A stretch of 64,000 bases of DNA from Sclerodactyla briareus (Eukaryota; Echinodermata; Holothuroidea; Dendrochirotida; Sclerodactylidae), in assembly GCA_026419785.1 (NCBI GenBank), contig JAODTK010005896.1, forward strand, positions 339,501 to 403,500. The letters run 5' to 3'. The notes under the pieces were generated by a model. The model made no database searches and was not told where the DNA came from. It worked only from the letters and a program-made list of their open reading frames with translations. This document shows, in pieces, positions 1 through 64,000 of this stretch (position 1 is the stretch's first letter; every line of letters begins with the position of its first letter). The position numbers were made by a program, and so were the translations under genes.

Positions 1-2905
1 CTTGACCGTTTTAATCAAAAATGTAACCCTAGATGGGATACACCTTGTCCTGAAATATAAACCACATCCATGAACGGTCACTGGAAGTTGTTGCAGGAAC
101 ACATACCTATTTGGGCAGCTTATGCCCATAAGTGACCTTGATGCCTTTGTGACATGATGGTTTGTTATAAAATTTTCTCCTCTCCACCATGACGTACACT
201 CTTGTCCTGAAATTTCAACAATCCCAAGCAATGACACTGTAAGGTGTTCCAAAGAATATTAGTTTTTTCGTCCATAAGTGACCTTGAAAAACTTTTATGA
301 CAATGTCCTTTTTATGGAATTTGTTACTCTCGATGAGACGCACGCAGTCCTACAGCATTATGTATCCCAAAAGTATCTGCCGATGATATTGCCAAAAAGG
401 TTAATCAAACAAATCTCTGAGACCCCTTGTAACTTGAGAACCGAGTGCCCGATTGAAGCGGAGTTTGTTTGTCCTATTCGCAACACGGAGCTCGTCACAT
501 ATTTCCAAGAATTGACAGTTAATTTTCTTTGCCCATTTTACCCAAAATAAGCACATCCATTCGACATTTGACCTTTGACTTTTGACCCTGATGAATGCCC
601 AGGGGTAAGTTTTGACCTGCTGATTTCTAAAACAACATGAAAAATCACTATGAAAATCCTAACTGCACTTAATATTTTCAAATGAAGCTTTTACCCTCTC
701 TGATATCTTTCAACACCACAAAGGTCAACACTGTGTCAAATTAAATGTCCATTTCGATCAGAAGGTACCTTGAGGATCCGAAAATGGGCAAACGAAAATT
801 TTGATTCGGGGGCCCCAAATCGGGTAAAGGTCAAATCGAGATCAAAGGTCACCACATATGGAGGTCAAGAAGTGGATCACAATGGTGCACCTCCCAACCT
901 CTGCAGACATTCGGTTCCCAAGTTTCTGCCTTAAAAAACTAGTTTTTGACCGTCAATTTGACCTTTAAAAATGACTCGGCTGACTTGACCGTTTAAAAAA
1001 AATGTAACCCTAGATGGGTACAATACACCCTGTCCCTGAAATATAAACCACATCATGAACGTGCACTTGAAGTTTGTTGCATGACCCATACTATTTACTA
1101 AAAAAACACATCTATATGCCCATAATAAAGAGTGACCTTGAATGACCTTTGATTACATTATGGTTTTTATAAAAAAATTTCTCAAACCATGACGTTACCT
1201 CTGTCCTGAAATTTCAACATTGCCAAGCATGTCTCTGTAAAGTTGTCTCCAAAAATTATTTTTTTTTCGTCATAATGACCTTTGAATGAACTTGATGACA
1301 AGTTCAGTTTTTTATGAAAAATGTTACTCTCCGGTGAGACTGACGCAGTCCTACACAAGCATTATTAATCCCAAATATACTGCCGTATGAATATTGCCAA
1401 AAAGGTATCAAAACAAATCTCTGACGCCCTTGTACTTGAAACCGAGTGCCCGATTGAAGCGGGAGTTTGTTTTGTCTATTCATCACACCGGAGCTTTGTC
1501 ACATATCCAAGAATTGACAGTTTCAATTTCTTGCCCTTTTACTACTACTACTCCAAAAATAAGCACATCCATTCGACATTTGACCGTTGACCTTTTGACC
1601 TCATTACCAGGGGGAGTTTGACTGCTGATTATAAAAATTCACCATGGACAAACACGATGAACATCCTAACTGCAGCCACTTAATTCAAATGGAAAAGATT
1701 TACCTCTGTATATTCACACACAAGGTCACATGGGGTCAATTATGGCCAATTCGATCCGAGGTACCTTTGAGATCGAAAATGGCAACGAAATTGATCGGCC
1801 CAAAAATATGGTAAAGGTCAAAGTGAGGTCAAAGGTAACACAGATGGATGTCAACGCGTGGATCACAATGGCGCCCCTTCCAACCTCTGCAGACATTCGG
1901 TTCCCCCATGTTATGGCTAAAAAAAAAAAAATAGTTTTTGCCCTCAATTTGGACCTTAATGACCTAGGAGACTGACGTTTAAAAAAAAAAGGTAACCCTA
2001 GATGGGTTACACCCTGTCCTGAAATTAAAACCACATCAGGAAAGGTCACTGGAAAGTTGTTGCAGGACCAACACATACTATTAAGCAGTTATATGCCCAT
2101 AAAGTGACCTGAATGCCTTTTGATGATGATGGTTTCATGAAAAATGTTCTCCACCCTGGGACGTTACAAACCTGTCCTGAAATTAACATTGTAAAGCAAG
2201 GTCACTTAAGTTGTCCAAAATATTAGTTTTTCGTCCATAAGTGACCTTGAGACCTCTAATACATGTCGTTTTTATGAAAAGTTACTCTCGATGAGATGCA
2301 CGCAGTCCTACAAGCATTATGTATCCCAAAAGTTAATGCCGATGGCTATTGCCAAAAGGTATCAACCAATCGTTGACCCTTGTAACTTGAGAACCGAGTG
2401 CCCGGTTGAAGCGGAGATTGTTTCGTCTATGCAGCACACCGAGCTCTGTAACATATCCAATAATTACCGTTTCTATTTTCTTTGCCCTGTTAACTCTAAA
2501 AATAAGCACACACATCCCCAGTCGACATTTGATTTGACCTTTTACCACATTATAAAGGGTAGGTTTGACCTGCTGATCTTAAAAATCACCATGACGAATC
2601 AATATGAAATCCTAATGCACTTTTAATTTCAAATGGAGGAACTTTGACCTCGATTCTTAACGCACAAAGGGTCACATGGGGTCAAAATATGGACCATTCG
2701 ATCAGAAGGTACCCTTGAGATACGAAAATTGCCACGAAATTTGATTCGTCCCAAAACAGATACAAAAGTTCAATTGAGGTCAAAGCCCACGGATGGAGTC
2801 ACGGGGAATCACATGGTGCACCTCCCAACCTCGGCATACATTTGGTCCCCATGTTGATGTCAAAAACTAGTTTTTTGACCCCGAATGACCTTTGATGACC
2901 TTATT
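1..2905. repeat. Three tandem copies of a ~0.93-0.99 kb repeat unit
   Basis: Three successive units start near 1, 984 and 1972, and each opens with a variant of GTAACCCTAGATGGG after a short A-run. The same ordered landmarks recur in each: a dense series of TGACCTTGA/TGACCTTTGA words, GAACCGAGTGCCCG, GTACCTTGAGATC-like words and CCTCCCAACCTCTGCAGACA. Unit lengths are about 983, 988 and 934 bp, and many single-base indels separate the copies. Short open frames occur in each unit but are not shared intact between copies, so I do not call genes. The first unit starts at the window edge, so the array probably extends further left. Confidence 0.9.
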
Positions 2906-3689
2906 CTACGCTGAAAATCTAATCATTAGTTCATCTACCTTATTATCCCATCTATGCTGCCAAACCAGTCCCATAGGACCTCACTGTTCAGCCGCCAGCT
3001 TTGCTCACGACCTAAACACTGAATCAACATAACATAGGCTAATTACCTTATTTAATTATTGACTTGCGTGCCCAAAATCTAATTCAATCGTGTTCACCCA
3101 ACCCCTCTGCTACCCTGATAATCTTTGTCGCAATTGCACTTGCCGTTCGAAAGATATCCTTCTCACGAGAAAGTGTGACAACACACCACACACACACACC
3201 ACACACTACACACTACACCGACCATAGGGTGACCACTAAGTTTCCTCCCTTATTTCATTCCGCGAGACAAAAAAACGCAGCCAATCAATCCCAGAGGGGG
3301 AGGGGGCATCTGTGTTTTGTGTTAGCCGGATTTGTAAAAAAAAAATAATCGGCAGGGGATTTCGAAAGATCGTTCTGCACACTGGTACGTTCCACGTCGA
3401 ACTGCCATCGTGTCCAATGTATGCCGGATATCATGCCAACTTTCGGGGCGGGCGCTTCACGTGCAGTGGGTTCCAATTTCATGGTTACTGTTCGTAAGTA
3501 GTTGTTACAAAAATCCCATCCGTCAACTGGTTCCCACGTTTGTACTATTTTTTCGACAGGGAACATTTTGAAATTTCTGTGGTTTCTTCTATATTCACCA
3601 TGCAAACCGTAAATACAAGGTATTCCAAGTGTTTTTTGCTTTTTCAGATTTGTAATAAGCATTTAACATGAACAAGCTTACTAATGCAG
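2906..3689. other. No gene seen; one AC-rich microsatellite
   Basis: The stretch after the tandem array has no recognisable coding segment. A (CA)n-type microsatellite with interruptions lies at about 3178-3219. An A-run occurs at about 3337-3346. Confidence 0.5.
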
Positions 3690-4400
3690 TGACCAATTGC
3701 AACTTCAAAGGACTGGTTATTGACCGTGTCTACCAAATGAGTAAAGGTTTTGTGAATATGACTAAATGCCTAAATTTATGCAAATATTAGACACAATATT
3801 CAATTTCATGACACATTTTCTAATTTCACAAATATTTCAGACCTAATGGTGGACCACCTTGACACATTTGCATGAATGCAGCAATTATAAGCACTGAATA
3901 CCCCCCGTGACTTAAGACAATGTTCAAACTTGGTTGGGGGGGCTGAAGTAGACCATACCCACCAAGTCGTAAAAATCGAACAAACTGAAATTTGGAATAA
4001 AATATGCAAAAAAGACACACTCTGATACACTCCAGTGACCGCCAGTCCCATGTTTAAAATGTTGAGAGTGAAGGGACCAATGCCTACGTTTATGAGACCC
4101 AGCAACTTCAGAATACGCATAAACGTATCAATTACCAAATTGTAAGTGACCTCCAGTGACCCTGAGTCCATGATAAAAAAAAAATCGGAACTGAAGGTAA
4201 ACTATACTCACTAAGATTCATGGAAATCCGATCAACTTCGAAATTGGTGGCGGGCGATAAATTATGGCAAGAGTTAGACACGTTCGAAGCGTCGGGCGGC
4301 GTGCGGTCCATTGACCCCGAATCCTCGTTAAAAAGTTTTGAACTGAAGGTAACCTATCCACTAAATTCGGGAAAACGACAAAATTGGAAATTTCGCATAA
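3690..4400. repeat. Degenerate ~150-bp dispersed repeat units
   Basis: Related short blocks recur here. GAACTGAAGGTAAACTAT (about 4190) and GAACTGAAGGTAACCTAT (about 4341) are each followed by a CACTAA word and an A-rich stretch. The block at about 3709 (AAGGACTGGTTATTGACC, then GTGTCTACCA) reappears at about 48,987 as AAGGACTGATTATGACC then ATGTCTACCA. A third version lies near 57,822. This looks like a dispersed non-coding family, not a gene. Confidence 0.5.
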
Positions 4401-5590
4401 ATTTGGCAACTGGGCTGAGTAGTACTTTGCGCTCAAAATCTCGTCTATACCAGAGGCACAGGCTCTCCTACTACTTAACACTAATGAATAGTTTTACCCA
4501 TGGCTTTATAATGGTTATGCAAGTATGCAGTCGGGGCATGGGGAGGGCGAGCTATGGTGTCTGAGAGTGGAAAGTTTTCGGGAACGTTATATATGGCACA
4601 TAATCTTCTGCCAGGGTATTACAGATTGTCAGCGGAACAACTGTTCAACGAGTGTTTCTCACTCCAGATATGCACCCCCCAATCCAACATCCCCCTTTCC
4701 TCCCAGCCCCACTTGGAAATTACCAGTGTCATTACTTTCCCCCAACTCCAGTAGTCATTTTAATGACCATGAGGTATTGTCCAATTGTCTGTTTCCCCTC
4801 AGGAGATGTACCCCGACTCCACCCCTGTACACCCCCCTCTCCCTTGCCCCCACAATTATACTAAGCCAATAGTACCTTCATATTAATATTTAAAGTTCCA
4901 ACGTAGCTTTGCCATTACTGTACTTTCCCCGGACTAGGTTTCCGCAGATGCAAACTAAATCCCATGTCATTCCGATTACCCCGATTAATCTTTAATTTTA
5001 TTCCATAGAGCTCTTGTTTACGACAACAGTCCTGAGTAAACTTCTGGAGTGAACCGTCCTGGGTAACCTTCCAGAGGCCGCTCTTCCGTCAACACATCTC
5101 ACTCCAATTTCCAGCCATTGGTGGTGACCTAGAATGTTGTATATATTCGTGTTTATTCCCGATGGAATGCATCAATACATCGCCCAAGTTCCTTTGGACA
5201 TGGGGGAGGGGAAGGTTTGGGGAGGGGGGGGGCGGGCAGTTGTCCGTCAAAGCATCAAGTTTCTGTTGCTATGAAAACTAATAACCCAGAGAGAAAAATG
5301 TTTCACATTTTGATATTTATTCTACATTTTGTTGTTTCGATGGTGTCATTTAGCAGCAGCAAGAGGAGAGAGGTTTATTAGGGAGATATGGGAGTGTATG
5401 GTTAGAGATGAAGAGAATCGGTTTACTTAAGTAGTGTGACCGATCCTACACCTACGGCGTATTTGCCAGTAACACAGGTCAACGGAGTGTCTGGCAATGG
5501 ATTATCGTGCAATTGGTGATTGAGTTACCGTACAGCCTTCACACAAGAGAAATGTTACCGTTACTGATGTTATTTTCACTTGCAAAGGCG
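4401..5590. other. No gene seen
   Basis: C-rich segments (4670-4860) and a G-rich stretch (5200-5240) are present. I see no coding signature on either strand. Confidence 0.4.
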
Positions 5591-5616
5591 AATTCAGTCA
5601 TCATGAAATCGACCCA

Positions 5617-5645
5617 CAGGTCAAAGGTCAAATGAGGTCAATGTA
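5617..5645. repeat. Repeat fragment carrying AGGTCA half-sites
   Basis: The words AGGTCAAAGGTCA and GAGGTCA lie in a row here. The first is a textbook DR1 arrangement of the nuclear-receptor half-site. The same AGGTCA-rich phrasing occurs in the tandem units at 1-2905 and in repeats at 17.6, 24.2 and 24.5 kb, so it is best read as a repeat-borne motif, not a proven receptor site. Confidence 0.4.
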
Positions 5646-5864
5646 GGTCATCAGATGTATTTCACTGAAAATATGGGGCAAGGGAGGGGTCGAAAACAAA
5701 TTCTCCCTACTCCTCGTATCTTTGCCAGAAAATGTGCAGACATTCAGGAACAGCGCCATTAATTTCTATATATCATTATTTGATTTATTTCAACAGAATA
5801 AGGGGCGGACTGCGCCCAAAAAAATTATTGCCGGTCTAACTAGTTATGACACCGTTTCTTCAGC

Positions 5865-6045
5865 GGAATAACGACCAAGAACTCATTATGCTGTCTACGT
5901 CCAGGACACATAATGAGTAATGAGCCATTATTATGGATCGAGGCGGGCGGAATAATGAGTAACTAAGTCATTTTTATGAAATCGGAATAGGCAGAATAAC
6001 GGGAAACTAAGTCATTATTTATCCTTCAACACCTGGACGAAAAAC
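5865..6045. repeat. AATAATGAG minisatellite, cluster 1
   Basis: A unit of about 45-50 bp is repeated with changes. Its landmarks are GGCGGAATAATGAG, AACTAAGTCATT and ATGAAATCGGAATAGGC. It is internally near-palindromic (AATAATGAG versus CTCATTATT). The same unit is found in greater number at 8.63-8.90 kb. Confidence 0.75.
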
Positions 6046-6289
6046 GCCATTGTGCGAAACACTTGAAAATTAATGCACTTTTGGCTATTCGATTAAAATT
6101 CGAGAACTCGGTATTGGAACATGGGTAATCCGTCGACTTCGGCCCTAGTTGGTTCCAGATCTTCACCTGGGGTCAGTACCAGGAATTAGTGGACTCAAGA
6201 CCATTCCAACGATTATTGTTCGGTTAGAGGAAATCGAATCAGTTTAGAGTAATACAATCGGGCACGTGCCTATTATTTTTTATACGGTC

Positions 6290-6385
6290 CGGAAGGGGGG
6301 GGGGGGGACAAACTATGTATCCCCACACTTCGAAAGTGGGGGGGGACATATCCCCCCCGTCCCCCACCTGGTGACGCCCATGCAT
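6290..6385. mobile_element. G/C-run hairpin resembling a DNA-transposon end
   Basis: A G-run, then GTGGGGGGGGACATATCC, a C-run and GACGCCCATG form an inverted GC-rich structure. Close relatives of this phrase occur at about 30,850-30,925 and 28,690-28,790. No partner end was found nearby, so this is a remnant call. Confidence 0.4.
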
Positions 6386-6389
6386 GAGG

Positions 6390-8200
6390 AGAATTCTGAG
6401 GGAAACTGGCGTCTCCAGGAAGCCATAACGGTTTCAACGGAAATTGAGCATGAAAAAAAATTCTCTTTACCCTCTTTTCATTCCCGAGAGAGCGCTTCAT
6501 TTTGGAAGCGGCCACAATTACGCTGCAATAAGGAATTAATTCTTTCTAGGCATTATACAGCCTCTCTTCTTCCGACACGTGTAAGCGGAACAACGAATTG
6601 GGAAAAATCATTATGGCTGTTACGTTCCAGGCCACAATGAGTAGCCACAGTTTTCGGAACCAGAATTTAAAGCCTTAGATCGGGGTGGTCAATGCGATTA
6701 TATGGGGGGATTTAATATATGAAAGATAGTGGACGTTATGTAGAATGACCTATCCGCGTGTTTTTGGTTCGCACTCTTCAACAAAGGAAACTACCCGTCA
6801 TTGATGGGTTGGGGAAAAGGTGCGAATATGAACTGGTGGTATTACATGTCATGACTCGCCTTTATGCTGAGCATCTTGTTATATTAAGTTGGGAAACAAT
6901 AAGGGTGACGAGGAGGATTCTACCCCATGCTACTAACGAAAGTGAGTTAATGGCATGTTGTTATAGAGTGACTACTGTTAGTTGTAATAGTTATAACTGG
7001 ACCATTTCACTGAATCCATAATTTAATCCCCACCGAAGTTTGGCCCCTTCCCCAACTCTTCCAGTGTGGTTAAAGGCCTGCCGCTTCACACAATGCCTTT
7101 TTGTCTGGATGGCACTCAGTTTGCTTAATATACAGAGAATATGGCGCTGTAAGCTTGGCAATGGAAACTGCTGAAGATGTTTGGTGGTGAGAGATGCCTT
7201 ACCCTAAAGCGATGCCTCCTCCCCCCCCCCCCCCCCCCCCCCCCTCACCTAATGATAGGGTCCTATTTCCATTTCAAATCCCATATTTAGTGGATGGTGT
7301 TAAGAACGCTTAAATTTTAAATCCATCATACATTAACATATTTTCTTATTGTTTTGAAAGCAACCATTCAAAATTTGGGGATTTTCTCACGTGGAAAGTA
7401 AATGTTCCGCTGCGTTACATTGTCATCCGAAACTCTTAGATTATAAACAAAAACATAACTAATCGCTTTTGTTGTGATTTTCTTACATGCACTGTAAAGT
7501 AATTGAAAGCAAGCTACAATATTTTTTACTGGGCGCCACAATGGCAATTTTGTTCAGCAGCCTTTATGGTGCCCTCCACACAAGATTATAGCGTAGGCAT
7601 AGACTGTATGTAAGCTTTCAACTTCGTCACTCATTTGACTGTCGTGCCACACCCTACATCCTGTTTTTCACAATGGCCATTGATGTGAGAACATTTGGCC
7701 AGTAACACCTTATGCAGTACAAGCCTACCTATTTGATTTACTCACAACTTCATATTCTACTAACACCATACAATACTATTCCTAGTAGCTCGCGAATGAG
7801 ATTGGGCTGTATAGTGTTTAGACCTACTTTATTCTTGCGGCTGACTGTGTAAAACCGTAATTTGTAGATTTGATGTGAATGTTTCATGTCGCCTAGGCAT
7901 GCGGCAAGCTGAGGGCCTAACGTTAGGCTAACCTAAGCCTAAGGTCGGGGCCATCACTCCAGCCTACTGGGATAGGTAACCACCGTAATCGAAAGCCTAC
8001 ACTATTACCGCTTCTAAGTCCGAGAACTTCGTTCTGTTGAAGCGTGCGGTATTTTAACGCACATGTCTGGTAATTCCATTCAATTCAATTGAATGCCTTC
8101 GACTCCCGCCTGTACATACCACAAGCGCAGGTTCATGCATGCTAGCATGCGCCAACGTACGATGTGCGTGCAAGCCGAACGACTGTGGCAATTTTGTGGT
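6390..8200. other. No gene seen; one 24-base C run
   Basis: I see no coding signature in this 1.8 kb. A pure C run lies at 7221-7244. GCCTAA/TTAGGC words cluster near 7900-7960 but are not tandem. Confidence 0.4.
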
Positions 8201-8204
8201 GTCC

Positions 8205-8284
8205 GACTTGTTGTTGTTGTGTTTTTGTTTTTTATTGTTATACTTTTGTTCTGTTGTTGCGTTATTGTTGTTGTTGTTTTCGTC
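8205..8284. repeat. (TTG)n-rich microsatellite
   Basis: This is an imperfect run of TTG/GTT triplets with T-rich interruptions. It produces long artificial open frames of V/L/F on one strand and T/N/K on the other. Confidence 0.85.
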
Positions 8285-8293
8285 AATATGACT

Positions 8294-8396
8294 CGGTCAT
8301 AGGTCTATAATGACGTTAGAACATTACGTAATCCGCCCTAAACACCGGGTCATAGGTTATAATGACGTCAGAAACGTTACGTAATCGCCCGAAAAT
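8294..8396. promoter_or_regulatory. Duplicated ~52-bp block with CRE-like and TTACGTAA palindromes
   Basis: Two adjacent copies (8294-8338 and 8346-8396) share GGTCATAGG, TATAATGACGT and a TTACGTAA octamer. Copy 2 has the full CRE palindrome TGACGTCA at 8363-8370; copy 1 has TGACGTTA. TTACGTAA, the PAR-bZIP/C-EBP type octamer, lies at 8324-8331 and 8377-8384. The duplication and palindromes are seen directly; regulatory use is inference, because no gene start was recognised beside it. Confidence 0.4.
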
Positions 8397-8624
8397 CTCA
8401 ATTTCGCCAAAATAAAGCGCCTGCCGAAATATTTCCATGATTTCTTAGTCCTTACAAAAAGCAAGGTATTCCATGCGTTCAACGCATCAGGTCGGCTGTA
8501 AGAAGATAAGTTGGCGTCTCAAAACCCATTCCGCGATCAGGCTACTAAACACTTAGAAGTGGTCCATCCAAGCTTTCGTGTGGGTTGCCACCTACTGTGG
8601 ATTTCCGGGAACCTTGCGTCGAGT

Positions 8625-8902
8625 TCATATTATGGATCGAGAAGGGCGGAATAATGAGTAATTAGGTAATTATTTTATGAATCGGGATAGGCAGAATAAC
8701 GAGAAACTAAGTCATTATTATGAATTGAGAGAGGAGGAATAAGGGCACAAGCAAGTCATATGAGAACGGGAATAGGCGGGATAACGAGCAACTAAGTCAT
8801 TATTATGTCCTCCGGAATAGACGAATAATGAGAAAAGAAGTCGTTATTTACGGCATGAGACGGTGCAATAATGACTAACTTGAGGAACTCATTATTACGG
8901 CA
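8625..8902. repeat. AATAATGAG minisatellite, cluster 2
   Basis: At least five degenerate units of ~45-55 bp are built from GGCGGAATAATGAG, AACTAAGTCATTATTATG and CGGGATAGGC-like words. The array abuts the hAT-like MITE at 8911, which apparently inserted into its last unit. It is related to cluster 1 at 5.87-6.05 kb. Confidence 0.8.
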
Positions 8903-8910
8903 CTGAGAAC

Positions 8911-9623
8911 CAGTGGTGGCGCCAGATTTCCCGACGGGGGGGGGGGGGGGGGGGCAAGTTCCCCGACGAGGATCCACATACCAATACGTCAAAACCTGCT
9001 TTTGGATGTTCATTTTTTGAAACATTGTTCTTGAAGAAAAAAAAAACGAAAAAATGAAAAAACATGTGGAGAGCAATGTTTACTTTCAAGAGCTCCCCAC
9101 TCAAATCAGACGCCCTTATTAGTAGACTAGGGTCAGTCTTCCCAATAAATGCCACAGGAAATAACCAGGGCACTGCGGTCGTGAAAGCACACCACTCTAC
9201 ACACAAGCAAAACAGTGATAGAGGCAGAACGAGCATCCTCCCCAAACGAATTGTAACATAATCTCTTGCAGGAATTTCGAAATTCATACGGCTGTGTATA
9301 CATCTATCTAGTCACGAGTGTCTAGTCTGTAGGAAGATGATCACGCTGATCTTAATCTCGAGCGAGGAACATTACTATAGAAAGAATGAGGCGCGCAAGC
9401 GCGCGAAAATTTTCACTTCAATATAGGAAATTTTCACTCATAAAGAAGGTAGTTGGAAATATATACTGTCGGGGCAAACAGCCCTCGTCGGGGGTGTGTA
9501 CATTGTTAGCGTTAACCCACTCGGGCTCCCCGACGAGATGGGAAAAATCCCGACGGGGGGGGGGCCGGCTCCCGACCAAGAGGGGCATGGCCCCTGCCCC
9601 CCCCCACACTGGCGCCACCCCTG
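8911..9623. mobile_element. Non-autonomous hAT-like MITE, 713 bp, with 8-bp TSD
   Basis: The left end CAGTGGTGGCGCCAG (8911-8925) and the right end, read on the minus strand as CAGGGGTGGCGCCAG (9609-9623), are inverted repeats with one mismatch. The octamer CTGAGAAC occurs immediately outside both ends, at 8903-8910 and 9624-9631. An 8-bp duplication and CAG-starting inverted ends are the hallmarks of hAT superfamily elements. G/C runs and GACGGGG/CCCCGACGAG words lie just inside both ends. No transposase frame is present, so it is non-autonomous. A GCGCGCAAGCGCGCG palindrome at about 9389 is shared with other repeats in the window. Confidence 0.88.
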
Positions 9624-10027
9624 CTGAGAACTGAGGGGTAACACCACGACTTGCCTGAATTTTGGCGGCAATGGCGACATTTTCCGTTCCACCGATTGTA
9701 TTGGCGATTAATTAAAACGAGCAATTTTCTAATCATTATGGTGGCTTGGAACATAGGTGGATAATGACTTCTAGGTCGTTAGTCCGCCTAGATTCAAGTA
9801 TCAGAACGAGTAAAGACGGCATAATTTTTGGCGCATTCGGCGTTTCCAATAGGCCCCGGAGGATCTGTACAGTCAGTTATACAGCTATTTCTATGCATGA
9901 CGATATTATTCCATCTGCAACTGACTAGCTGCTAACAGATTACGCGACAATATAGCGAGTCCATCAACCCATGCATCAACTCAATTCAATTAACGATGGT
10001 TACCAGATAGGGTGGTAACACTTACTG

Positions 10028-10255
10028 TTAGGTTGTCTGAAACTGGTCAGGTGTCTGGAGGTCTCTCAGAAACTCTTCTGTGGTTGGTTGTCTACTGGCG
10101 ATTATGATATATCCACAAGCCGCTACGGGGACTGCGATGATGAACAAAGACTCGACATCGACAAAAACAAAACATATGCTGCGGTTCTTTCGAACTCGTA
10201 CATACCGTACATACGAGTTGCCAACTGGTGAAATGCGTTCTTCCGACACCAACAC
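10028..10255 (-). CDS. Hypothetical 75-aa single-span membrane protein (ORF or exon)
   Basis: I do not firmly recognise this product. The frame has one clear hydrophobic segment (LFIIAVPVAACGYIII, residues ~36-51), followed by a polar tail with PTTEEFLRDL. A hydrophobic span ending in GY and then a PTxEE-type acidic stretch is reminiscent of small mitochondrial complex III assembly proteins (UQCC3/CBP4 type). That resemblance is by eye only. An alternative ATG at 10158 lies one base out of frame, and restoring a single T there would give a short N-terminus directly ahead of the span. A good donor (CA|GTAAGTG) sits two bases after the stop, so the stop could be a sequencing error in an exon that continues. 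Distant from other genes. Confidence 0.25.
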   Translation of the reverse strand: MLVSEERISPVGNSYVRYVRVRKNRSICFVFVDVESLFIIAVPVAACGYIIIASRQPTTEEFLRDLQTPDQFQTT

Positions 10256-10299
10256 GTGTCCAATACAGCGGCCGTAGCGGCATTATCGAAAGTCCACCG

Positions 10300-12640
10300 T
10301 GTCATTGCAATGCACCAGATAGTGGTTACGAGAAGTCCTCGCTTTCCGACGTGCGACTCCCTGCACTATTTGACTGAAAAATTGCTCCATTACGTACGAG
10401 ATTTTTCCAATTCAATTGCATGAATTAAGTTCCTAACCTTCTCATCTATAAAAGTTATTCACTATGAATCACCTAGAAATTGATGATATTCGAATGACTC
10501 TCAATTTCTGAATTGAGGTATCGAAATTGTCGCCATTTTGGATACAGCGGGGAAGTGGAGGTTCATGTGATAATTTCCGAAGTCACCACTTAAAGTCACC
10601 ACTTTTGTACCGAAAGAACGGTTTCAGCCGTATATACGGTTATACCCAGTTCGAAAGAAGCACCATAGGCCTAGCTAACGTTAATAACACGGTCGTCTTG
10701 CACGTTCAACTTGTTAGAGTTTGACTTCTGAAGTTCTGATACAATTCCAAAAGCGGAGAAGAACTAAGAGAGAAGTATTTGACAGCCACACCAAGCAGCC
10801 GACAAAATAGAATACAGATTAAAGAAGCCACGGTGATACAAAAGCCGCTCCTCGTGGAAAAAGAAAGGATTCTTCGGGAAAACCTTAAAAGCAACGAGAT
10901 AATGATACATGTATTTAGCCTAACACAGAACACTGACAGAGTAACACCGTATTGGCCTTTTCGCAAAATAGAATGTTGCGGTTGCATTGTGGGATAGTTT
11001 CGATGCATGGTGGTATATCGGGGGCAATTTGTGTTAGCATTTAATTTAAAAGGATCTTTCTCATTCGCGTGCTGCATATTCTCTCAAAAGTTAGGTGTCG
11101 TCCCCCGATATTTTTTCAATTTTCGTGACAGATCCGAATAAAATATGCTAATTCTCAACATGAAAAATCAGTTTCATCCGCTGATAATTCTCTATTGGCC
11201 TTCCATAGATTGCCTCTCTTTGCCCGAGCTATAGACCACATGCCATGGCGAGAAAAGCTATTTGCGAAAGGTCTATTCACTAAAGTTAGGATGTACTGGC
11301 AAGACTATAGTCGGTCATGTAAAGATCATGGACTCTCTGGTTTATAAGTGCATTATGTATGGCAATTACTGACTCATGATACTGACAGACTTATGATACA
11401 CACTATACCTCTAACGGACTGATACTGTTAAAAACTTGTTAGCTTATACATATGTGGCCTAAGACAGGTTAGGATATGTGATTGCTTAGGCCTAGTTCCC
11501 AAACAGAACTGTAGGGCTGTGTCGTTGTAGGACCATGGAGCTATGATATCAACTGAAGAGGGACATTAGAGCCGTATTGTGATGCCCGTTCAGTTCCGTC
11601 AGCGAAACAAACTGCAAAGTGAGGAAGGGCGCCTATTGTGTGTACCATCGTAAAACACATTCAGTTTGTTTCCTCTCTATCTCCGATTCTTCGACCATAG
11701 ACCCCGAAAATACCCTGTGTTGCCTACATCATAGTGCAAGATCTATTAAGGAAGCACATGAACAACAATTAATTTGGGAATACAAATTGATTGCGTCTAA
11801 CAGAAACACCATCTAGGCGTTAAAAGTATAACACACGGGAGTGAACTAGAGCTCAATAATAAGGTTAAGGTCGAAATTGAGGAGGCTGTCAAACAGAAAC
11901 ATATTCTATCTTTTGACGAAATGCGAACAATGTCGGCCCGAATCACATGTCATAAAACACTTCTATAAGTGAGGGTGCTTGTCTAGCTTAGCGACACGGT
12001 TCCACCACTGACTTGTCTGTATAGGAGTTAAGTACTGCATGTCTGGGGCTTGGTAGAAACTAGCAATGTGTCGGTATAGGCAACGTGCGAAACGCTTTTT
12101 ATTTATAGTGCACTTTGTGTCAAGCAGTAATGGAGCAGCTAGAAAATTAAAATATTGCCACTCATTGTGGGTGTATTGCCACAATCTTGTATTGTGTTCT
12201 TGTCATTCTATTCACTTGAAAATTGCCAGAAATTCTGATTGAAATCTGATTTTTCAAATCAAAGGAAGCGTTTTTCTGATCGTTGTAACGCAGCCTACCA
12301 TGATGAACATTTTTTTGTTTGAACACTATTGGGCCAAAAATATTGCTTGACCTTTAGTTGGAAAATCGGATGTCAATCAGATTTCGCAATTTTTATGTGA
12401 ATTCGAATACACAATGAACCATCTTGATTTGTGGCGAATACACCCAAAAATGAGTGAAATATCGTGGATTTTATTGCTTGCTCCATTGATTGCCTATAGG
12501 CAACGCTGCAGGTTGCTGTTGTTTATTCTACTCCACATAAACTTGAGGAATTCCGATTGAACTCTGATTTTTCTAACTTTGAACGAAGAAGGTATATTTG
12601 GCTTTTCTTCATCTTAATTGATGTACTCCAAAGTGCCCCC
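10300..12640. other. No gene seen
   Basis: Several short open frames occur on both strands, but none has a recognisable domain, splice context or repeat match. Around 12,230-12,480 there are AT-rich partly inverted words (AATCTGATTT / AATCAGATTT), possibly a decayed repeat. Confidence 0.35.
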
Positions 12641-12739
12641 AAAGGGCATTTGATGTGGGCTAGTGGTGTGCAGGTCACTGCCAGAAGATATTACTATTGG
12701 CTCAAACAGGTGTCCACTGCCATCTTGAAGACATTCCTA

Positions 12740-13245
12740 ACTTACCAGACCAGCAATGTTTGGAGGGAGGTGGGAGAGGTTCCAGTACGCAGGGTCCTTG
12801 GAAAGAGGAACGCTCCCCATGCGGCAATTGACAAAACAGACACATTTTGAAAGACTGAGTGTTAGACAGTATCACTAGAGTGAGGAATAAAGATGCCTTG
12901 TGTGCGGAACAATCATTGATGGTTGAGGACTTTGTGACATGTCACAAGATCTGTAAAATCTTCCCTATGCTCAAGGGGTATTCCATTTTAGGGAGGGAAC
13001 CTTGATTTCAATAACACTATCGGTGCCCGAGAAAACGCATGGTAACAAATCCACCAGCTCTGTTTTGAAAGACGATTTCAAGTTTCTTTTTAATTATTGA
13101 CAGGTAAGGAGACCAAACCTGGATGCATATTCGGGGGAGGTCTTATGTAACAGTAGGAAGAAGAGTGGTCCCAAAACAGTTCCCTGAGGGACACCAGAGA
13201 GGACTCGGTTATCAGAGGACTCACCATCAACCAAGGGTTCTTTAT
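12740..13245 (-). pseudogene. LINE reverse-transcriptase remnant (3' part)
   Basis: Reading the minus strand from 13,245 downward, with frame changes, gives the LINE RT signature SGVPQGTVLGP followed by a FFLLY-like stretch and an LPEY-like word, which is RT motif 4 of non-LTR retrotransposons. About 150 bp further comes QNRAGGFVT, then SLKWNTLEHRE, then the C-terminal landmark FPRTLRYWN and LPPNIAGL. This order (QxRAARFVT, LxWxxLExRR, FPRTxxxWNxLP) is standard for the end of Jockey/CR1/L2-type ORF2. The segment that should hold the catalytic F/YxDD is missing between the two blocks, so it is a deleted, dead copy. Confidence 0.75.
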
Positions 13246-13249
13246 CTGG

Positions 13250-14330
13250 GGTTGCGATTTGATGAGAATGATTTAGCCCAATTCAAGTAGTTCCTCTGAA
13301 GCCTTAAAAGTTCAATTTGTTGTTCAGATGGTAGTGTGAACTCCTAATGAATTATTTTATTTATGTCTGATCCGTACCGATCATACCACAAAATAAGTTA
13401 TTATACACTTGTTTTCATATATCTGAAGTGCGTATGAGAGTATGTGCAGTGGCGTCGGCTCAACGGATTTCCAAAGTTCAATTGAAAAGTCTTTCAAACC
13501 ATCAAGAAAAAATATAAAACCCTCCTTTTCGGCCGATCAAACAGCTTCTTTTCAGACCTCAAACCACAGGCATTTCCTCAAACAAGCTAAAAACCGCCAA
13601 TGGCTGAGTCTCCTCCAATGCCTGAGGAATATAAAATTCTCTCTTCAGAGCAGACAGCAAACGTTTCCTCGATGTCCTATTGCCAAGAATAGCAATTGGT
13701 TGGCCGATTCGAAAATATAGTTCAAGGTCTTCTGTAAGTCTCTCCCAACCCTAGCGAATTAATTTGGTGGCTGAATCGTCTTGTGTGGTTGCCAAACGAC
13801 CAACAAGGTTGGCCGAAAGGGAGTTGGACGAAAAGGACATGCTTCCTGCGTAATATCAATTTTTCCATGAGGAAGACATGAAAACCGAACTTCGCTCAGT
13901 TGAATTGCCCTGAGGAATGAGAACTTTTCATTTGTACGGAACAAAGCATTTTGTGCACTTATTTAATCTCTCGGTTTGTCAATCTGTAATACAGCATGTG
14001 TACACTTGTGAAAGAGATCATGGTTTGTACTAGTCAGCAGTCATGAACACACTGATGACTGAGGTGATAAGGTTAAGTGTAAAATGACCATTTTAAAAAG
14101 CATCTGTGGACATGTCTATTTCAGGACTGAGTAGCTACGGGTGAGCTGAGCATGGATTATGCCTCGAGTTTCCCCTGCAGTGTAGCAAGGGTAGGAAAGT
14201 CAAACTCTTGATCTGAGGAAAACGAGGCTGCACGCGAGCGCCGGCAGGCTTTGCAAATAATGTGGCAGCTTCCAAAATTGATGATGAAGAACACCAGGTA
14301 ATATTGATATCCTGATGTTTTCAAGAAAAG
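13250..14330. other. No gene seen upstream of the first DAZAP2-like exon
   Basis: I could not identify the initiator exon of the DAZAP2-like gene here. In vertebrate DAZAP2 the first coding exon is only a few codons long, so it would be hard to see. Open frames at 13.44-13.72 kb show no domain. Confidence 0.3.
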
Positions 14331-14333
14331 AAG

Positions 14334-14486
14334 GGCTACCCTGTTCAGGCTACTACAAGCCTATTACCCTGTACAGCGCAGGCTTGCATATCCCACAGCA
14401 CCATTGCAAGCACAGAGGCACACTGGTACCTACGCTGCACCACAGGTTGACATGGGTCCTCCGCCACTTATGCCTCCTCCAGGCAG
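14334..14486 (+). CDS. DAZAP2: DAZAP2-like gene, N-terminal proline-rich exon
   Basis: This is the first exon I can assign to a DAZ-associated protein 2 homologue. It begins after an AG at 14332-14333 and ends at a consensus donor, CAG|GTAAGT. Its length is 153 bp, a multiple of three. The entry frame reads GYPVQATTS, matching the YP-Q-rich start of DAZAP2. The next frame reads AYYPVQ, then GTYAAPQVDMGPPP and MPPPGR, with the P/Y/Q/A composition expected of the family. The entry frame itself meets a TGA at about 14448-14450. The protein-like reading therefore needs two compensating shifts, probably sequence errors because the exon length keeps phase. The acceptor has a weak pyrimidine tract. 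The initiator exon was not found. Confidence 0.6.
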
Positions 14487-14559
14487 GTAAGTAATCTCAA
14501 GAAACTAAACCTGAATACTGCCCTCTCCTGAACTCCCCCTAAGTTCGTTCGAGAGAGAC

Positions 14560-14650
14560 TGGACATGGCAGCCTATGGCCTGGAGGACCTAAAGTACAGG
14601 TGTAGAGCTGGGTCAAACCCCCGCTCTCCATCAAATGTTTTAGGGAGGCC
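14560..14650 (+). repeat. tRNA-derived SINE-like fragment
   Basis: A polymerase-III A-box-like stretch (TGGCCTGGAGG, then CTAAAGTACAGG) is followed about 35 bases later by a B-box-like GGGTCAAACCCCCGC. This layout is typical of tRNA-derived SINE heads. The cloverleaf is too poor for a functional tRNA. Confidence 0.35.
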
Positions 14651-15764
14651 ACGCAATTGTGAAGTGGGAGGTGGACTGCAAATTTTATATTATTTCCTTT
14701 TCACAATTTGCGCCAGCTTTTCTCAAGAACATTGTTATCTTACACATTCCAACAAAGTTCTTCGTACCAAGGGGCCCTAACTAGGAACTGATCGGGAAAG
14801 CCAGAAAGATGGGAAGCCCAGACACAGCCTGAAACTCTTTTAAATGTGATGAAATCGTTTCTGGAACTGTTGCTGGTCATTGTTGTATAAACTATCCCAT
14901 GCATCAAATTATTCAATTCATAGCCGAGGATCTTATTACTAGAATTATACCTAGGATTTCTGTTGGTCTACATGCTAATCAATCACAGCATCATTTATCG
15001 ACAATCGCTAAAACAATTAAGCATTAATCACAGTGTCATTGAAATTAGGTGGTCATATGGTGTCAGGAGTGTTCAATGCGAGTGATTGAATGGCAGTAAC
15101 AAGTACACATCAATAGCAAAACAGCTGAATACTAGCAATGGTGCTGTGGCAGCTGTGCACAAGTGTATTGATGGCCATTGAGTGAGCAATACATCCCTGC
15201 AACCACTGAAGGATATATGCAGAAATCACTGTTGAACTTTCAAGTTCTCATTGACTCATGGCCAATTGGTTATCTGCGTAATTGTGCAGTATTTGTTTTA
15301 CAAGTGAAAATGTTTGCAAGTGCCCCCAGCAGGATTTAGAAAGGATATATATATATATGGTAGATTTGCTGCATTTCCTGAATTTCAGAAAATTTCAATC
15401 AAAACAACTACCACAGTGAGCTGCTGTCTTCTTCAGGGGATTTTCCAACATAGGGCTGGCAGCCTGACACACACACTACTTGCCACTCAATAATTTCATA
15501 TGGTCCAGGCTATACACCTTGGTATATGTACATCCTGGAGACATGGCTTGTCCAACAGCATGTTAGACAAGCATGGCACGGGACACACCGCCAGAACTGA
15601 AGGTCATACTAACACACTACCAAGTGCACCGGCGAGCACCCCCCCCTCATGACCCCCATTCTCCTCATGGAGAGAGGGTGTGAGACAAGTATCATTCCGA
15701 ACAAAAATATTCGTATGAGATTTAGGATCAGGTACTGTAAGCTGTAAACATCAATACCTAAAGT

Positions 15765-15825
15765 TGTTATATAGCACCTTTTTCGACGTGATCGAAGTGC
15801 TTCACAGATATTTACACCAACCACA
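15765..15825 (+). repeat. SINE tail-like fragment
   Basis: GTTATATAGCACC and then CGATCGAAGTGCTTCACAGA-like words resemble the conserved tail found in many marine-invertebrate SINEs (TATAGCGCC ... CAAAGCGCTTTACA). A related TATAGCGCTT word ends the SINE at 29.2 kb. The resemblance is by eye. Confidence 0.35.
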
Positions 15826-16626
15826 CACAAAACCAACCAAAGGGGATCATCAGTGGAAAACTGTCACACCTTGTACTATATTCAATATAGTACGCACCTC
15901 TTTAGTGGTCACTCTCCGACACACCCACCAGGGCGCCCCCAGGGACACAACCCCTTCCCAATAGGGTGCATGCAGCCTGCAGCCACACATACGACTCACG
16001 CCTACTACTTACAAGTCACTTCACAAGGTCCCTATCTTCACACATGGGTAACGCAACACAGTTGAGGAGCTCTGATAGACCTAGCTATCCAAATGCAAGT
16101 TACAGGGGTAGAGTTATGCCCCTACCTGCGGTTTCCCCCCCCCCCCCCAGTTCCACCCCCGCCATAGAGAAATCATGCGCCCCCTGTCTGGCATATTCTA
16201 GCACTGCCATGGTGTCCCTCCAATGCATAATTTGTGGCCAATGACCTCGTATTCTTCACTGGAATTTCACAGGGAATATTGCATCAGTGGCAATTTTTTT
16301 TCCTCCTAAAAAACAAAACAAAACATCCTGAACAGTCAATCAGATTTTTTTACAGGGGGGGGGGGGGAGGGGGAACAACAAGTTGGCATGTTAAAGGGGG
16401 ATTCTGGCAATCTGGATCAAAACACATTACACTTACAGTGCTGTGAGGCTCTGATAGCTAATTGTCTTTGGTGCAGTAGGTAGTGCCTAGCTAGGGATCT
16501 CTCCCCATCACCTTGAATGGACAGTACAATACAGTTTTTGCCAGAGAATTCTAGCCAGGGGGTTGTGTTCAGCACTATATATGTGTCCAGGCAAGTAAAC
16601 CAAAAAATGTTTTCTCTCTTTCCTAG

Positions 16627-16818
16627 GCACCACCCTCAGGGCACCTGCAGCCTACCCCAACCTCAGGTAGTCCCTACCCACCAGCTGCTGCCTACCCTCA
16701 AGCTGGTGCTTACCCGGGACAGCAGCCCCCACCCATGGGGCCTGGAAGTACAGTCGTAGTGCAAGGTGGCTTCGATGCTGGAGCCCGGTTCGACAGTTAA
16801 CTCACCGCCAAGTATACT
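16627..16818 (+). CDS. DAZAP2: DAZAP2-like gene, central exon
   Basis: This exon is bounded by a strong acceptor (TTTCTCTCTTTCCTAG) and a strong donor (ACT|GTGAGT). It is 192 bp, phase 0 at both ends. It encodes a proline/tyrosine/alanine-rich stretch (SPYPPAAAYPQAGAYPG) and then STVVVQGGFDAGARF. The GG[FY]DAGARF motif (16,765-16,791) is diagnostic of DAZAP2, a small cytoplasmic and nuclear adaptor reported to bind DAZ RNA-binding proteins and to take part in stress-granule, Wnt/TCF and p53/HIPK2 contexts. Directly after RFDS comes an in-frame TAA (16,798-16,800), although ten codons later the donor is in the right phase for the next exon. A base-calling error or an allelic nonsense change would both explain it. 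Confidence 0.85.
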
Positions 16819-19522
16819 GTGAGTATTCAACAGAGGCTTCGTGCATGGGTAGTGCCAATCGTGCTGCACCACCTTGTTTTTCCCACCCATGGCAATGACC
16901 AGAGAGGGCAGCATGAAGCTGTCGTATGCAAGCAATCATCCTTTCCGAGTGCTCCGATTTCTGCAATGATTATTATTGACCGACTGAAAAATACTGAGTC
17001 AATCACGAAAACATGGTCAGAATAGATCCAAGCACTTACTGCTCAAAAATGGGTATGATAGGAACCTGGATAAATAATAAATAAAAATAAATCTAACCTG
17101 CAATATAAAAGTTAGGCCTATGCTGCCATGACAGTGTATGTGTTTGTATGTGTGTGAGGCCTGGCTTCACACTCAGGAGGCCTGCCCTTGACCCACCTGG
17201 ATGGTTCAAATTCTCACTTGGTATGTTGATTCATAATACTGAATACAGTCCAAAAAAATTGTGAACAGGATAAGTACAAAATACTTGGTCCACTCTAGGT
17301 ATGCCGCTTCCCTGTGGGGAGTACTAAGGAACACTGGTATTTTTAGTGTTATTAGACTGGGGTCATTTTGCCAGGAAAACTTGAGAATGGTGGAAAAGTA
17401 GTGCTTTAGCTAGTTTTGGTTTGGGAACACGAAAACCTACTCGGTGTTATCATGGACTAGTGATACCCACAAGGTCATCAAAGGGCATAATGAACTGCTA
17501 TGCTGAAAAACAGCAGGAAATCTACTAGATGCTTTTACATATGTGGTTGGATACTTTCATACTCGGTCAATGTAATGATGCATCGACTGGTGTACCTACT
17601 AGGGTGTTCAGGGACTTCAGGTCAAAGGTCATTGGAGGGTCATAATTATTATGTACAAAAAACTGAAATCCTTCCACAAATTGAGTTGGATTACTATGAT
17701 ATACATACATGTGTACTTGGCCAGTAGTATTATGGACTAGTGATATACGTACAAGGGCCAGGGGGTGTGTGCAGGATTTCCGGGTCTATGTTCATAAGAG
17801 GACATAAGAGATATATGTGTAAAAAAATCTGTGAAATCCTCCCACAGATTAGACTGGATCACTATGTGACTTAGTCAGTGTTATCATAGACTAGTGGTAT
17901 GTACGCTTAGTCTTTCATAAATGTTGACCAAACTGGGGCACCAGTTCATGACAGGTGGTCATCTTTGTTCCCTACAAAAGTCTTTCAAGCGACATATAAG
18001 CTATTGTGTGAAGGGCATGATGAGCCATTGTAAGAAAAAAAACATTACCTCCAATAAAGAACATTTCATTTTCCTACAATAACAAATTATGTGGTTGAGG
18101 GTGGCCAATGCATAGCCCAACACATGGTACATATGGTGCGTTCTGGAAAATGGGGTCAGCGACCATCTAGGGGTCTGGGGTCAGTAGTAATCTATAGTGT
18201 CATTCTACCCATGGGGTATTTTGGGTAGTCAGATATCTCCCCCACAAAACTTGCATGATCATACCATGTGTTGTCGTCATCACTGAGCAAAGGTACCTCA
18301 TGGAGTAAATGGGTGTTCAAGAATTCGGTGGTCAGGTGGGTGTCATTTTGAGTCGTGAATAGGTAATTTTATCGACAATGAAATATTTGCTTGTGAACTC
18401 TATAACTCGACCCAGCCGGATAGATCAAGCTCATACTTGTATGTGGGTTTCAAATATTAATGAACCAGTTCCAAGGTAAAACATCATAACACAAGTTGAG
18501 TGAACATGCTCCGCTTAATCAGGTCAGGATCAGTCAGGAATCAATAAGCCTTTTAGGCTTCCTGGTTAGCTGGTATCAGTGAGGAGTAAGCACCACATAT
18601 TGGTATTGTATTGCTCTCATTAATATTCATGAGGAGCACAATTGCTGCCATACTGAATGGATCGTCTCTCACTGTTATACCTTAATTCCAGTAACTTTCC
18701 CTTAGGTCTGATTTCCATTAAATCTATTTCAGTGACATGACATCAGTGATGAGTAGCAATAATCACTATGCTCCCCATTAGCAGTGTGGCCAAGGTCGCT
18801 CCCTTGATTTTTATTTGAGAGAACTGCATATTGACTTCTTCCATAGGTAGTCATCACTAATCTGAACTGAACTGAGTGAACAGAAAAACCAGCTGATACC
18901 AGAACAATAGGGATCAGCCTCTAAATATGGGCAACCACAGGCCCCTTAGAGCATACAGGTCAATGGGAGTGTTGAAAACAGATTGGTTCAGTGAGTGTTG
19001 CAGTATAACGTGTGGAAAACAGAAAGAAAAGCAAAAACATGGGGTCCACGTTCTTTCTTCACATCTTTAACTTTCATAATGACGAGGGACATACAAGGTA
19101 GTGAACACGTTGGTGATGGCCATTTATGTAGGATTTTTCAGCCTGCGAGTTGCCACAACACGTTCCTGCCTTAGACACCATCTGATACATTCTGTGTGCT
19201 GGTGTGCCATTCAAATAATTGATGGCAACCGGGTACTCTTCAAGCAGGGGTGGAAATTCAGGAGCGCAGTGGGCGATTTCATCCTTGAATTGACAAATGT
19301 AGCCCCTGAAAATATCAAAGTAGCCCCTGAAAATTGAGAGTCCCTAAAGTTCACAGAAAAATGGAAATGAAATAAAAAATATTTGTAGCCCTGCTCCCAA
19401 TGCACTTGTAGACTCACCTGGCATTCTAGGATTTCAAGGAAATAAGTGACACACTTCTGTCAGTTCCTACCTACCTACATTTGAAGAGCTATTTACAAGG
19501 GTTGTCTTTTTTCTTCGCACAG
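16819..19522 (+). other. Intron between DAZAP2-like exons 2 and 3
   Basis: This 2.7-kb interval starts GTGAGT and ends in TTTTTTCTTCGCACAG. It holds dispersed repeats at 17.1-18.4 kb, including three related blocks around TATCATGGACTAGTGATA. No other exon-like segment was recognised in it. Confidence 0.6.
17130..18440. repeat. Dispersed repeat family A inside the intron
   Basis: Blocks with TTATCATGGACTAGTGATA-like words recur at about 17,448, 17,728 and 17,880. Each is followed by GTAC-rich and AGGTCA-rich text. Phrases such as GGATGGTTCAAATTCTCA at 17.2 kb and GGATAGATCAAGCTCATA at 18.4 kb recur at 24.1, 24.5 and 37.9 kb (GGATGGATCAAATTCATA, GGTGGATCAAGCTCACC). This is a family of ~150-300 bp non-coding units. 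Confidence 0.6.
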
Positions 19523-19741
19523 CCCCCACCCCCAGGCGTTGCCCCGAATACAGCCCAGATGGCTGTGGCCTCTGGAGCAAGCAACGTCCAGGTTACACAG
19601 CAGCAAAGTAACTGGATGACTGGGGGCTCAGATGGAGGCTACACAGTATGGGAGACCGGAATTATCAAACTCAGAAGATTTTGGGCAAATAATTCATTGC
19701 CAATTTTCCCTATCATGATTCTCGGTGGTGGATTTCTATGA
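19523..19741 (+). CDS. DAZAP2: DAZAP2-like gene, terminal coding exon
   Basis: This exon starts after the acceptor CTTCGCACAG in phase 0. It opens PPPPGVAPNTAQMAVASG, continues with NVQVTQQQSNWMTG, and reaches GGSDGGYTVW at 19,622-19,651. The PPPPG...PN.AQ.A block and the C-terminal GG[ST]DGGYT[IVF]W are the most conserved part of DAZAP2 proteins, so homology is secure. In known family members the protein ends at that Trp. Here the next codon is GAG, and the frame runs 29 further codons to TGA at 19,739-19,741. The extension has no recognisable domain, so either the species has a C-terminal extension or one base of the stop was miscalled. The coding end is therefore 19,651 or 19,741. Confidence 0.87.
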   Translation, partial: PPPPGVAPNTAQMAVASGASNVQVTQQQSNWMTGGSDGGYTVWETGIIKLRRFWANNSLPIFPIMILGGGFL

Positions 19742-19950
19742 GCTGCAGTCTGTTGCCAAAACAATGGAGTGTTGCATTCATTTTGGACATTTTGAGATGT
19801 TTTGTAAATATTAAAATCAACAATAATTGATTATAAATTGTTGTGTAATATAATACTATAATGAATGATTGTACAGAGTTGTGTAGAGCATCTGACTCGC
19901 AGCCAAAAGACCGGGATTCAGTCGTTGGTCTGGTCATAACAATAAATAAC
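19742..19950 (+). other. Probable 3' UTR of the DAZAP2-like gene
   Basis: AT-rich sequence follows the stop, with possible polyadenylation signals ATTAAA at 19,809-19,814 and AATAAA at 19,941-19,946. No other gene intervenes. The UTR end is inferred only from these hexamers. Confidence 0.4.
19870..19935 (+). repeat. tRNA-like SINE fragment in the 3' region
   Basis: TGTGTAGAGCATCTGACTCG followed by CAGCCAAAAGACCGGGATTC has the spacing of a tRNA D-arm, anticodon arm and T-arm. The anticodon arm would pair with one repaired base, and the B-box is degenerate. It is best read as a SINE head fragment, not a tRNA gene. Confidence 0.4.
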
Positions 19951-21940
19951 ATGCTGGGGGTGTGCCCCATAAAGCATCAGAGTATAGGACAAACTATCCG
20001 ACAACTGAAAGTTGTGAGCACCACCAGTTAACCAGAATGTTCACCTCAATTTGAACATAGCCTCAAATTGCAGAGTCTCACCTCAGCTCACCTGTTTATG
20101 AACTTGGATTTTGGAGAGAAAAATTATGTGTCCGTTTGTCCATCTGTCTGTTAAGGCCACCAATTTCCTGTGATAAGGGAATTACCAGTCCTATTTTTAT
20201 CATGAAATCAGAGGAAAGTTGTTTCATTATAACAACAAAATACTGTATGTGAGGAAATTAGTGAAAGAATATTCTGACTTAGCATTCAGCTGTAAATTGA
20301 AATACGTATGAACAAAATTAGCCTCTCCTTTTGAGTCCTCAACAATGTTTATTAGGTGAGGTTTCCACGCTGCAAAGTTCACATTATGCTTTTTTTTTTG
20401 AGCAGGCTATATGAGATTGGGCTGGTCGAGATACATGATTGATCTGACAATCTGTACCAGTGCAATGTACTGAATTATGTGCAATCAATCCGTCCTTGGC
20501 ACGATTTGAATATTGTCACGCATATACTTCTGTCCGTGATAATCAGTCTATGCACTGCAAAGCAACATACTGATGAACGCCACTACCCGTAAACCCTTAC
20601 AATCATCACCAGTTTTACAATCCGTGTTCTCCACTAACGTGAGGGTGGTCGGATTCACCTTACACTGACTGTTTTGTGTTGCCAACATTACTGCAATGAA
20701 GTTGTGCATGGGATACAACTTTCTTTCTGTGAAGAACAACTCCCAGACATAATGTACTAAATGCAAATCGCATCTGCATATTCAAGGCAAGCATCTTGTG
20801 TTGGCGGTTGTTACCCTAACCATTACTGCATGGATCTTACTTTTGGTGAGTCCAGCCCGATTAGTTATTTCATTTATGGCGATTAACCCACCAATTACGT
20901 ATGGTCTCTTAGACTCCGAATATCTCTTTTGAGCATTTCAAGGCTTACAGTTCAACTCCATCCATCTAGAGTCATGCTATGCCAAAAAAATGGCACAGTT
21001 ATTCACTGAATTCTTTCAAATCATAAAACCTTACTTTAATCGATTTGTTTTTCATCGTGGCTAATTGTGGCCCTAGTCTGTCTGTCCATCCTTCTAATCC
21101 AGTCTCGGAACTGGCCTTTTTGGGGCCCTACACAGTGAAATGCTGCATGTCTTGCATTGTGATAACATTAGTAAAAACAATATGAACCACTAAAGATCAG
21201 ATTGGATTATTCGTTTCAATAATTTTGGTATTTTTTGTAGGTGTTTTCAATTTCAATCATAATGTGATATATAGAAAACTCAACAAAAGTCCAGTCATCC
21301 GTGACCCATTGCACATGTAGTGTTCAGCAGGCAATCCGGGCATGTCACCTAAATGTTATTTTGGGCCAGAGGGCATTGGTTTTTGTACCTATGATAATCA
21401 ATCTTCAATGAAATAATCCCATTTGTTGGTTTTGAGCTACTGCAAACTGTTGTGTGCTTCCAGACGCATTGACTCATTGCAATTATCAGTTACCCCTTAG
21501 TGCATACTACCAGTGCCTTCCAAATAATAATACGGGAACGCTCAAAATTGGCTGAATGAAACTTTTTTTAGTTTAGGAGTAGGACATCTCATCCACAACA
21601 ATATATCTTGGTAGAAGTACCCAATCGCTTGAACTGGGTGGTCACATTTTTACACGTATTGCACTAAAAACATCGGTCATTCTCGTTAGTTACTAGTTAT
21701 AGACATTTCGACATAGGAGCCTCTTTGTTTCCTCTCGTCTCTTTCCCACCTCTACAAAACTTTCCCTTTATTCCATTGATTTCCTGAGGGTCCGTGTGGC
21801 CACTCTTTAATCATAAATATTCAACATCTATTCGAAATGAAGTTTGTGTAAGAAAACATTTGCGTCGGGACGATTTTCTTCATTTTACCTGTCATAAATA
21901 AATTTGTAAGCATGGAGTAAATGAGATTCTGATAACGAAA
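19951..21940. other. No confident gene; one possible membrane-segment exon
   Basis: Mostly featureless. At about 20,770-20,845 a frame encodes HLVLAVVTLTITAWILLL and stops at a consensus donor (TTG|GTGAGT). It could be a membrane-spanning exon, but no partner exon was found and the same frame also stays open past the donor. Confidence 0.3.
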
Positions 21941-21975
21941 AAATCAAATACACTTATCCCAGATTGTCCGAACCT

Positions 21976-22188
21976 TCACACAGTCGTAAAAAGGTGGTAG
22001 CACATTTCTTTGGTGATTATTATAAAATGTACAACGGACGAGTCCGATAGTTGCATTTTGAAATAAATTATAATTAGTGCCAAGATAGCTATGAAGAAAG
22101 CAATCTGAAGGTACTTCAACTTCTGTACTTTCTCGCTTGGCCCCTGGTATGGTGTCAAAATGGCAGCCCAATTTCTCAATCCTTGCAC
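21976..22188 (-). CDS. Hypothetical 70-aa ORF with a membrane segment
   Basis: Not recognised. The frame begins MQGLRNWAAILTPYQGP, has a basic stretch EKVQKLK, and then one hydrophobic span LQIAFFIAILALIIIYFKMQ (residues ~28-47). This is the layout of a type II signal anchor. No splice signal or domain follows, and a chance AT-rich ORF is quite possible. Confidence 0.2.
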   Translation of the reverse strand: MQGLRNWAAILTPYQGPSEKVQKLKYLQIAFFIAILALIIIYFKMQLSDSSVVHFIIITKEMCYHLFTTV

Positions 22189-22189
22189 A

Positions 22190-23900
22190 TTGATGATCCC
22201 ATTTTCATCCCCAAGTGGGAGAGTGATACTGTTGTATTAGTGATTGTAAAAAATCTTGTTTGTGGCTTTCGGAGCAAATCTCAAACCGAGGTCCACTGGT
22301 GGGAACAATATTGCTGATTTGGTAAATCCACACTCCCACATACCGACCCCTAAATACTCATCAGTACAAAAAAAAAAAATAGCAATGTACATCCAGACTC
22401 ATGGTAAATGTGATAGCAAAAGCTTTGGCAATGTTAATATGCACCGTCTGATTAACATAGTCATCCAGTCACATTGCGAGAGAAAAATGTAGAAGAACGA
22501 ATAACTTTTCCTACAGAATTGATAAATAAGATTCTATATGTTTTTACCCTGTAATCTATATGCGATTATTGTATACCCGTAAGTTTATTTCACATTCAAG
22601 TGTCCTTAATACTATTCAACATACATCATGTACATGTCATTCCAATAAATATACTATAGTACACTATCTATACAGTAATATTCTTCATTGAAGAGTTGTA
22701 CTAGCTGTAAATCCGTTCCGTATAAGTTGCTGGTATGCACAATCTGTGCTTTGTTACTGGTCTGTAGCACAGTCCCCACGTGGCAGTACAAAATGTTCAA
22801 AGTTACATTCATAACCTGAAAAGAAAGTTATGAATTCACAAACATCAGCACATACTGGAAGAGGGCTATGGCTCTTCTAGGAGACTGCATCTGACGTAAT
22901 TTTCCTGCATATCTGATATGTTGTACTGATCCCCGACACTATAAAACATACGTGGGGTAGTAAGTAGGGCGTGATGTAGTCACTGCCTACAGATGCTTAG
23001 TAGCCGGTGTTTGTTTTAATATTAGGCTTTTAATTCTTTCTAACATTAACGTTGGGTGACTGCTGCCATTTAAAACCCCTAGTTGATCAATCATTCATTT
23101 GGTCGATTCCTTTTGGTTCAGGAATTTTTAGCTTAGGGCCCTTTTTATGAAATTCCACACAATTATACGCACTGCAATCTCCATTTCTTCTTCTCCGCCC
23201 ACAAAGATGATTTTGACATTTGTGTTGTGCATATATGTTGGGAAAGAGTTACTTTCCGAGTTTTCATTTCAATCATGCTGGGGCAAATTATTGTGAGATG
23301 GGCATTTTTTTAATGAGTATTGGTTGCATTTTGGGTGCATTGTCTGGCTACTGAACTCCCGTATTAAATGTGTAAGCTCCTTGTATTGTTGGATATATGT
23401 TGGGGATAACTAAGATGATTGGCGAGAATCAGCTTGGACCTTTCTGAACTGGAGGTCTGATCGATTTTAACCCTTTCAACTAAGCATATCGATGTGTTGT
23501 ATGATGTAAAATGCCAATTTTCAAAAGCTTCATTCCATAAACCATTTTTTTTTTTTTGGGGGGGGGGGAAGTGTGAAAATAATTTCCATAAAAAATTCAA
23601 AATGTTTTGTTTACAATTCGAAAAAATCCTCTTTTATCGCCCCAAAAACCTGACCCTGAACTAAAAAATTCCTGTGAATCCGTAAAATGATATGTTGACC
23701 AAAACCCTTCCGAAGGTTTTCCTTAGTATTTGCAAGTTCTATGCACCCCCTCAGACGCTCATTCTCCTATTGTTTTGGAACATGAGAAAACCTTAGCACA
23801 AAGTGGGAATTGTTCATCGAAATTCGTGGGAAACAAGCAGTGTGTTTCAATTTCTCGCTCCCCTCCCATATTCCAAGTGTCTGCTGCATTCTGCATTTGG
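22190..23900. other. No gene seen
   Basis: AT-rich sequence without coding, repeat or RNA signature, apart from a T-run and G-run at 23,546-23,568. Confidence 0.4.
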
Positions 23901-23919
23901 TTCAGCTCCCTCCTCTCTC

Positions 23920-23982
23920 GATTGGTTATATAACCTTTAGTGCCACAGAGCCACCAATTGGGCCTACAGATGTGAATTAATC
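23920..23982 (+). promoter_or_regulatory. Possible core promoter: inverted CCAAT plus TATA
   Basis: ATTGG at 23,921-23,925, the inverse of CCAAT, is followed by TTATATAA at 23,926-23,933. An ATG with a plausible first exon starts 50 bases later. The arrangement fits a TATA promoter with a short 5' UTR, but this is inference from sequence alone. Confidence 0.3.
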
Positions 23983-24024
23983 ATGTCTCCAGCGGATGAA
24001 GAAAGCTTCTCCAGATATTACAAC
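23983..24024 (+). CDS. Possible 14-codon first exon of an unknown gene
   Basis: ATG at 23,983 opens MSPADEESFSRYYN and ends exactly in phase 0 at a consensus donor (AAC|GTAAGT). The peptide is polar and protein-like, and a TATA-like element lies 50 bases upstream. I could not identify the next exon in the repeat-rich sequence downstream, so the gene is unassigned and may extend beyond recognisable sequence. A chance ATG plus GTAAGT is the alternative. Confidence 0.3.
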
Positions 24025-24109
24025 GTAAGTAGTGGGCCTTACAGCCCCCTGATTATGTATGCAATATGTAATTCGGGGCTTTTTGATTCCTTGGACGAAG
24101 ACTGAAGCC

Positions 24110-25650
24110 TTAGCTTGTTAACACGATAAACTCAACCCGGCTTGGATGGTCAAGTTCAACTTTATATGGGTTCCCCATAAGAGTACATGATCCCCGTTGT
24201 TTTGGGGTCATGTCAAAGGTCATCTAGGTCAGGAGAGTTCGAAGTTTAAAATCTGTCAAACACACGATAAGTCCAGAATGCTGGTCTGGTCAGGTTGTGA
24301 AAATCTGGTATGCAGCCTTCTTGTGAGGAGTACAGGAATCTATCGATTTTGGTGTGAAACGGGGACAAACAGATTTGGAAGAAATTGGGAAATTATGACA
24401 AAATGATAATTTAGCAAATTTTATATTTTAAAAAAAACCAAAACCGCCCCCCCCCCACTTGGATGGATCAAATTCATAATTGGTAAATGGGTTCCCAATA
24501 ATGAGATACATGATCCCTATTGTTTTGCGGTCAGGTCGGAGGTCACCTAGGTCAAAGTATGAAAATCTGGTATCAGTGGTAGCTTCGTATCAAGAGTATG
24601 GGAAACCTATTGGTTGGTTGGGATAAATGGCGGAAAGTTGTCAGATGTTGTTTGGGCCCATAATGAGCTGGTGCAATCTCCCATGCTGTACTTGTGTCAG
24701 ATATTAGGTTGTCAGAAAGTCAAGGAATCACTACGCATTTTGGCTTTCTGGTTGTCATTGTTTTGCATGCCACAGATCGCAAATTCAATAGTTGTGTGAA
24801 ATGTAACTGAGAGAAATTGGATAGTAAAACTCTCTGAGGAGTTCATAGTGTGAAAATGACTGCATGAAGAATGAGGGCCACTGAATGTACAAGTTGCAGC
24901 ATTTTTTGCATTTGCATCATTGATTTATGGAGGCAAACAAACATCGTTTTTTCACCAAAACAATCATGCTTGCACACTGATGATGAGGCTCAAATTGAAG
25001 GAAACTCTTGGCCCTTGTCAGGTATACATTTTAATTGGACAAGGAAAAGAGAATCACCGCAACAATTAGAATAATTATTCGTCAGGAATATTGTGCTAAT
25101 GTGCATATTTTGTACATAATCAGCGTTTTGGAAGTCGTCGACATTGTCGGAGTCCTACGCCGAGGTCATCAAAATTTTAGCAAGGGTCCTAATGGTGATT
25201 CTGCTCAAATCTTGAGATATTTAAGCTGATAGCTGCACTTACACATTTTTAAAATGCTTAGTAGTGAATGGGTTGAATATGAATCTGAATAGTGCTTGTA
25301 ACTGATTCGAATAGGCTTACGGAGGCACCATAGGATAGTCACTAGTGGATTCTTGACCAAAGTCAGAGGAATATATTGCAGTACAGGGTGTGTATGTATG
25401 CATGGATGTAGTTGTGTGTGTGACACCTGGTTGTAAACACGTAATCGACCCCACCTGGAAGTTTTTGATGGAGCTCAGTAATTGTATGGGTGTTCTCATG
25501 GAGGGGTCAGGTGAGGGGTCATATGCAGGTCACTATGGGTCAAAACCTTGTACAAAACACGATAAGTCAAGAAGGTTGGTCAGTTAAGTTGAAATTTGGT
25601 ATTAGCTTCCTTATAGAGATTACAGGAAAAAACCTTTGGTAAAACGAATA
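24110..25650. repeat. Dispersed repeat family A, several degenerate units
   Basis: Recurrent phrases: ACACGATAAACTCAACCCGG / ACACGATAAGTCCAGAA / ACACGATAAGTCAAGAAGG, GGGTTCCC followed by ATGATCCC and TTGTTTTG, GTCAAAGGTCATCTAGGTCA, and GAGTACAGGAA. These occur at about 24.12, 24.27, 24.46, 24.53 and 25.49-25.65 kb. The units are ~200-350 bp, tandem-like and badly decayed. No coding content. Confidence 0.65.
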
Positions 25651-25789
25651 TTAAAGTTGAAATTTTGGGTAAAGCTCCCTATGGGGGAGTAGAGGAACCT
25701 AGTGTTTCTGGTTAGCAGGGCCGCGAATTTTGGGCTAAACATAGGAAAAATTGAGAAAAGTCGACATTTTGGCCAATTTACCTTTGACT

Positions 25790-26460
25790 ATCTAAGCGGA
25801 GCGCCACCCGTCGGTTGGCACGCAGCGTACATGAAAAATTGTGGCTTTACAACCCCCCAGAATGCCCGGAAACGTAACTTGAAGTTTACATGTAACCAGG
25901 AGCTCTTGGAGGGAAGGCCTCTAAATCGCTATGTAATAAATGACAAGAGTTTCATAAAATGACATCCCATTCAACAGTGCATGACTCAAGGTCATGCGAC
26001 ACCAGTCATGCGGAACTTCTCTCAAAGAATATCGAGTTGTAAAAGAGGTGCCTTGAGCAGTGGCGAAACCCGTCAGTTTCATTCTAGGTGTACAAGACAT
26101 TGAAGGGGCCACCAATATCATCTAAGCGGAGGCCACCATCGGTTTGATCTGAGAGTAGAATTTTTGGTGTACAAAGCCACCCAGTTGGGCCGGAATTGAC
26201 CTCTTCCGGGCGTTTTGGGCTGCATGTACAACTTCAACATTGACATTTTCTGATAACATCATTTTGTGGAAAATTCTAGATCCGGCGAACAAATTGAGAC
26301 ATGTTTTTCTGACCTTGTCCTATCGCTGCCCCGCGACGTTGCCTTTGATTTTGGCCCGAATGTTATTAAGTGATCCACCAGGTGCGCACGAAGCGCGCGA
26401 TTTTTGCTGATTTCCGGGCATTTCCGAAAAAATCGGGACTCAAACCGAAATTTAGAACAA
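25790..26460. repeat. Dispersed repeat family B (GCGGAGCGCCACC ... GCGCGAAGCGCGC)
   Basis: Landmarks in order: AAGCGGAGCGCCACC, GGTTGGCACGCAGCGTAC, GGCTTTACAACCCCCCAGAA, a second GCGGAGGCCACC unit, CTTCCGGGCGTTTTGGGCTG, GGTGCGCACGAAGCGCGCG and a long G-run at 26,476-26,490. The same order appears at 59.15-59.48 kb, and shorter pieces at 30.99, 62.05 and 62.60 kb. GC-rich palindromic words and flanking G-runs suggest non-autonomous DNA transposons. Confidence 0.65.
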
Positions 26461-26769
26461 TTATAGCCTGGAGAGGGGGGGGGGGGGGGGTTCAGCTTGG
26501 GGCCCGAGAAGAGCCCAACAAGCTAAAAGGATTTCGTTATTTGATGAACCACGTTCTTCTGCCTTGCTGTTACCGTGGGAGTGAAAATGTACCATATAAT
26601 GCCAGACAGTCATACATGTTGGCTACAATTTATTTGAGAGAACTACCGCCGGAATTCCGGGTCTCTTGGTTTGTGTTTTGTTGTTTTTGTAAAACCACGA
26701 TTATAGCATAAATTGGAAGCATGCTTGATGCTTGTATGGTAAACGTTTCTGGTGTTGGGTCAATTTCAC

Positions 26770-26921
26770 CAGGGATGTAGTCTACGGTCTCGAATTATTT
26801 CTCGACGTGCTGGTCTCGGGCTCGTCTTTCGAGACCGAGACGCTATACCCTACAGTTGCAGAGACTAAAGAGAGGTGATTGGTCTCGGTCTCGGCATATC
26901 CGGTCTCGACTTACATCCCTG
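26770..26921. mobile_element. Palindromic 152-bp MITE (CAGGGATGTA ends)
   Basis: The element starts CAGGGATGTAGTCTACGG and ends with its inverse, ...TTACATCCCTG. Inside are many GGTCTCG and CGAGACC words, so that nearly the whole element can fold back. The flanking octamers AATTTCAC and GTTTTGAC match at only 5 of 8 positions, so the target duplication is doubtful. Confidence 0.7.
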
Positions 26922-26929
26922 GTTTTGAC

Positions 26930-27980
26930 CCGGTGAAAGGTTTATTGACGGAGAAAGACTCAGCATACAGATACAACCCAGCAGAAGAAGACAGGAGTGC
27001 GGAATCAGGTCGGCCAAGTTTTGAATAGCATGCCACCCGAAAGTAGTAAGACCATCTACAAAATGGAATTGCGATTTGAACCATTTTTTTAAACGGTCAG
27101 AGTGAGACGAAGCATCAGAAGCTGGTCATTACAACAAGCATGGGTAAAAATTTATGCTAATCTGGTGCAAATTAGACAAATGTTACCGTTTTTTCAAAAG
27201 TTTGCCCATCAGTAGATTAGGGATTTACAGTCTTTACAGGATGCCTTGAGTGGGCACCGATTAATGCCAAAGGGTTAATCACTTGACACTAGGCAAGTCA
27301 CAGGGAAAAAATGGATTATGATAGAATGTGTTCCCCCTGGCCGAGTACCAAATTAAATTCTTATCGGAGGCAACTACTCCAAATGTCAGTAAAAGCATTT
27401 TCTTTAGATTTTTACGAAGTCAGAATAGATTCAATTACTTTGCGACCGTCAATTGGAATTATCCATGGAACATATATCAGGGCATTGAAGCGATCCTCTC
27501 CATTGTGCTTCTTAAACGAGTTTTTGAACTTCCAAGAAGAATTTGCTCGCGCAAACCCTAGGTGGTACTGACGTTAACAGCAAAAAAGATGCATTATCTT
27601 CGTGATGCCGGAATAAATGATCGGGCATGTTCTTTCATCCTGCAATGTGGACACATTATCCTGTTTCGCTCAGCTGGGAGTGGTCCATAGTCTCTCCACA
27701 AGGCAAGCTCTTTTGACAAGCCATGAGCCATGGTGTGGGATATCTTCTCGAAGAATTCACCGATATATCAGCTGAGCAGGATCCAAATGCTCTAAAGAGG
27801 GGAGCAAAAAACATTGCTCAGCCAGCTTTCTCAGCAATAGCCATAAAAAACGCAGGGCGAAAAGCAGGAAACATTGATCGGATGGGGGGGGGGGGGGGGC
27901 TCCGGGTGCGCCCCTTCGAATCTGCGCTGATGATGACTACCTACGAGACCAAAATCAGCTGCTAACCAGAAAATAATAAA
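26930..27980. other. No gene seen; one G run
   Basis: Open frames at 27.31-27.57 kb have no recognisable domain. A G-run lies at 27,884-27,899. Short SINE- or LINE-like phrases are absent. Confidence 0.35.
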
Positions 27981-27984
27981 ATAA

Positions 27985-28335
27985 TTAATAATGTAATAAT
28001 ATACAAAGGAAAATTAGTGAGTGTGATAGAACATTAGTCATAACAAAGGACGGAACAGAGGGTTTTGAGTTTACTTGCAAACTGAGTGACTGAGGGTGGA
28101 AAAGCTGGAATCTCTCTGGTAGGCGGTTCCATTTCTCTGCCAGAGGCATTAGCAAACGACCCCGATCAACCGTAGTAAATGGACGAGGGACGGGCATGGG
28201 TGTCGAGCAGGAGACCTGAAGCTGATCGGAGTAGCACGGCTGATAATGGGAGCCTGAGTTTTGTACAGGCTGGAGGCCAGGCCCTGTAACGATTTTTTTA
28301 TACAGGGGGTGCTGAGGTTTCCTGACGAAAGACAC
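27985..28335 (-). pseudogene. LINE ORF2 C-terminal remnant
   Basis: The minus-strand frame of 116 aa contains PFTTVDRGRLLMPLAEKWNR followed by LPERFQLF and QSLSLQVN. This corresponds to the end of a non-LTR reverse transcriptase, where a basic stretch is followed by [RK]xWNxLP and then SLxxFKxxL. No RT catalytic motif is present. The match is short and by eye, so an unrelated protein fragment is possible. Confidence 0.45.
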
Positions 28336-28669
28336 TCACCCGACCCCATACAGGAAAAACTTATTTTCGTTCATTTTCATTTTTCAGATTTTGTTCTTTG
28401 AAATTTTTTATACTTTGTTTTTTAGTTGATTTATTTCATAGCGAAGAGCGTGATTCCGATTAGCCGTACAGATGCCCTGTTACCGCGAAAACGGTACTCT
28501 AATCTTGTAATTAGCAGCACGAGGCAAGGACGATTTGCAAGGGCCAAAAGCAAAATAACAGTGAACAGCCGGCCCGTACTAGCAGGTTTTGGTGTAAGGG
28601 GAAGAGGTTACCCATTTTGGACCGCCGTCAGTGAGAGCAGGCAGTGCGGGTATAAGGGAGGAAGTATGT

Positions 28670-28810
28670 GTCCTGCTCTTCCTATATCACCAGTGGCGAA
28701 GGAGGAACGAATTTTAAGTGGGGGGGGGGCTGAAGTTTGTAGCCGGACAATGGGGGAGGGGTCTAAGGGGAGGGGGGTCCCCCTCCCGTGGGAAAATTTT
28801 GCATTTTCAG
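28670..28810. mobile_element. DNA-transposon end remnant with G/C hairpin
   Basis: CACCAGTGGCGAAGGAGG is followed by AATTTTAAGTGGGGGGG, GGTCTAAGGGGAGGGG and a GGGGGGTCCCCCTCCC inverted core, then AAAATTTTGCATTTTCAG. Similar order occurs at 29,391-29,520 (GTCAGGTGCGTAGCGAAGGG ... TAAGGGGAGGGGG). CAGTGGCG-type starts are common for hAT ends; no matching terminus with a duplication was found. Confidence 0.45.
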
Positions 28811-29164
28811 ATTAGGTCGCGATGCAATTGGGTTGTGGTCTATAGCCAAACTTTACACCCATTCAATTTGGGGGGAAAAAAATCACATTTTCACGTTACG
28901 ATTTGGTGATTCCACATTTTATGTTACCAAAATGTGAAGAGAACCAAGGGCCTTGAGGTTGTTTCTAATCACACTTCTGGAATATGCAAATCTTGTTAAC
29001 AAACTGTTCCAACTTGAGATGAAATAGTGCTCTGATAGGACGTTGTCACAGTCACCCCCCGGTAAAATCTCTGGGACTCACTATACCGTAGGGGGTGCTG
29101 GTGAATACCTACAATCGCTTGATTATAAAGCCTTGATTAAGTTTAATGTTTGTGAAATTGGAGG

Positions 29165-29382
29165 AAGATCTGATTAATCACAGCAAGAGTAACTGGGAAG
29201 CGCTATACAATGCCGATTGTACTCCAAACTTCCTGCAGGTGCCCATTTAACACATGGGAATAGAGGAGCAATTGGTGAAGCAATGCCCAAGGGCACGGCG
29301 GAAAAAAGCTGACAGTTTGTGGGATTCCAAACTTAGTTCTCGCATTGGCAGTCTGGAGCTCTACTGACTGAGCTATCGGATC
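29165..29382 (-). repeat. tRNA-derived SINE
   Basis: On the minus strand an A-box TAGCTCAGTCAGTAGAGC (29,358-29,376) is followed by a B-box-like TTTGGAATCCC (29,321-29,332). Next come GCCGTGCCCTTGGGCATTGC, AATTGCTCCTCTATTCCC, AATGGGCACCTGC and TATAGCGCTT. This order (tRNA head, GCCCTTGAGCAAGGC-like box, AATGGGTACCTGC box, TATAGCGC tail) is typical of a SINE group widespread in marine invertebrates. The anticodon arm pairs poorly, so it is not a tRNA gene. Confidence 0.7.
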
Positions 29383-29384
29383 TA

Positions 29385-30840
29385 CGGGTCAGGTGCGTAG
29401 CGAAGGGTTTGATAATTGGGGGGTTACAGATAAGGTTGTGCCGACGATCTGGCAAAATGGTGACTGATAGGGGGAAGGGATCTAAGGGGAGGGGGTGTTC
29501 CATCCCTGGAAAATGGTGAATATTGAAACGTCCTCAAAATGCACTGCTGGGGCAATATTTTCAGTAAAATTTGGGAGTCAGTAATTTTCTAGACCCCGCT
29601 CACCCACGGTACGCGGCGAAACTGCTGGAACGCACGACAAATTTTGCCAGTGAAGCCAAACAAGGCCCGATTTTTACTCTGCCAGTCGTGATGTGAAAGC
29701 AGACCATTCAATACACACTGCGCGCCACTTCAGATGGTGCCCATTGATTCAACTTGGTGTCGGCCATTTAGTAATCTTCTTTCAATTATGCAAATGTGTT
29801 ACGGATATATCTACCCGAATATCGATCTCATAAAAAAGGGGGACGGGGGGGGGGTGCCCTCGATCTCTCGCCTTGTACTCTTGCTATGCCGCTCTCATGA
29901 TTCCCCGCCTAGAGCCGACGGTTTCATAGTTACGTTTGGCAATGGCTCGATGTTTTTTTTAAAGATTGAATATTTTCCTCTCTTTTCCTCCCTCCCCTCT
30001 TTCCGCTTCTTACCTCCTGTTTCTCCTTTGCCGCGACAGACCCAAATTGGCCGACGCACGGAAAATTATTGAGGGGTGTGTGTGAAACCCCCCACACCCG
30101 CTCCACTACGACCCTGTCTCCGATCCAATAAGGATTGCGAAACATCTTGAATATTTGGAATAGTGCTGAGAGGAACGTGGGGTTCATGATAATATAAAAT
30201 GTATGTATTTACTGCTACCTGTACTGATCCCAGTTTTAATGTAAGAACTGACAATTTCTGTCAACATCTCGGCAGATTGCAGACAGAAATGTATAAATAC
30301 CAAAAATCAGTAAAAAAAAAATGAACATAAGGAGCGCGTAGACCCTGTGGAGTTTGAGAGTCTTCCATCATGAAAAGACCATTATTTGAAACAATTATTA
30401 TAATAAAATTAACAATGGGTAAAGTGAACACCCCTACCCCCCCCCACACCACAAAAAATCCTATTCATTCATAACCTACAGACACCTAATCTTCCATAAA
30501 CATCTGTATAGTATGTGGATATAAGGGTCCGTCAAGCAAGGAGTGGTCAACAATATATAGCACAAATACCATAAATTTAATTGAAAAATAGGAATTAATA
30601 ATCACATAATCTATATTCTAAAATACAGTATGAAACCTTACTAACTCCTTACAGAGTTAGGCACCCCGAGGGTTAAGTTCCTTTTTCTTCTCACGGACAT
30701 TTGAATTGAATTCAAGTATAAGATCTCCATTGGCAATACCAGTTCCATTGAACGTGATGTGTGGAGGATAACATAAATTAATGCCTGAATTTATAGGCCT
30801 ACAATAATTCTAATAATTTGTGAAATTAAAAAGGGGTTTT
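29385..30840. other. No gene seen
   Basis: Contains the second copy of the G-rich transposon-end phrase (29,391-29,520) and a G-run near 29,845. The rest has no coding or repeat signature I can support. Confidence 0.35.
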
Positions 30841-30844
30841 TGCA

Positions 30845-30930
30845 TTGGGAAGTGGGGGGGCGGGAAATGATATGTCCGCCCCCCACGGATTTTAAGTGGG
30901 GGGCTGGCGCCCCCAGCCCCCCGTTCCTAG
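30845..30930. mobile_element. GC hairpin, DNA-transposon end remnant
   Basis: GTGGGGGGGCGGGAAATGAT, TGTCCGCCCCCCACGG and then GGGGGGCTGG-CGC-CCCCAGCCCCCC form two nested inverted repeats ending in CCTAGCCC. It shares TTTTAAGTGGGGGG with 28.7 kb and the ATATGTCC phrase with 6.34 kb. Confidence 0.5.
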
Positions 30931-30984
30931 CCCTTGTTATACTGGATAATAATTACTTTCACTGTCTTTAAGTTGTAATGATCG

Positions 30985-31180
30985 GGCGGCGATCGTGTGA
31001 ACATTACGGGGACAATATGAGGGTAGCACCATCTGAGGGGGGAGAGCCACCATGGGTTGGGCGCGTAGCGAACAAGGGGAATTTGCAGTGTAGCTTTACA
31101 GACCCCAACAAGTTGCAGGATACGGCACTTCTGGGGGTCATAAGGAGTAAGCATGCCAACAACCCTACAAGCATGAATTC
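30985..31180. repeat. Family B copy
   Basis: GAGCCACCATGGGTTGGGCG, CGTAGCGAACAAGGGGAA, GCTTTACAGACCCC, AAGTTGCAGGATACGGCACT. The same order as the family B block at 25.8 kb. Confidence 0.55.
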
Positions 31181-31507
31181 CCGGAATTTTTATTAAAAAA
31201 CATGCTTGAAGGAACTGATCAATCTTTATTCCGTACAATTCGGAATTCGGGCCACCGTCGGATTGTTGACGCGTAGGGTTACAAAGAATTGTTTTGTTTT
31301 GACAGATCCCCCACCCCCTCCTTCAGAGGAAGGAAAACCGAACCGCATTCCCGGACCGTAGATGGCTGTAAAGCACTGTCCCTAGACCTGGCACTAATTC
31401 AGAATTCATATTTCTAGACACGTTCTATCTGAGGGGGAATACTGGCCAACGTCACGGTTGGAACAAGCGGTCAGAGAACTCGGTGGTGCAGGCGTGAAAA
31501 AAACAGA

Positions 31508-31645
31508 ATTAATCATGATTGGCTGTGAGATGAAATCTGACTGCGTTGGAACTTTTCGCGTTGTGGATGTTCACGATAGCTTCCGGTAGAGTGTTCCAAT
31601 CTCTGAAACGTTCTAGGGAAGAAGAAAAACTTGTAGCAGTCTTAT
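31508..31645 (-). pseudogene. LINE ORF2 C-terminal remnant
   Basis: The minus strand reads CYKFFFFPRTF and, after one frame step, RDWNTLPEAIV, then NIHNAKSSNAVRFHL and a stop. Y-x-F-FFPRTxxxWNxLPxxIV is the standard ending of Jockey/CR1-type reverse-transcriptase ORFs. Only this tail remains. Confidence 0.7.
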
Positions 31646-31699
31646 TCGTCGGCTAGTGTTGAACGAAGCTCTAGGGGGTGTGTGTTGGTGTGCCGATGA

Positions 31700-32455
31700 G
31701 AGGGCGATAACAGGTGATCGGTGATTGGCAAGAAATGGGAATAGTGAAAAGGAGGTCGAACCCATTGATGCACCTTATACGACAAAATAGGAGTGAATGC
31801 CCTGAACGAGCATGGACACTGAGTTTGCCAAACGCGCGGTTGCCAATCACCAATACCAATACTACCTGTCAGATATACTTGGCAATCGGCTACGGGGGAC
31901 TCAGCTACGAGTGTGCAGTCGAGTCATAGGCAGAATCTAGCCGCTCCTCCGTTGCAACAGATTGTGTTAGATTAACAAGCTGGCTTACTTTAATCTAATT
32001 TGTAGCAGTATGTTAGCGGTCCCCACACAATCCGCCGCCGCATCATTCAATGTATCGGCCACCGGTGACGCCCACATCAAGGTCTTCATAGCCGTGAAGT
32101 TCTACTCTGACCGCCCCCTTCGTGAGCCCGGCAATGATGGAGATGCCATTCATAAAGCAATTCAAGCAAGAGTCTGTGATTGTCCGCCGAGTCGGCAGAC
32201 GATTGGGTTACAGATCATTCCAAGAAGATACTAGTCAGGGTAACCCCAATCGGAGTGGCTTTTAGTCTCTGGCAGAAGGAACCTGTCGCGTATAGCCACA
32301 AATCTTGGCATTCCTAGCCATGGGTATAAGAGCATACCCAAAACTTTTCAGACAGTGAAGCTAATTGCCATTTATTTTGCCAGCTACTAGCGTTGTTAAG
32401 ATCCCTCTTGGAGGGTTAGTGATCATATTGTTTGAATTTCTCTGTGCCAACCACA
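31700..32455. other. No recognised gene between repeat units
   Basis: A 74-aa frame at 32,010-32,234 (+) is unusually C/G-balanced, but I recognise no domain and no splice context. Confidence 0.25.
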
Positions 32456-33030
32456 CAGTCATCGGACAAATAATCTAAGTTTTAAATTGAAGGAACTGAT
32501 CGATGTGGTATTCCGTACAATTGGGCACGCCGCACCATCTGGGACGCGTAGGGTACAAAGGGAATTTTTCGTTTATAGACCGCTCAGATTGCAGGAAACG
32601 GCCAGTCCCGCACTGTATGAAGTGAGAACGTCTCTAAAATTGGCAATAATGTTCAGAAATTTGTTTTCAAGACACGTTCTGAAGGAACTAACTGAGTTGT
32701 TTAATCCTTACAATTTGGGCCAGGAATCAGTTGTCTCCTATAGGTACAAAGAAATTTTGAGCCTTACTGACTCCCCCAGATTGCCGGAAACGGTGTGTTC
32801 CATGTTTCCCATGCAGTAAGCAACATCCCAAATTGCACCATTAAATTTCTGAAATGGATATTCAATGACACATCTTGGAGGAACTGATCTACGTTTTATT
32901 CATTACAATTCGCGTCACCCTCAGTTGACGGTTACCGTACAGGAAAATAGTCTTACAGACCACCCCCCCCCCCCCCCCTGGATTGCAGGGAGCGGCACTT
33001 CCCGCGAACTATGGCAGTATGCAAATCACG

Positions 33031-34035
33031 AAATTGAAAGTAAATTTCCGAAAACCGATCGATTGTTACTCCTTACATTTCTTCATCATGGTGTCCATTC
33101 ATACCTAGCCATGTATGAGACATCCCCATCGAGGTCCTTCCAATTGGGTGGAGGCGGTGCCGATGAAAATTGCTTGAACATCCTGTCGTTGAAAATTGTG
33201 TGCATGTTTCGGGAATTTGATTGAAATGAATTAAGCCAGTCAGCAGACATTTGGGGCTTTTTGCCGATTTAGTATCCGCTCAAATGTTCGTCCAAATTTC
33301 ACATGTCTCAGAATGTGTTCGCCCCTCTTGCGCCTATATAGTGCGAAACGTCAATCACGTGAACATCCATACTAATGTTGCACGGCTCCCCTGGCCTGCT
33401 GTTTTCGTTACCATAGAGCTTTCATCCCTATTAAAAAAACAGCACAGCCAAGATGGCAAAGCCAAATGCTGAACATAAGAGATCAGAAGTCGTAGACTAA
33501 ACTGAGGGGCAGTGTTTAAGAAATCGCAGTTGGATTCCGGATTGTTCACAGTGGGAGGGGGGGGGTGGGTTGTGCAAATGATCAAGTCCTAAACCACAAT
33601 TCTCTGTGGCACACCTATATGTTCCACGGCACCTACACTTGAAAGATGGGCAAGTATGGACAAAAAAATGAATATTTGCCACAGAATTGACAACGTTATT
33701 ATGTTTGATTTTTACCGTGGGCCCCTGTATTATACATGAACGGAAAAGATAGGGATTACCGACCGTGCGCAGCGCGATTTTGTTTCTGTTGGCATTTTCG
33801 GATTTCTCACTCAAAAAAAAATTGAACAACTAATAAAAAAGGGGGGGGGGGAAAAATCAAAATATGAGTTGACATCAAGTACATGAATACCCGACTTACG
33901 CAGCCAGCTATCGAAAACCGGGATACCAAATTTGTGGAATATTGATCCAGGAACCATGAACTCAGTAGTGGTGCTCGCGCGCCATCAGAAAAATCGGAGG
34001 GTTGGCGGCACCCCCAGCACCCCCCCCCCCCCTCT
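33031..34035. other. No gene seen; G/C runs
   Basis: Open frames on both strands have no domain. G/C runs lie at 33,554-33,562, 33,841-33,850 and 34,020-34,031. A GTGCGCAGCGCGATTTTG palindromic word at about 33,764 resembles the family B motif. Confidence 0.35.
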
Positions 34036-35535
34036 CGCAAGGTGGCGGTGGGGAGGCACCACAAGCCTGCGCTGTATAGGTACGTGAATAACGGAGAGGT
34101 TGGGGGCACAAAACTGCGCTGGTATAGGTACGATGAAATTGAAATGAGAGGTTGGGAGCACAAATTAGCCAGCGGCTTGCCAAAGGTCGTGAAATTACTG
34201 AGAGGTTGTGGGGCACACAGCCTGCGATTGTATAGGGTCTAAATACGTGAAATTATGGAGAGGTTGGGAGGCATACAAGCCTGCGCTTGTATATATGTAC
34301 GTGAATTATGAGAGTGGGGGGCCACACACGCCTCTGCGCTGTATAGGTATAATACGTGAAATATGAGAGGTTGGGAGGCACAGCCTAGCTGGTATATATG
34401 TACGTGAAAAAACTTACTGAAGAGGTTGGGAGGAACATAAGCTACGCTTGTATAGATTGGAATCACTGAGAGTTGGGAGGCACACAAGCCTGCGCTTGTA
34501 TAGGTACGTGGAACCAATGAGAGGTTGGGAGGAACATAAGCCTACGCTTGTATAGGATTGGAATCATGAGAGGTTGGGAGGCATACAAGGCCTGCGTTTG
34601 TATATATGTACGTGAAATTACTGAGAGGTGTGGGAGGCATACAACTGCGCTTGTTAGAGGTAAGTGGAATCACTGAGAGGTTGGGAGGAACATAGCCTAC
34701 CTTGTATAGGCTGGAATCATGAGAGGTTGGGAGGCATACAAGCCGCGGCTTGTATATATGTTACGGAAATTACATGAGAGGTTGGGAGGCATACAAGCCT
34801 GCGCTTGTATAGGTACGTGGAATCACTGAGAGGTTGGGAGGAACATTAAGCCTACGCTTGTATAGGATTGGAATCAATGAGAGGTTTGGAGGCACACAAG
34901 CCTGCGCTTGTATATATGTACGTGAAAGTACTGAGAGGTGGGAGCATAAAAGCATGCGCTTGTATAGGTACGTGAAATTACTGGATGTTGGGAGGCACAT
35001 AAGCCTACGCTTGTATAGTAGTGGAATCCCTGAGAGGTTGGGACAGCATTCATACAAGGCCTTGCGCTGTGTACATAAATCACTGAAGGAGGGTTGGGAG
35101 GCACATAAGTCTACGCTTGTATAGTAGTGGAATCACTGAGAGGCTGGGAGGCACACAAGGCCTGCGCTTGATGATGTACGTGAAATTACTGAGAGGTTGG
35201 GAGGCACACAAGCCTGCGCTTGTTTACATAGAATCACTGAGAGGTTGGGAGGCACATAAGCTAAGCTTGTATAGTAGTGGCAGCACTGAGAGGCTGGGAG
35301 GCACACAAGGCATGCGCTGTACATATGTACGTGAAATTACTGAGAGTTTGGGAGCATACAAGCTGGCTTGTGTACATAGAAATTCATGAGAGGTTGGGGG
35401 AGGACTAAGCCTACGCTTGTGATAGTAGTAGATCACTGAGAGGCTGGGAGGCACACAAGCCTGCGCTTGTATATATGTACGTGAAATACGAGAGGTTGGG
35501 AGGCACACAAGCCTGCGCTTGTAAAGGTACGAGCA
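34036..35535. repeat. ~54-bp minisatellite, about 27 copies
   Basis: The consensus unit contains TACGTGAAATTACTGAGAGG, TTGGGAGGCACACAAGCC and TGCGCTTGTATATATG. At least two subtypes alternate: one with CACACAAGCCTGCGCTTGT, one with ACATAAGCCTACGCTTGTAT followed by AGGATTGGAATCA or AGTAGTGGAATCA. Each unit carries a small inverted repeat (ACAAGC...GCTTGT), so single strands could form a hairpin per unit. Copies differ by many one-base indels. Long open frames on both strands arise from this repetition and are not genes. Confidence 0.92.
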
Positions 35536-36290
35536 GGGATGTTTCGATCAGTCAACAGGCAGCCTAGCGCAGATCTCTCAGCAGAAGAAGACATGGTCAA
35601 CGGTTTTTGAGATGTTTTTCCTCTTTGATGTTGCCGCAGTTTATTAAACCAATCAATTTTCATTTTGTAGCACCTCAAGTGATGAATACATGGAATCACA
35701 GCTATCTTCATCTCTGCGAGTTCGAATACAATTATGACTCCTGCGTTTTTTTTTTGGTTTTGACCGTGAGAAAGAAGTTATAACAATCAAATGAAACGGC
35801 ATGTATGGTGATATGTATAACCATAAAGGCAAAAGTTAGGGATATAATATGGACGTTATTTGGCTTCATGAGGAAGATACCCCATCAAGTCCTTCTGTTG
35901 GCCGTGAAGCTTAGGCCCGCATCGGTACAATGCCTAATATCGTGCTCATTCCATTTCACTTGAATATCCTCCTTCCACGTTAAGAAGTACGGAGGGACGG
36001 TTATGAATTGCACAAATCGCTCTCTTAGGAACTTTAATTATAGAACCGAATGGAGTCCAGATACGTATGACGATGCGCCGTAGAGAAGAGAGCATGCAGA
36101 AGCTAATGTCCATGCGGACGTTGTTTTGGTTTTATGAGGACGATAGGCCATGAAACTACATTTTGCATTAATTCTCAGGTAAAAGTCAGCATTATTTCTG
36201 GACGTCATTCCGCATTCACACGTATGGTCACAATCTCTGCGGATTAGTAACGGCAAGTCTGGGCATTAACGTGCCTTCACGGACCTGGCG
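35536..36290. other. No gene seen
   Basis: Unique-looking sequence after the minisatellite, with a T-run at 35,747-35,755. No coding signature. Confidence 0.35.
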
Positions 36291-36294
36291 GTGG

Positions 36295-36400
36295 TAACGA
36301 GTCCACCTGACAGTCGAGTCACAAGTCGCGTCGAGTCATTGACATGTTTTGTTCGAGTCGAGTCAAGGACTCAGACTCAGCCGAGTCGAGAAAAGCACCA
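36295..36400. repeat. GAGTC-rich cluster, left
   Basis: Repeated GAGTC/GTCGAGTC words occur here (CAGTCGAGTCACAAGTCG, GTTCGAGTCGAGTCAAGGAC). A sister cluster lies at 38,880-38,950 (AAGTCAAGTCATG, GGACTCGAGTCATT). Confidence 0.6.
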
Positions 36401-36519
36401 AGTAACTTTCAAATACATGTAAATTACTACCGAAACTCGAGCGAGTTTAGTCGACCAAATTCAGTTGGCGTCGCAGTGAGCGGCAAGAAAGTTTTTTTGT
36501 TAGCTGGAATCCAGCCATC

Positions 36520-36612
36520 CTATCTATCTATCTATCATCTATCTGTCTTTCTGTCTGTCTGTCGGTCTGTCTGTCTGTTGTCTGTCTGTCTCTGTCGTCT
36601 GTCTGTCAGTCG
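36520..36612. repeat. (TATC)n/(TGTC)n microsatellite
   Basis: A short TATC run merges into a longer imperfect CTGT/TGTC run. Confidence 0.9.
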
Positions 36613-36614
36613 TG

Positions 36615-36720
36615 TGGAGGACCGAGCGGCCTGGCATCGAGGCCGGCCTTGAGGCTAGTTTTTGGCCGCCTCGGCCTCGGAGCTTCCGGCTACGGATTTT
36701 GGGCCGAGGCGGACCAAAAT
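36615..36720. repeat. GGCCTCGG-rich block, left
   Basis: Dense GGCCGCCTCGGCCTCGGAG and CCGAGGCGG words, partly inverted, followed by a T-run. Related to 38,385-38,500. Confidence 0.65.
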
Positions 36721-36724
36721 TTTT

Positions 36725-37650
36725 TTTGTATGAAAATAGGAACAAATGAAAATTATGTCACAAATGATGCTTCGACTGGATTTGTTTGAATTTCTCGACA
36801 ATTTGAACTAACGTAGCATACCCAGGTATCACCCAAGACTGCCGATAAAATTGTTGGCGCTGAGTTCGGCCGCCGTTGTGCAATTCCCCAGTGCAGTGTA
36901 GAGTGCTGGCGCCTAGCGAGATCGCTGGCCATAGACATCTTACAGTAAGGAATGCACTTGCACTGCCAAAGTTCACACATACGCGTATGTATTGCTTTGT
37001 GTACAAAGCGAGAAGAATCCTGCACGGCGCCGGCCAGCGTGTGAAACATCACTTACTGATCGCCCCCCTTAGGTCGTAGTAGAAGTTGCGAGATGAAATT
37101 CTAGTCTCCAGGGAATAAAACTGTGCATAAGCTGACCCATTAAAATACGAAGAATGTGTTCTGTTCTGCAGATCGTGAATGTATTGTACATTCAATATAA
37201 ATTTATATTTATTACAACTGACACTTGCGTCTGTGGTGTGGTACATGAGAAAATCACACCAAAAACATTTTTTATTCCTTCATGCATATATCCCCACATG
37301 GGGGATATAATGGTTCTGTCTTCGCAGAAGCGCCGCCGCCCCGACGAGAATTCATGTTAGCGACGATAACTCTCCAACGCGTTGTCGGGTTGGACTTGAA
37401 ACGTTGCCCCCATGGTTTATCGAATAAAATATCAGATCAGCCAAAAATGGGCGTCCCTCGCCCCACACCACGAGAGGCGAGCATCCTGGTTTTTTATTTC
37501 GTTACTTTTTTATCGCTGATTTGCGTGTTTGGAACATGGCGATCAGTTTTAAGAATAACTTTCGTGTTAGCCTCATGGACCCCACGAATCTTAGTCGTTA
37601 TCGAATCAGATCGACATTGTCTCTCCCGGCCCAGTGAGTGCCCAAATAGT
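36725..37650. other. No gene seen
   Basis: Overlapping short frames on both strands at 36.75-37.05 and 37.28-37.66 kb show no domain or splice evidence. Confidence 0.3.
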
Positions 37651-37654
37651 GTGG

Positions 37655-37844
37655 GTATATAGATATATAGATATCTATATATATATAATATATATATATA
37701 TTATATATATACTATATATATATATATATATGTGCACGGTTTACCCGATAGGCGGAGGGCTGTTATGATTGACTTTAGTCAAAGGAATCTATGGAGTCAT
37801 GACAGTGTGTGTGTGTGTGTGTGGGTGGTGTGTGCGTGTGTGTG
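37655..37844. repeat. (TA)n and (GT)n microsatellites
   Basis: An imperfect TA tract occupies about 37,655-37,732 and a GT tract about 37,805-37,844. Confidence 0.92.
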
Positions 37845-38384
37845 ATGCTGGAGTGTTAACACGATTGAACTCACTTCCCCACGTTGGTGGATCAAGCTCA
37901 CCTTTACTTGGTATGTGGCAGGTTATCTGCTGATTAAAATCCACCAGCCCTTTGGAAGCAGCTGGATGCAGCCAGAATCAAGTGACTCTGCTTTCTCCAC
38001 AGATGCTGGAATTACTGATGTTTTCAAAATTCCCAGTGCAAGAACATGTCATAGCATCTAAGGCTTCCATCGTACTCTGTCTTCCTGCATTGTGCACTTA
38101 TAAGAGTCATGATTGTAGAGGGTTTATGTGAGGATAAGTATAACCTTTATAGCCAATCTCAAAGCATTACATTTCACAACTGCATTCATATTTTTTTCAT
38201 TCGATTTAATGACGTCAAGAAAATTTGTTGCATATCAACTTGTGCTTGGTCAATCTCATTTTCCGGGACAAACATTCTGTCTCCAATATTAACCATAATG
38301 ACTAGCGGCAGCCATGAGGAAAAAAAAAATACTTTATGTATTCAAACAAGGTAATTTTAAATGTTATGCTGTTATATTTATGCC

Positions 38385-38500
38385 CAGCCTCGGCCTCGGG
38401 GAAGGTGTGGCCTCGGCCTCGGCCTCGAGGCGTGCGGCCTCGGCCTCGGCCCGGGGGTGCGGCTCGGCTTGGCCTCGGACGCAGCGGCCTCGACTAAAAC
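38385..38500. repeat. (GGCCTC)n hexanucleotide-like block
   Basis: Repeated CCTCGG/GGCCTC hexamers with a few changes. They generate Ala/Ser/Arg/Pro-rich artificial frames on both strands. Confidence 0.85.
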
Positions 38501-39290
38501 CTGCTGTCGGTTCTGTGTCTGTCGTCCGTAGGAATTTACACAATGGTACTTGATGTGCATCTCCTCCAACAAGCTCAATTGATTTTTCTTCAATGTCACT
38601 TGGATTAGAGGGCATTGGGGTGTTCGGGAATGTTGGGCCGAGAACCCGGTTTGGGGCCTAGAAACCATAAATAAATTCCGCAAAACCTTGTATCTCTACA
38701 AATTCTGTTGCAGTTTGTTGGATTCCCATGAATGTATTAGGTGTGCTCCACCATAGTTGGGTCTTATTCCAGCACCGAAAATTTCAGTCACTATTATACA
38801 AAACTGATTAGTGAGTGTTTTGTTGAATGCCTCGTCATTGTTCGCAAACCTGATATTGTGACGCGAGTTCAAACAATAGAAATTTCGCGTCAAGTCAAGT
38901 CATGCAGTGTCAATGGACTCGAGTCATTACAAAGTCTTGAGTATATTCACGGCTTTAGATCATGAGTGGTACTCAGTTAAGTGGGACGGATCAGGCCTGG
39001 GCCGCTTGCCCGTGCCAATTTTGTCTCCACTGTTGTTTTGCGCCTGGCGAATGATGGCTCTCCTCTTCTCAGATAGGGCCCCGCTATTTGTAACGTGCCG
39101 CCACCGTGACCATCAATCATCCCCCTCATCTGCCACGGAATTTTGGGAAGTCAGGTGACGCTATACTATCCAATGGAGGGGCAGCCACCTAACCTCCTAT
39201 AGACGATGATTGCTTCAATACTACATGCCAGTATGAGCTGAATATAACCCAATTCCAACGTGTAATTGTATTCAAGCAGACATGAAACAA
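38500..39290. other. No gene seen; right GAGTC cluster
   Basis: GAGTC/AAGTC words cluster at 38,880-38,950. No coding signature elsewhere. Confidence 0.35.
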
Positions 39291-39295
39291 TCCGA

Positions 39296-39319
39296 AAAAT
39301 AAATAAAATAGCATATATA

Positions 39320-39350
<31 letters not shown>

Positions 39351-39645
39351 AGAAATAAATAAATAAAGAATAATTGAATAAATGAATAAAATCAATAACT
39401 AAATAACTAAATAAGAAATAAATAAATAATAAATAACTAAATAAATATACATGAATAAATGATAAATAACTGAAATAAATCAATAAATAATAGATCTTTA
39501 TCTACTCAAGGTGTACTCAGTAGTCATACATTTTTCCATACTACCAACACACACACACACATACATTATATATATTATATAATATATATATAATATATAT
39601 AATATATATATCTATATATATATTAGTATATATATATTATCTAAT
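39296..39645. repeat. (AAAT)n, (CA)n and (TA)n microsatellites
   Basis: An AAAT-type tract at about 39,296-39,490, a short CA run at about 39,547-39,561 and an imperfect TA tract to about 39,640. Confidence 0.92.
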
Positions 39646-40479
39646 ATGCTTAGGCAACGTAGCCTCCTCCCGTTCTCTGATGAACTGTGTTTATACGTTA
39701 TTGATGCGCTCAACCATAGATGATTAATAGCCAAGAAACAATACTGACCAGAAATATCATCACTTAACAATTAAATGAGAAAACAGGGCGGTTGTACCCC
39801 AGTGACTATACGCGGTTATAACGTATTTTGGACAGGTGATATGTGAGCAGCTGGAATCCATTTATTACACGACTGCTGCTGGCCATTGCTTGCACTCTTA
39901 TCTGTCCACGATCAGTGAAAATCTGGCCTCTATATCAAAAACGTCGGAAACGAGGCTGATGATTCAGTGCCCGGCAGAGTTACGGTAAATGGAATCAATT
40001 ACTGTAGTATATTCATTAGTCTTAACTATTACAGTGTATTACATATGACTTTCATGGTAAATTAACTTTCAGGTGAAAAATGCAGGCTAGTCAACAAATC
40101 ATAGCATCCCAAATCCATAGACACTTTCGTATCATGGGTGAAGCTGGCAGCGCTACCGTAGAACAGGGAGGTGCGGTCTTTTTTAGACCTAAATGAATTG
40201 GTTCAAAGCTGGAAATGGTAGAACGTTATTCTAATACTTCTAGGAATACTAATATTTAGTACGACTACTACATTAGTACTACTATAGTGCTGCTCCAAAT
40301 ATAATAATAATAATAATATAAATAATACCTACATTGCAAATAACATGACTGAACCATTAGGGGTACAAGATCTGAGATAAATCTCTTCGTTTGCTTCAGA
40401 CGTGATAATTTTGGAAGAAAGTTAAGGTTGAATTAAAAGTCTTCTCTATTACAAGTAGAAGTTATACCTAGAAGCGTGA

Positions 40480-40800
40480 CGGCCATTTGACCAAGTACCG
40501 TTAAGTAGTATGATGGAGAAAGTGAATGAACAAATGCCAAGAGGAAATAGAAAATTCCATCATTCCCATTCTAGGCGTGTCAAACGGCTTTTCAAAGTTA
40601 TAAAATAAAACCAGGAACACTTCTTCTTGCAATAATCGATCTAATCAAGTGTAAATCACACATTTTTACTAAAGACCGTATGATTGGGACCAACAATATT
40701 TGCCTTAGCCTTAGGCAGCAATTTTAATATATGTTTAACAAGGTAATTAGGACCGTCACGGGGATTCTTCAACTTAGTTGGCTCTTGGCCAAGCTTGGAA
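40480..40800 (-). pseudogene. L1/Tx1-like reverse-transcriptase fragment
   Basis: Reading the minus strand from 40,800 downward with frame steps gives KLGQEPTKLKNPRDGPNY, LVKHILKLLPKA, IVGPNHTVFSKNV, DLHLIRSIIARRSVPGFIL and NFEKPFDTPRM. This follows the L1/Tx1 RT order KxGKDPxxLKNWRPISLL ... LxxRLxxxLPxII ... GPxQTGFIxGRxxxxN ... LIxDIIxxxxxxxIPGxLLxxDFEKAFDxxxW. The catalytic Asp of the DFEKAFD motif reads Asn here. Motifs 4-7, including YxDD, were not found. A decayed fragment. Confidence 0.65.
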
Positions 40801-42330
40801 TAACATTATAATGCCCCGTGGGAGTAATAATCTTCACAGTCGTAACAAAGGGAGGCTGCTGTCTGTACAAGCTTCGTATACCTAGGAGGAATTTGTTTGT
40901 TTAGACATTGGCGGGATGTGTTAATTACTCGTAATGATGGTCCTGTGCTGGATTCACGAAGTTTCAATAGGCGGGTTGATTCACTAATTTGTGACGAACA
41001 ACTGTCTACTGAGCTACTACGATGGTCTGAATTTCTATTATGGAAATGAGTGGACAACTTAGGCACTACAATCGTGATCGTGATATTTGGTGCGATGCGC
41101 CACAAAGAACTATAAGCCCTATTCCTACATACAAAGGTGGGGCTGGAGATAGGATAGGAACGTCCTGACTAATTGCGGTAGTTTCCGGTAAAGGCCTACA
41201 GGGGTGAAAAGGGAGGGAGGGGGGGGGGGTAACCTTATGGTGTGCAGCTGTAAGCTAGGGTCAGGAAGTTTGGATCGACACGATTACGGGGTTGATTTAT
41301 GGGAGCTATAGAAATGTTAGAATATCGGCGGAGGGCCACCATCAGTTGACGAGTATAGCACACGCGAAAACGTGGAAATAACTAGTGATCTCTCAGGTCC
41401 CCGAGAGGTCTCACCCGGCTCTCAAGGGCCTTGTTCAACTACAAATCCTCCATTCCGAATATCATATGAGTTGTGGCTTACTTGTGTATGGCTCTAAAAC
41501 TAGCAAACACGGAACGAGCGGCCATCCTCCACCCGGACATATCAGTGTCATCATGTGCGATATTCGGGGAATTTAATGATCGAGTTATAAAAATTCATAC
41601 GGAATTTTCAAATCAAGAGAAGTAGGCCTATGTTGAAGAAATTTAAATGTATGTGACAATACATGGAGTTGGACATTCACACGAGTGTGGGGGTGGGTGG
41701 CTTAGTGTGCTATATTGCGCCAAATTGCATCAGCAGCTACCTGGGAATGGCAAAACCGTTTCCCAGAATACTTCAAGTACGGGGGATAGACGCTAATCAA
41801 AGGTACGTACCACAGTTTGAGGCGGACCCCTTACTTCAGGGTGGCCCGGAATGCATAGGACAGACACCAGTTTTGGTGTGTATATTGACACCAGATGCCA
41901 TCAACGACCAATTGATAAATGACAAAATTGACAAAAGTGACTGAGACCGGGTGAAGGCACGCATTTCCAGACGGAATAGGTGATTGGTGCAGATTATCTA
42001 CGTGCATGTCAGCATGTGAGACCACTAAAATTTCGAAATATCCACAAACTGCCAGAGGCCCCACAGTTTTTGTTTATTGCCCCCCCAATGATTCACGCTC
42101 ACCGCGGACAGGGTAGTTTTGTTGTTATTATGCCAACCTGACTCAATTGCAGGGCCATAGTTACGAATGTGGAATTCGACAATACGCCAGATTGAAAAAA
42201 ACATTCATCTAAATAGGCCAATGACAGAACCAACAACCCGCAAACGTTTCGGCAAGGTGACCCAGCACAAACGGCACAAACGAAATGCGCACAGAACTAG
42301 ATTTAATAAATTTCCCTTATATGGGGGGGG
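40801..42330. other. No recognised gene
   Basis: The minus-strand frame at 40,806-41,105 lies directly upstream of the L1-like fragment in reading order and could be an unrecognisable part of it. A G-run sits at 41,215-41,229. Nothing else can be supported. Confidence 0.3.
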
Positions 42331-42404
42331 GGAGGCTTAATGCATTAGTACAATGGTCATGTAAACTAATGCAATGCTAATTCTGCTATTGTCTGCAATG
42401 TGCC

Positions 42405-42600
42405 CCGTGACGTCATCAGAGTAACCGCGGACCTACCTAGTGAAAAAAGAAACTACATAGGATCTGATTAAAAACCGAAAATTTGGTCACGAGATATGGA
42501 AGGATAATTGTCATTATAGAAATTAAATAATAATTTATTGTTGTAAAGTCAATTGGCGACCATTGCATTCGTTACTCTGTGACGTCACAGTTACGGTTAA
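42405..42600. promoter_or_regulatory. Two CRE palindromes (TGACGTCA)
   Basis: CCGTGACGTCATCAGAGTAA at about 42,406 and ACTCTGTGACGTCACAGT at about 42,574 each hold the full CRE octamer. The second is a longer palindrome (CTGTGACGTCACAG). GTAACCG/CGGTTA and ATTGCA words are also mirrored between them. No gene start was recognised beside them. Confidence 0.3.
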
Positions 42601-42609
42601 ATCCATTAA

Positions 42610-45600
42610 GTCAAAATAAATAACTCAAACAAGCGCAGGGAACATGCCAGTACCGACAAATTTTGGTTGTGGGGCTGTGACACTGCTTCTTTTCAATTGT
42701 GCATAGTTAAGATTAGCTGTTGCATGACTTTTACTTAAACTCACTTTCCAAATATCATTAATATGTATTTCCATGCTGCCTAGGATGAAGAAACCACGCC
42801 GCTAAGCGACTTGCGAGGACAGACCACCTATCGTCGGATGTGGTGTTCCTGATTGTGGTCGGTGTCTCTGATGATCCACGTTCTGCATTCAGGCGCGTCG
42901 AAGCCTTCAACCAATCAGCGACTACCTTCCTCTCCCAGCCCAGATACTGAATGGGAAGAAACTAACGTACAGAATAGTCACTTCACAGCTTAGCTGATTA
43001 CAGCAGGATCCATCGGGCGGAGAACTCTCAAAACTCATGCAGTGTTTCCAACTGATCGTGAACCGCTGTTCTGCACGAGGCGATACCCTTTTTTTTATGT
43101 TCGAATTCAGTTGCAATACGATCCGGCGACGTGGGCCTGTATCTGTCGGCACCTCCGCGATGCGTCCTAGGAGAGATGTTTGATACTGGGTATTATACCA
43201 GAGACACACTCGTTAAAATCAGCAAATAACTTCTCCACTACCAGTTTCCCTGGAAGCAGCTGGGATTTTCCTTGCAATGGACAGCGGAACCTCTAACCTA
43301 CACAAGTCGGCAGGTCTTCTGAGGTACCTCCCCTACCACGTCGATTGTCATATCACACGCGTCTATATCACCTAGCGGACGCAATCAGACCGACGAACAC
43401 CTAGAAAAAACACAAGGTTAACAACCCTCTAAGTTGGGCTCTTTTGCTTGATGGGTCCTCGTAGCTGCCCGTCCAAAGAGAGTTTTGGCCCAGAACCGTA
43501 CTTTGGTAAAAGATTGGGACAGCAAAATTTTAAGGTCGACGAGTTGAGTGACATATGCACGAATATGACTCCATGTAGTAGTCAGCTATCCCGTGAAGTG
43601 TAAGTTTTCGTTGGAGGGGTACAAGTTTTTTCTGGCCTTTGAGAATGCAGAATGTAACCAATACATTTACCAGCATAGTCTCTGGAACTTGGCGTTGGCG
43701 AATGACGTAGTACCCGTCGTTGATATGGTCCAAAGAAGGCAGACTACTTGGCTGTAGCACCGCCTAACTCTTCTCTTCAACTATCTACGCCGGCGATTTC
43801 GATTCCCCCGAAGGCCTCGCGAGATATCTGAATTATCTTGACGGTGAATCAAAAGAAACTATTCAAGTACTTCAAGTGGAAGTTTGTCGTACAATATCGA
43901 CAACTGTACCCCAATTGGAGCTTTCATATTTTTGCAACAGCATCATTTTTTGAAGACGTCACTCAGTTAGACGTGCAGAGGGTTTTCAAATCAGACTGGT
44001 ATGGCTCCTGTAGGAAAAAGCTTCAGGTTAAGGGTTTCGGTCATTTGAAGTGGAGTTATAGATACCTGGGAACCGTGGGAGAAGTGAAAGTAAGACCATG
44101 ATACAAAAAACCAAACTCGCGCTCCCATATTTCTATGTCTCCATTTCTGGGGTGAATTGTGAACCTGGGGAAAACAAGGCTAGGCCTGAGTGTGAGAATG
44201 TAGTCCCAAAAGCTAAAGGCTATCGAAGATAAGTAATTCAGAATCGTAATGTTAAAATCACCAATTTGCGGAGAGAACTGGAAAAGAGAACATCGGGGCG
44301 CTTTGCCATACTCCGTGAGCAGTAGGCACTCAAGACCATCCCTTTTTCGAGACCATCCCAACACCTCAAAGAAAGTCTCTTACGAATCGGGAGAAAACAT
44401 TTAATGGAAACAGGTGGTGAAGTTGGAAGGTATATAGATGAGCACGTCGGGGGGGCGAGAACTGCCGCCCCTCTTTCCCCCCGAGCGAGATGTGCTTGAT
44501 AGAAAATCCTTTCCTCTGGACAATGGTTTTATTGTCAACTAGGCGCAGACCGAACCGTCTGGCAGATAAAGTTAAACACTTCTGAAGAGGAGGAGGAATG
44601 AAACCAAACTCTCTAACACTGCACAGAGAGCTCAGGAAGTTGGGATTGGGGGGATTAATTGGATTGAAATAAAATCTAATCACATATGCAAACATAAATT
44701 GTAACTCGCCTAGCCAGTAGAAGCTTCAATCCACCTACCAAGTTTCAACCTTGATCGCATGTACGGTTTAGGAAGTATGATGACGTCTTTCTCCCCCCAC
44801 CCCATGGAACAGAAAGAACGAACAAACTAACGCACGAAGACGAACGGACGGAGAGGGGAATGATGGACTTGTAGAGATGCTCTCCGCAGCTAAAATTCGG
44901 GCTGGAACGGTAACGATCAGGCCCAAAGAATGGGCGAAATCCCGGCGGATACTCGTGCAACTACGCAATATCTTAAATTCGAAGTGTCGTATATAATTGT
45001 CGCAAAATCCCACTAATCCCGAGTATGTAGTAGGTATATATCATTCAGGCGAATTCGTTCGGATACATCATAAAGTCTTACACGACAATTGTTATTTTTG
45101 CTGGCAATTAGTTACGCGGTTCACTTCTGCTACTTACTTCACACACAAGGGCCTATTTCGTCCTCATCATATTACAAATTCACTTTTTCGTTAGACCTGC
45201 GATTCAAATAAAAGTCGAGGACTAATCCAAGTGGATTGAATCCATCTTACTTTTGAATTGATGGTATGGTGATCTGTGAGATTTCGCACGCGAGATAATT
45301 ATTCGTTACATTTTCGAACGAGAAAGCAATTCTGCGTAGTGATTCCCTTCCACATTGAACTATCAAGGCACTCCTAATTTTCGACCAGCACGTTAAATTC
45401 TAAATTGTGTTGTCAATTGTTGAGTTGCAAGTAACCCTTTCCTTCCTTTAATCACTAAACAGTAAGTTGTATACGACTAACTAAAAATAGCCAATGGATG
45501 TGTGACAAGGAAAACATGATGAAAACGAGACAAATGCCGGTGTTGGGCAAAGAGGAAGGGCGAGGTGCATGTCATCGGAGCCATGGTATACTATCACCGA

Positions 45601-46730
45601 AAAATAAACACTACTAACACCAGGTAACTCTGGTTCTCGTCAACGAATCATGGCGCCGTCCCTATAGTCCCCTACTATGTTTCCGATTTCCTGCTAGCTA
45701 TAATTTGTATCTGTCGCTCACATTCAATCATGTTCAGTTTACGCGACAACATAGTGGTCACGGATCAGCAATAATGTTTAAATCTTTTTTAAGGATGTTA
45801 TTCCAGTCATTGTTGAGAAGTTAAACTGCTAAGAGGGCAATCATCGCCGCTGCTCGTTACACACACGGGTCTAGAACCATTCATAACAAAATCTGAATAG
45901 TCGAACCATTTTTTCTTCTTTTATCAGTGAGAGTCATCTCCCTTAAGGGGACAAGGAATTAGATTGAAAAAGACGTTTATAAAACTGTATTACAGTTGCC
46001 AGATTCGGTCGGAATATACCAACCGACCCTACGACATGAATGCCAGAAGCCTTGGCCTAGGCTATAGACTCTCCTTATGAGCGTTTTTCTTCGCGACTCA
46101 TGGTAGGCCTACACATGCACTCATCCGGGCTTCCCCTCCAATCCCATCCACTCTCCACCTCCTCGCGACCCATATCTCCTGATAAAGGTTACGTCAACAT
46201 ATTGTTTTGATATTTGTCTCCTACCTTGGACCACATGCACGTAACACACAGTATCCCATTCCACAATACCGTTACAGGGGTTTTGTTAAAGGCAATAGTC
46301 ATGCAAATGTGGACAGGACTTTTGGTACCTTCTATCTGTGACATTATGACAGCCAAAACCCCAAGACCGGATTTCAGCCGATTAGAGTGAACCGATAAGG
46401 CACGATCAGTGTTGACGGGGCATCGCAGGATCCCCCATTATACAAAGCCAATGTAAACTACAAAATCTCTGAGAATAATCTCATTCATTCCTCCTTTCTT
46501 CCCTCTTTTGTTATCATAGCACAGAGCAAATGCAGCTACACTGTCGGGAGTGTGTGGTCTATGGGCGGCCTTTGCACGTCCTCCCGTGATGTATAGTTTC
46601 CTCAATATCTCAAAGGTTAAATGGGAATATCTCAACAAAGCAACCTCCAATTTTGGGGTGTGATTTGTCTTCTTTTCACGGTTCTAGTTTGAAGAATTTT
46701 GTGAAATTCCCTGTCCTGTGAAACTGTTTA
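42610..46730. other. No recognised gene in ~4 kb
   Basis: Several frames of 70-110 aa exist on both strands (42.92-43.21, 43.84-44.10, 44.06-44.70 kb). None shows a domain, a consistent splice pattern or repeat-family match that I can name. The minus frame at 42.92-43.21 kb has an LLGRIAEV...RRRIVLQL phrase faintly like an LTR-retroelement integrase tail, too weak to call. Confidence 0.3.
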
Positions 46731-46780
46731 ATACAGGTGTGGTTTCGCAATTTAAGGTCAGTCCATCAGATTATACCCAT

Positions 46781-46803
46781 TGTCTTGTCTTGTCTTGTCT
46801 TGT
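46781..46803. repeat. (TGTCT)n microsatellite
   Basis: Four and a half TGTCT pentamers in a row. Confidence 0.85.
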
Positions 46804-46907
46804 GCGTCTACTATGCAAACGCAATTAGTGGTTATCACCGACTGCATAGGGGGCATATGCACAAGTTTAATAAAACGCCGTATGATGAACCATCGGATTG
46901 ACTTTTG

Positions 46908-48116
46908 ATGGGGGAATTCCACAGTATTTTTCTGTTGCGGACGGGACATTTTGCCAATGAAAACGTTGATTACTTATAATTAGATCATTTGCATGGCTGA
47001 GAGATGTAGTTATTCAGAATCAGCTATCATGACATAACCATTAAAACATTTTCATTTCAGTAATGTAACATTAAGGTAGTTGCGGACGGACAGAGAAAAG
47101 GGGACATTGGACAGAGGAAGCAAATTTCAACGCAGTTACTCTTTAGACAGGTAAAATTAATGTTAAAGAAAAAAAAAATGATTGTTATGGGACGGGACAT
47201 TAGCAAACGTCTTTGCGGACGGGACAAAATAGTTTCCTGGAGGCCCCCTTATCCAAATCAACAGCAATAATGACTAACAGTCAATTAGATTAGAATGGGT
47301 TCCCAACGTCACCATGAATAATGTGATAAATAATCCCCCTCTTTCACAGCAGGTGCATTACTGTCAAAGTACAGTGCCATACACTGTCAATGGGAATGTC
47401 CCGTCCGCAACGTTGGAGAATGTCCCGTCCGCAACATTTTAACTATTTAACAACTCAGGCTTAATGAAGGTAACAGTAGAAAAACAGTGGCCCAGGAGGG
47501 TGTTTTATCGTAATTAGTGAATGGAAAATACTAGCAGTGCTGGAAAATATAGAGATGAATGATGAAACTTTCAAGTCTCATCATGTTTAAGGAATGATTT
47601 ATGTGATAGTGGAGAGTAAATAAGGTACTGCAATGCACAGCTTCAATTAAAAAATGTCCCATCCGCAACAAATGTCCCGTCCGCAACAGATATGATGAAT
47701 TAATTAACAGGGTTAAATTAATGTAGTGGAATTAAGAAAAACACAGGGGAGTGTGGATTGGATCTAAGAAAGAGAACCTAAGAAGGACAAGAAAAATATG
47801 GACTAGTGATGAAGTTATTGGAAAAAAAAACGTTGAAATTTGTTGCGGACGGGACATTTAACTTTTGCTAAATAATTAGTACTTATTACTAGTCCTACAG
47901 ATACATTGAGGTTGAATAATTAGGTATTGGATGACCTACTTGACTTGAGTTTTATACCATTCCCCTTCTGTTCCACTGTTTATTCTAGGAAATGTCCCGT
48001 CCGCAACGGTATTCCCAGGTTCGTTTACTTCGCGAGTTAATTAATTACCATGGAAGCATTTTTTTTTAGAAAATAAATTTGCCCATTCTTGTCCCGTTTA
48101 CTGTGGAATGCCCCAT
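46908..48116. mobile_element. 1.2-kb TIR element with an array of GTTGCGGACGGGACAT motifs
   Basis: The left end ATGGGGGAATTCCACAGTA (46,908-46,926) and the right end, read on the minus strand as ATGGGGCATTCCACAGTA (48,099-48,116), are near-identical inverted repeats. Between them the 16-mer GTTGCGGACGGGACAT occurs at 46,934 (+), 47,079 (+, one base short), 47,184 (+, partial), 47,213 (+, partial), 47,396 (-), 47,420 (-), 47,654 (- variant), 47,672 (-), 47,842 (+), 47,992 (-) and as a partial at 48,090 (-). Three pairs are only 18-29 bp apart. The outermost motifs sit just inside the inverted ends. There is no ORF. Repeated subterminal motifs are typical transposase-binding sites of DNA transposons; the superfamily is unclear because no convincing target duplication is seen. 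Confidence 0.75.
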
Positions 48117-48119
48117 AGA

Positions 48120-48945
48120 TGGTTGTTAGAAACGGAGCGATGGTGGTTGAACACATTCAGACCATAGGGTGAAAAACCATCTGGCCCACAGGATATTCAC
48201 AGCGAGTTCATCCAAAAGTTTCTGCACAACCTGTTTGGAGATATTCAAATCAGATATGGACACACACAGCGGGGGTGGGTTGAGACCGCCATCGGAATCC
48301 GAATCCTTTAGTGAATACGGAACAACAATTCATAGAGTAGTTCTGCTTTCCCAATAGCAGAGCTGACTGATCAAGTTGTCCTGATGAGAGGTTGGGTGCT
48401 GCGACTGTAATTACGCTTAGATCAAAATAAACTTCCAGAAAGGCTTGGTAGTGTTAGTGTCAAGACTGCCGTGCAAATAATGTTCTGTCCTTGTGTATAA
48501 TGGTGGTGAGTACTCACTCGAGTTTACGTCAGAATTAAGCCATTAGGTGCCTATCAGTTACGTCGGGTCATCAGAAGAGTAGATGCCAATTGTGGCACCA
48601 GGAATCCTGGGCATCGTAACCATGTAGCAGTAGCCTATCTGGTATCATATCCTCCTTAATATCAGGGGCATTTTCTCCCCAGAATCCATCAGGAACTGAA
48701 TGTGGGGACTAAGTTGTTGGGCTCTGATTCTGATGCAATATATGGGGAACACCATACAACGACGAGTACTCCGCATTTTCAGAGTTGACGAAATTATACA
48801 CCACATTGAGTAGACAAAATAACCGCTGATATCCGCTCTCCCAAGATTATATCTCAGGTCCTTTCCCGACATTACACAAGGCGATCGCCCCCAGTGTCTC
48901 GCCTGATTGCTCGATCAGTGGTTTCTTCTATCAGTTACCATGCAA
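48120..48945. other. No gene seen
   Basis: Short frames only; no domain. Confidence 0.35.
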
Positions 48946-48949
48946 AAAA

Positions 48950-49700
48950 TGTCAAAGCATTCCATGTGTGGCGTTGCAGATTTGTAAGGACTGATTATGA
49001 CCATGTCTACCACGTAGATGAGAGGAGTATATTAATTTGAAATACTCAAGATGTTTCATGGGAATCCAAAACTGGGAATTGCCTGAATGAAGCAAATAAA
49101 AAAAACCATCGAACAACCCCATGAACTCAAAGCATGTTCAATTATTTGGGCTTAAAAGGTAAACCATACAATCAAGCTTCATGAAAATCGAACACGAAAC
49201 AACGAACATTGGAGAAATCCTGTAACGAGAAAGTGAGGATACACCAAAAATACATGACAAATGATCACTAAGTCTCTTCCTGTACTTGGTTCATTTTCGC
49301 TGCAAACAGAACATTTTTCAGTACAGTATAAAGTCTGAAAACTATACTCCCTACTTGGTCATATTCATATGTCACCAGTATGGGCACATAATCATCTGAT
49401 AATAGTACACAAAAACATAATATGTCCGCTGGACCGCCAACAATACTAACAAGAAGATATCTTGTACGCAAGCTTCCGGCCATTTTCATTTAATATGCCA
49501 ATTTATGCAAATGAGTATGTCTTTCGGGTCGAAAGGTGGATGCACATCGAACAAGCTTCACCGTTACACCTCACAAAAGGTTTCAGTATGACGGCTTCAC
49601 GTCATGAGATATCGAATCCCGCACATACGGACAGACAGACTGACAGGCAGACACACACACACCAAATTGACCACTATGTATCTCCTTGAACGAAGTTCAG
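48950..49700. repeat. Dispersed repeat family D, copy 1
   Basis: Landmarks: AAGGACTGATTATGACCATG (48,987), GCAAGCTTCCGGCCATTTTC, TTATGCAAATGAGTATG, TCGGGTCGAAAGGTGGATGC, CACATACGGACAGACAGAC with a CA tract, CTCCTTGAACGAAGTTCAGG. The same order is found at 57.02-57.60 kb. This is a non-coding dispersed family with an internal CAGACAGA/CACA microsatellite. Confidence 0.7.
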
Positions 49701-49891
49701 GCGAGGCAAAAACACTGGAAGCAATACTGTTATAGTTTCCTACCCCTACAGTGTTTTCAGGACTCCTACAGAACTTGAACGAAGCGGGCAAGACAAAAAT
49801 CATTGGAATTTTGTTCCCATGAATATATTTAGAAATTATGTCGTTGTTTCTTTGTTTTTTTTCAGAATGGTAGACAAGCTTATTCTTTGTG

Positions 49892-49909
49892 GAGGGGGGG
49901 GGGGGGGGT
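49892..49909. repeat. G run immediately ahead of the LINE
   Basis: About 17 G bases interrupted only by the edges GAGG and TTGAG. The LINE ORF1-like reading starts some 30 bases downstream. Confidence 0.8.
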
Positions 49910-49929
49910 TGAGCATTTGAGGAGGGTAG

Positions 49930-50112
49930 CTGTCCTGGGTTCGATTATAAGTGTCAGAAGTGTGCGAGGTTATCAGAGCTAGAAGAGAAGGATGGCGATG
50001 TTGGGGAGGTAGCAAACGGGACGTCCCGTAAGGCTACTGCTGATACGATTAATACGATTAATGCTGATACGATTATGGCACTGTCCGTATCGTCTAGCAT
50101 ACGGATGTGTGT

Positions 50113-50167
<55 letters not shown>

Positions 50168-50640
50168 GTGCCATCAGATGACTGCGTGATATAGGGGGCC
50201 GGGGGGCAGACAGGGGAAGGGCGACAGACAGTAAGTGTGTGTTGATAGGCACTCAAGACCGTGAGTTCAGCAAGGCTAGTAAGACGAAGCGTACGCGTGT
50301 CTGTCTGGTGGGTGCTAGGGTGGAGGATACAGTCAGAGGGTGAATGGGTTGGGACGAATAATTTAAGGAAAGACAGTCAGGGGCGTCTAGCTTGAGATCC
50401 CGGTTCAGCGGTGTCCTACCCAGTTCGTCGAACGGTCGCGTTGCTGACGAGACGATAGAGGGTTTGAACGCTTGGCTAAAGCGAGAGTGCACTCATGGGG
50501 GGGTTCATTTTGTTGATGTTTCGAGTTTTCGGGGTAGAAGGGAGTGTTTCGCTAGGGACGGTCTTCATCTGATCTGGGTCGGTGGTACAGTTTTGGGCAA
50601 GTTGGTGAACACTTGTGTCGAAGGGTTAGTGTTAAACTAG
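49930..50640 (+). pseudogene. CR1-type LINE ORF1: Cys motif plus SGNH esterase domain
   Basis: The start reads YKCQKCARLSELEEKDGD, a Cys-x-x-Cys plus LE-rich segment as in CR1 ORF1. After a (GT)n tract (about 50,105-50,164) the frame resumes with KTKRTRVCLVGARVEDTVRG. It then continues SRFSGVLP, GLNAWLKREC, GVHFVD and CFARDGLHL. D-x-x-H (Asp 50,557-50,559, His 50,566-50,568) matches the catalytic Asp/His of SGNH-type esterase domains found in CR1-group ORF1 proteins, which act in RNP formation. The middle block that usually holds GTND is missing, and stops interrupt the frame, so the copy is dead. It is followed by the endonuclease ORF. Confidence 0.75.
50105..50164. repeat. (GT)n microsatellite inside LINE ORF1
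   Basis: A nearly pure GT tract, apparently expanded within the ORF1 coding region. Confidence 0.93.
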
Positions 50641-50689
50641 ATGAGGGGGAGAGGGTCTCGGAGAGTAGAACTGGCGTTTGTAATAGTCA

Positions 50690-51195
50690 TAGGCCTATTG
50701 AGGATACCGGTAGTATTAATGATAGTCATATTAGGCGTTGCAATTTGTCATTTCTCTGTGCTAATGTTCAGAGTATCAAGAACAAGTCAATTGAACTCCA
50801 GAGTTTGGTGAGGAAAGAAAGCCGTGGTGGAAACCAGGACATTTCCACAGCTGAGGTTACTATTCGGGGTTATGTTGTCTATAGGCAGGATCGTACGGAT
50901 ACCACTCGTGGTATTTGGTGGTGGGGTATTGTTTTTGTTTGGTCCGTGTTCGATTTCCTAGTATTGAAGTCGAGAATATCAATGTTAGCTTTGTCAATTC
51001 TGTGTGGTGCAAAATTCCGTCCAATTCATCGGGTATTCCAGCAGCAGACAGTGTGGCGGTTGTGTCTCTGGTTTCTCTTAACAGTTCTGAGCAGATAACG
51101 ACCTCCCCGTCATGCGCTCGAATTGATTTCTCTTCATCCACTCGGAGGTGCTTCTGTGACCGGAGGGTTGTTCGATCCTCTAAAAATTTGAAAAG
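50690..51195 (+). pseudogene. CR1-type LINE ORF2, endonuclease N-terminal part
   Basis: The frame reads NLSFLCANVQSIKNKSIELQ, the usual start of an APE-type endonuclease (xNxxSxxxKxxEL). Then DISTAEVTIRGYVVYRQDRT follows, matching the PGY.V.R.DR step after the W/L-rich strand; the TETWL block is deleted. After a frame step VRFPSIEVENINVSFVNSVW and CKIPSN continue the fold. The reading then decays at about 51,195. The APE endonuclease normally nicks target DNA for target-primed reverse transcription. Confidence 0.7.
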
Positions 51196-51199
51196 ATTT

Positions 51200-52430
51200 T
51201 AAAAGATGGCGACAGTGTCTCTGTATGTTCAACTCTCTCTCTATTTACAAAACTCAATCTGTATGATAGCGGAATCATGAAAATGATAATTGCAGTGTAC
51301 AATGCGATTTAAAAATGATTAGAATGTAAAAATGATATCCACCCCCCCCCCCCCCCTTCGTGTGAACTACACAATAGGGCAAAACCTAAATAACAAGACA
51401 ACCTAAATAGCAACACACTCAAGGCAGCTCTACATTCTCTAATCATGACGTAATAACCTAACCTATGGGGCTAACTTTAATAGGGTGCAACCAGAACATA
51501 AGCAAGGTCTACAAACATACATGACACACTTACACTACCTAAGTATCTAGTAGTAACAGCAACTGAAATGTTATCACATGTCGCAATTCCAAAATTGACT
51601 TACTGATCAATTAGGTAGACATGGCATGGTAGACCCATAACTCCATGAATAAACCCGATCAGCCTCAACCATCAATCTGATGAAAATGCAACAGTAATAA
51701 ACCACAACCAAATACATTAGCAAGCTAAATTCAACTGACTGAGAACATCAATGCCTGATTCGCATGACCCATGTCCCAAGCATATGTAGCCCCCCCCCCT
51801 CGCTACTACCCAGGTGCACATAGGCTGGCGGGTACCAAGGGACTACAACGCAACCATGCACAGCTTCAGCACACAGGAATACAAACACGTGATTGACATG
51901 GAATTACATCATCAATACTGTATTATCATTAAAAACATAGCACATAGGCCTAGCAGTAATACACAGGGAAAATATGGCTCAATTACCCAGGGCAAGGTTC
52001 CATATCGCGGCGCGGACGCGTTAGATTTGTCATCGCTTCGGGTGAAAACGCGGACATCACGGAGAAAGGACCACTACAGAACGGAGACAGCTCTTAGACG
52101 ACTTCAGCTTACATGCGACATCTTTACCGGCAACTGTGGACAAGGAGTATGGCAGCGACATACGGTCTCAGTCACTACATCTCATGTGGATTAATACAGG
52201 ACGGGTCAGCTAGGCTATATAGGATAAGCCCACACATTACTGGATCCACCGGACACAGTCGGATTCAGATCAGGTCATCCTTCACTCTGCTCTGGTTAGG
52301 CTCGACTGTAGCCTATCATGTGTTCCAACCACTGGCTTAGGCTCGTGTGATAACAGCAGACTAACACAGAAACAGTGCACATCGGTGAGAACATCCTCCC
52401 ATTCCTCTAAGGGGTAAATCTCCGCTCAAA
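51200..52430. mobile_element. Unclassified ~1.2-kb insert within the LINE
   Basis: LINE-like coding stops at about 51,195 and resumes by about 52,530, and the interval has no LINE similarity. It holds a C-run (51,342-51,357), a second C-run (51,790-51,799), a GC-rich GCGGCGCGGACGCG patch at 52,005 and a TATATAG word at 52,217. TG/CA-bounded ends (TGTCTCTG ... CTCAAACA) would suit a solo LTR, but no target duplication was found. Nature unknown. Confidence 0.45.
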
Positions 52431-52479
52431 CATCTTCTTGGGCTGACGGCGGGCCGCGAGGCCACCCCGGAGCCGTTTT

Positions 52480-52965
52480 CCTTGCTGTGAAGAGTAAAGG
52501 AAACTTGTTGGGTCTATATCGTTCTTCTGGTGCCTTGTCTTTTTTGGATCATTTTAATGTTCAAACAATTCCCGTGCGTTTTTCTCTTATATTAGGGGGA
52601 AGCAGAAGGTTAAAGATAGCATTGGTCCATTGTTGGATCCTGATACTGGTACTACGGTTGGGAAGTCGGGACATGTCAGATATTCTCAATAATTTATCTC
52701 GCTGTTGGTGAATCACCAGAGGCTCAAGCATGGCAGATCTCCTGGCCCGGATGCTGTTTACCCCTTCTTTTTGAAGTCTCTTGCAGACTATCTCTATACT
52801 CCGTTGCGACATTTCAATATAACTCCGGAGGCAGGTATTGTTCCTGATGATTGGAGGAGGGCGAATGTTTGTCTCATTTTCAAGAAAGGTAACTGATCTC
52901 TTTCGAGCAATTACAGGCCTGTCAGTAGACACACGTATCGTTTTGTAAGGTGATGGAATCGATAG
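52480..52965 (+). pseudogene. CR1-type LINE ORF2, linker and RT N-terminal part
   Basis: With frame steps the plus strand reads NVQTIPVRFFSYIRGKQK-like text, KVKDSIGPLLDPDTG, MSDILNN, then RSPGPDAVYPFFLKSLADY and VPDDWRRANVCLIFKKG, and ends in a CKVMESI-like stretch. This is the canonical run of CR1/L2/Jockey RTs: FxxYIRxK, IGPLxxxxG, xxxLNxYFxSV, SPGPDGIxPxxLK, xxxGxVPxxWKxAxVxPIFKKG, NYRPVSLxSxxxKxxExI. The reading stops abruptly at AATCGATAG (52,957-52,965), where a foreign GC-rich block begins. It continues at 56,731. Confidence 0.85.
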
Positions 52966-52975
52966 GAAACGGCCC

Positions 52976-53495
52976 CCCCTTACCCCGACCTCTCCTGTCG
53001 GGACCTCCGGACCGTCCCGAGGTGTAACGACACCCCGTTCAGACCCGGCCCCGACCTTACCAGTCCGGCCTGGACAGGCCAAGACGAGCCACTTCGGCCC
53101 GCCCCGCCTGAGTCGGTCCCGACCTTACCTGTCGGGACCTCCGGGCCGTCCCGAGGTGTAACGACACCCGTTCGGGCCCGGCGCCGAGGGAAGGACCGGC
53201 AGAGCCGGCCTCCTCGACGTGCGAGACAACCAGGGGCTGTCCCGCCGGCTTTAGGGTTTTTTTTCAGCTCCTGCCCACTGGCCCCCGAAGGGGCCAAGCT
53301 CGGGTCCAGGGGGATAGTCCCCCCTGGACCGTTCCTCTTCTTCGAGCGCCGCCCTATCACTGGGCCTTCCCTGCCGTCGGTAGGTAGTTTTCGTAGACAG
53401 GCGGCTCCTCCCAGCGTCCCTCTGTCCCTGGTAGCGAATGGCCGGAAGGTATCCGGTGCCGACACACTTCCCGTATCTGAGGAAAGTCCCGCTAC
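52976..53495. repeat. GC-rich block with a ~135-bp tandem duplication
   Basis: Two copies at about 52,982 and 53,118 share CCGACCTNNCCTGTCGGGAC, CTCCGGNCCGTCCCGAGGTG and TAACGACACCC. The rest is GC-rich with inverted words (CCCCCTGGACC, GGCCCCCGAAGGGGCC). Composition is very unlike the flanking LINE and DIRS coding. It replaces the catalytic part of the DIRS recombinase, so it marks either a rearranged element end or a separate insertion. Confidence 0.7.
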
Positions 53496-53498
53496 TGA

Positions 53499-53570
53499 AA
53501 ACTGGGTCCACTTGCGATAGTAGGTATCATATTGTTGTCTTGTACTATTTCGCCAAGACGCGTTCAGGAT
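53499..53570 (-). pseudogene. DIRS tyrosine recombinase, N-terminal stub
   Basis: The minus strand reads ILNASWRNSTRQQYDTYYRK followed by WTQF. This matches the start of the core-binding domain of DIRS-type tyrosine recombinases (xxxSWRxSTxxQYxxYxxxWxxF). Similarity ends here; the R...HxxR...Y catalytic domain is absent from the window. Confidence 0.75.
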
Positions 53571-53574
53571 ATCA

Positions 53575-54515
53575 GTGGAAACTGATGAGAGACCTCGGCT
53601 TCGAAAAGCTTGCCGGATAACTGGCACGCCAGGAGACGCAATTGAGGTGTTAACGGATGACTCATCCTTGTCCCCGGAAGGTGAAGCAGACATTGGGTCT
53701 GTGGAAGAACCAGTGGATGGCCAATCGGGTACCACCACAATACCGCTGGCCTGATCTAATCTGACCTTTTGCAAAACTTTGCCAATTAACCCAAATGGTG
53801 GAAAGGCACAGAAATAAAAAGATGCCCAATTCACTGAAAAGGCATCTATAAAATGCGCTGCAGGGTCTGGTTTCCACGATACGTAATTGTGGAGTTGGGT
53901 ATTATATTTAGACGCAAACAAATCAATTTCTGGGGCGCCAGACGTTGCCCACTATGGACTCGAAATTTGATCGCTGCAACATCCACTCAGCGTGTCGTTT
54001 ACAGGGGTCACGTGACAGCCTATCTGCCTACAACGTTTTTGTGCCTGGTAAATGCGTTGCTGATAGCCATATATTTCGTTGTATGGCCCACCGCCATACC
54101 GATTTAGCAATGGAATTGCAAGTTTTAGAATGGCATCCGCCCATGTTATTAATATAGGAGACCGATGTCATATTATCTGTTTGAATACGAATGTGTGAAT
54201 TTCTGCAGCCACTTGTCAAGGACGCCAGTGCATGGAAAATGGCTTTTAACTCTAGCGCATATTACATGAATCTAAAGAGGACGTCTGTATCCCATTTGTC
54301 AAGCTATTTCGCAATGAGGCTTTAAAAGGACGGCACCCCAGCCTTCCAACGATGCATCCGTTTGAATAATTAAGGTCTGGGTCCCCAATCACTATATTGC
54401 GACATGCCTTCGTTAGATTGGTTTCCCACCAAGTCAGGTCTGACAAAGAAGCTGCTGAAAGAATCATATTGTCATCAAAATTCCCGTGAGCCTGGGCCAG
54501 AGCTAGCACCTTGTC
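53575..54515 (-). pseudogene. DIRS RNase H domain
   Basis: In minus-strand order, with frame steps: VLALAQAHGNFDDNMILSA, LTWWETNL, SRNSHIRIQTDN-like text, NMTSVSYINNMGG, WLSATHLPGTK, then FASKYNTQLHNYVSWKPDP and DAFSVNW. IxTDNxTxVxYINxxGG, xxHIPGxxNxxAD and LFAxxxNxQLxxYxSWxPDPxAxxVDAF are standard for DIRS/Ngaro RNase H and the segment just after it. The protein normally degrades the RNA strand of the replication hybrid. Stops and shifts show the copy is dead. Confidence 0.85.
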
Positions 54516-55055
54516 CTTTCCGATTGACCTGTAGAAAAGGGGCCATACCTAACCCCAGGAAAGAGGGATACAATATGGCCAATAACTGTAGCCACCTCCC
54601 TAACGGAAGGCATCATTCGTAAGTGGGATAGGGCTGGTTTCAGCAGTTTTGTAAAAACATCTAGGGGCGGAAGTGATACCAATTCCACATAAATCGTAAA
54701 TATTTCCGTGATAGAACATGCATTGGTACAGAATAGTACGCGTCCCGAAGGTCCACAGAGGCCATAAAGCAGTCTTTCTGCAGTAGTTTCAAAGCAGCGG
54801 GCAGGCCATCCATCTTAAAATGCCGATATTTTATAAACCCATTTAGCCTTTTGAGGTTGAAAATCATTCTGTGCGACCCGTTCTTCTTTGGGATGACAAA
54901 AATATTAGAAACATATTCCCCAGGGGAATGCTGGGCATGCTCTATTACCCTTTTAGAAAGTAAGGTCTGCACCTCTTTTTCAATGACGCGATGCTCCCCG
55001 TCTGTACGCACTGGCTCGGACGGGGCATGTTCTTGGGAGGGTGCGAAGCGGTCAA
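54500..55055 (-). pseudogene. DIRS reverse transcriptase lacking its YxDD segment
   Basis: The minus strand reads EKEVQTLLSKRVIEHAQHSP, GEYVSNIFVIPKKNGSHRMI, FNLKRLNGFIKYRHFKMDGL, KDCFMASVDLRDAYYSVPM and YLRFMWNWYHFRP. Fingers and palm motifs up to the first catalytic Asp (SVDLRDAYYSVP) are well preserved. The frame then runs FTKLLKPALSHLR and passes straight into MMPSVREVATVIGHIVSLFP, which belongs after the palm. The intervening segment with YxDD is gone without breaking the frame, so the element cannot polymerise DNA. Confidence 0.88.
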
Positions 55056-55204
55056 ATTCAATTTGACACCCTGTGATATATTCGATTAGTTTTTATCTGA
55101 TGTTAACTCCTGCCAACGTGGAAGGAATCGCTTTATTCTGCCACCAATGGCGTCTGTGGTACCTTCCGTTTGTACAACATTATCGAAAATCTCACCTTGT
55201 ACAT

Positions 55205-56110
55205 TCACTTCCGTTGTGCCAGCTGTTTGATACGGCATCGGGGCGATTCTTGCCTCACCTGGCATTGCCGCCTCCGTAGTTCAAAAATGCCCCCGGCAAC
55301 GGAAAACCTGACCCCGACTCGTGGGAACTGATAACGGCTCGTCCCTCTGCCTCTACCCCGAGAAACATCGCTTACTCGGGACGATATCTTACTCGCCTCT
55401 TCAATATCCTGTAACTTTTGCGCGACATTATCCCCCAACAACATGGTGGTCACGGGGTTAGACCGATGCACAAGGAGCGGCATTCCATCTTCAATCTGAG
55501 CGCAACGCTTCCCTGCGAAACTGATTAAGCTCCATGTTGGCGTTTCCCATGAGCGCCATGGCGTTTCGAACTTTAATCACAACAGCCTCGAGAGCTCCCT
55601 GAGCATCCATATCTCATCTAACAAAGTGGGTAGGCTTGTCAGGGCCTTAATATTCATAACTGTATGTTCTGTAACTTGACAATCTTCCGGCCTGTGGCCC
55701 CCCTCGCATACCATTCCAGAAAACACCATTGATCTGATTGTTTTGTAACATTTCCACATTTACGGGCATGTCATAGCAGGCCAGGAGCTCCTTGACCTTG
55801 TGATCAGGTAGGCGTTGGGTTAATAAGCTATCTACCATTTCCCTTAACTCGGGCCCCACTGGTTTCCCCGGTTTCTTACTTTGGTCCAGGGAAGGAGGTC
55901 AAATCTCCATGAAACTTGTCGTCCCCATCCCCTTGTGGAGTCGAGTCAAAGGGAATCTGGCACTGTAAATATGGCGTCGTCCGAAACCAGATCCTCTAGC
56001 GTCCAGCACCGCCAGCACAGAGGTGCCCGGACTATAGGGGTTTTTCAAGTTAGAAAACCCGCTTCATTGTGAGCCAATACCCCGCCCCGACCCCCGATTG
56101 GCCAACTGCG
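55205..56110 (-). pseudogene. DIRS ORF1 (Gag-like) remnant
   Basis: Minus-strand pieces in order: KKPGKPVGPELREMVDSLL, VKELLACYDMPVNVEMLQ, NQINGVFWN, TEHTVMNIKALTSLP, ALEAVVIKVRNAMALMGNAN, PVTTMLLGDNVAQKLQDIEE and SKISSRVSDVSRGRGRGTSR. The NxxxWN, xxxxQxxLxxxLxPL-like and ALxLLGNANxxxN steps, the LFGDDLxxxxxDI-like step and a basic RGRG stretch fit the ORF1 product of DIRS elements, which precedes RT. Several shifts interrupt it. The assignment rests on pattern memory and on its position directly upstream of RT. Confidence 0.7.
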
Positions 56111-56730
56111 TAACGACCCGCAAATTTTTTCCCGAATGGCCTTTTTCACGTCAACCTCCGGGGATGTATCTAAAGCAGGAGGAACCCTACCGATGGCCCT
56201 TGTTGAGCCGAAAGCCGTCTGTATTAGTTCTCCTCATCCCCGAGGACATGGACGTCTTCGCCAATTGCCCTGTAATAGCCATCCCGTGACTATATAGCCA
56301 AGCAGTGATTTCACCGGAAATCAAAAACAGACCTAGGCCTATATATCTTGTATAAAGGGGGGGGGGGGGGGGCTACCCGGCTATACTACTCTCAAATTTG
56401 ACCACCTTCCCGGCAGCCGTGACAAAATTACGTTACCTCGATAATTCCGTTGAACCGCACTCAAAAAATATTAATGAGCCAGCTCGTACACACACTAGAG
56501 CGGGCGGCGTATTTTCCTCATTGAAACGCAGTACAGAGTTAACAAGTCCAATCAATAAGGTAATCACAGCTTGTTTCAATAGCGTAAGCTGTCCCAACAC
56601 TAAGCCTACACAGGTACTGTAAGGACCGCTCGGAGCGATCCGTGGCCCAGCAAAGGTGAAGAAAAGCACTGACACAAGCGGTGAAATAAGCTATCTCTGG
56701 GATGCGAACTCTGTTGGTTACGTAAGAGAT
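56111..56730. other. Upstream end of the DIRS insertion; no coding
   Basis: A G-run lies at 56,357-56,372. GCTCGGAGCGATCCG-like inverted words occur near 56,625. I could not recognise the inverted terminal repeats that a complete DIRS element should have. Confidence 0.4.
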
Positions 56731-56895
56731 AATCGATTAGTTCGGGATCATTATGGTTAACCCATTTCGATGGGAAGACTCTGATTAGCAACTCCCAGCA
56801 TGGTTTCAAAAAAGGTCGTTCGTGTTTGGCTAATTTTTAGAAATGGCATGGAAGATGTTATCAACAGCGTTGCTCGGCAGCAGCATTAGTAACAT
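56731..56895 (+). pseudogene. CR1-type LINE RT, continuation after the insertion
   Basis: The plus strand reads IRDHYGN-like text, FDGKTLISNSQHGF, KKGRSCLANF and, with a step, MEDVINSVA. This is the RT segment that follows KVMESI in CR1/L2/Jockey proteins (SQHGFxxGRSCxTNLLxxxxxV). It joins with the left half ending at 52,965 to make one continuous RT, which shows that the DIRS-bearing block was inserted later. The reading ends near 56,895; the catalytic half of the RT is absent. Confidence 0.82.
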
Positions 56896-57014
56896 CTTCT
56901 GTGAATTCTACAGCATTAGTATTATCTTCTGTATAGCAGGTTCCGTCTGTAGCAAACAGAGCTCTATCATATATCCAAAAAGTTTTTTTTTCGTCTCCTT
57001 TTTTGAAGACTTGA

Positions 57015-57311
57015 ACTTTGACATCGTCATTACATGTTGTTGCCAACATTATTCGAACAATCGCATAAATTATGCAAATTAGGATACTTCAAGAGGTGTT
57101 ATATTACGCTGAAATGCATCACCATGTATCTCCGATCAAGCTTTCCAGGCATTTTCAATAGCTAAATATTCGGAGAGTATGATCTCTCGGGACGAAAGTG
57201 GGATACGCATCGACAAATCTTCACATATACCTCCACATAAAGTCTCGCAATAAACGGTTCCACGGTTCAGGAGATATGAAACCGCACAAACCGGACGGAC
57301 AGACAGACAGC

Positions 57312-57342
<31 letters not shown>

Positions 57343-57605
57343 AACACGCGCGAGATTAAAGTAATCACTATGACTCTCCTTGAACAAAGTTCAGGCGAGG
57401 ACAACATGGATGTGAATGCATAACGTTTCCACGGTCATGGAGATTTATCGAAACCTCACAAACGGAAACGTGGACAGACCAGACACGCCACCACCACACA
57501 CACACAAAACACAAACACACACACAAACACGCGCGGATAAAGTGATCCTATGACTCTCCTTGAAAAAGGTCAGGCGAGACAACATTGGATGTGGACTGAA
57601 GCTTG
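57015..57605. repeat. Dispersed repeat family D, copies 2 and 3
   Basis: This matches 48.95-49.70 kb: AAATTATGCAAATTAGGATA, ATCAAGCTTTCCAGGCATTT, TCGGGACGAAAGTGGGATAC, GGTTCAGGAGATATGAAACC, GGACGGACAGACAGACAG, a CA tract and CTCCTTGAACAAAGTTCAGG. From about 57,385 the second half is repeated (GTTTCCACGGTCATGGAGAT, CGTGGACAGACC, CA tract, CTCCTTGAAAAAGGTCAGGC), a local tandem duplication. Confidence 0.75.
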
Positions 57606-57609
57606 GAGA

Positions 57610-59100
57610 AAAATAACGCCCCATTCAGCCAAAATTCCTGTAATTCCAACTACCTCGGCGTTACGCGCCTGGTCGAAAGCTTAAGCTTCTTCTCAAGACA
57701 TAGCGCGAGATCCGGTAGTTTGAGCAACAACCGAACCGGAGGTCAAAAGAGAGCAAAAAAATTGGCATTCCGCAAACAATAAGAAGAATACTATCCATAG
57801 GCAGCACACTTCTCAAATTCATTAGGACTGATTATGACCAGTCCACATTTTTTTGGCCATAAATTGTGTTAATTAGACAACGTGTAAACTGCAAAAAAAC
57901 TGGTCCATTGGCGGATCACATATGTACCATTATCAAGAAGAATCGTCGACAGGAGAGTTCTTCGGGAAGATGAATACTTTACATTTCCATAACTAGCGTT
58001 TTATGTCATGTTCCATTTTGTGATCTGTTTCGGCCTAGGCCCCTTTTTGGCACGCAAGTGTTGTGGCTTGCTGATGTTAATTTTTCTCTTATTACTAACA
58101 TAGCGCCTCGCTTTTCTAAAAGTTCGGGTTTGAAAAGAACGGATAGGGAAAGAGCGCCATGTAATGTCGAAAACGTGATTGTATTCACTATTCCTATATA
58201 GTAATTTTATAGGCCAATTAGCATTTAGTAGATTTGCTCTGAACTTTTTAATTCCTAACCAGATAGGGTGACCCTGAGATATCATGACAGGAAGTAAATG
58301 CATGTTTAAAACAAGGTCCATTGCATCATAGATTGAGAGGGAGCAAGTCACTCTTAAGAAATCATCATCGATTGTCCTGATAGTTTTGAAAAAAGAAAGA
58401 ATCCTGACTTATGGAAGGTCACCGGATACCGTGACAACATTCAAGTTGTCCATGCCCCTATCTGTTACGCAGGAAAAAAGAGAATTTCTTCCAGGGCTCA
58501 TGCATGTGTGGCTACTGCTAGTTCACGTCGGTCTAGCCTCAAAAACAAATGATCTGTTGGCTAAACCAGTAGCGAGAAAATCCTGATCTAAATTGGACGT
58601 AAGTGGGCCCAACGATAAATCAGCCTTCTCCCAGTCAGTTTTCTACTTTTTCCTAGCTTGCCTGGACTCTGGAGTCAGGTGCGTATATACATAAAAATTC
58701 CAGGGGGGGGGGGGTGTTGATCATTTCTGAGGGGACCACAAGATTTTCGTGTGAGACCGATTCTATTATCGGTTTTGTACCAGAGGCGGCGCCGCCGTGC
58801 TGGCGTGGAGGTACTCTGGTTCCCCGACTGGGTTGGCCCAGTCGTTCCCCCCTCCCCTTTGAAAATTTTGTGGTTATCATCTTAGGATCAATAGATTGCT
58901 GTACGCTGGATGTGAGCTATGACACGTGACTTTTCGAAGTGCTTGGACCTTAATTCAGATAATGATGACTGGTACAGGGGAGACTGAGGAAAATTAGAAT
59001 TCACACCATGGTCTTGCATAGCCCGTCAGAGCTGATTGCCAATATTTAATAATTGTACGAGGGTGGCTAAACTTGGTCACACAGCCATCAAGTCGAATCA
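57610..59100. other. No gene seen; transposon-end remnant at 58.67-58.87 kb
   Basis: AGTCAGGTGCGTATATACAT, a G-run (58,700-58,711) and CCCCTCCCCTTTGAAAATTT repeat the G-rich phrase seen at 28.7 and 29.4 kb. A word like AGGACTGATTATGACC at 57,822 belongs to family D. Nothing coding was recognised. Confidence 0.35.
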
Positions 59101-59104
59101 ATTT

Positions 59105-60115
59105 CCGGCACCAGTGGCATCACCAGACATTTGTGGGAAGGGCACGGAAAATACTACCTGAGCGTAGCCCCCCAATAGGTTGGCGCGGAGCGTACAAGGA
59201 AATGTTTTGTTTGCGCAAAGCCCCCAGATGACCGGGAACTTGACCTCTCCCGAGCGTTTGAGGCTGCAGTATCAAGCTTCAAACGGGGCCTTTTTGATCA
59301 CAAAATTCTGAATCGGAGAAAAAGTTTTAATTTGTCAGACCTCGGTCTCTTATTGATGCCCGTACTGTTTTTGCCAGAATGTTCAATATTTGTGCTCCAC
59401 ACTACGTAACCAGTTGGGCGCGAAGCGCCCGTAATTTTTCCGGGTTTTCCCCGGCACATCTGAGGAAACAGGATCTCACCAGGAAATTTGGGACATTCAG
59501 CCATCTTCAGCTCTATGTCCCAACCATGATATGACGTCAGTAGCAGTACACTGGAGAAAAATGTCGTTGATAATTGAAGCAGTCTGATAGCCTAATTACT
59601 GCAGTTCCAAATCGGTGCTGTGGTCGAGGGAGTGGGGAACGGACGGAGGCTAAAGGGTTTTTAGTAATCAAAAAGAGGTGGACTGTGGTTTTCAAGGTCA
59701 ATGGAATGTGGTGGTATATTCCTAGTATTTCACCTCACAGATATGTATGGAGTTAGGGAGCCAATATATAGTAGAAATTCCCATAGAGGATGCGGAGATG
59801 ACAGGAAACGACGGAACAAAATCCACCACTAGTACACGCGCGAAGCGCGAATTTTTCCATTTTTATCGCATTCGAGGCGAATTTGGCACAATTACTGCCT
59901 TCCTTGTGATAACTTTTGTTGTGCTTCGCCAGATCTATTTCAAACTGGAAGTCGAATACTGACTACAAATTTTTTATTATATAGTAGGTCATGACTATAC
60001 TTCGTCATTTTTCACACTAACTCGAGCGGAGACCGACTTTTTGTCGCCTAGAGACCGACTTCTGGTTTTTTTTCACGGGGGGGGGTCCCCCCCCCGTATT
60101 TACGCCCCTGTCTGG
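59105..60115. mobile_element. Family B repeat, possible hAT-like non-autonomous element
   Basis: Starts CACCAGTGGCATCACCAGAC. It holds the family B series (GAGCGTAGCCCCCC, GGTTGGCGCGGAGCGTACAA, CCCCCAGATGACCGGGAACT, GTTGGGCGCGAAGCGCCCG, ACACGCGCGAAGCGCGAATT) and ends in an ACGGGGGGGGG/CCCCCCCCCGT hairpin then ATTTACGCCCCTG. CAG-type ends facing each other fit a hAT-like element, but the flanking octamers do not match, so the limits are uncertain. Confidence 0.45.
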
Positions 60116-61950
60116 AGTATTTGTGGATACATTAGCCTAGATCGCCAGCCTTAGCCACTTTCACACAAACTGAGGACCATCCTGTTCCAGGCTTTTCTGC
60201 ATCCTAATAGTGAGGGAAGCAAATGTTGAATTACCAACTTATTCCCCCCCCCCCCCCCCCCACCAGCCTAAGGCTATACCTCTCCAGTGCAGTGATGTTT
60301 GCATACTGTTTGTTAGGTTGTGTTTGAACTATTCCACTGTTTGGTTTTGATTTGCTGCTAAAATTTTCAAATTTTGGGGTTAAATAATGTGGCAATCAGG
60401 CCCCAAAATGGCCCCTTCAGTTTCAGGCTCCTAGCTCTAGTGTAGCCCTAACTTAGTTTGTACAATGCCTTCGACTTAGTTTCGAGTCCACTGACATCCA
60501 GTGCGAGCTGTTGTGGAATTAGTGTGCAGCGCATTTTCCCAATACCACAACAGTATGCTATGCGGTCACCTTTGTTTCTCTACTAGATGGGATGAATTCA
60601 TACCGGGACAGTGAGTACCTGCCTGTTTCGAATCGAGGTTACATCCTGAAGAAAAAAAATCACCCCAGTTGGGGAAATTCATGTGCTGTGGCCTGCTAAT
60701 GAGAAAAATCCTTAACCTGAATTTTCTTGGGGTCACTGACAGAAGTTCCTTTTCCCGTAACCCCATCATGTGCTACAGACTGCTCCCACCCCCCTCCCCC
60801 CCCCCCAAGGTGCATAGCTAAATCAGTTGCATTGGGTAGGAATGTCGAGCAGCTGGGCGGTCATTGCTGTCAAGTATATGATCCGGCATCCTTCGGCTTC
60901 GTTTTTTTTCCTTTTTTTCTGCAGCTCCTTTACTTCAGCTCCTGGCAATCTTCTTCAGACTCCAGCTCAGTTAGGGCTCATACTAGGGTCAACTCTCACC
61001 ATATCACAGTCAATTTAGAGTCGTGTGTTGCCGGTTTGGCAAATTGTCAGCTGTAACGCTAGGCCTGGGCTTGCCTGAATAACCATGGGCCATGTATAGC
61101 CCATGCTCATACCATCCAGGCCCAGGTTTGTCTTGTTGTTTTTGATGGAATTTTTGAAAATAAAGCAGTGTAATTAGGAGGGAAATTTCTTGATTTGACA
61201 CAACAATTAGGCCCTTCCTTTCTAAAATTTGGATCTCTACGATCGGGACCTGATAGCTGAAAGGATCTGTTGCCATGAAGTCTTTCCTGATTTGGAATTA
61301 GCAAAACTGCAATTTTGTCACAGAGTGGCAACATAGTGGATAATAGACCAGGTATCACACCCCCCCCCCCCCCCCTCAATGGAATATGGAGGCCACACAG
61401 TGAATTTTGCTGATGGACACTCAATTTAGATCCGTCCTAGAATAAAAGTTTTTTCTAATTGGAAATTTGAGCTGGTTTATTGCAATAGAATATCCTGCTC
61501 CGTAAAACTGACCAGTTCTGTGCCATTTTCCCGACCCCCACCCTCCATTAAGGTAGCACACCACCATCACACTTGATGTACATCCGCCGGGTGTTCCCCT
61601 TCAAAAAAAATAGATCCTGAATTTTTCTTTTGAGACCCGATTATGAGGATTTATCTTGTCTGCTGGATCGTATTCCGAGTACATTCAGAATTACAGACGA
61701 TGTAATTGCACAATTTTCAGCTTCCATGGGCCACAGTCAAGAAAGGGGTTTCCCCAGTGCCAGAGGTCCGAAACATATCCGCTGATTTAAAGTTGCTCCA
61801 GCTCAAATGGTGGGTTGCATGCGCTTGGCGCCATTTCCCACTGGTCCTCTACAGGGTTGGTGCAATGCAATGCAATGAATGATGCAATGCGGCGTCATGA
61901 TAACAGGGAGAGGGAACCAAAAAATTAGGCCTCCCACGAAAGACGACACT
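60116..61950. other. No gene seen; C runs
   Basis: C-runs at 60,244-60,260, 60,797-60,807 and 61,360-61,376. A palindromic CAATGCAATGCAATG word lies at about 61,863. No coding signature. Confidence 0.4.
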
Positions 61951-61994
61951 ATTGCACGCGGAGCATATTATCTCATCCAGGGGGATGCCGGATT

Positions 61995-62110
61995 TGTCAA
62001 CGGGGGGGGGGGGGGGGGGGGGGGAGGGGGGGGGGGGAAGGGTCACCATCTTGCGGAGCGCCACCTCGGTTGGCCGGAATGTTTATTATACTCGCACTAT
62101 CGGTTAAAAA
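61995..62110. repeat. G run and family B fragment
   Basis: More than 30 G bases with one A interruption at 62,001-62,038, followed by CTTGCGGAGCGCCACCTCGG and TTGGCCGGAATG. Confidence 0.7.
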
Positions 62111-62544
62111 ACAAAGTGCCTGCTCGTTGTGAAATTACACCTCTGCACTCTACTGAAAAATATCGACTTTATTGAATTTAAACATATATAAACCAAAACG
62201 GTTTATATATGAGGACAAGCATAAAGATTCGAAATAAACTGATGTGTATGACATGGAATCTTCTCCTTCATAACCGTACATATTCATATCAGGCTGAGCT
62301 CATTGATGCACATTCAATACGTAATCTAATCTTCTTCAGGTCGGACCGGATGAGGCAAACTGCATCGGACGTGGCTTCGCGTTGCGAAACGCTTTTAGCG
62401 GCAGAATCTGAGCTGGGAACGGGGCGCCAATGCATGTAAAAAGCACGAACCATCGCTTGGACACATCATGCAGTGATTCCATTTCCCGCAGTCGGCACTT
62501 CTCGCAACGAAACCCCGCAATCATCCCTTGGCTGCGGCAGTTTC

Positions 62545-62700
62545 TTGGCAGGGGCGTCGATCCGTTTCCAAAAGCGGAACGAGGTGGACTGCAATTTACT
62601 TTATGAGCGGAGCGCCTTCATTGGTTGGCGCGTAGCGCAATCCGAAAATTTTGGCTTTATATACCTCCTAGATCACTGGAAAATTGGCACTGGCCTGGCC
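62545..62700. repeat. Family B fragment with CAGGGGCGTCGATCC start
   Basis: CAGGGGCGTCGATCCG at 62,550 is followed by TGAGCGGAGCGCCTTCATTG, TTGGCGCGTAGCGCAATCCG, GGCTTTATATACCTCC and ACTGGAAAATTGGCACTGG. The family B order is kept and the start is like a hAT end. Confidence 0.55.
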
Positions 62701-62704
62701 TAAT

Positions 62705-64000
62705 TGCAAAAATCTGGATGTGCGATTCTAGTGAGAAAAGACTGTTGAAGAGTTTGTCACTCTACAGGATATAGGCAGATAAATCTAGCAACACAGCAAC
62801 TACGCCTCTTTAAATTATGAAAGGAATATGTCAGCAAGTGATTCCAAACTGAATACCAAGAACATTACGGCAAGTTTACAATTTACGTGAAACAGGTGGA
62901 GCTAGGAGTGAACCCAATTATTTTTGGAACACCTATTCGACTTTGTGTTCAGCATTAATATGGCAACTTTTTTGAACCTGTCGCAAACGATTGTCGGTCT
63001 GTCCGTTAAATTTTATTTGGGGGGGGGACATTATCAAATCATTCTAATGTTGACATCAGCAGAAGATACTTGAGGAGGATTTACTCCGGTTTACCTGCCA
63101 GTTTTGATTGGAATAGATGAACTCTACGCAGAGGTTGAAAGAGAGGGCTTGCTATGTACTTGTACCTGACTAAAGCCAGAAGGAGTTCAAGAGGACCGAG
63201 TCCTTGGTCAACGCTATGGATCATCAGTGGGAAATGGACATGGTCAGTTCCTCTCCTGACATGTATAGATGTTTTGTCTAAATTTATGCATGGGTAATCC
63301 CTAGAAAAAAGGGTGAAACTCATTCTCAATGCCGTGAAAAAAAATGTTTCAACTAGCGCATTCCTCAGCAATTTACACAGACAGAGGTACGGAATGCATC
63401 GATAGGATCGTAAGCAGGTATTGACAAAGCAAGGCATCATTTTTTACGACAAGTAATATGAAACCCTTTTTAAAACAGGGCCATCCTAGTTGATGACTCT
63501 GCCCTTGCGAATGCGTCGCAAATCGTGGGTAAAAGGCAATGTTCCCCTCTCACATGCGCAGAAGCTAATGCTGACTCGTTACCAGACACCTCCTACTACC
63601 CTTTCAAACAGCATTTGGCCAAACGAACAGCTGGATAAACATTACCGATTCCTTATAACAGAAAGACTTTTGAATAAAATAAAATAAACTATAACTCGTA
63701 ATTTTGCTTTTTCTTTCTGCTGTGAACAATGTATTTTCATTAATATCACCTTCTTTTCTTTTATGTTGACCGGGGGTCCGTACTTATAATCACCTCGGTC
63801 TTGCTCAAATCGTCTTGTTGGCGAATTCCCCCCAGAAGCTATTTGGAATGAATTTTGCAATAGGGTAGGTGGGAGATAACCCAATTCTTGGCAAAATTGA
63901 CCCCATATCCTTACAGTGTGAGCCCTGGATTGTACTCATCTTGTGGATCCAGTGCAATTCATTCGTCTCGAAATACTCTGCACGTATTTGTATCGATCGT
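62705..64000. other. No recognised gene at the right edge
   Basis: A 119-aa minus-strand frame (63,081-63,440) is the longest here, but shows no domain, repeat match or splice pattern. A G-run sits at 63,020-63,027. Confidence 0.3.

Follow-up and report, generated by a model that had tools for sequence, protein, structure and literature searches.

A family of non-autonomous DNA transposons in the sea cucumber Sclerodactyla briareus with a 17-bp site module repeated over the whole element

Transposase-bound repeats are already known near transposon ends. In En/Spm (CACTA), 12-bp TnpA sites in both orientations are clustered in the subterminal regions and are bound by an element-encoded accessory protein; the terminal inverted repeat (TIR) begins with CACTA and the target duplication is 3 bp. 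Academ and Chapaev have target duplications of about 4 bp, and piggyBac, Kolobok and Sola3 duplicate TTAA. The CENP-B box in alpha satellite is a 17-bp protein site with a transposase-derived binder and a spacing on the scale of the nucleosome repeat. For Ac/Ds (hAT), the sections of the source that were available describe transposase-bound AAACGG hexamers within 200 bp of either terminus, an 8-bp target duplication, an 11-bp TIR, and non-autonomous copies that have the TIRs and some of the motif copies in common and can differ in their filler DNA (PMC3260210). Likewise from partial sources, Sola2 has a 4-bp target duplication, AT-rich in the elements described (PMC3627910), ISL2EU has a 2-bp AT duplication (PMC4482050), and the coral CMITEs are non-coding, piggyBac-linked elements whose TIRs are less conserved between families than is the interior (PMC2872659). 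The element reported here resembles Ac/Ds, as portrayed in those sections, in its many copies of a short motif, its common ends and its different filler DNA, and is unlike it in that a 17-bp module extends over the whole element and the duplication is 4 bp. As in En/Spm, sites are found in both orientations, but here they are not restricted to the subterminal regions. The CMITEs have one conserved internal region according to their abstract, whereas here there is a spaced array of sites, and CENP-B boxes have a different motif and lie in tandem satellite monomers, whereas here the carrier is a mobile element.

The window, i.e., the whole stretch of 64,000 nucleotides that was analysed, contains one internally deleted copy of the element (Table 1). 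At up to three mismatches, the 16-mer GTTGCGGACGGGACAT had 8 matches in the window, on both strands and every one at 46934-48007, against 0.39 expected, and a count of 8 was reached in none of 100 shuffles. An indel-tolerant scan gave two more copies (47184-47200 and 47079-47093), which together with a partial site at the right end agrees with the eight or so good and three partial copies of the preliminary description. The three close doublets, given there as 18-29 bp apart, have start spacings of 28, 24 and 18 bp (47184/47212, 47396/47420 and 47654/47672), and the reported lack of an ORF was borne out by a longest stop-free frame of 68 aa. The end sequence ATGGGGCATTCCACAGTA (up to three mismatches) matched within the window solely at 46909-46926 and 48099-48116. 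Thus the pair of inverted repeats described earlier is present at both ends, but the repeat found family-wide is 16 bp, not 18-19 bp. The sites had also been said to fill the whole element; they do span the entire body, but their placement is ordered, in steps of 165-215 bp, and not random. The window copy falls 301 bp short of the family majority and is a deleted derivative of the form of about 1.5 kb. On direct reading, the DNA is shortened on either side of site 2, and the site itself is kept in split form.

Table 1. Features of the element in the window (positions in the window; A denotes the family to which the copy belongs).
Feature	Position	Strand	Remarks
Family-A element, internally deleted copy	46911..48114	+	1204 bp, limits set by the family's ends; about 1505 bp when complete
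Left terminal inverted repeat GGGGAATTCCACAGTA	46911..46926	+	1 mismatch to the family's GGGGCATTCCACAGTA; extra G before it
Site 1	46934..46949	+	exact; 23 bp from left end
Site 2	47079..47107	+	split by about 13 bp (direct reading); indel-tolerant match 47079-47093
Doublet 1, first site	47184..47200	+	with indel
Doublet 1, second site	47212..47227	+	2 mismatches
Doublet 2, first site	47396..47411	-	exact
Doublet 2, second site	47420..47435	-	exact
Doublet 3, first site	47654..47669	-	1 mismatch
Doublet 3, second site	47672..47687	-	exact
Single site	47842..47857	+	exact
Last full site	47992..48007	-	exact
Partial site adjoining right inverted repeat	48090..48098	-	direct reading; many copies have TTGGACAAG here
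Right terminal inverted repeat	48099..48114	-	exact

Several other repeats were seen in the window. Positions 1-2850 hold a repeat of about 950-1000 bp in three decayed tandem copies (families D8 and D11). A minisatellite with a 52-bp unit, repeated about 29 times, occupies 34047-35531 and has higher-order periods near 103, 153 and 310 bp. A 43-bp dispersed repeat occurs at 49664-49706 and 57358-57400 (86% alike). The fragment at 54661-55092 matches a reverse transcriptase (RVT_1, E 1.4e-6, just under the curated cut-off) and is adjoined by open frames over 52561-55576 on the minus strand, which by its look we take to be a DIRS-type retroelement.

Further copies were sought in the window's own assembly (319 Mb, 3171 contigs). 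The window element gave 112 matching pieces (40 of the 51 first-look candidates scored), and its left 171 bp gave 33 matches on 33 contigs (33 of 33 candidates scored). Whether a second copy of the unit exists had been left to be checked; full-length copies were found, and the earlier classification as a TIR element agrees with the shared inverted repeat at both ends and with the multi-copy family in the genome. The complete length of this family, called A, is about 1.5 kb. A majority sequence of 1505 columns was made from 17 copies, some of them without one end. The K2P distances to it are 0.05-0.22 in 15 of the 17 copies and 0.37 and 0.42 in the other two, hence the family is not young. In the majority sequence the longest frame from ATG is 48 aa and the longest stop-free stretch 103 aa, without a transposase gene. 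The 16-bp inverted repeat, found at both ends of copies, occurs at up to one mismatch at 65 places in the genome versus 4 for the reversed pattern, and five of the 65 form a minisatellite-like row on contig C3005. In this row (G000:C3005:238666-238876) five GTGGCATTCCACAGTA follow each other in 39-bp steps or multiples thereof, an inverted-repeat look-alike that is probably a minisatellite. The looser pattern of a TIR plus the first site was found at 8 places versus none in the control; A copies hold six of the 8, and copies of a second family, B, the other two. Two TIR-only matches (L114 and L115) were without element body. For the exact 16-mer there are 60 places in the genome, 6 of them in the window. 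The preliminary description had asked whether it also occurs outside such elements; by reading, 58 of the 60 places fall in elements of family A, of family B or related to A, and the remaining ones, on C2468 and C2974, are unassigned. With up to two mismatches the 16-mer has 357 places versus 94 for the reversed control, so that a share of these inexact places is chance. Family A is a non-autonomous TIR-type DNA transposon family.

Both ends could be placed in 19 copies, a few of them loosely. The four flanking bases agree 4/4 in six of the 19 (L067 GAAA, L072 CTCA, L074 ATAT, L084 AATA, L092 TTTG and L094 ACAA) and 3/4 in two more (L068 and L078), while the flanks of L095 agree 5/5 at 5 bp. 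One flanking repeat is common to L091-L095, i.e., to five of the 19 copies with two of the six perfect cases; these are therefore probably not independent, which leaves about five independent perfect cases. Target duplications of family A are 4 bp. The flanking duplication that was looked for at the window copy itself was not clear there, the bases outside its ends agreeing 1/4, and is seen at other copies. One copy, L082 on C2065, is an exception to the 4-bp rule of the family, with flanks agreeing 7/8 at 8 bp and 1/4 at 4 bp. In family B, the flanks of L101 agree 2/4 by direct reading, and no target duplication is established in that family. The duplication in family A thus differs from the 8 bp of hAT, L082 excepted, from the AT of ISL2EU as given in the available part of its source, and from the TTAA of piggyBac, Kolobok and Sola3, which is not among the six perfect cases. 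Its length is that of Sola2, Academ and Chapaev, but membership in these groups rests on the transposase, and none was found here. The Sola2 duplications in the consulted part of the source are AT-rich; those found here are the six given above.

The sites of the majority sequence share a 17-bp module, GTTGCGGACGGGACATT, in which 15 positions are identical in 10 of 10 sites and two more in 9 of 10. The borders of the module are sharp, as the flanks of the ten sites are mixed. In the family-A majority the sites start (1-based) at +24, +194, +389/+413, -599/-617, +789, -960/-980, +1149 and -1314, where +194 is a site followed by an altered tail. They stand single or doubled in steps of about 165-215 bp; the distances between cluster centres are 171, 206, 207, 181, 181, 179 and 165 bp, and the blocks between the sites measure 154, 179, 170, 156, 155, 153 and 149 bp with 26-41% G+C. 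Seven short copies (L091-L095, L111 and L113) have only one or two recognisable sites. These A derivatives, about 540-630 bp long, sit within one longer repeat (more than 2 kb) that has apparently been dispersed together with its short A insert.

Part of the array arose by duplication. In full-block alignment, family-A block 4 agrees with block 6 at 96/133 positions and parts of blocks 5 and 7 agree at 40/54 (z 10.9 and 6.1, respectively), and these are the only clearly alike pairs among 210 comparisons; masked BLAST, unlike the full-block alignment, did not see this duplication. Indeed, a stretch of about 360 bp, comprising a minus doublet and a plus single site, was tandemly duplicated long ago in A. 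A newer duplication of about 430 bp (83% identity) is present in the copy L083. Blocks 1-3 have no strong mutual similarity (the highest score, z 3.0 among 210 comparisons, being that of A1/A3). Origin of the element as a satellite or tandem-repeat array was considered and rejected except for blocks 4/6 and 5/7, there being no head-to-tail units throughout.

The second family, B, consists of eight loci joined by DNA similarity (L101, L105, L106, L108, L118, L119, L121 and L123); L122 showed no such link to them. An end near GGGCAATTCCAYACTA was found in five of the eight, at both ends of L101 and at one end of L106, L108, L119 and L121. A site-masked family-A profile gave nothing above background in L101, L105, L106 and L108. 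The block pair A6/B6, in opposite orientation, scored z 4.2 among 210 comparisons, by which the bodies of A and B may be distantly homologous. The B majority, made of nine rows from the eight loci and of columns with at least three copies, has sites at +27, +200, +404/+426, +603/+625, -1194/-1213, +1381 and -1578, a match at 441 with four mismatches being left out of this list. All 10 of these sites have G where A has C, at a position that was left open in the scan; single deviations are the terminal site of L108, with C, and one site of L101, with T. At up to one mismatch the G-type 16-mer occurs at 84 places versus one in the control, of which 9 are exact and many others are C-type sites one base off. 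In the left half, the sites of the two majorities are at most 15 bp apart (24, 194, 389/413 and 599/617 versus 27, 200, 404/426 and 603/625), and those of the B copy L108 (24, 191 and 386/408, with four edits in the last) are within 5 bp of 24, 194 and 389/413 of A. A weak minus match is also present at 163 in L108. In both A and L101, 192 bp separate the start of the last full site from the right end. The A doublet at -599/-617 is inverted relative to that of B at +603/+625, and B has a gap of 589 bp where A has sites and where two would be expected. Other relatives were also met: L102 (C2145) and L103 (C2912) are related to A, with parts rearranged and an extra stretch of about 700 bp in common, and L109 has two sites at 908-1118, with starts 195 bp apart and without similarity to family A, possibly a third lineage.

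An autonomous relative with the same ends, which the preliminary description had proposed to look for, did not turn up at the 33 left-end matches, either in the window or in the examined stretches (minus the first 62 bases of C2943). Long copies are interrupted by inserts. Nothing above the curated Pfam cut-offs was found in six frames each of L085, L102, L095 and L096, in three frames of part of L103, in six frames of the C113 insert, in ten frames of C929 and six frames of both its gaps, or in six frames of the L071 insert and three of the L079 insert, with the reservations that other copies were judged by open-frame length at most and that the Pfam models and the assembly may be incomplete. 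The L071 insert gave one sub-threshold match (E 0.0085, 17 bits versus a cut-off of 34.1). No superfamily is assigned, because no transposase was found in the scanned copies. Parts of the inserts in C929, C2366 and C2137 match dispersed repeats elsewhere in the window, and the window repeats at 30984-33569 and 36668-38304 have 73-75% identity to the inserts of the C2366 and C2137 copies. The inserts of the A copy L069 (C929) and the B copy L118 (C113) have a 277-bp stretch in common (79%), and that of C113 lies between the two sites of one doublet and has its own 21-bp inverted ends; it is therefore read as a separate repeat nested in both. By its look this insert is presumably DIRS-like, for which Pfam and a PDB sequence search (one frame) gave no support, and it may instead be the remains of a coding version. 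In a viral collection the exact 16-mer matched eight loci, once each and without an array, and this was dismissed as chance, as were one match of the TIR-plus-site pattern in surroundings unlike the element and 19 loci with the core doublet without 16-mer arrays, both in the viral and prokaryote collections. The doublet pattern had no match in the prokaryote collection, and no title or abstract start about this element was found in open-licence PubMed Central.

These data are probably best explained by a non-autonomous cut-and-paste transposon with recognition sites for the mobilising machinery over its whole body. The element would be moved in trans, the 16-bp inverted repeats serving as the cleavage ends. 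The module would be the recognition site for a DNA-binding part of the machinery, either the transposase or a second element-encoded protein, and would be repeated over the entire element, not just near the ends, in an array that owes at least part of its growth to a unit of about 360 bp with two clusters, which was duplicated in tandem. The bound protein might help to assemble the ends or to bring them together. From the near confinement of the exact module to the elements, and from its joint variation with the TIR in B, we infer binding by a protein of the mobilising machinery. Movement may be possible without the complete array, since short copies with one or two sites exist, although these may have spread inside the larger carrier repeat instead. 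That neither a transposase nor an autonomous copy turned up in the scanned copies also weighs against the proposal.

The spacing of the sites allows another, more tentative proposal, which we hold possible but doubtful. The array might act as a chromatin ruler, with a recognition cluster in each linker and about one nucleosome between clusters, so that the protein would cover and phase the element over its full length, and might hold it open or fold its ends together. Selection would then keep the sequence and the spacing of the sites, and the DNA between them would be free to change. This is supported by the block lengths of 149-179 bp, by the best site periods, 187 bp in A and 195 bp in B, which random clusters reach in 8 and 4 of 20000 trials when the null is scanned on a coarser grid of periods, and by the left-half agreement of A and B, whose inter-site DNA had no homology in the four loci compared. 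It is weakened by the 589-bp gap in B, by the weak 10-bp dinucleotide signal (reached by 8 of 300 shuffles) and by the duplication in A, which makes part of the regularity non-independent. The clusters had been treated as independent, and the regularity tests therefore weigh less: the first, at 2/298075, ignored the duplication and is too strong, and the test with the split site omitted (seven clusters) is weak, at 5375/114559. The nucleosome-scale spacing is suggestive, as a lead only.

It is unlikely that the sites bind a host protein, such as an activator, a silencer or a boundary factor, and that the transposase uses the inverted repeats only. The position of the sites over the entire body and not at the ends alone, the steps of about 165-215 bp, on the scale of the nucleosome, and the long and sharply bounded module, as for a multi-finger site, would all suit such a factor. 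It should, however, have other sites in the genome, and the exact 16-mer is almost confined to the elements; the joint change of module and inverted repeat in B is, moreover, what is expected of an element-encoded partner.

Since the duplication in A, the three paired sites have stayed identical (48/48) versus 136/187 in the portions of the blocks that align (p 2e-6), and in the A relative L103 the sites agree at 61/64 positions versus 233/314 for the rest (p 6e-5). In the 17-copy alignment the sites exceed the rest only slightly in identity to the majority (87.5% versus 84.2%), and the observed value is reached in 3 of 1473 circular shifts. Individual sites lie between the 27th and the 99th percentile of conservation, and CpG positions are 84.4% identical in sites versus 71.5% elsewhere. 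Pooled over 23 loci the sites agree at 1863/2034 positions and the rest at 14851/16966. Taken singly, five of these loci have sites significantly better conserved than the rest (p < 0.05) and five have sites that are less conserved, in a test that includes several alignments per locus, some of them anchored by the sites. With one best alignment per locus, seven of nine loci were aligned and two of the seven were significant, L083 and L103. The sites have thus changed less than the surrounding DNA between lineages, clearly so in some diverged ones, and in most other copies no such difference is seen. Selection acting on source elements, with copies decaying neutrally once inserted, would explain this pattern, although gene conversion among sites could mimic conservation. 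We think it rather improbable that the array was simply left by tandem duplication and has no present function, its sites being alike through gene conversion or recency. The old duplication of blocks 4/6 and 5/7 and the newer one in L083 speak for this, but the sites between blocks 1-3 of A are nearly identical in spite of the dissimilar blocks, the blocks of B differ and yet its layout is similar, and the similarity stops sharply at the 17-bp borders. A view of the sites as traces left by very small nested insertions, and not as binding sites, is highly improbable: near-identical short modules in differing DNA and in both orientations would agree with it, but there are no duplicated flanks around the sites, and many copies have sites at the same positions, which in the left half holds across both families.

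We return to the sites as proposed recognition sites of the mobilising machinery. The 17-bp module can be used as bait for finding the protein, and the C/G-switched families A and B allow a test of its specificity. If the proposal is true, a non-autonomous element would be read by the machinery along its full length, perhaps in units of chromatin.
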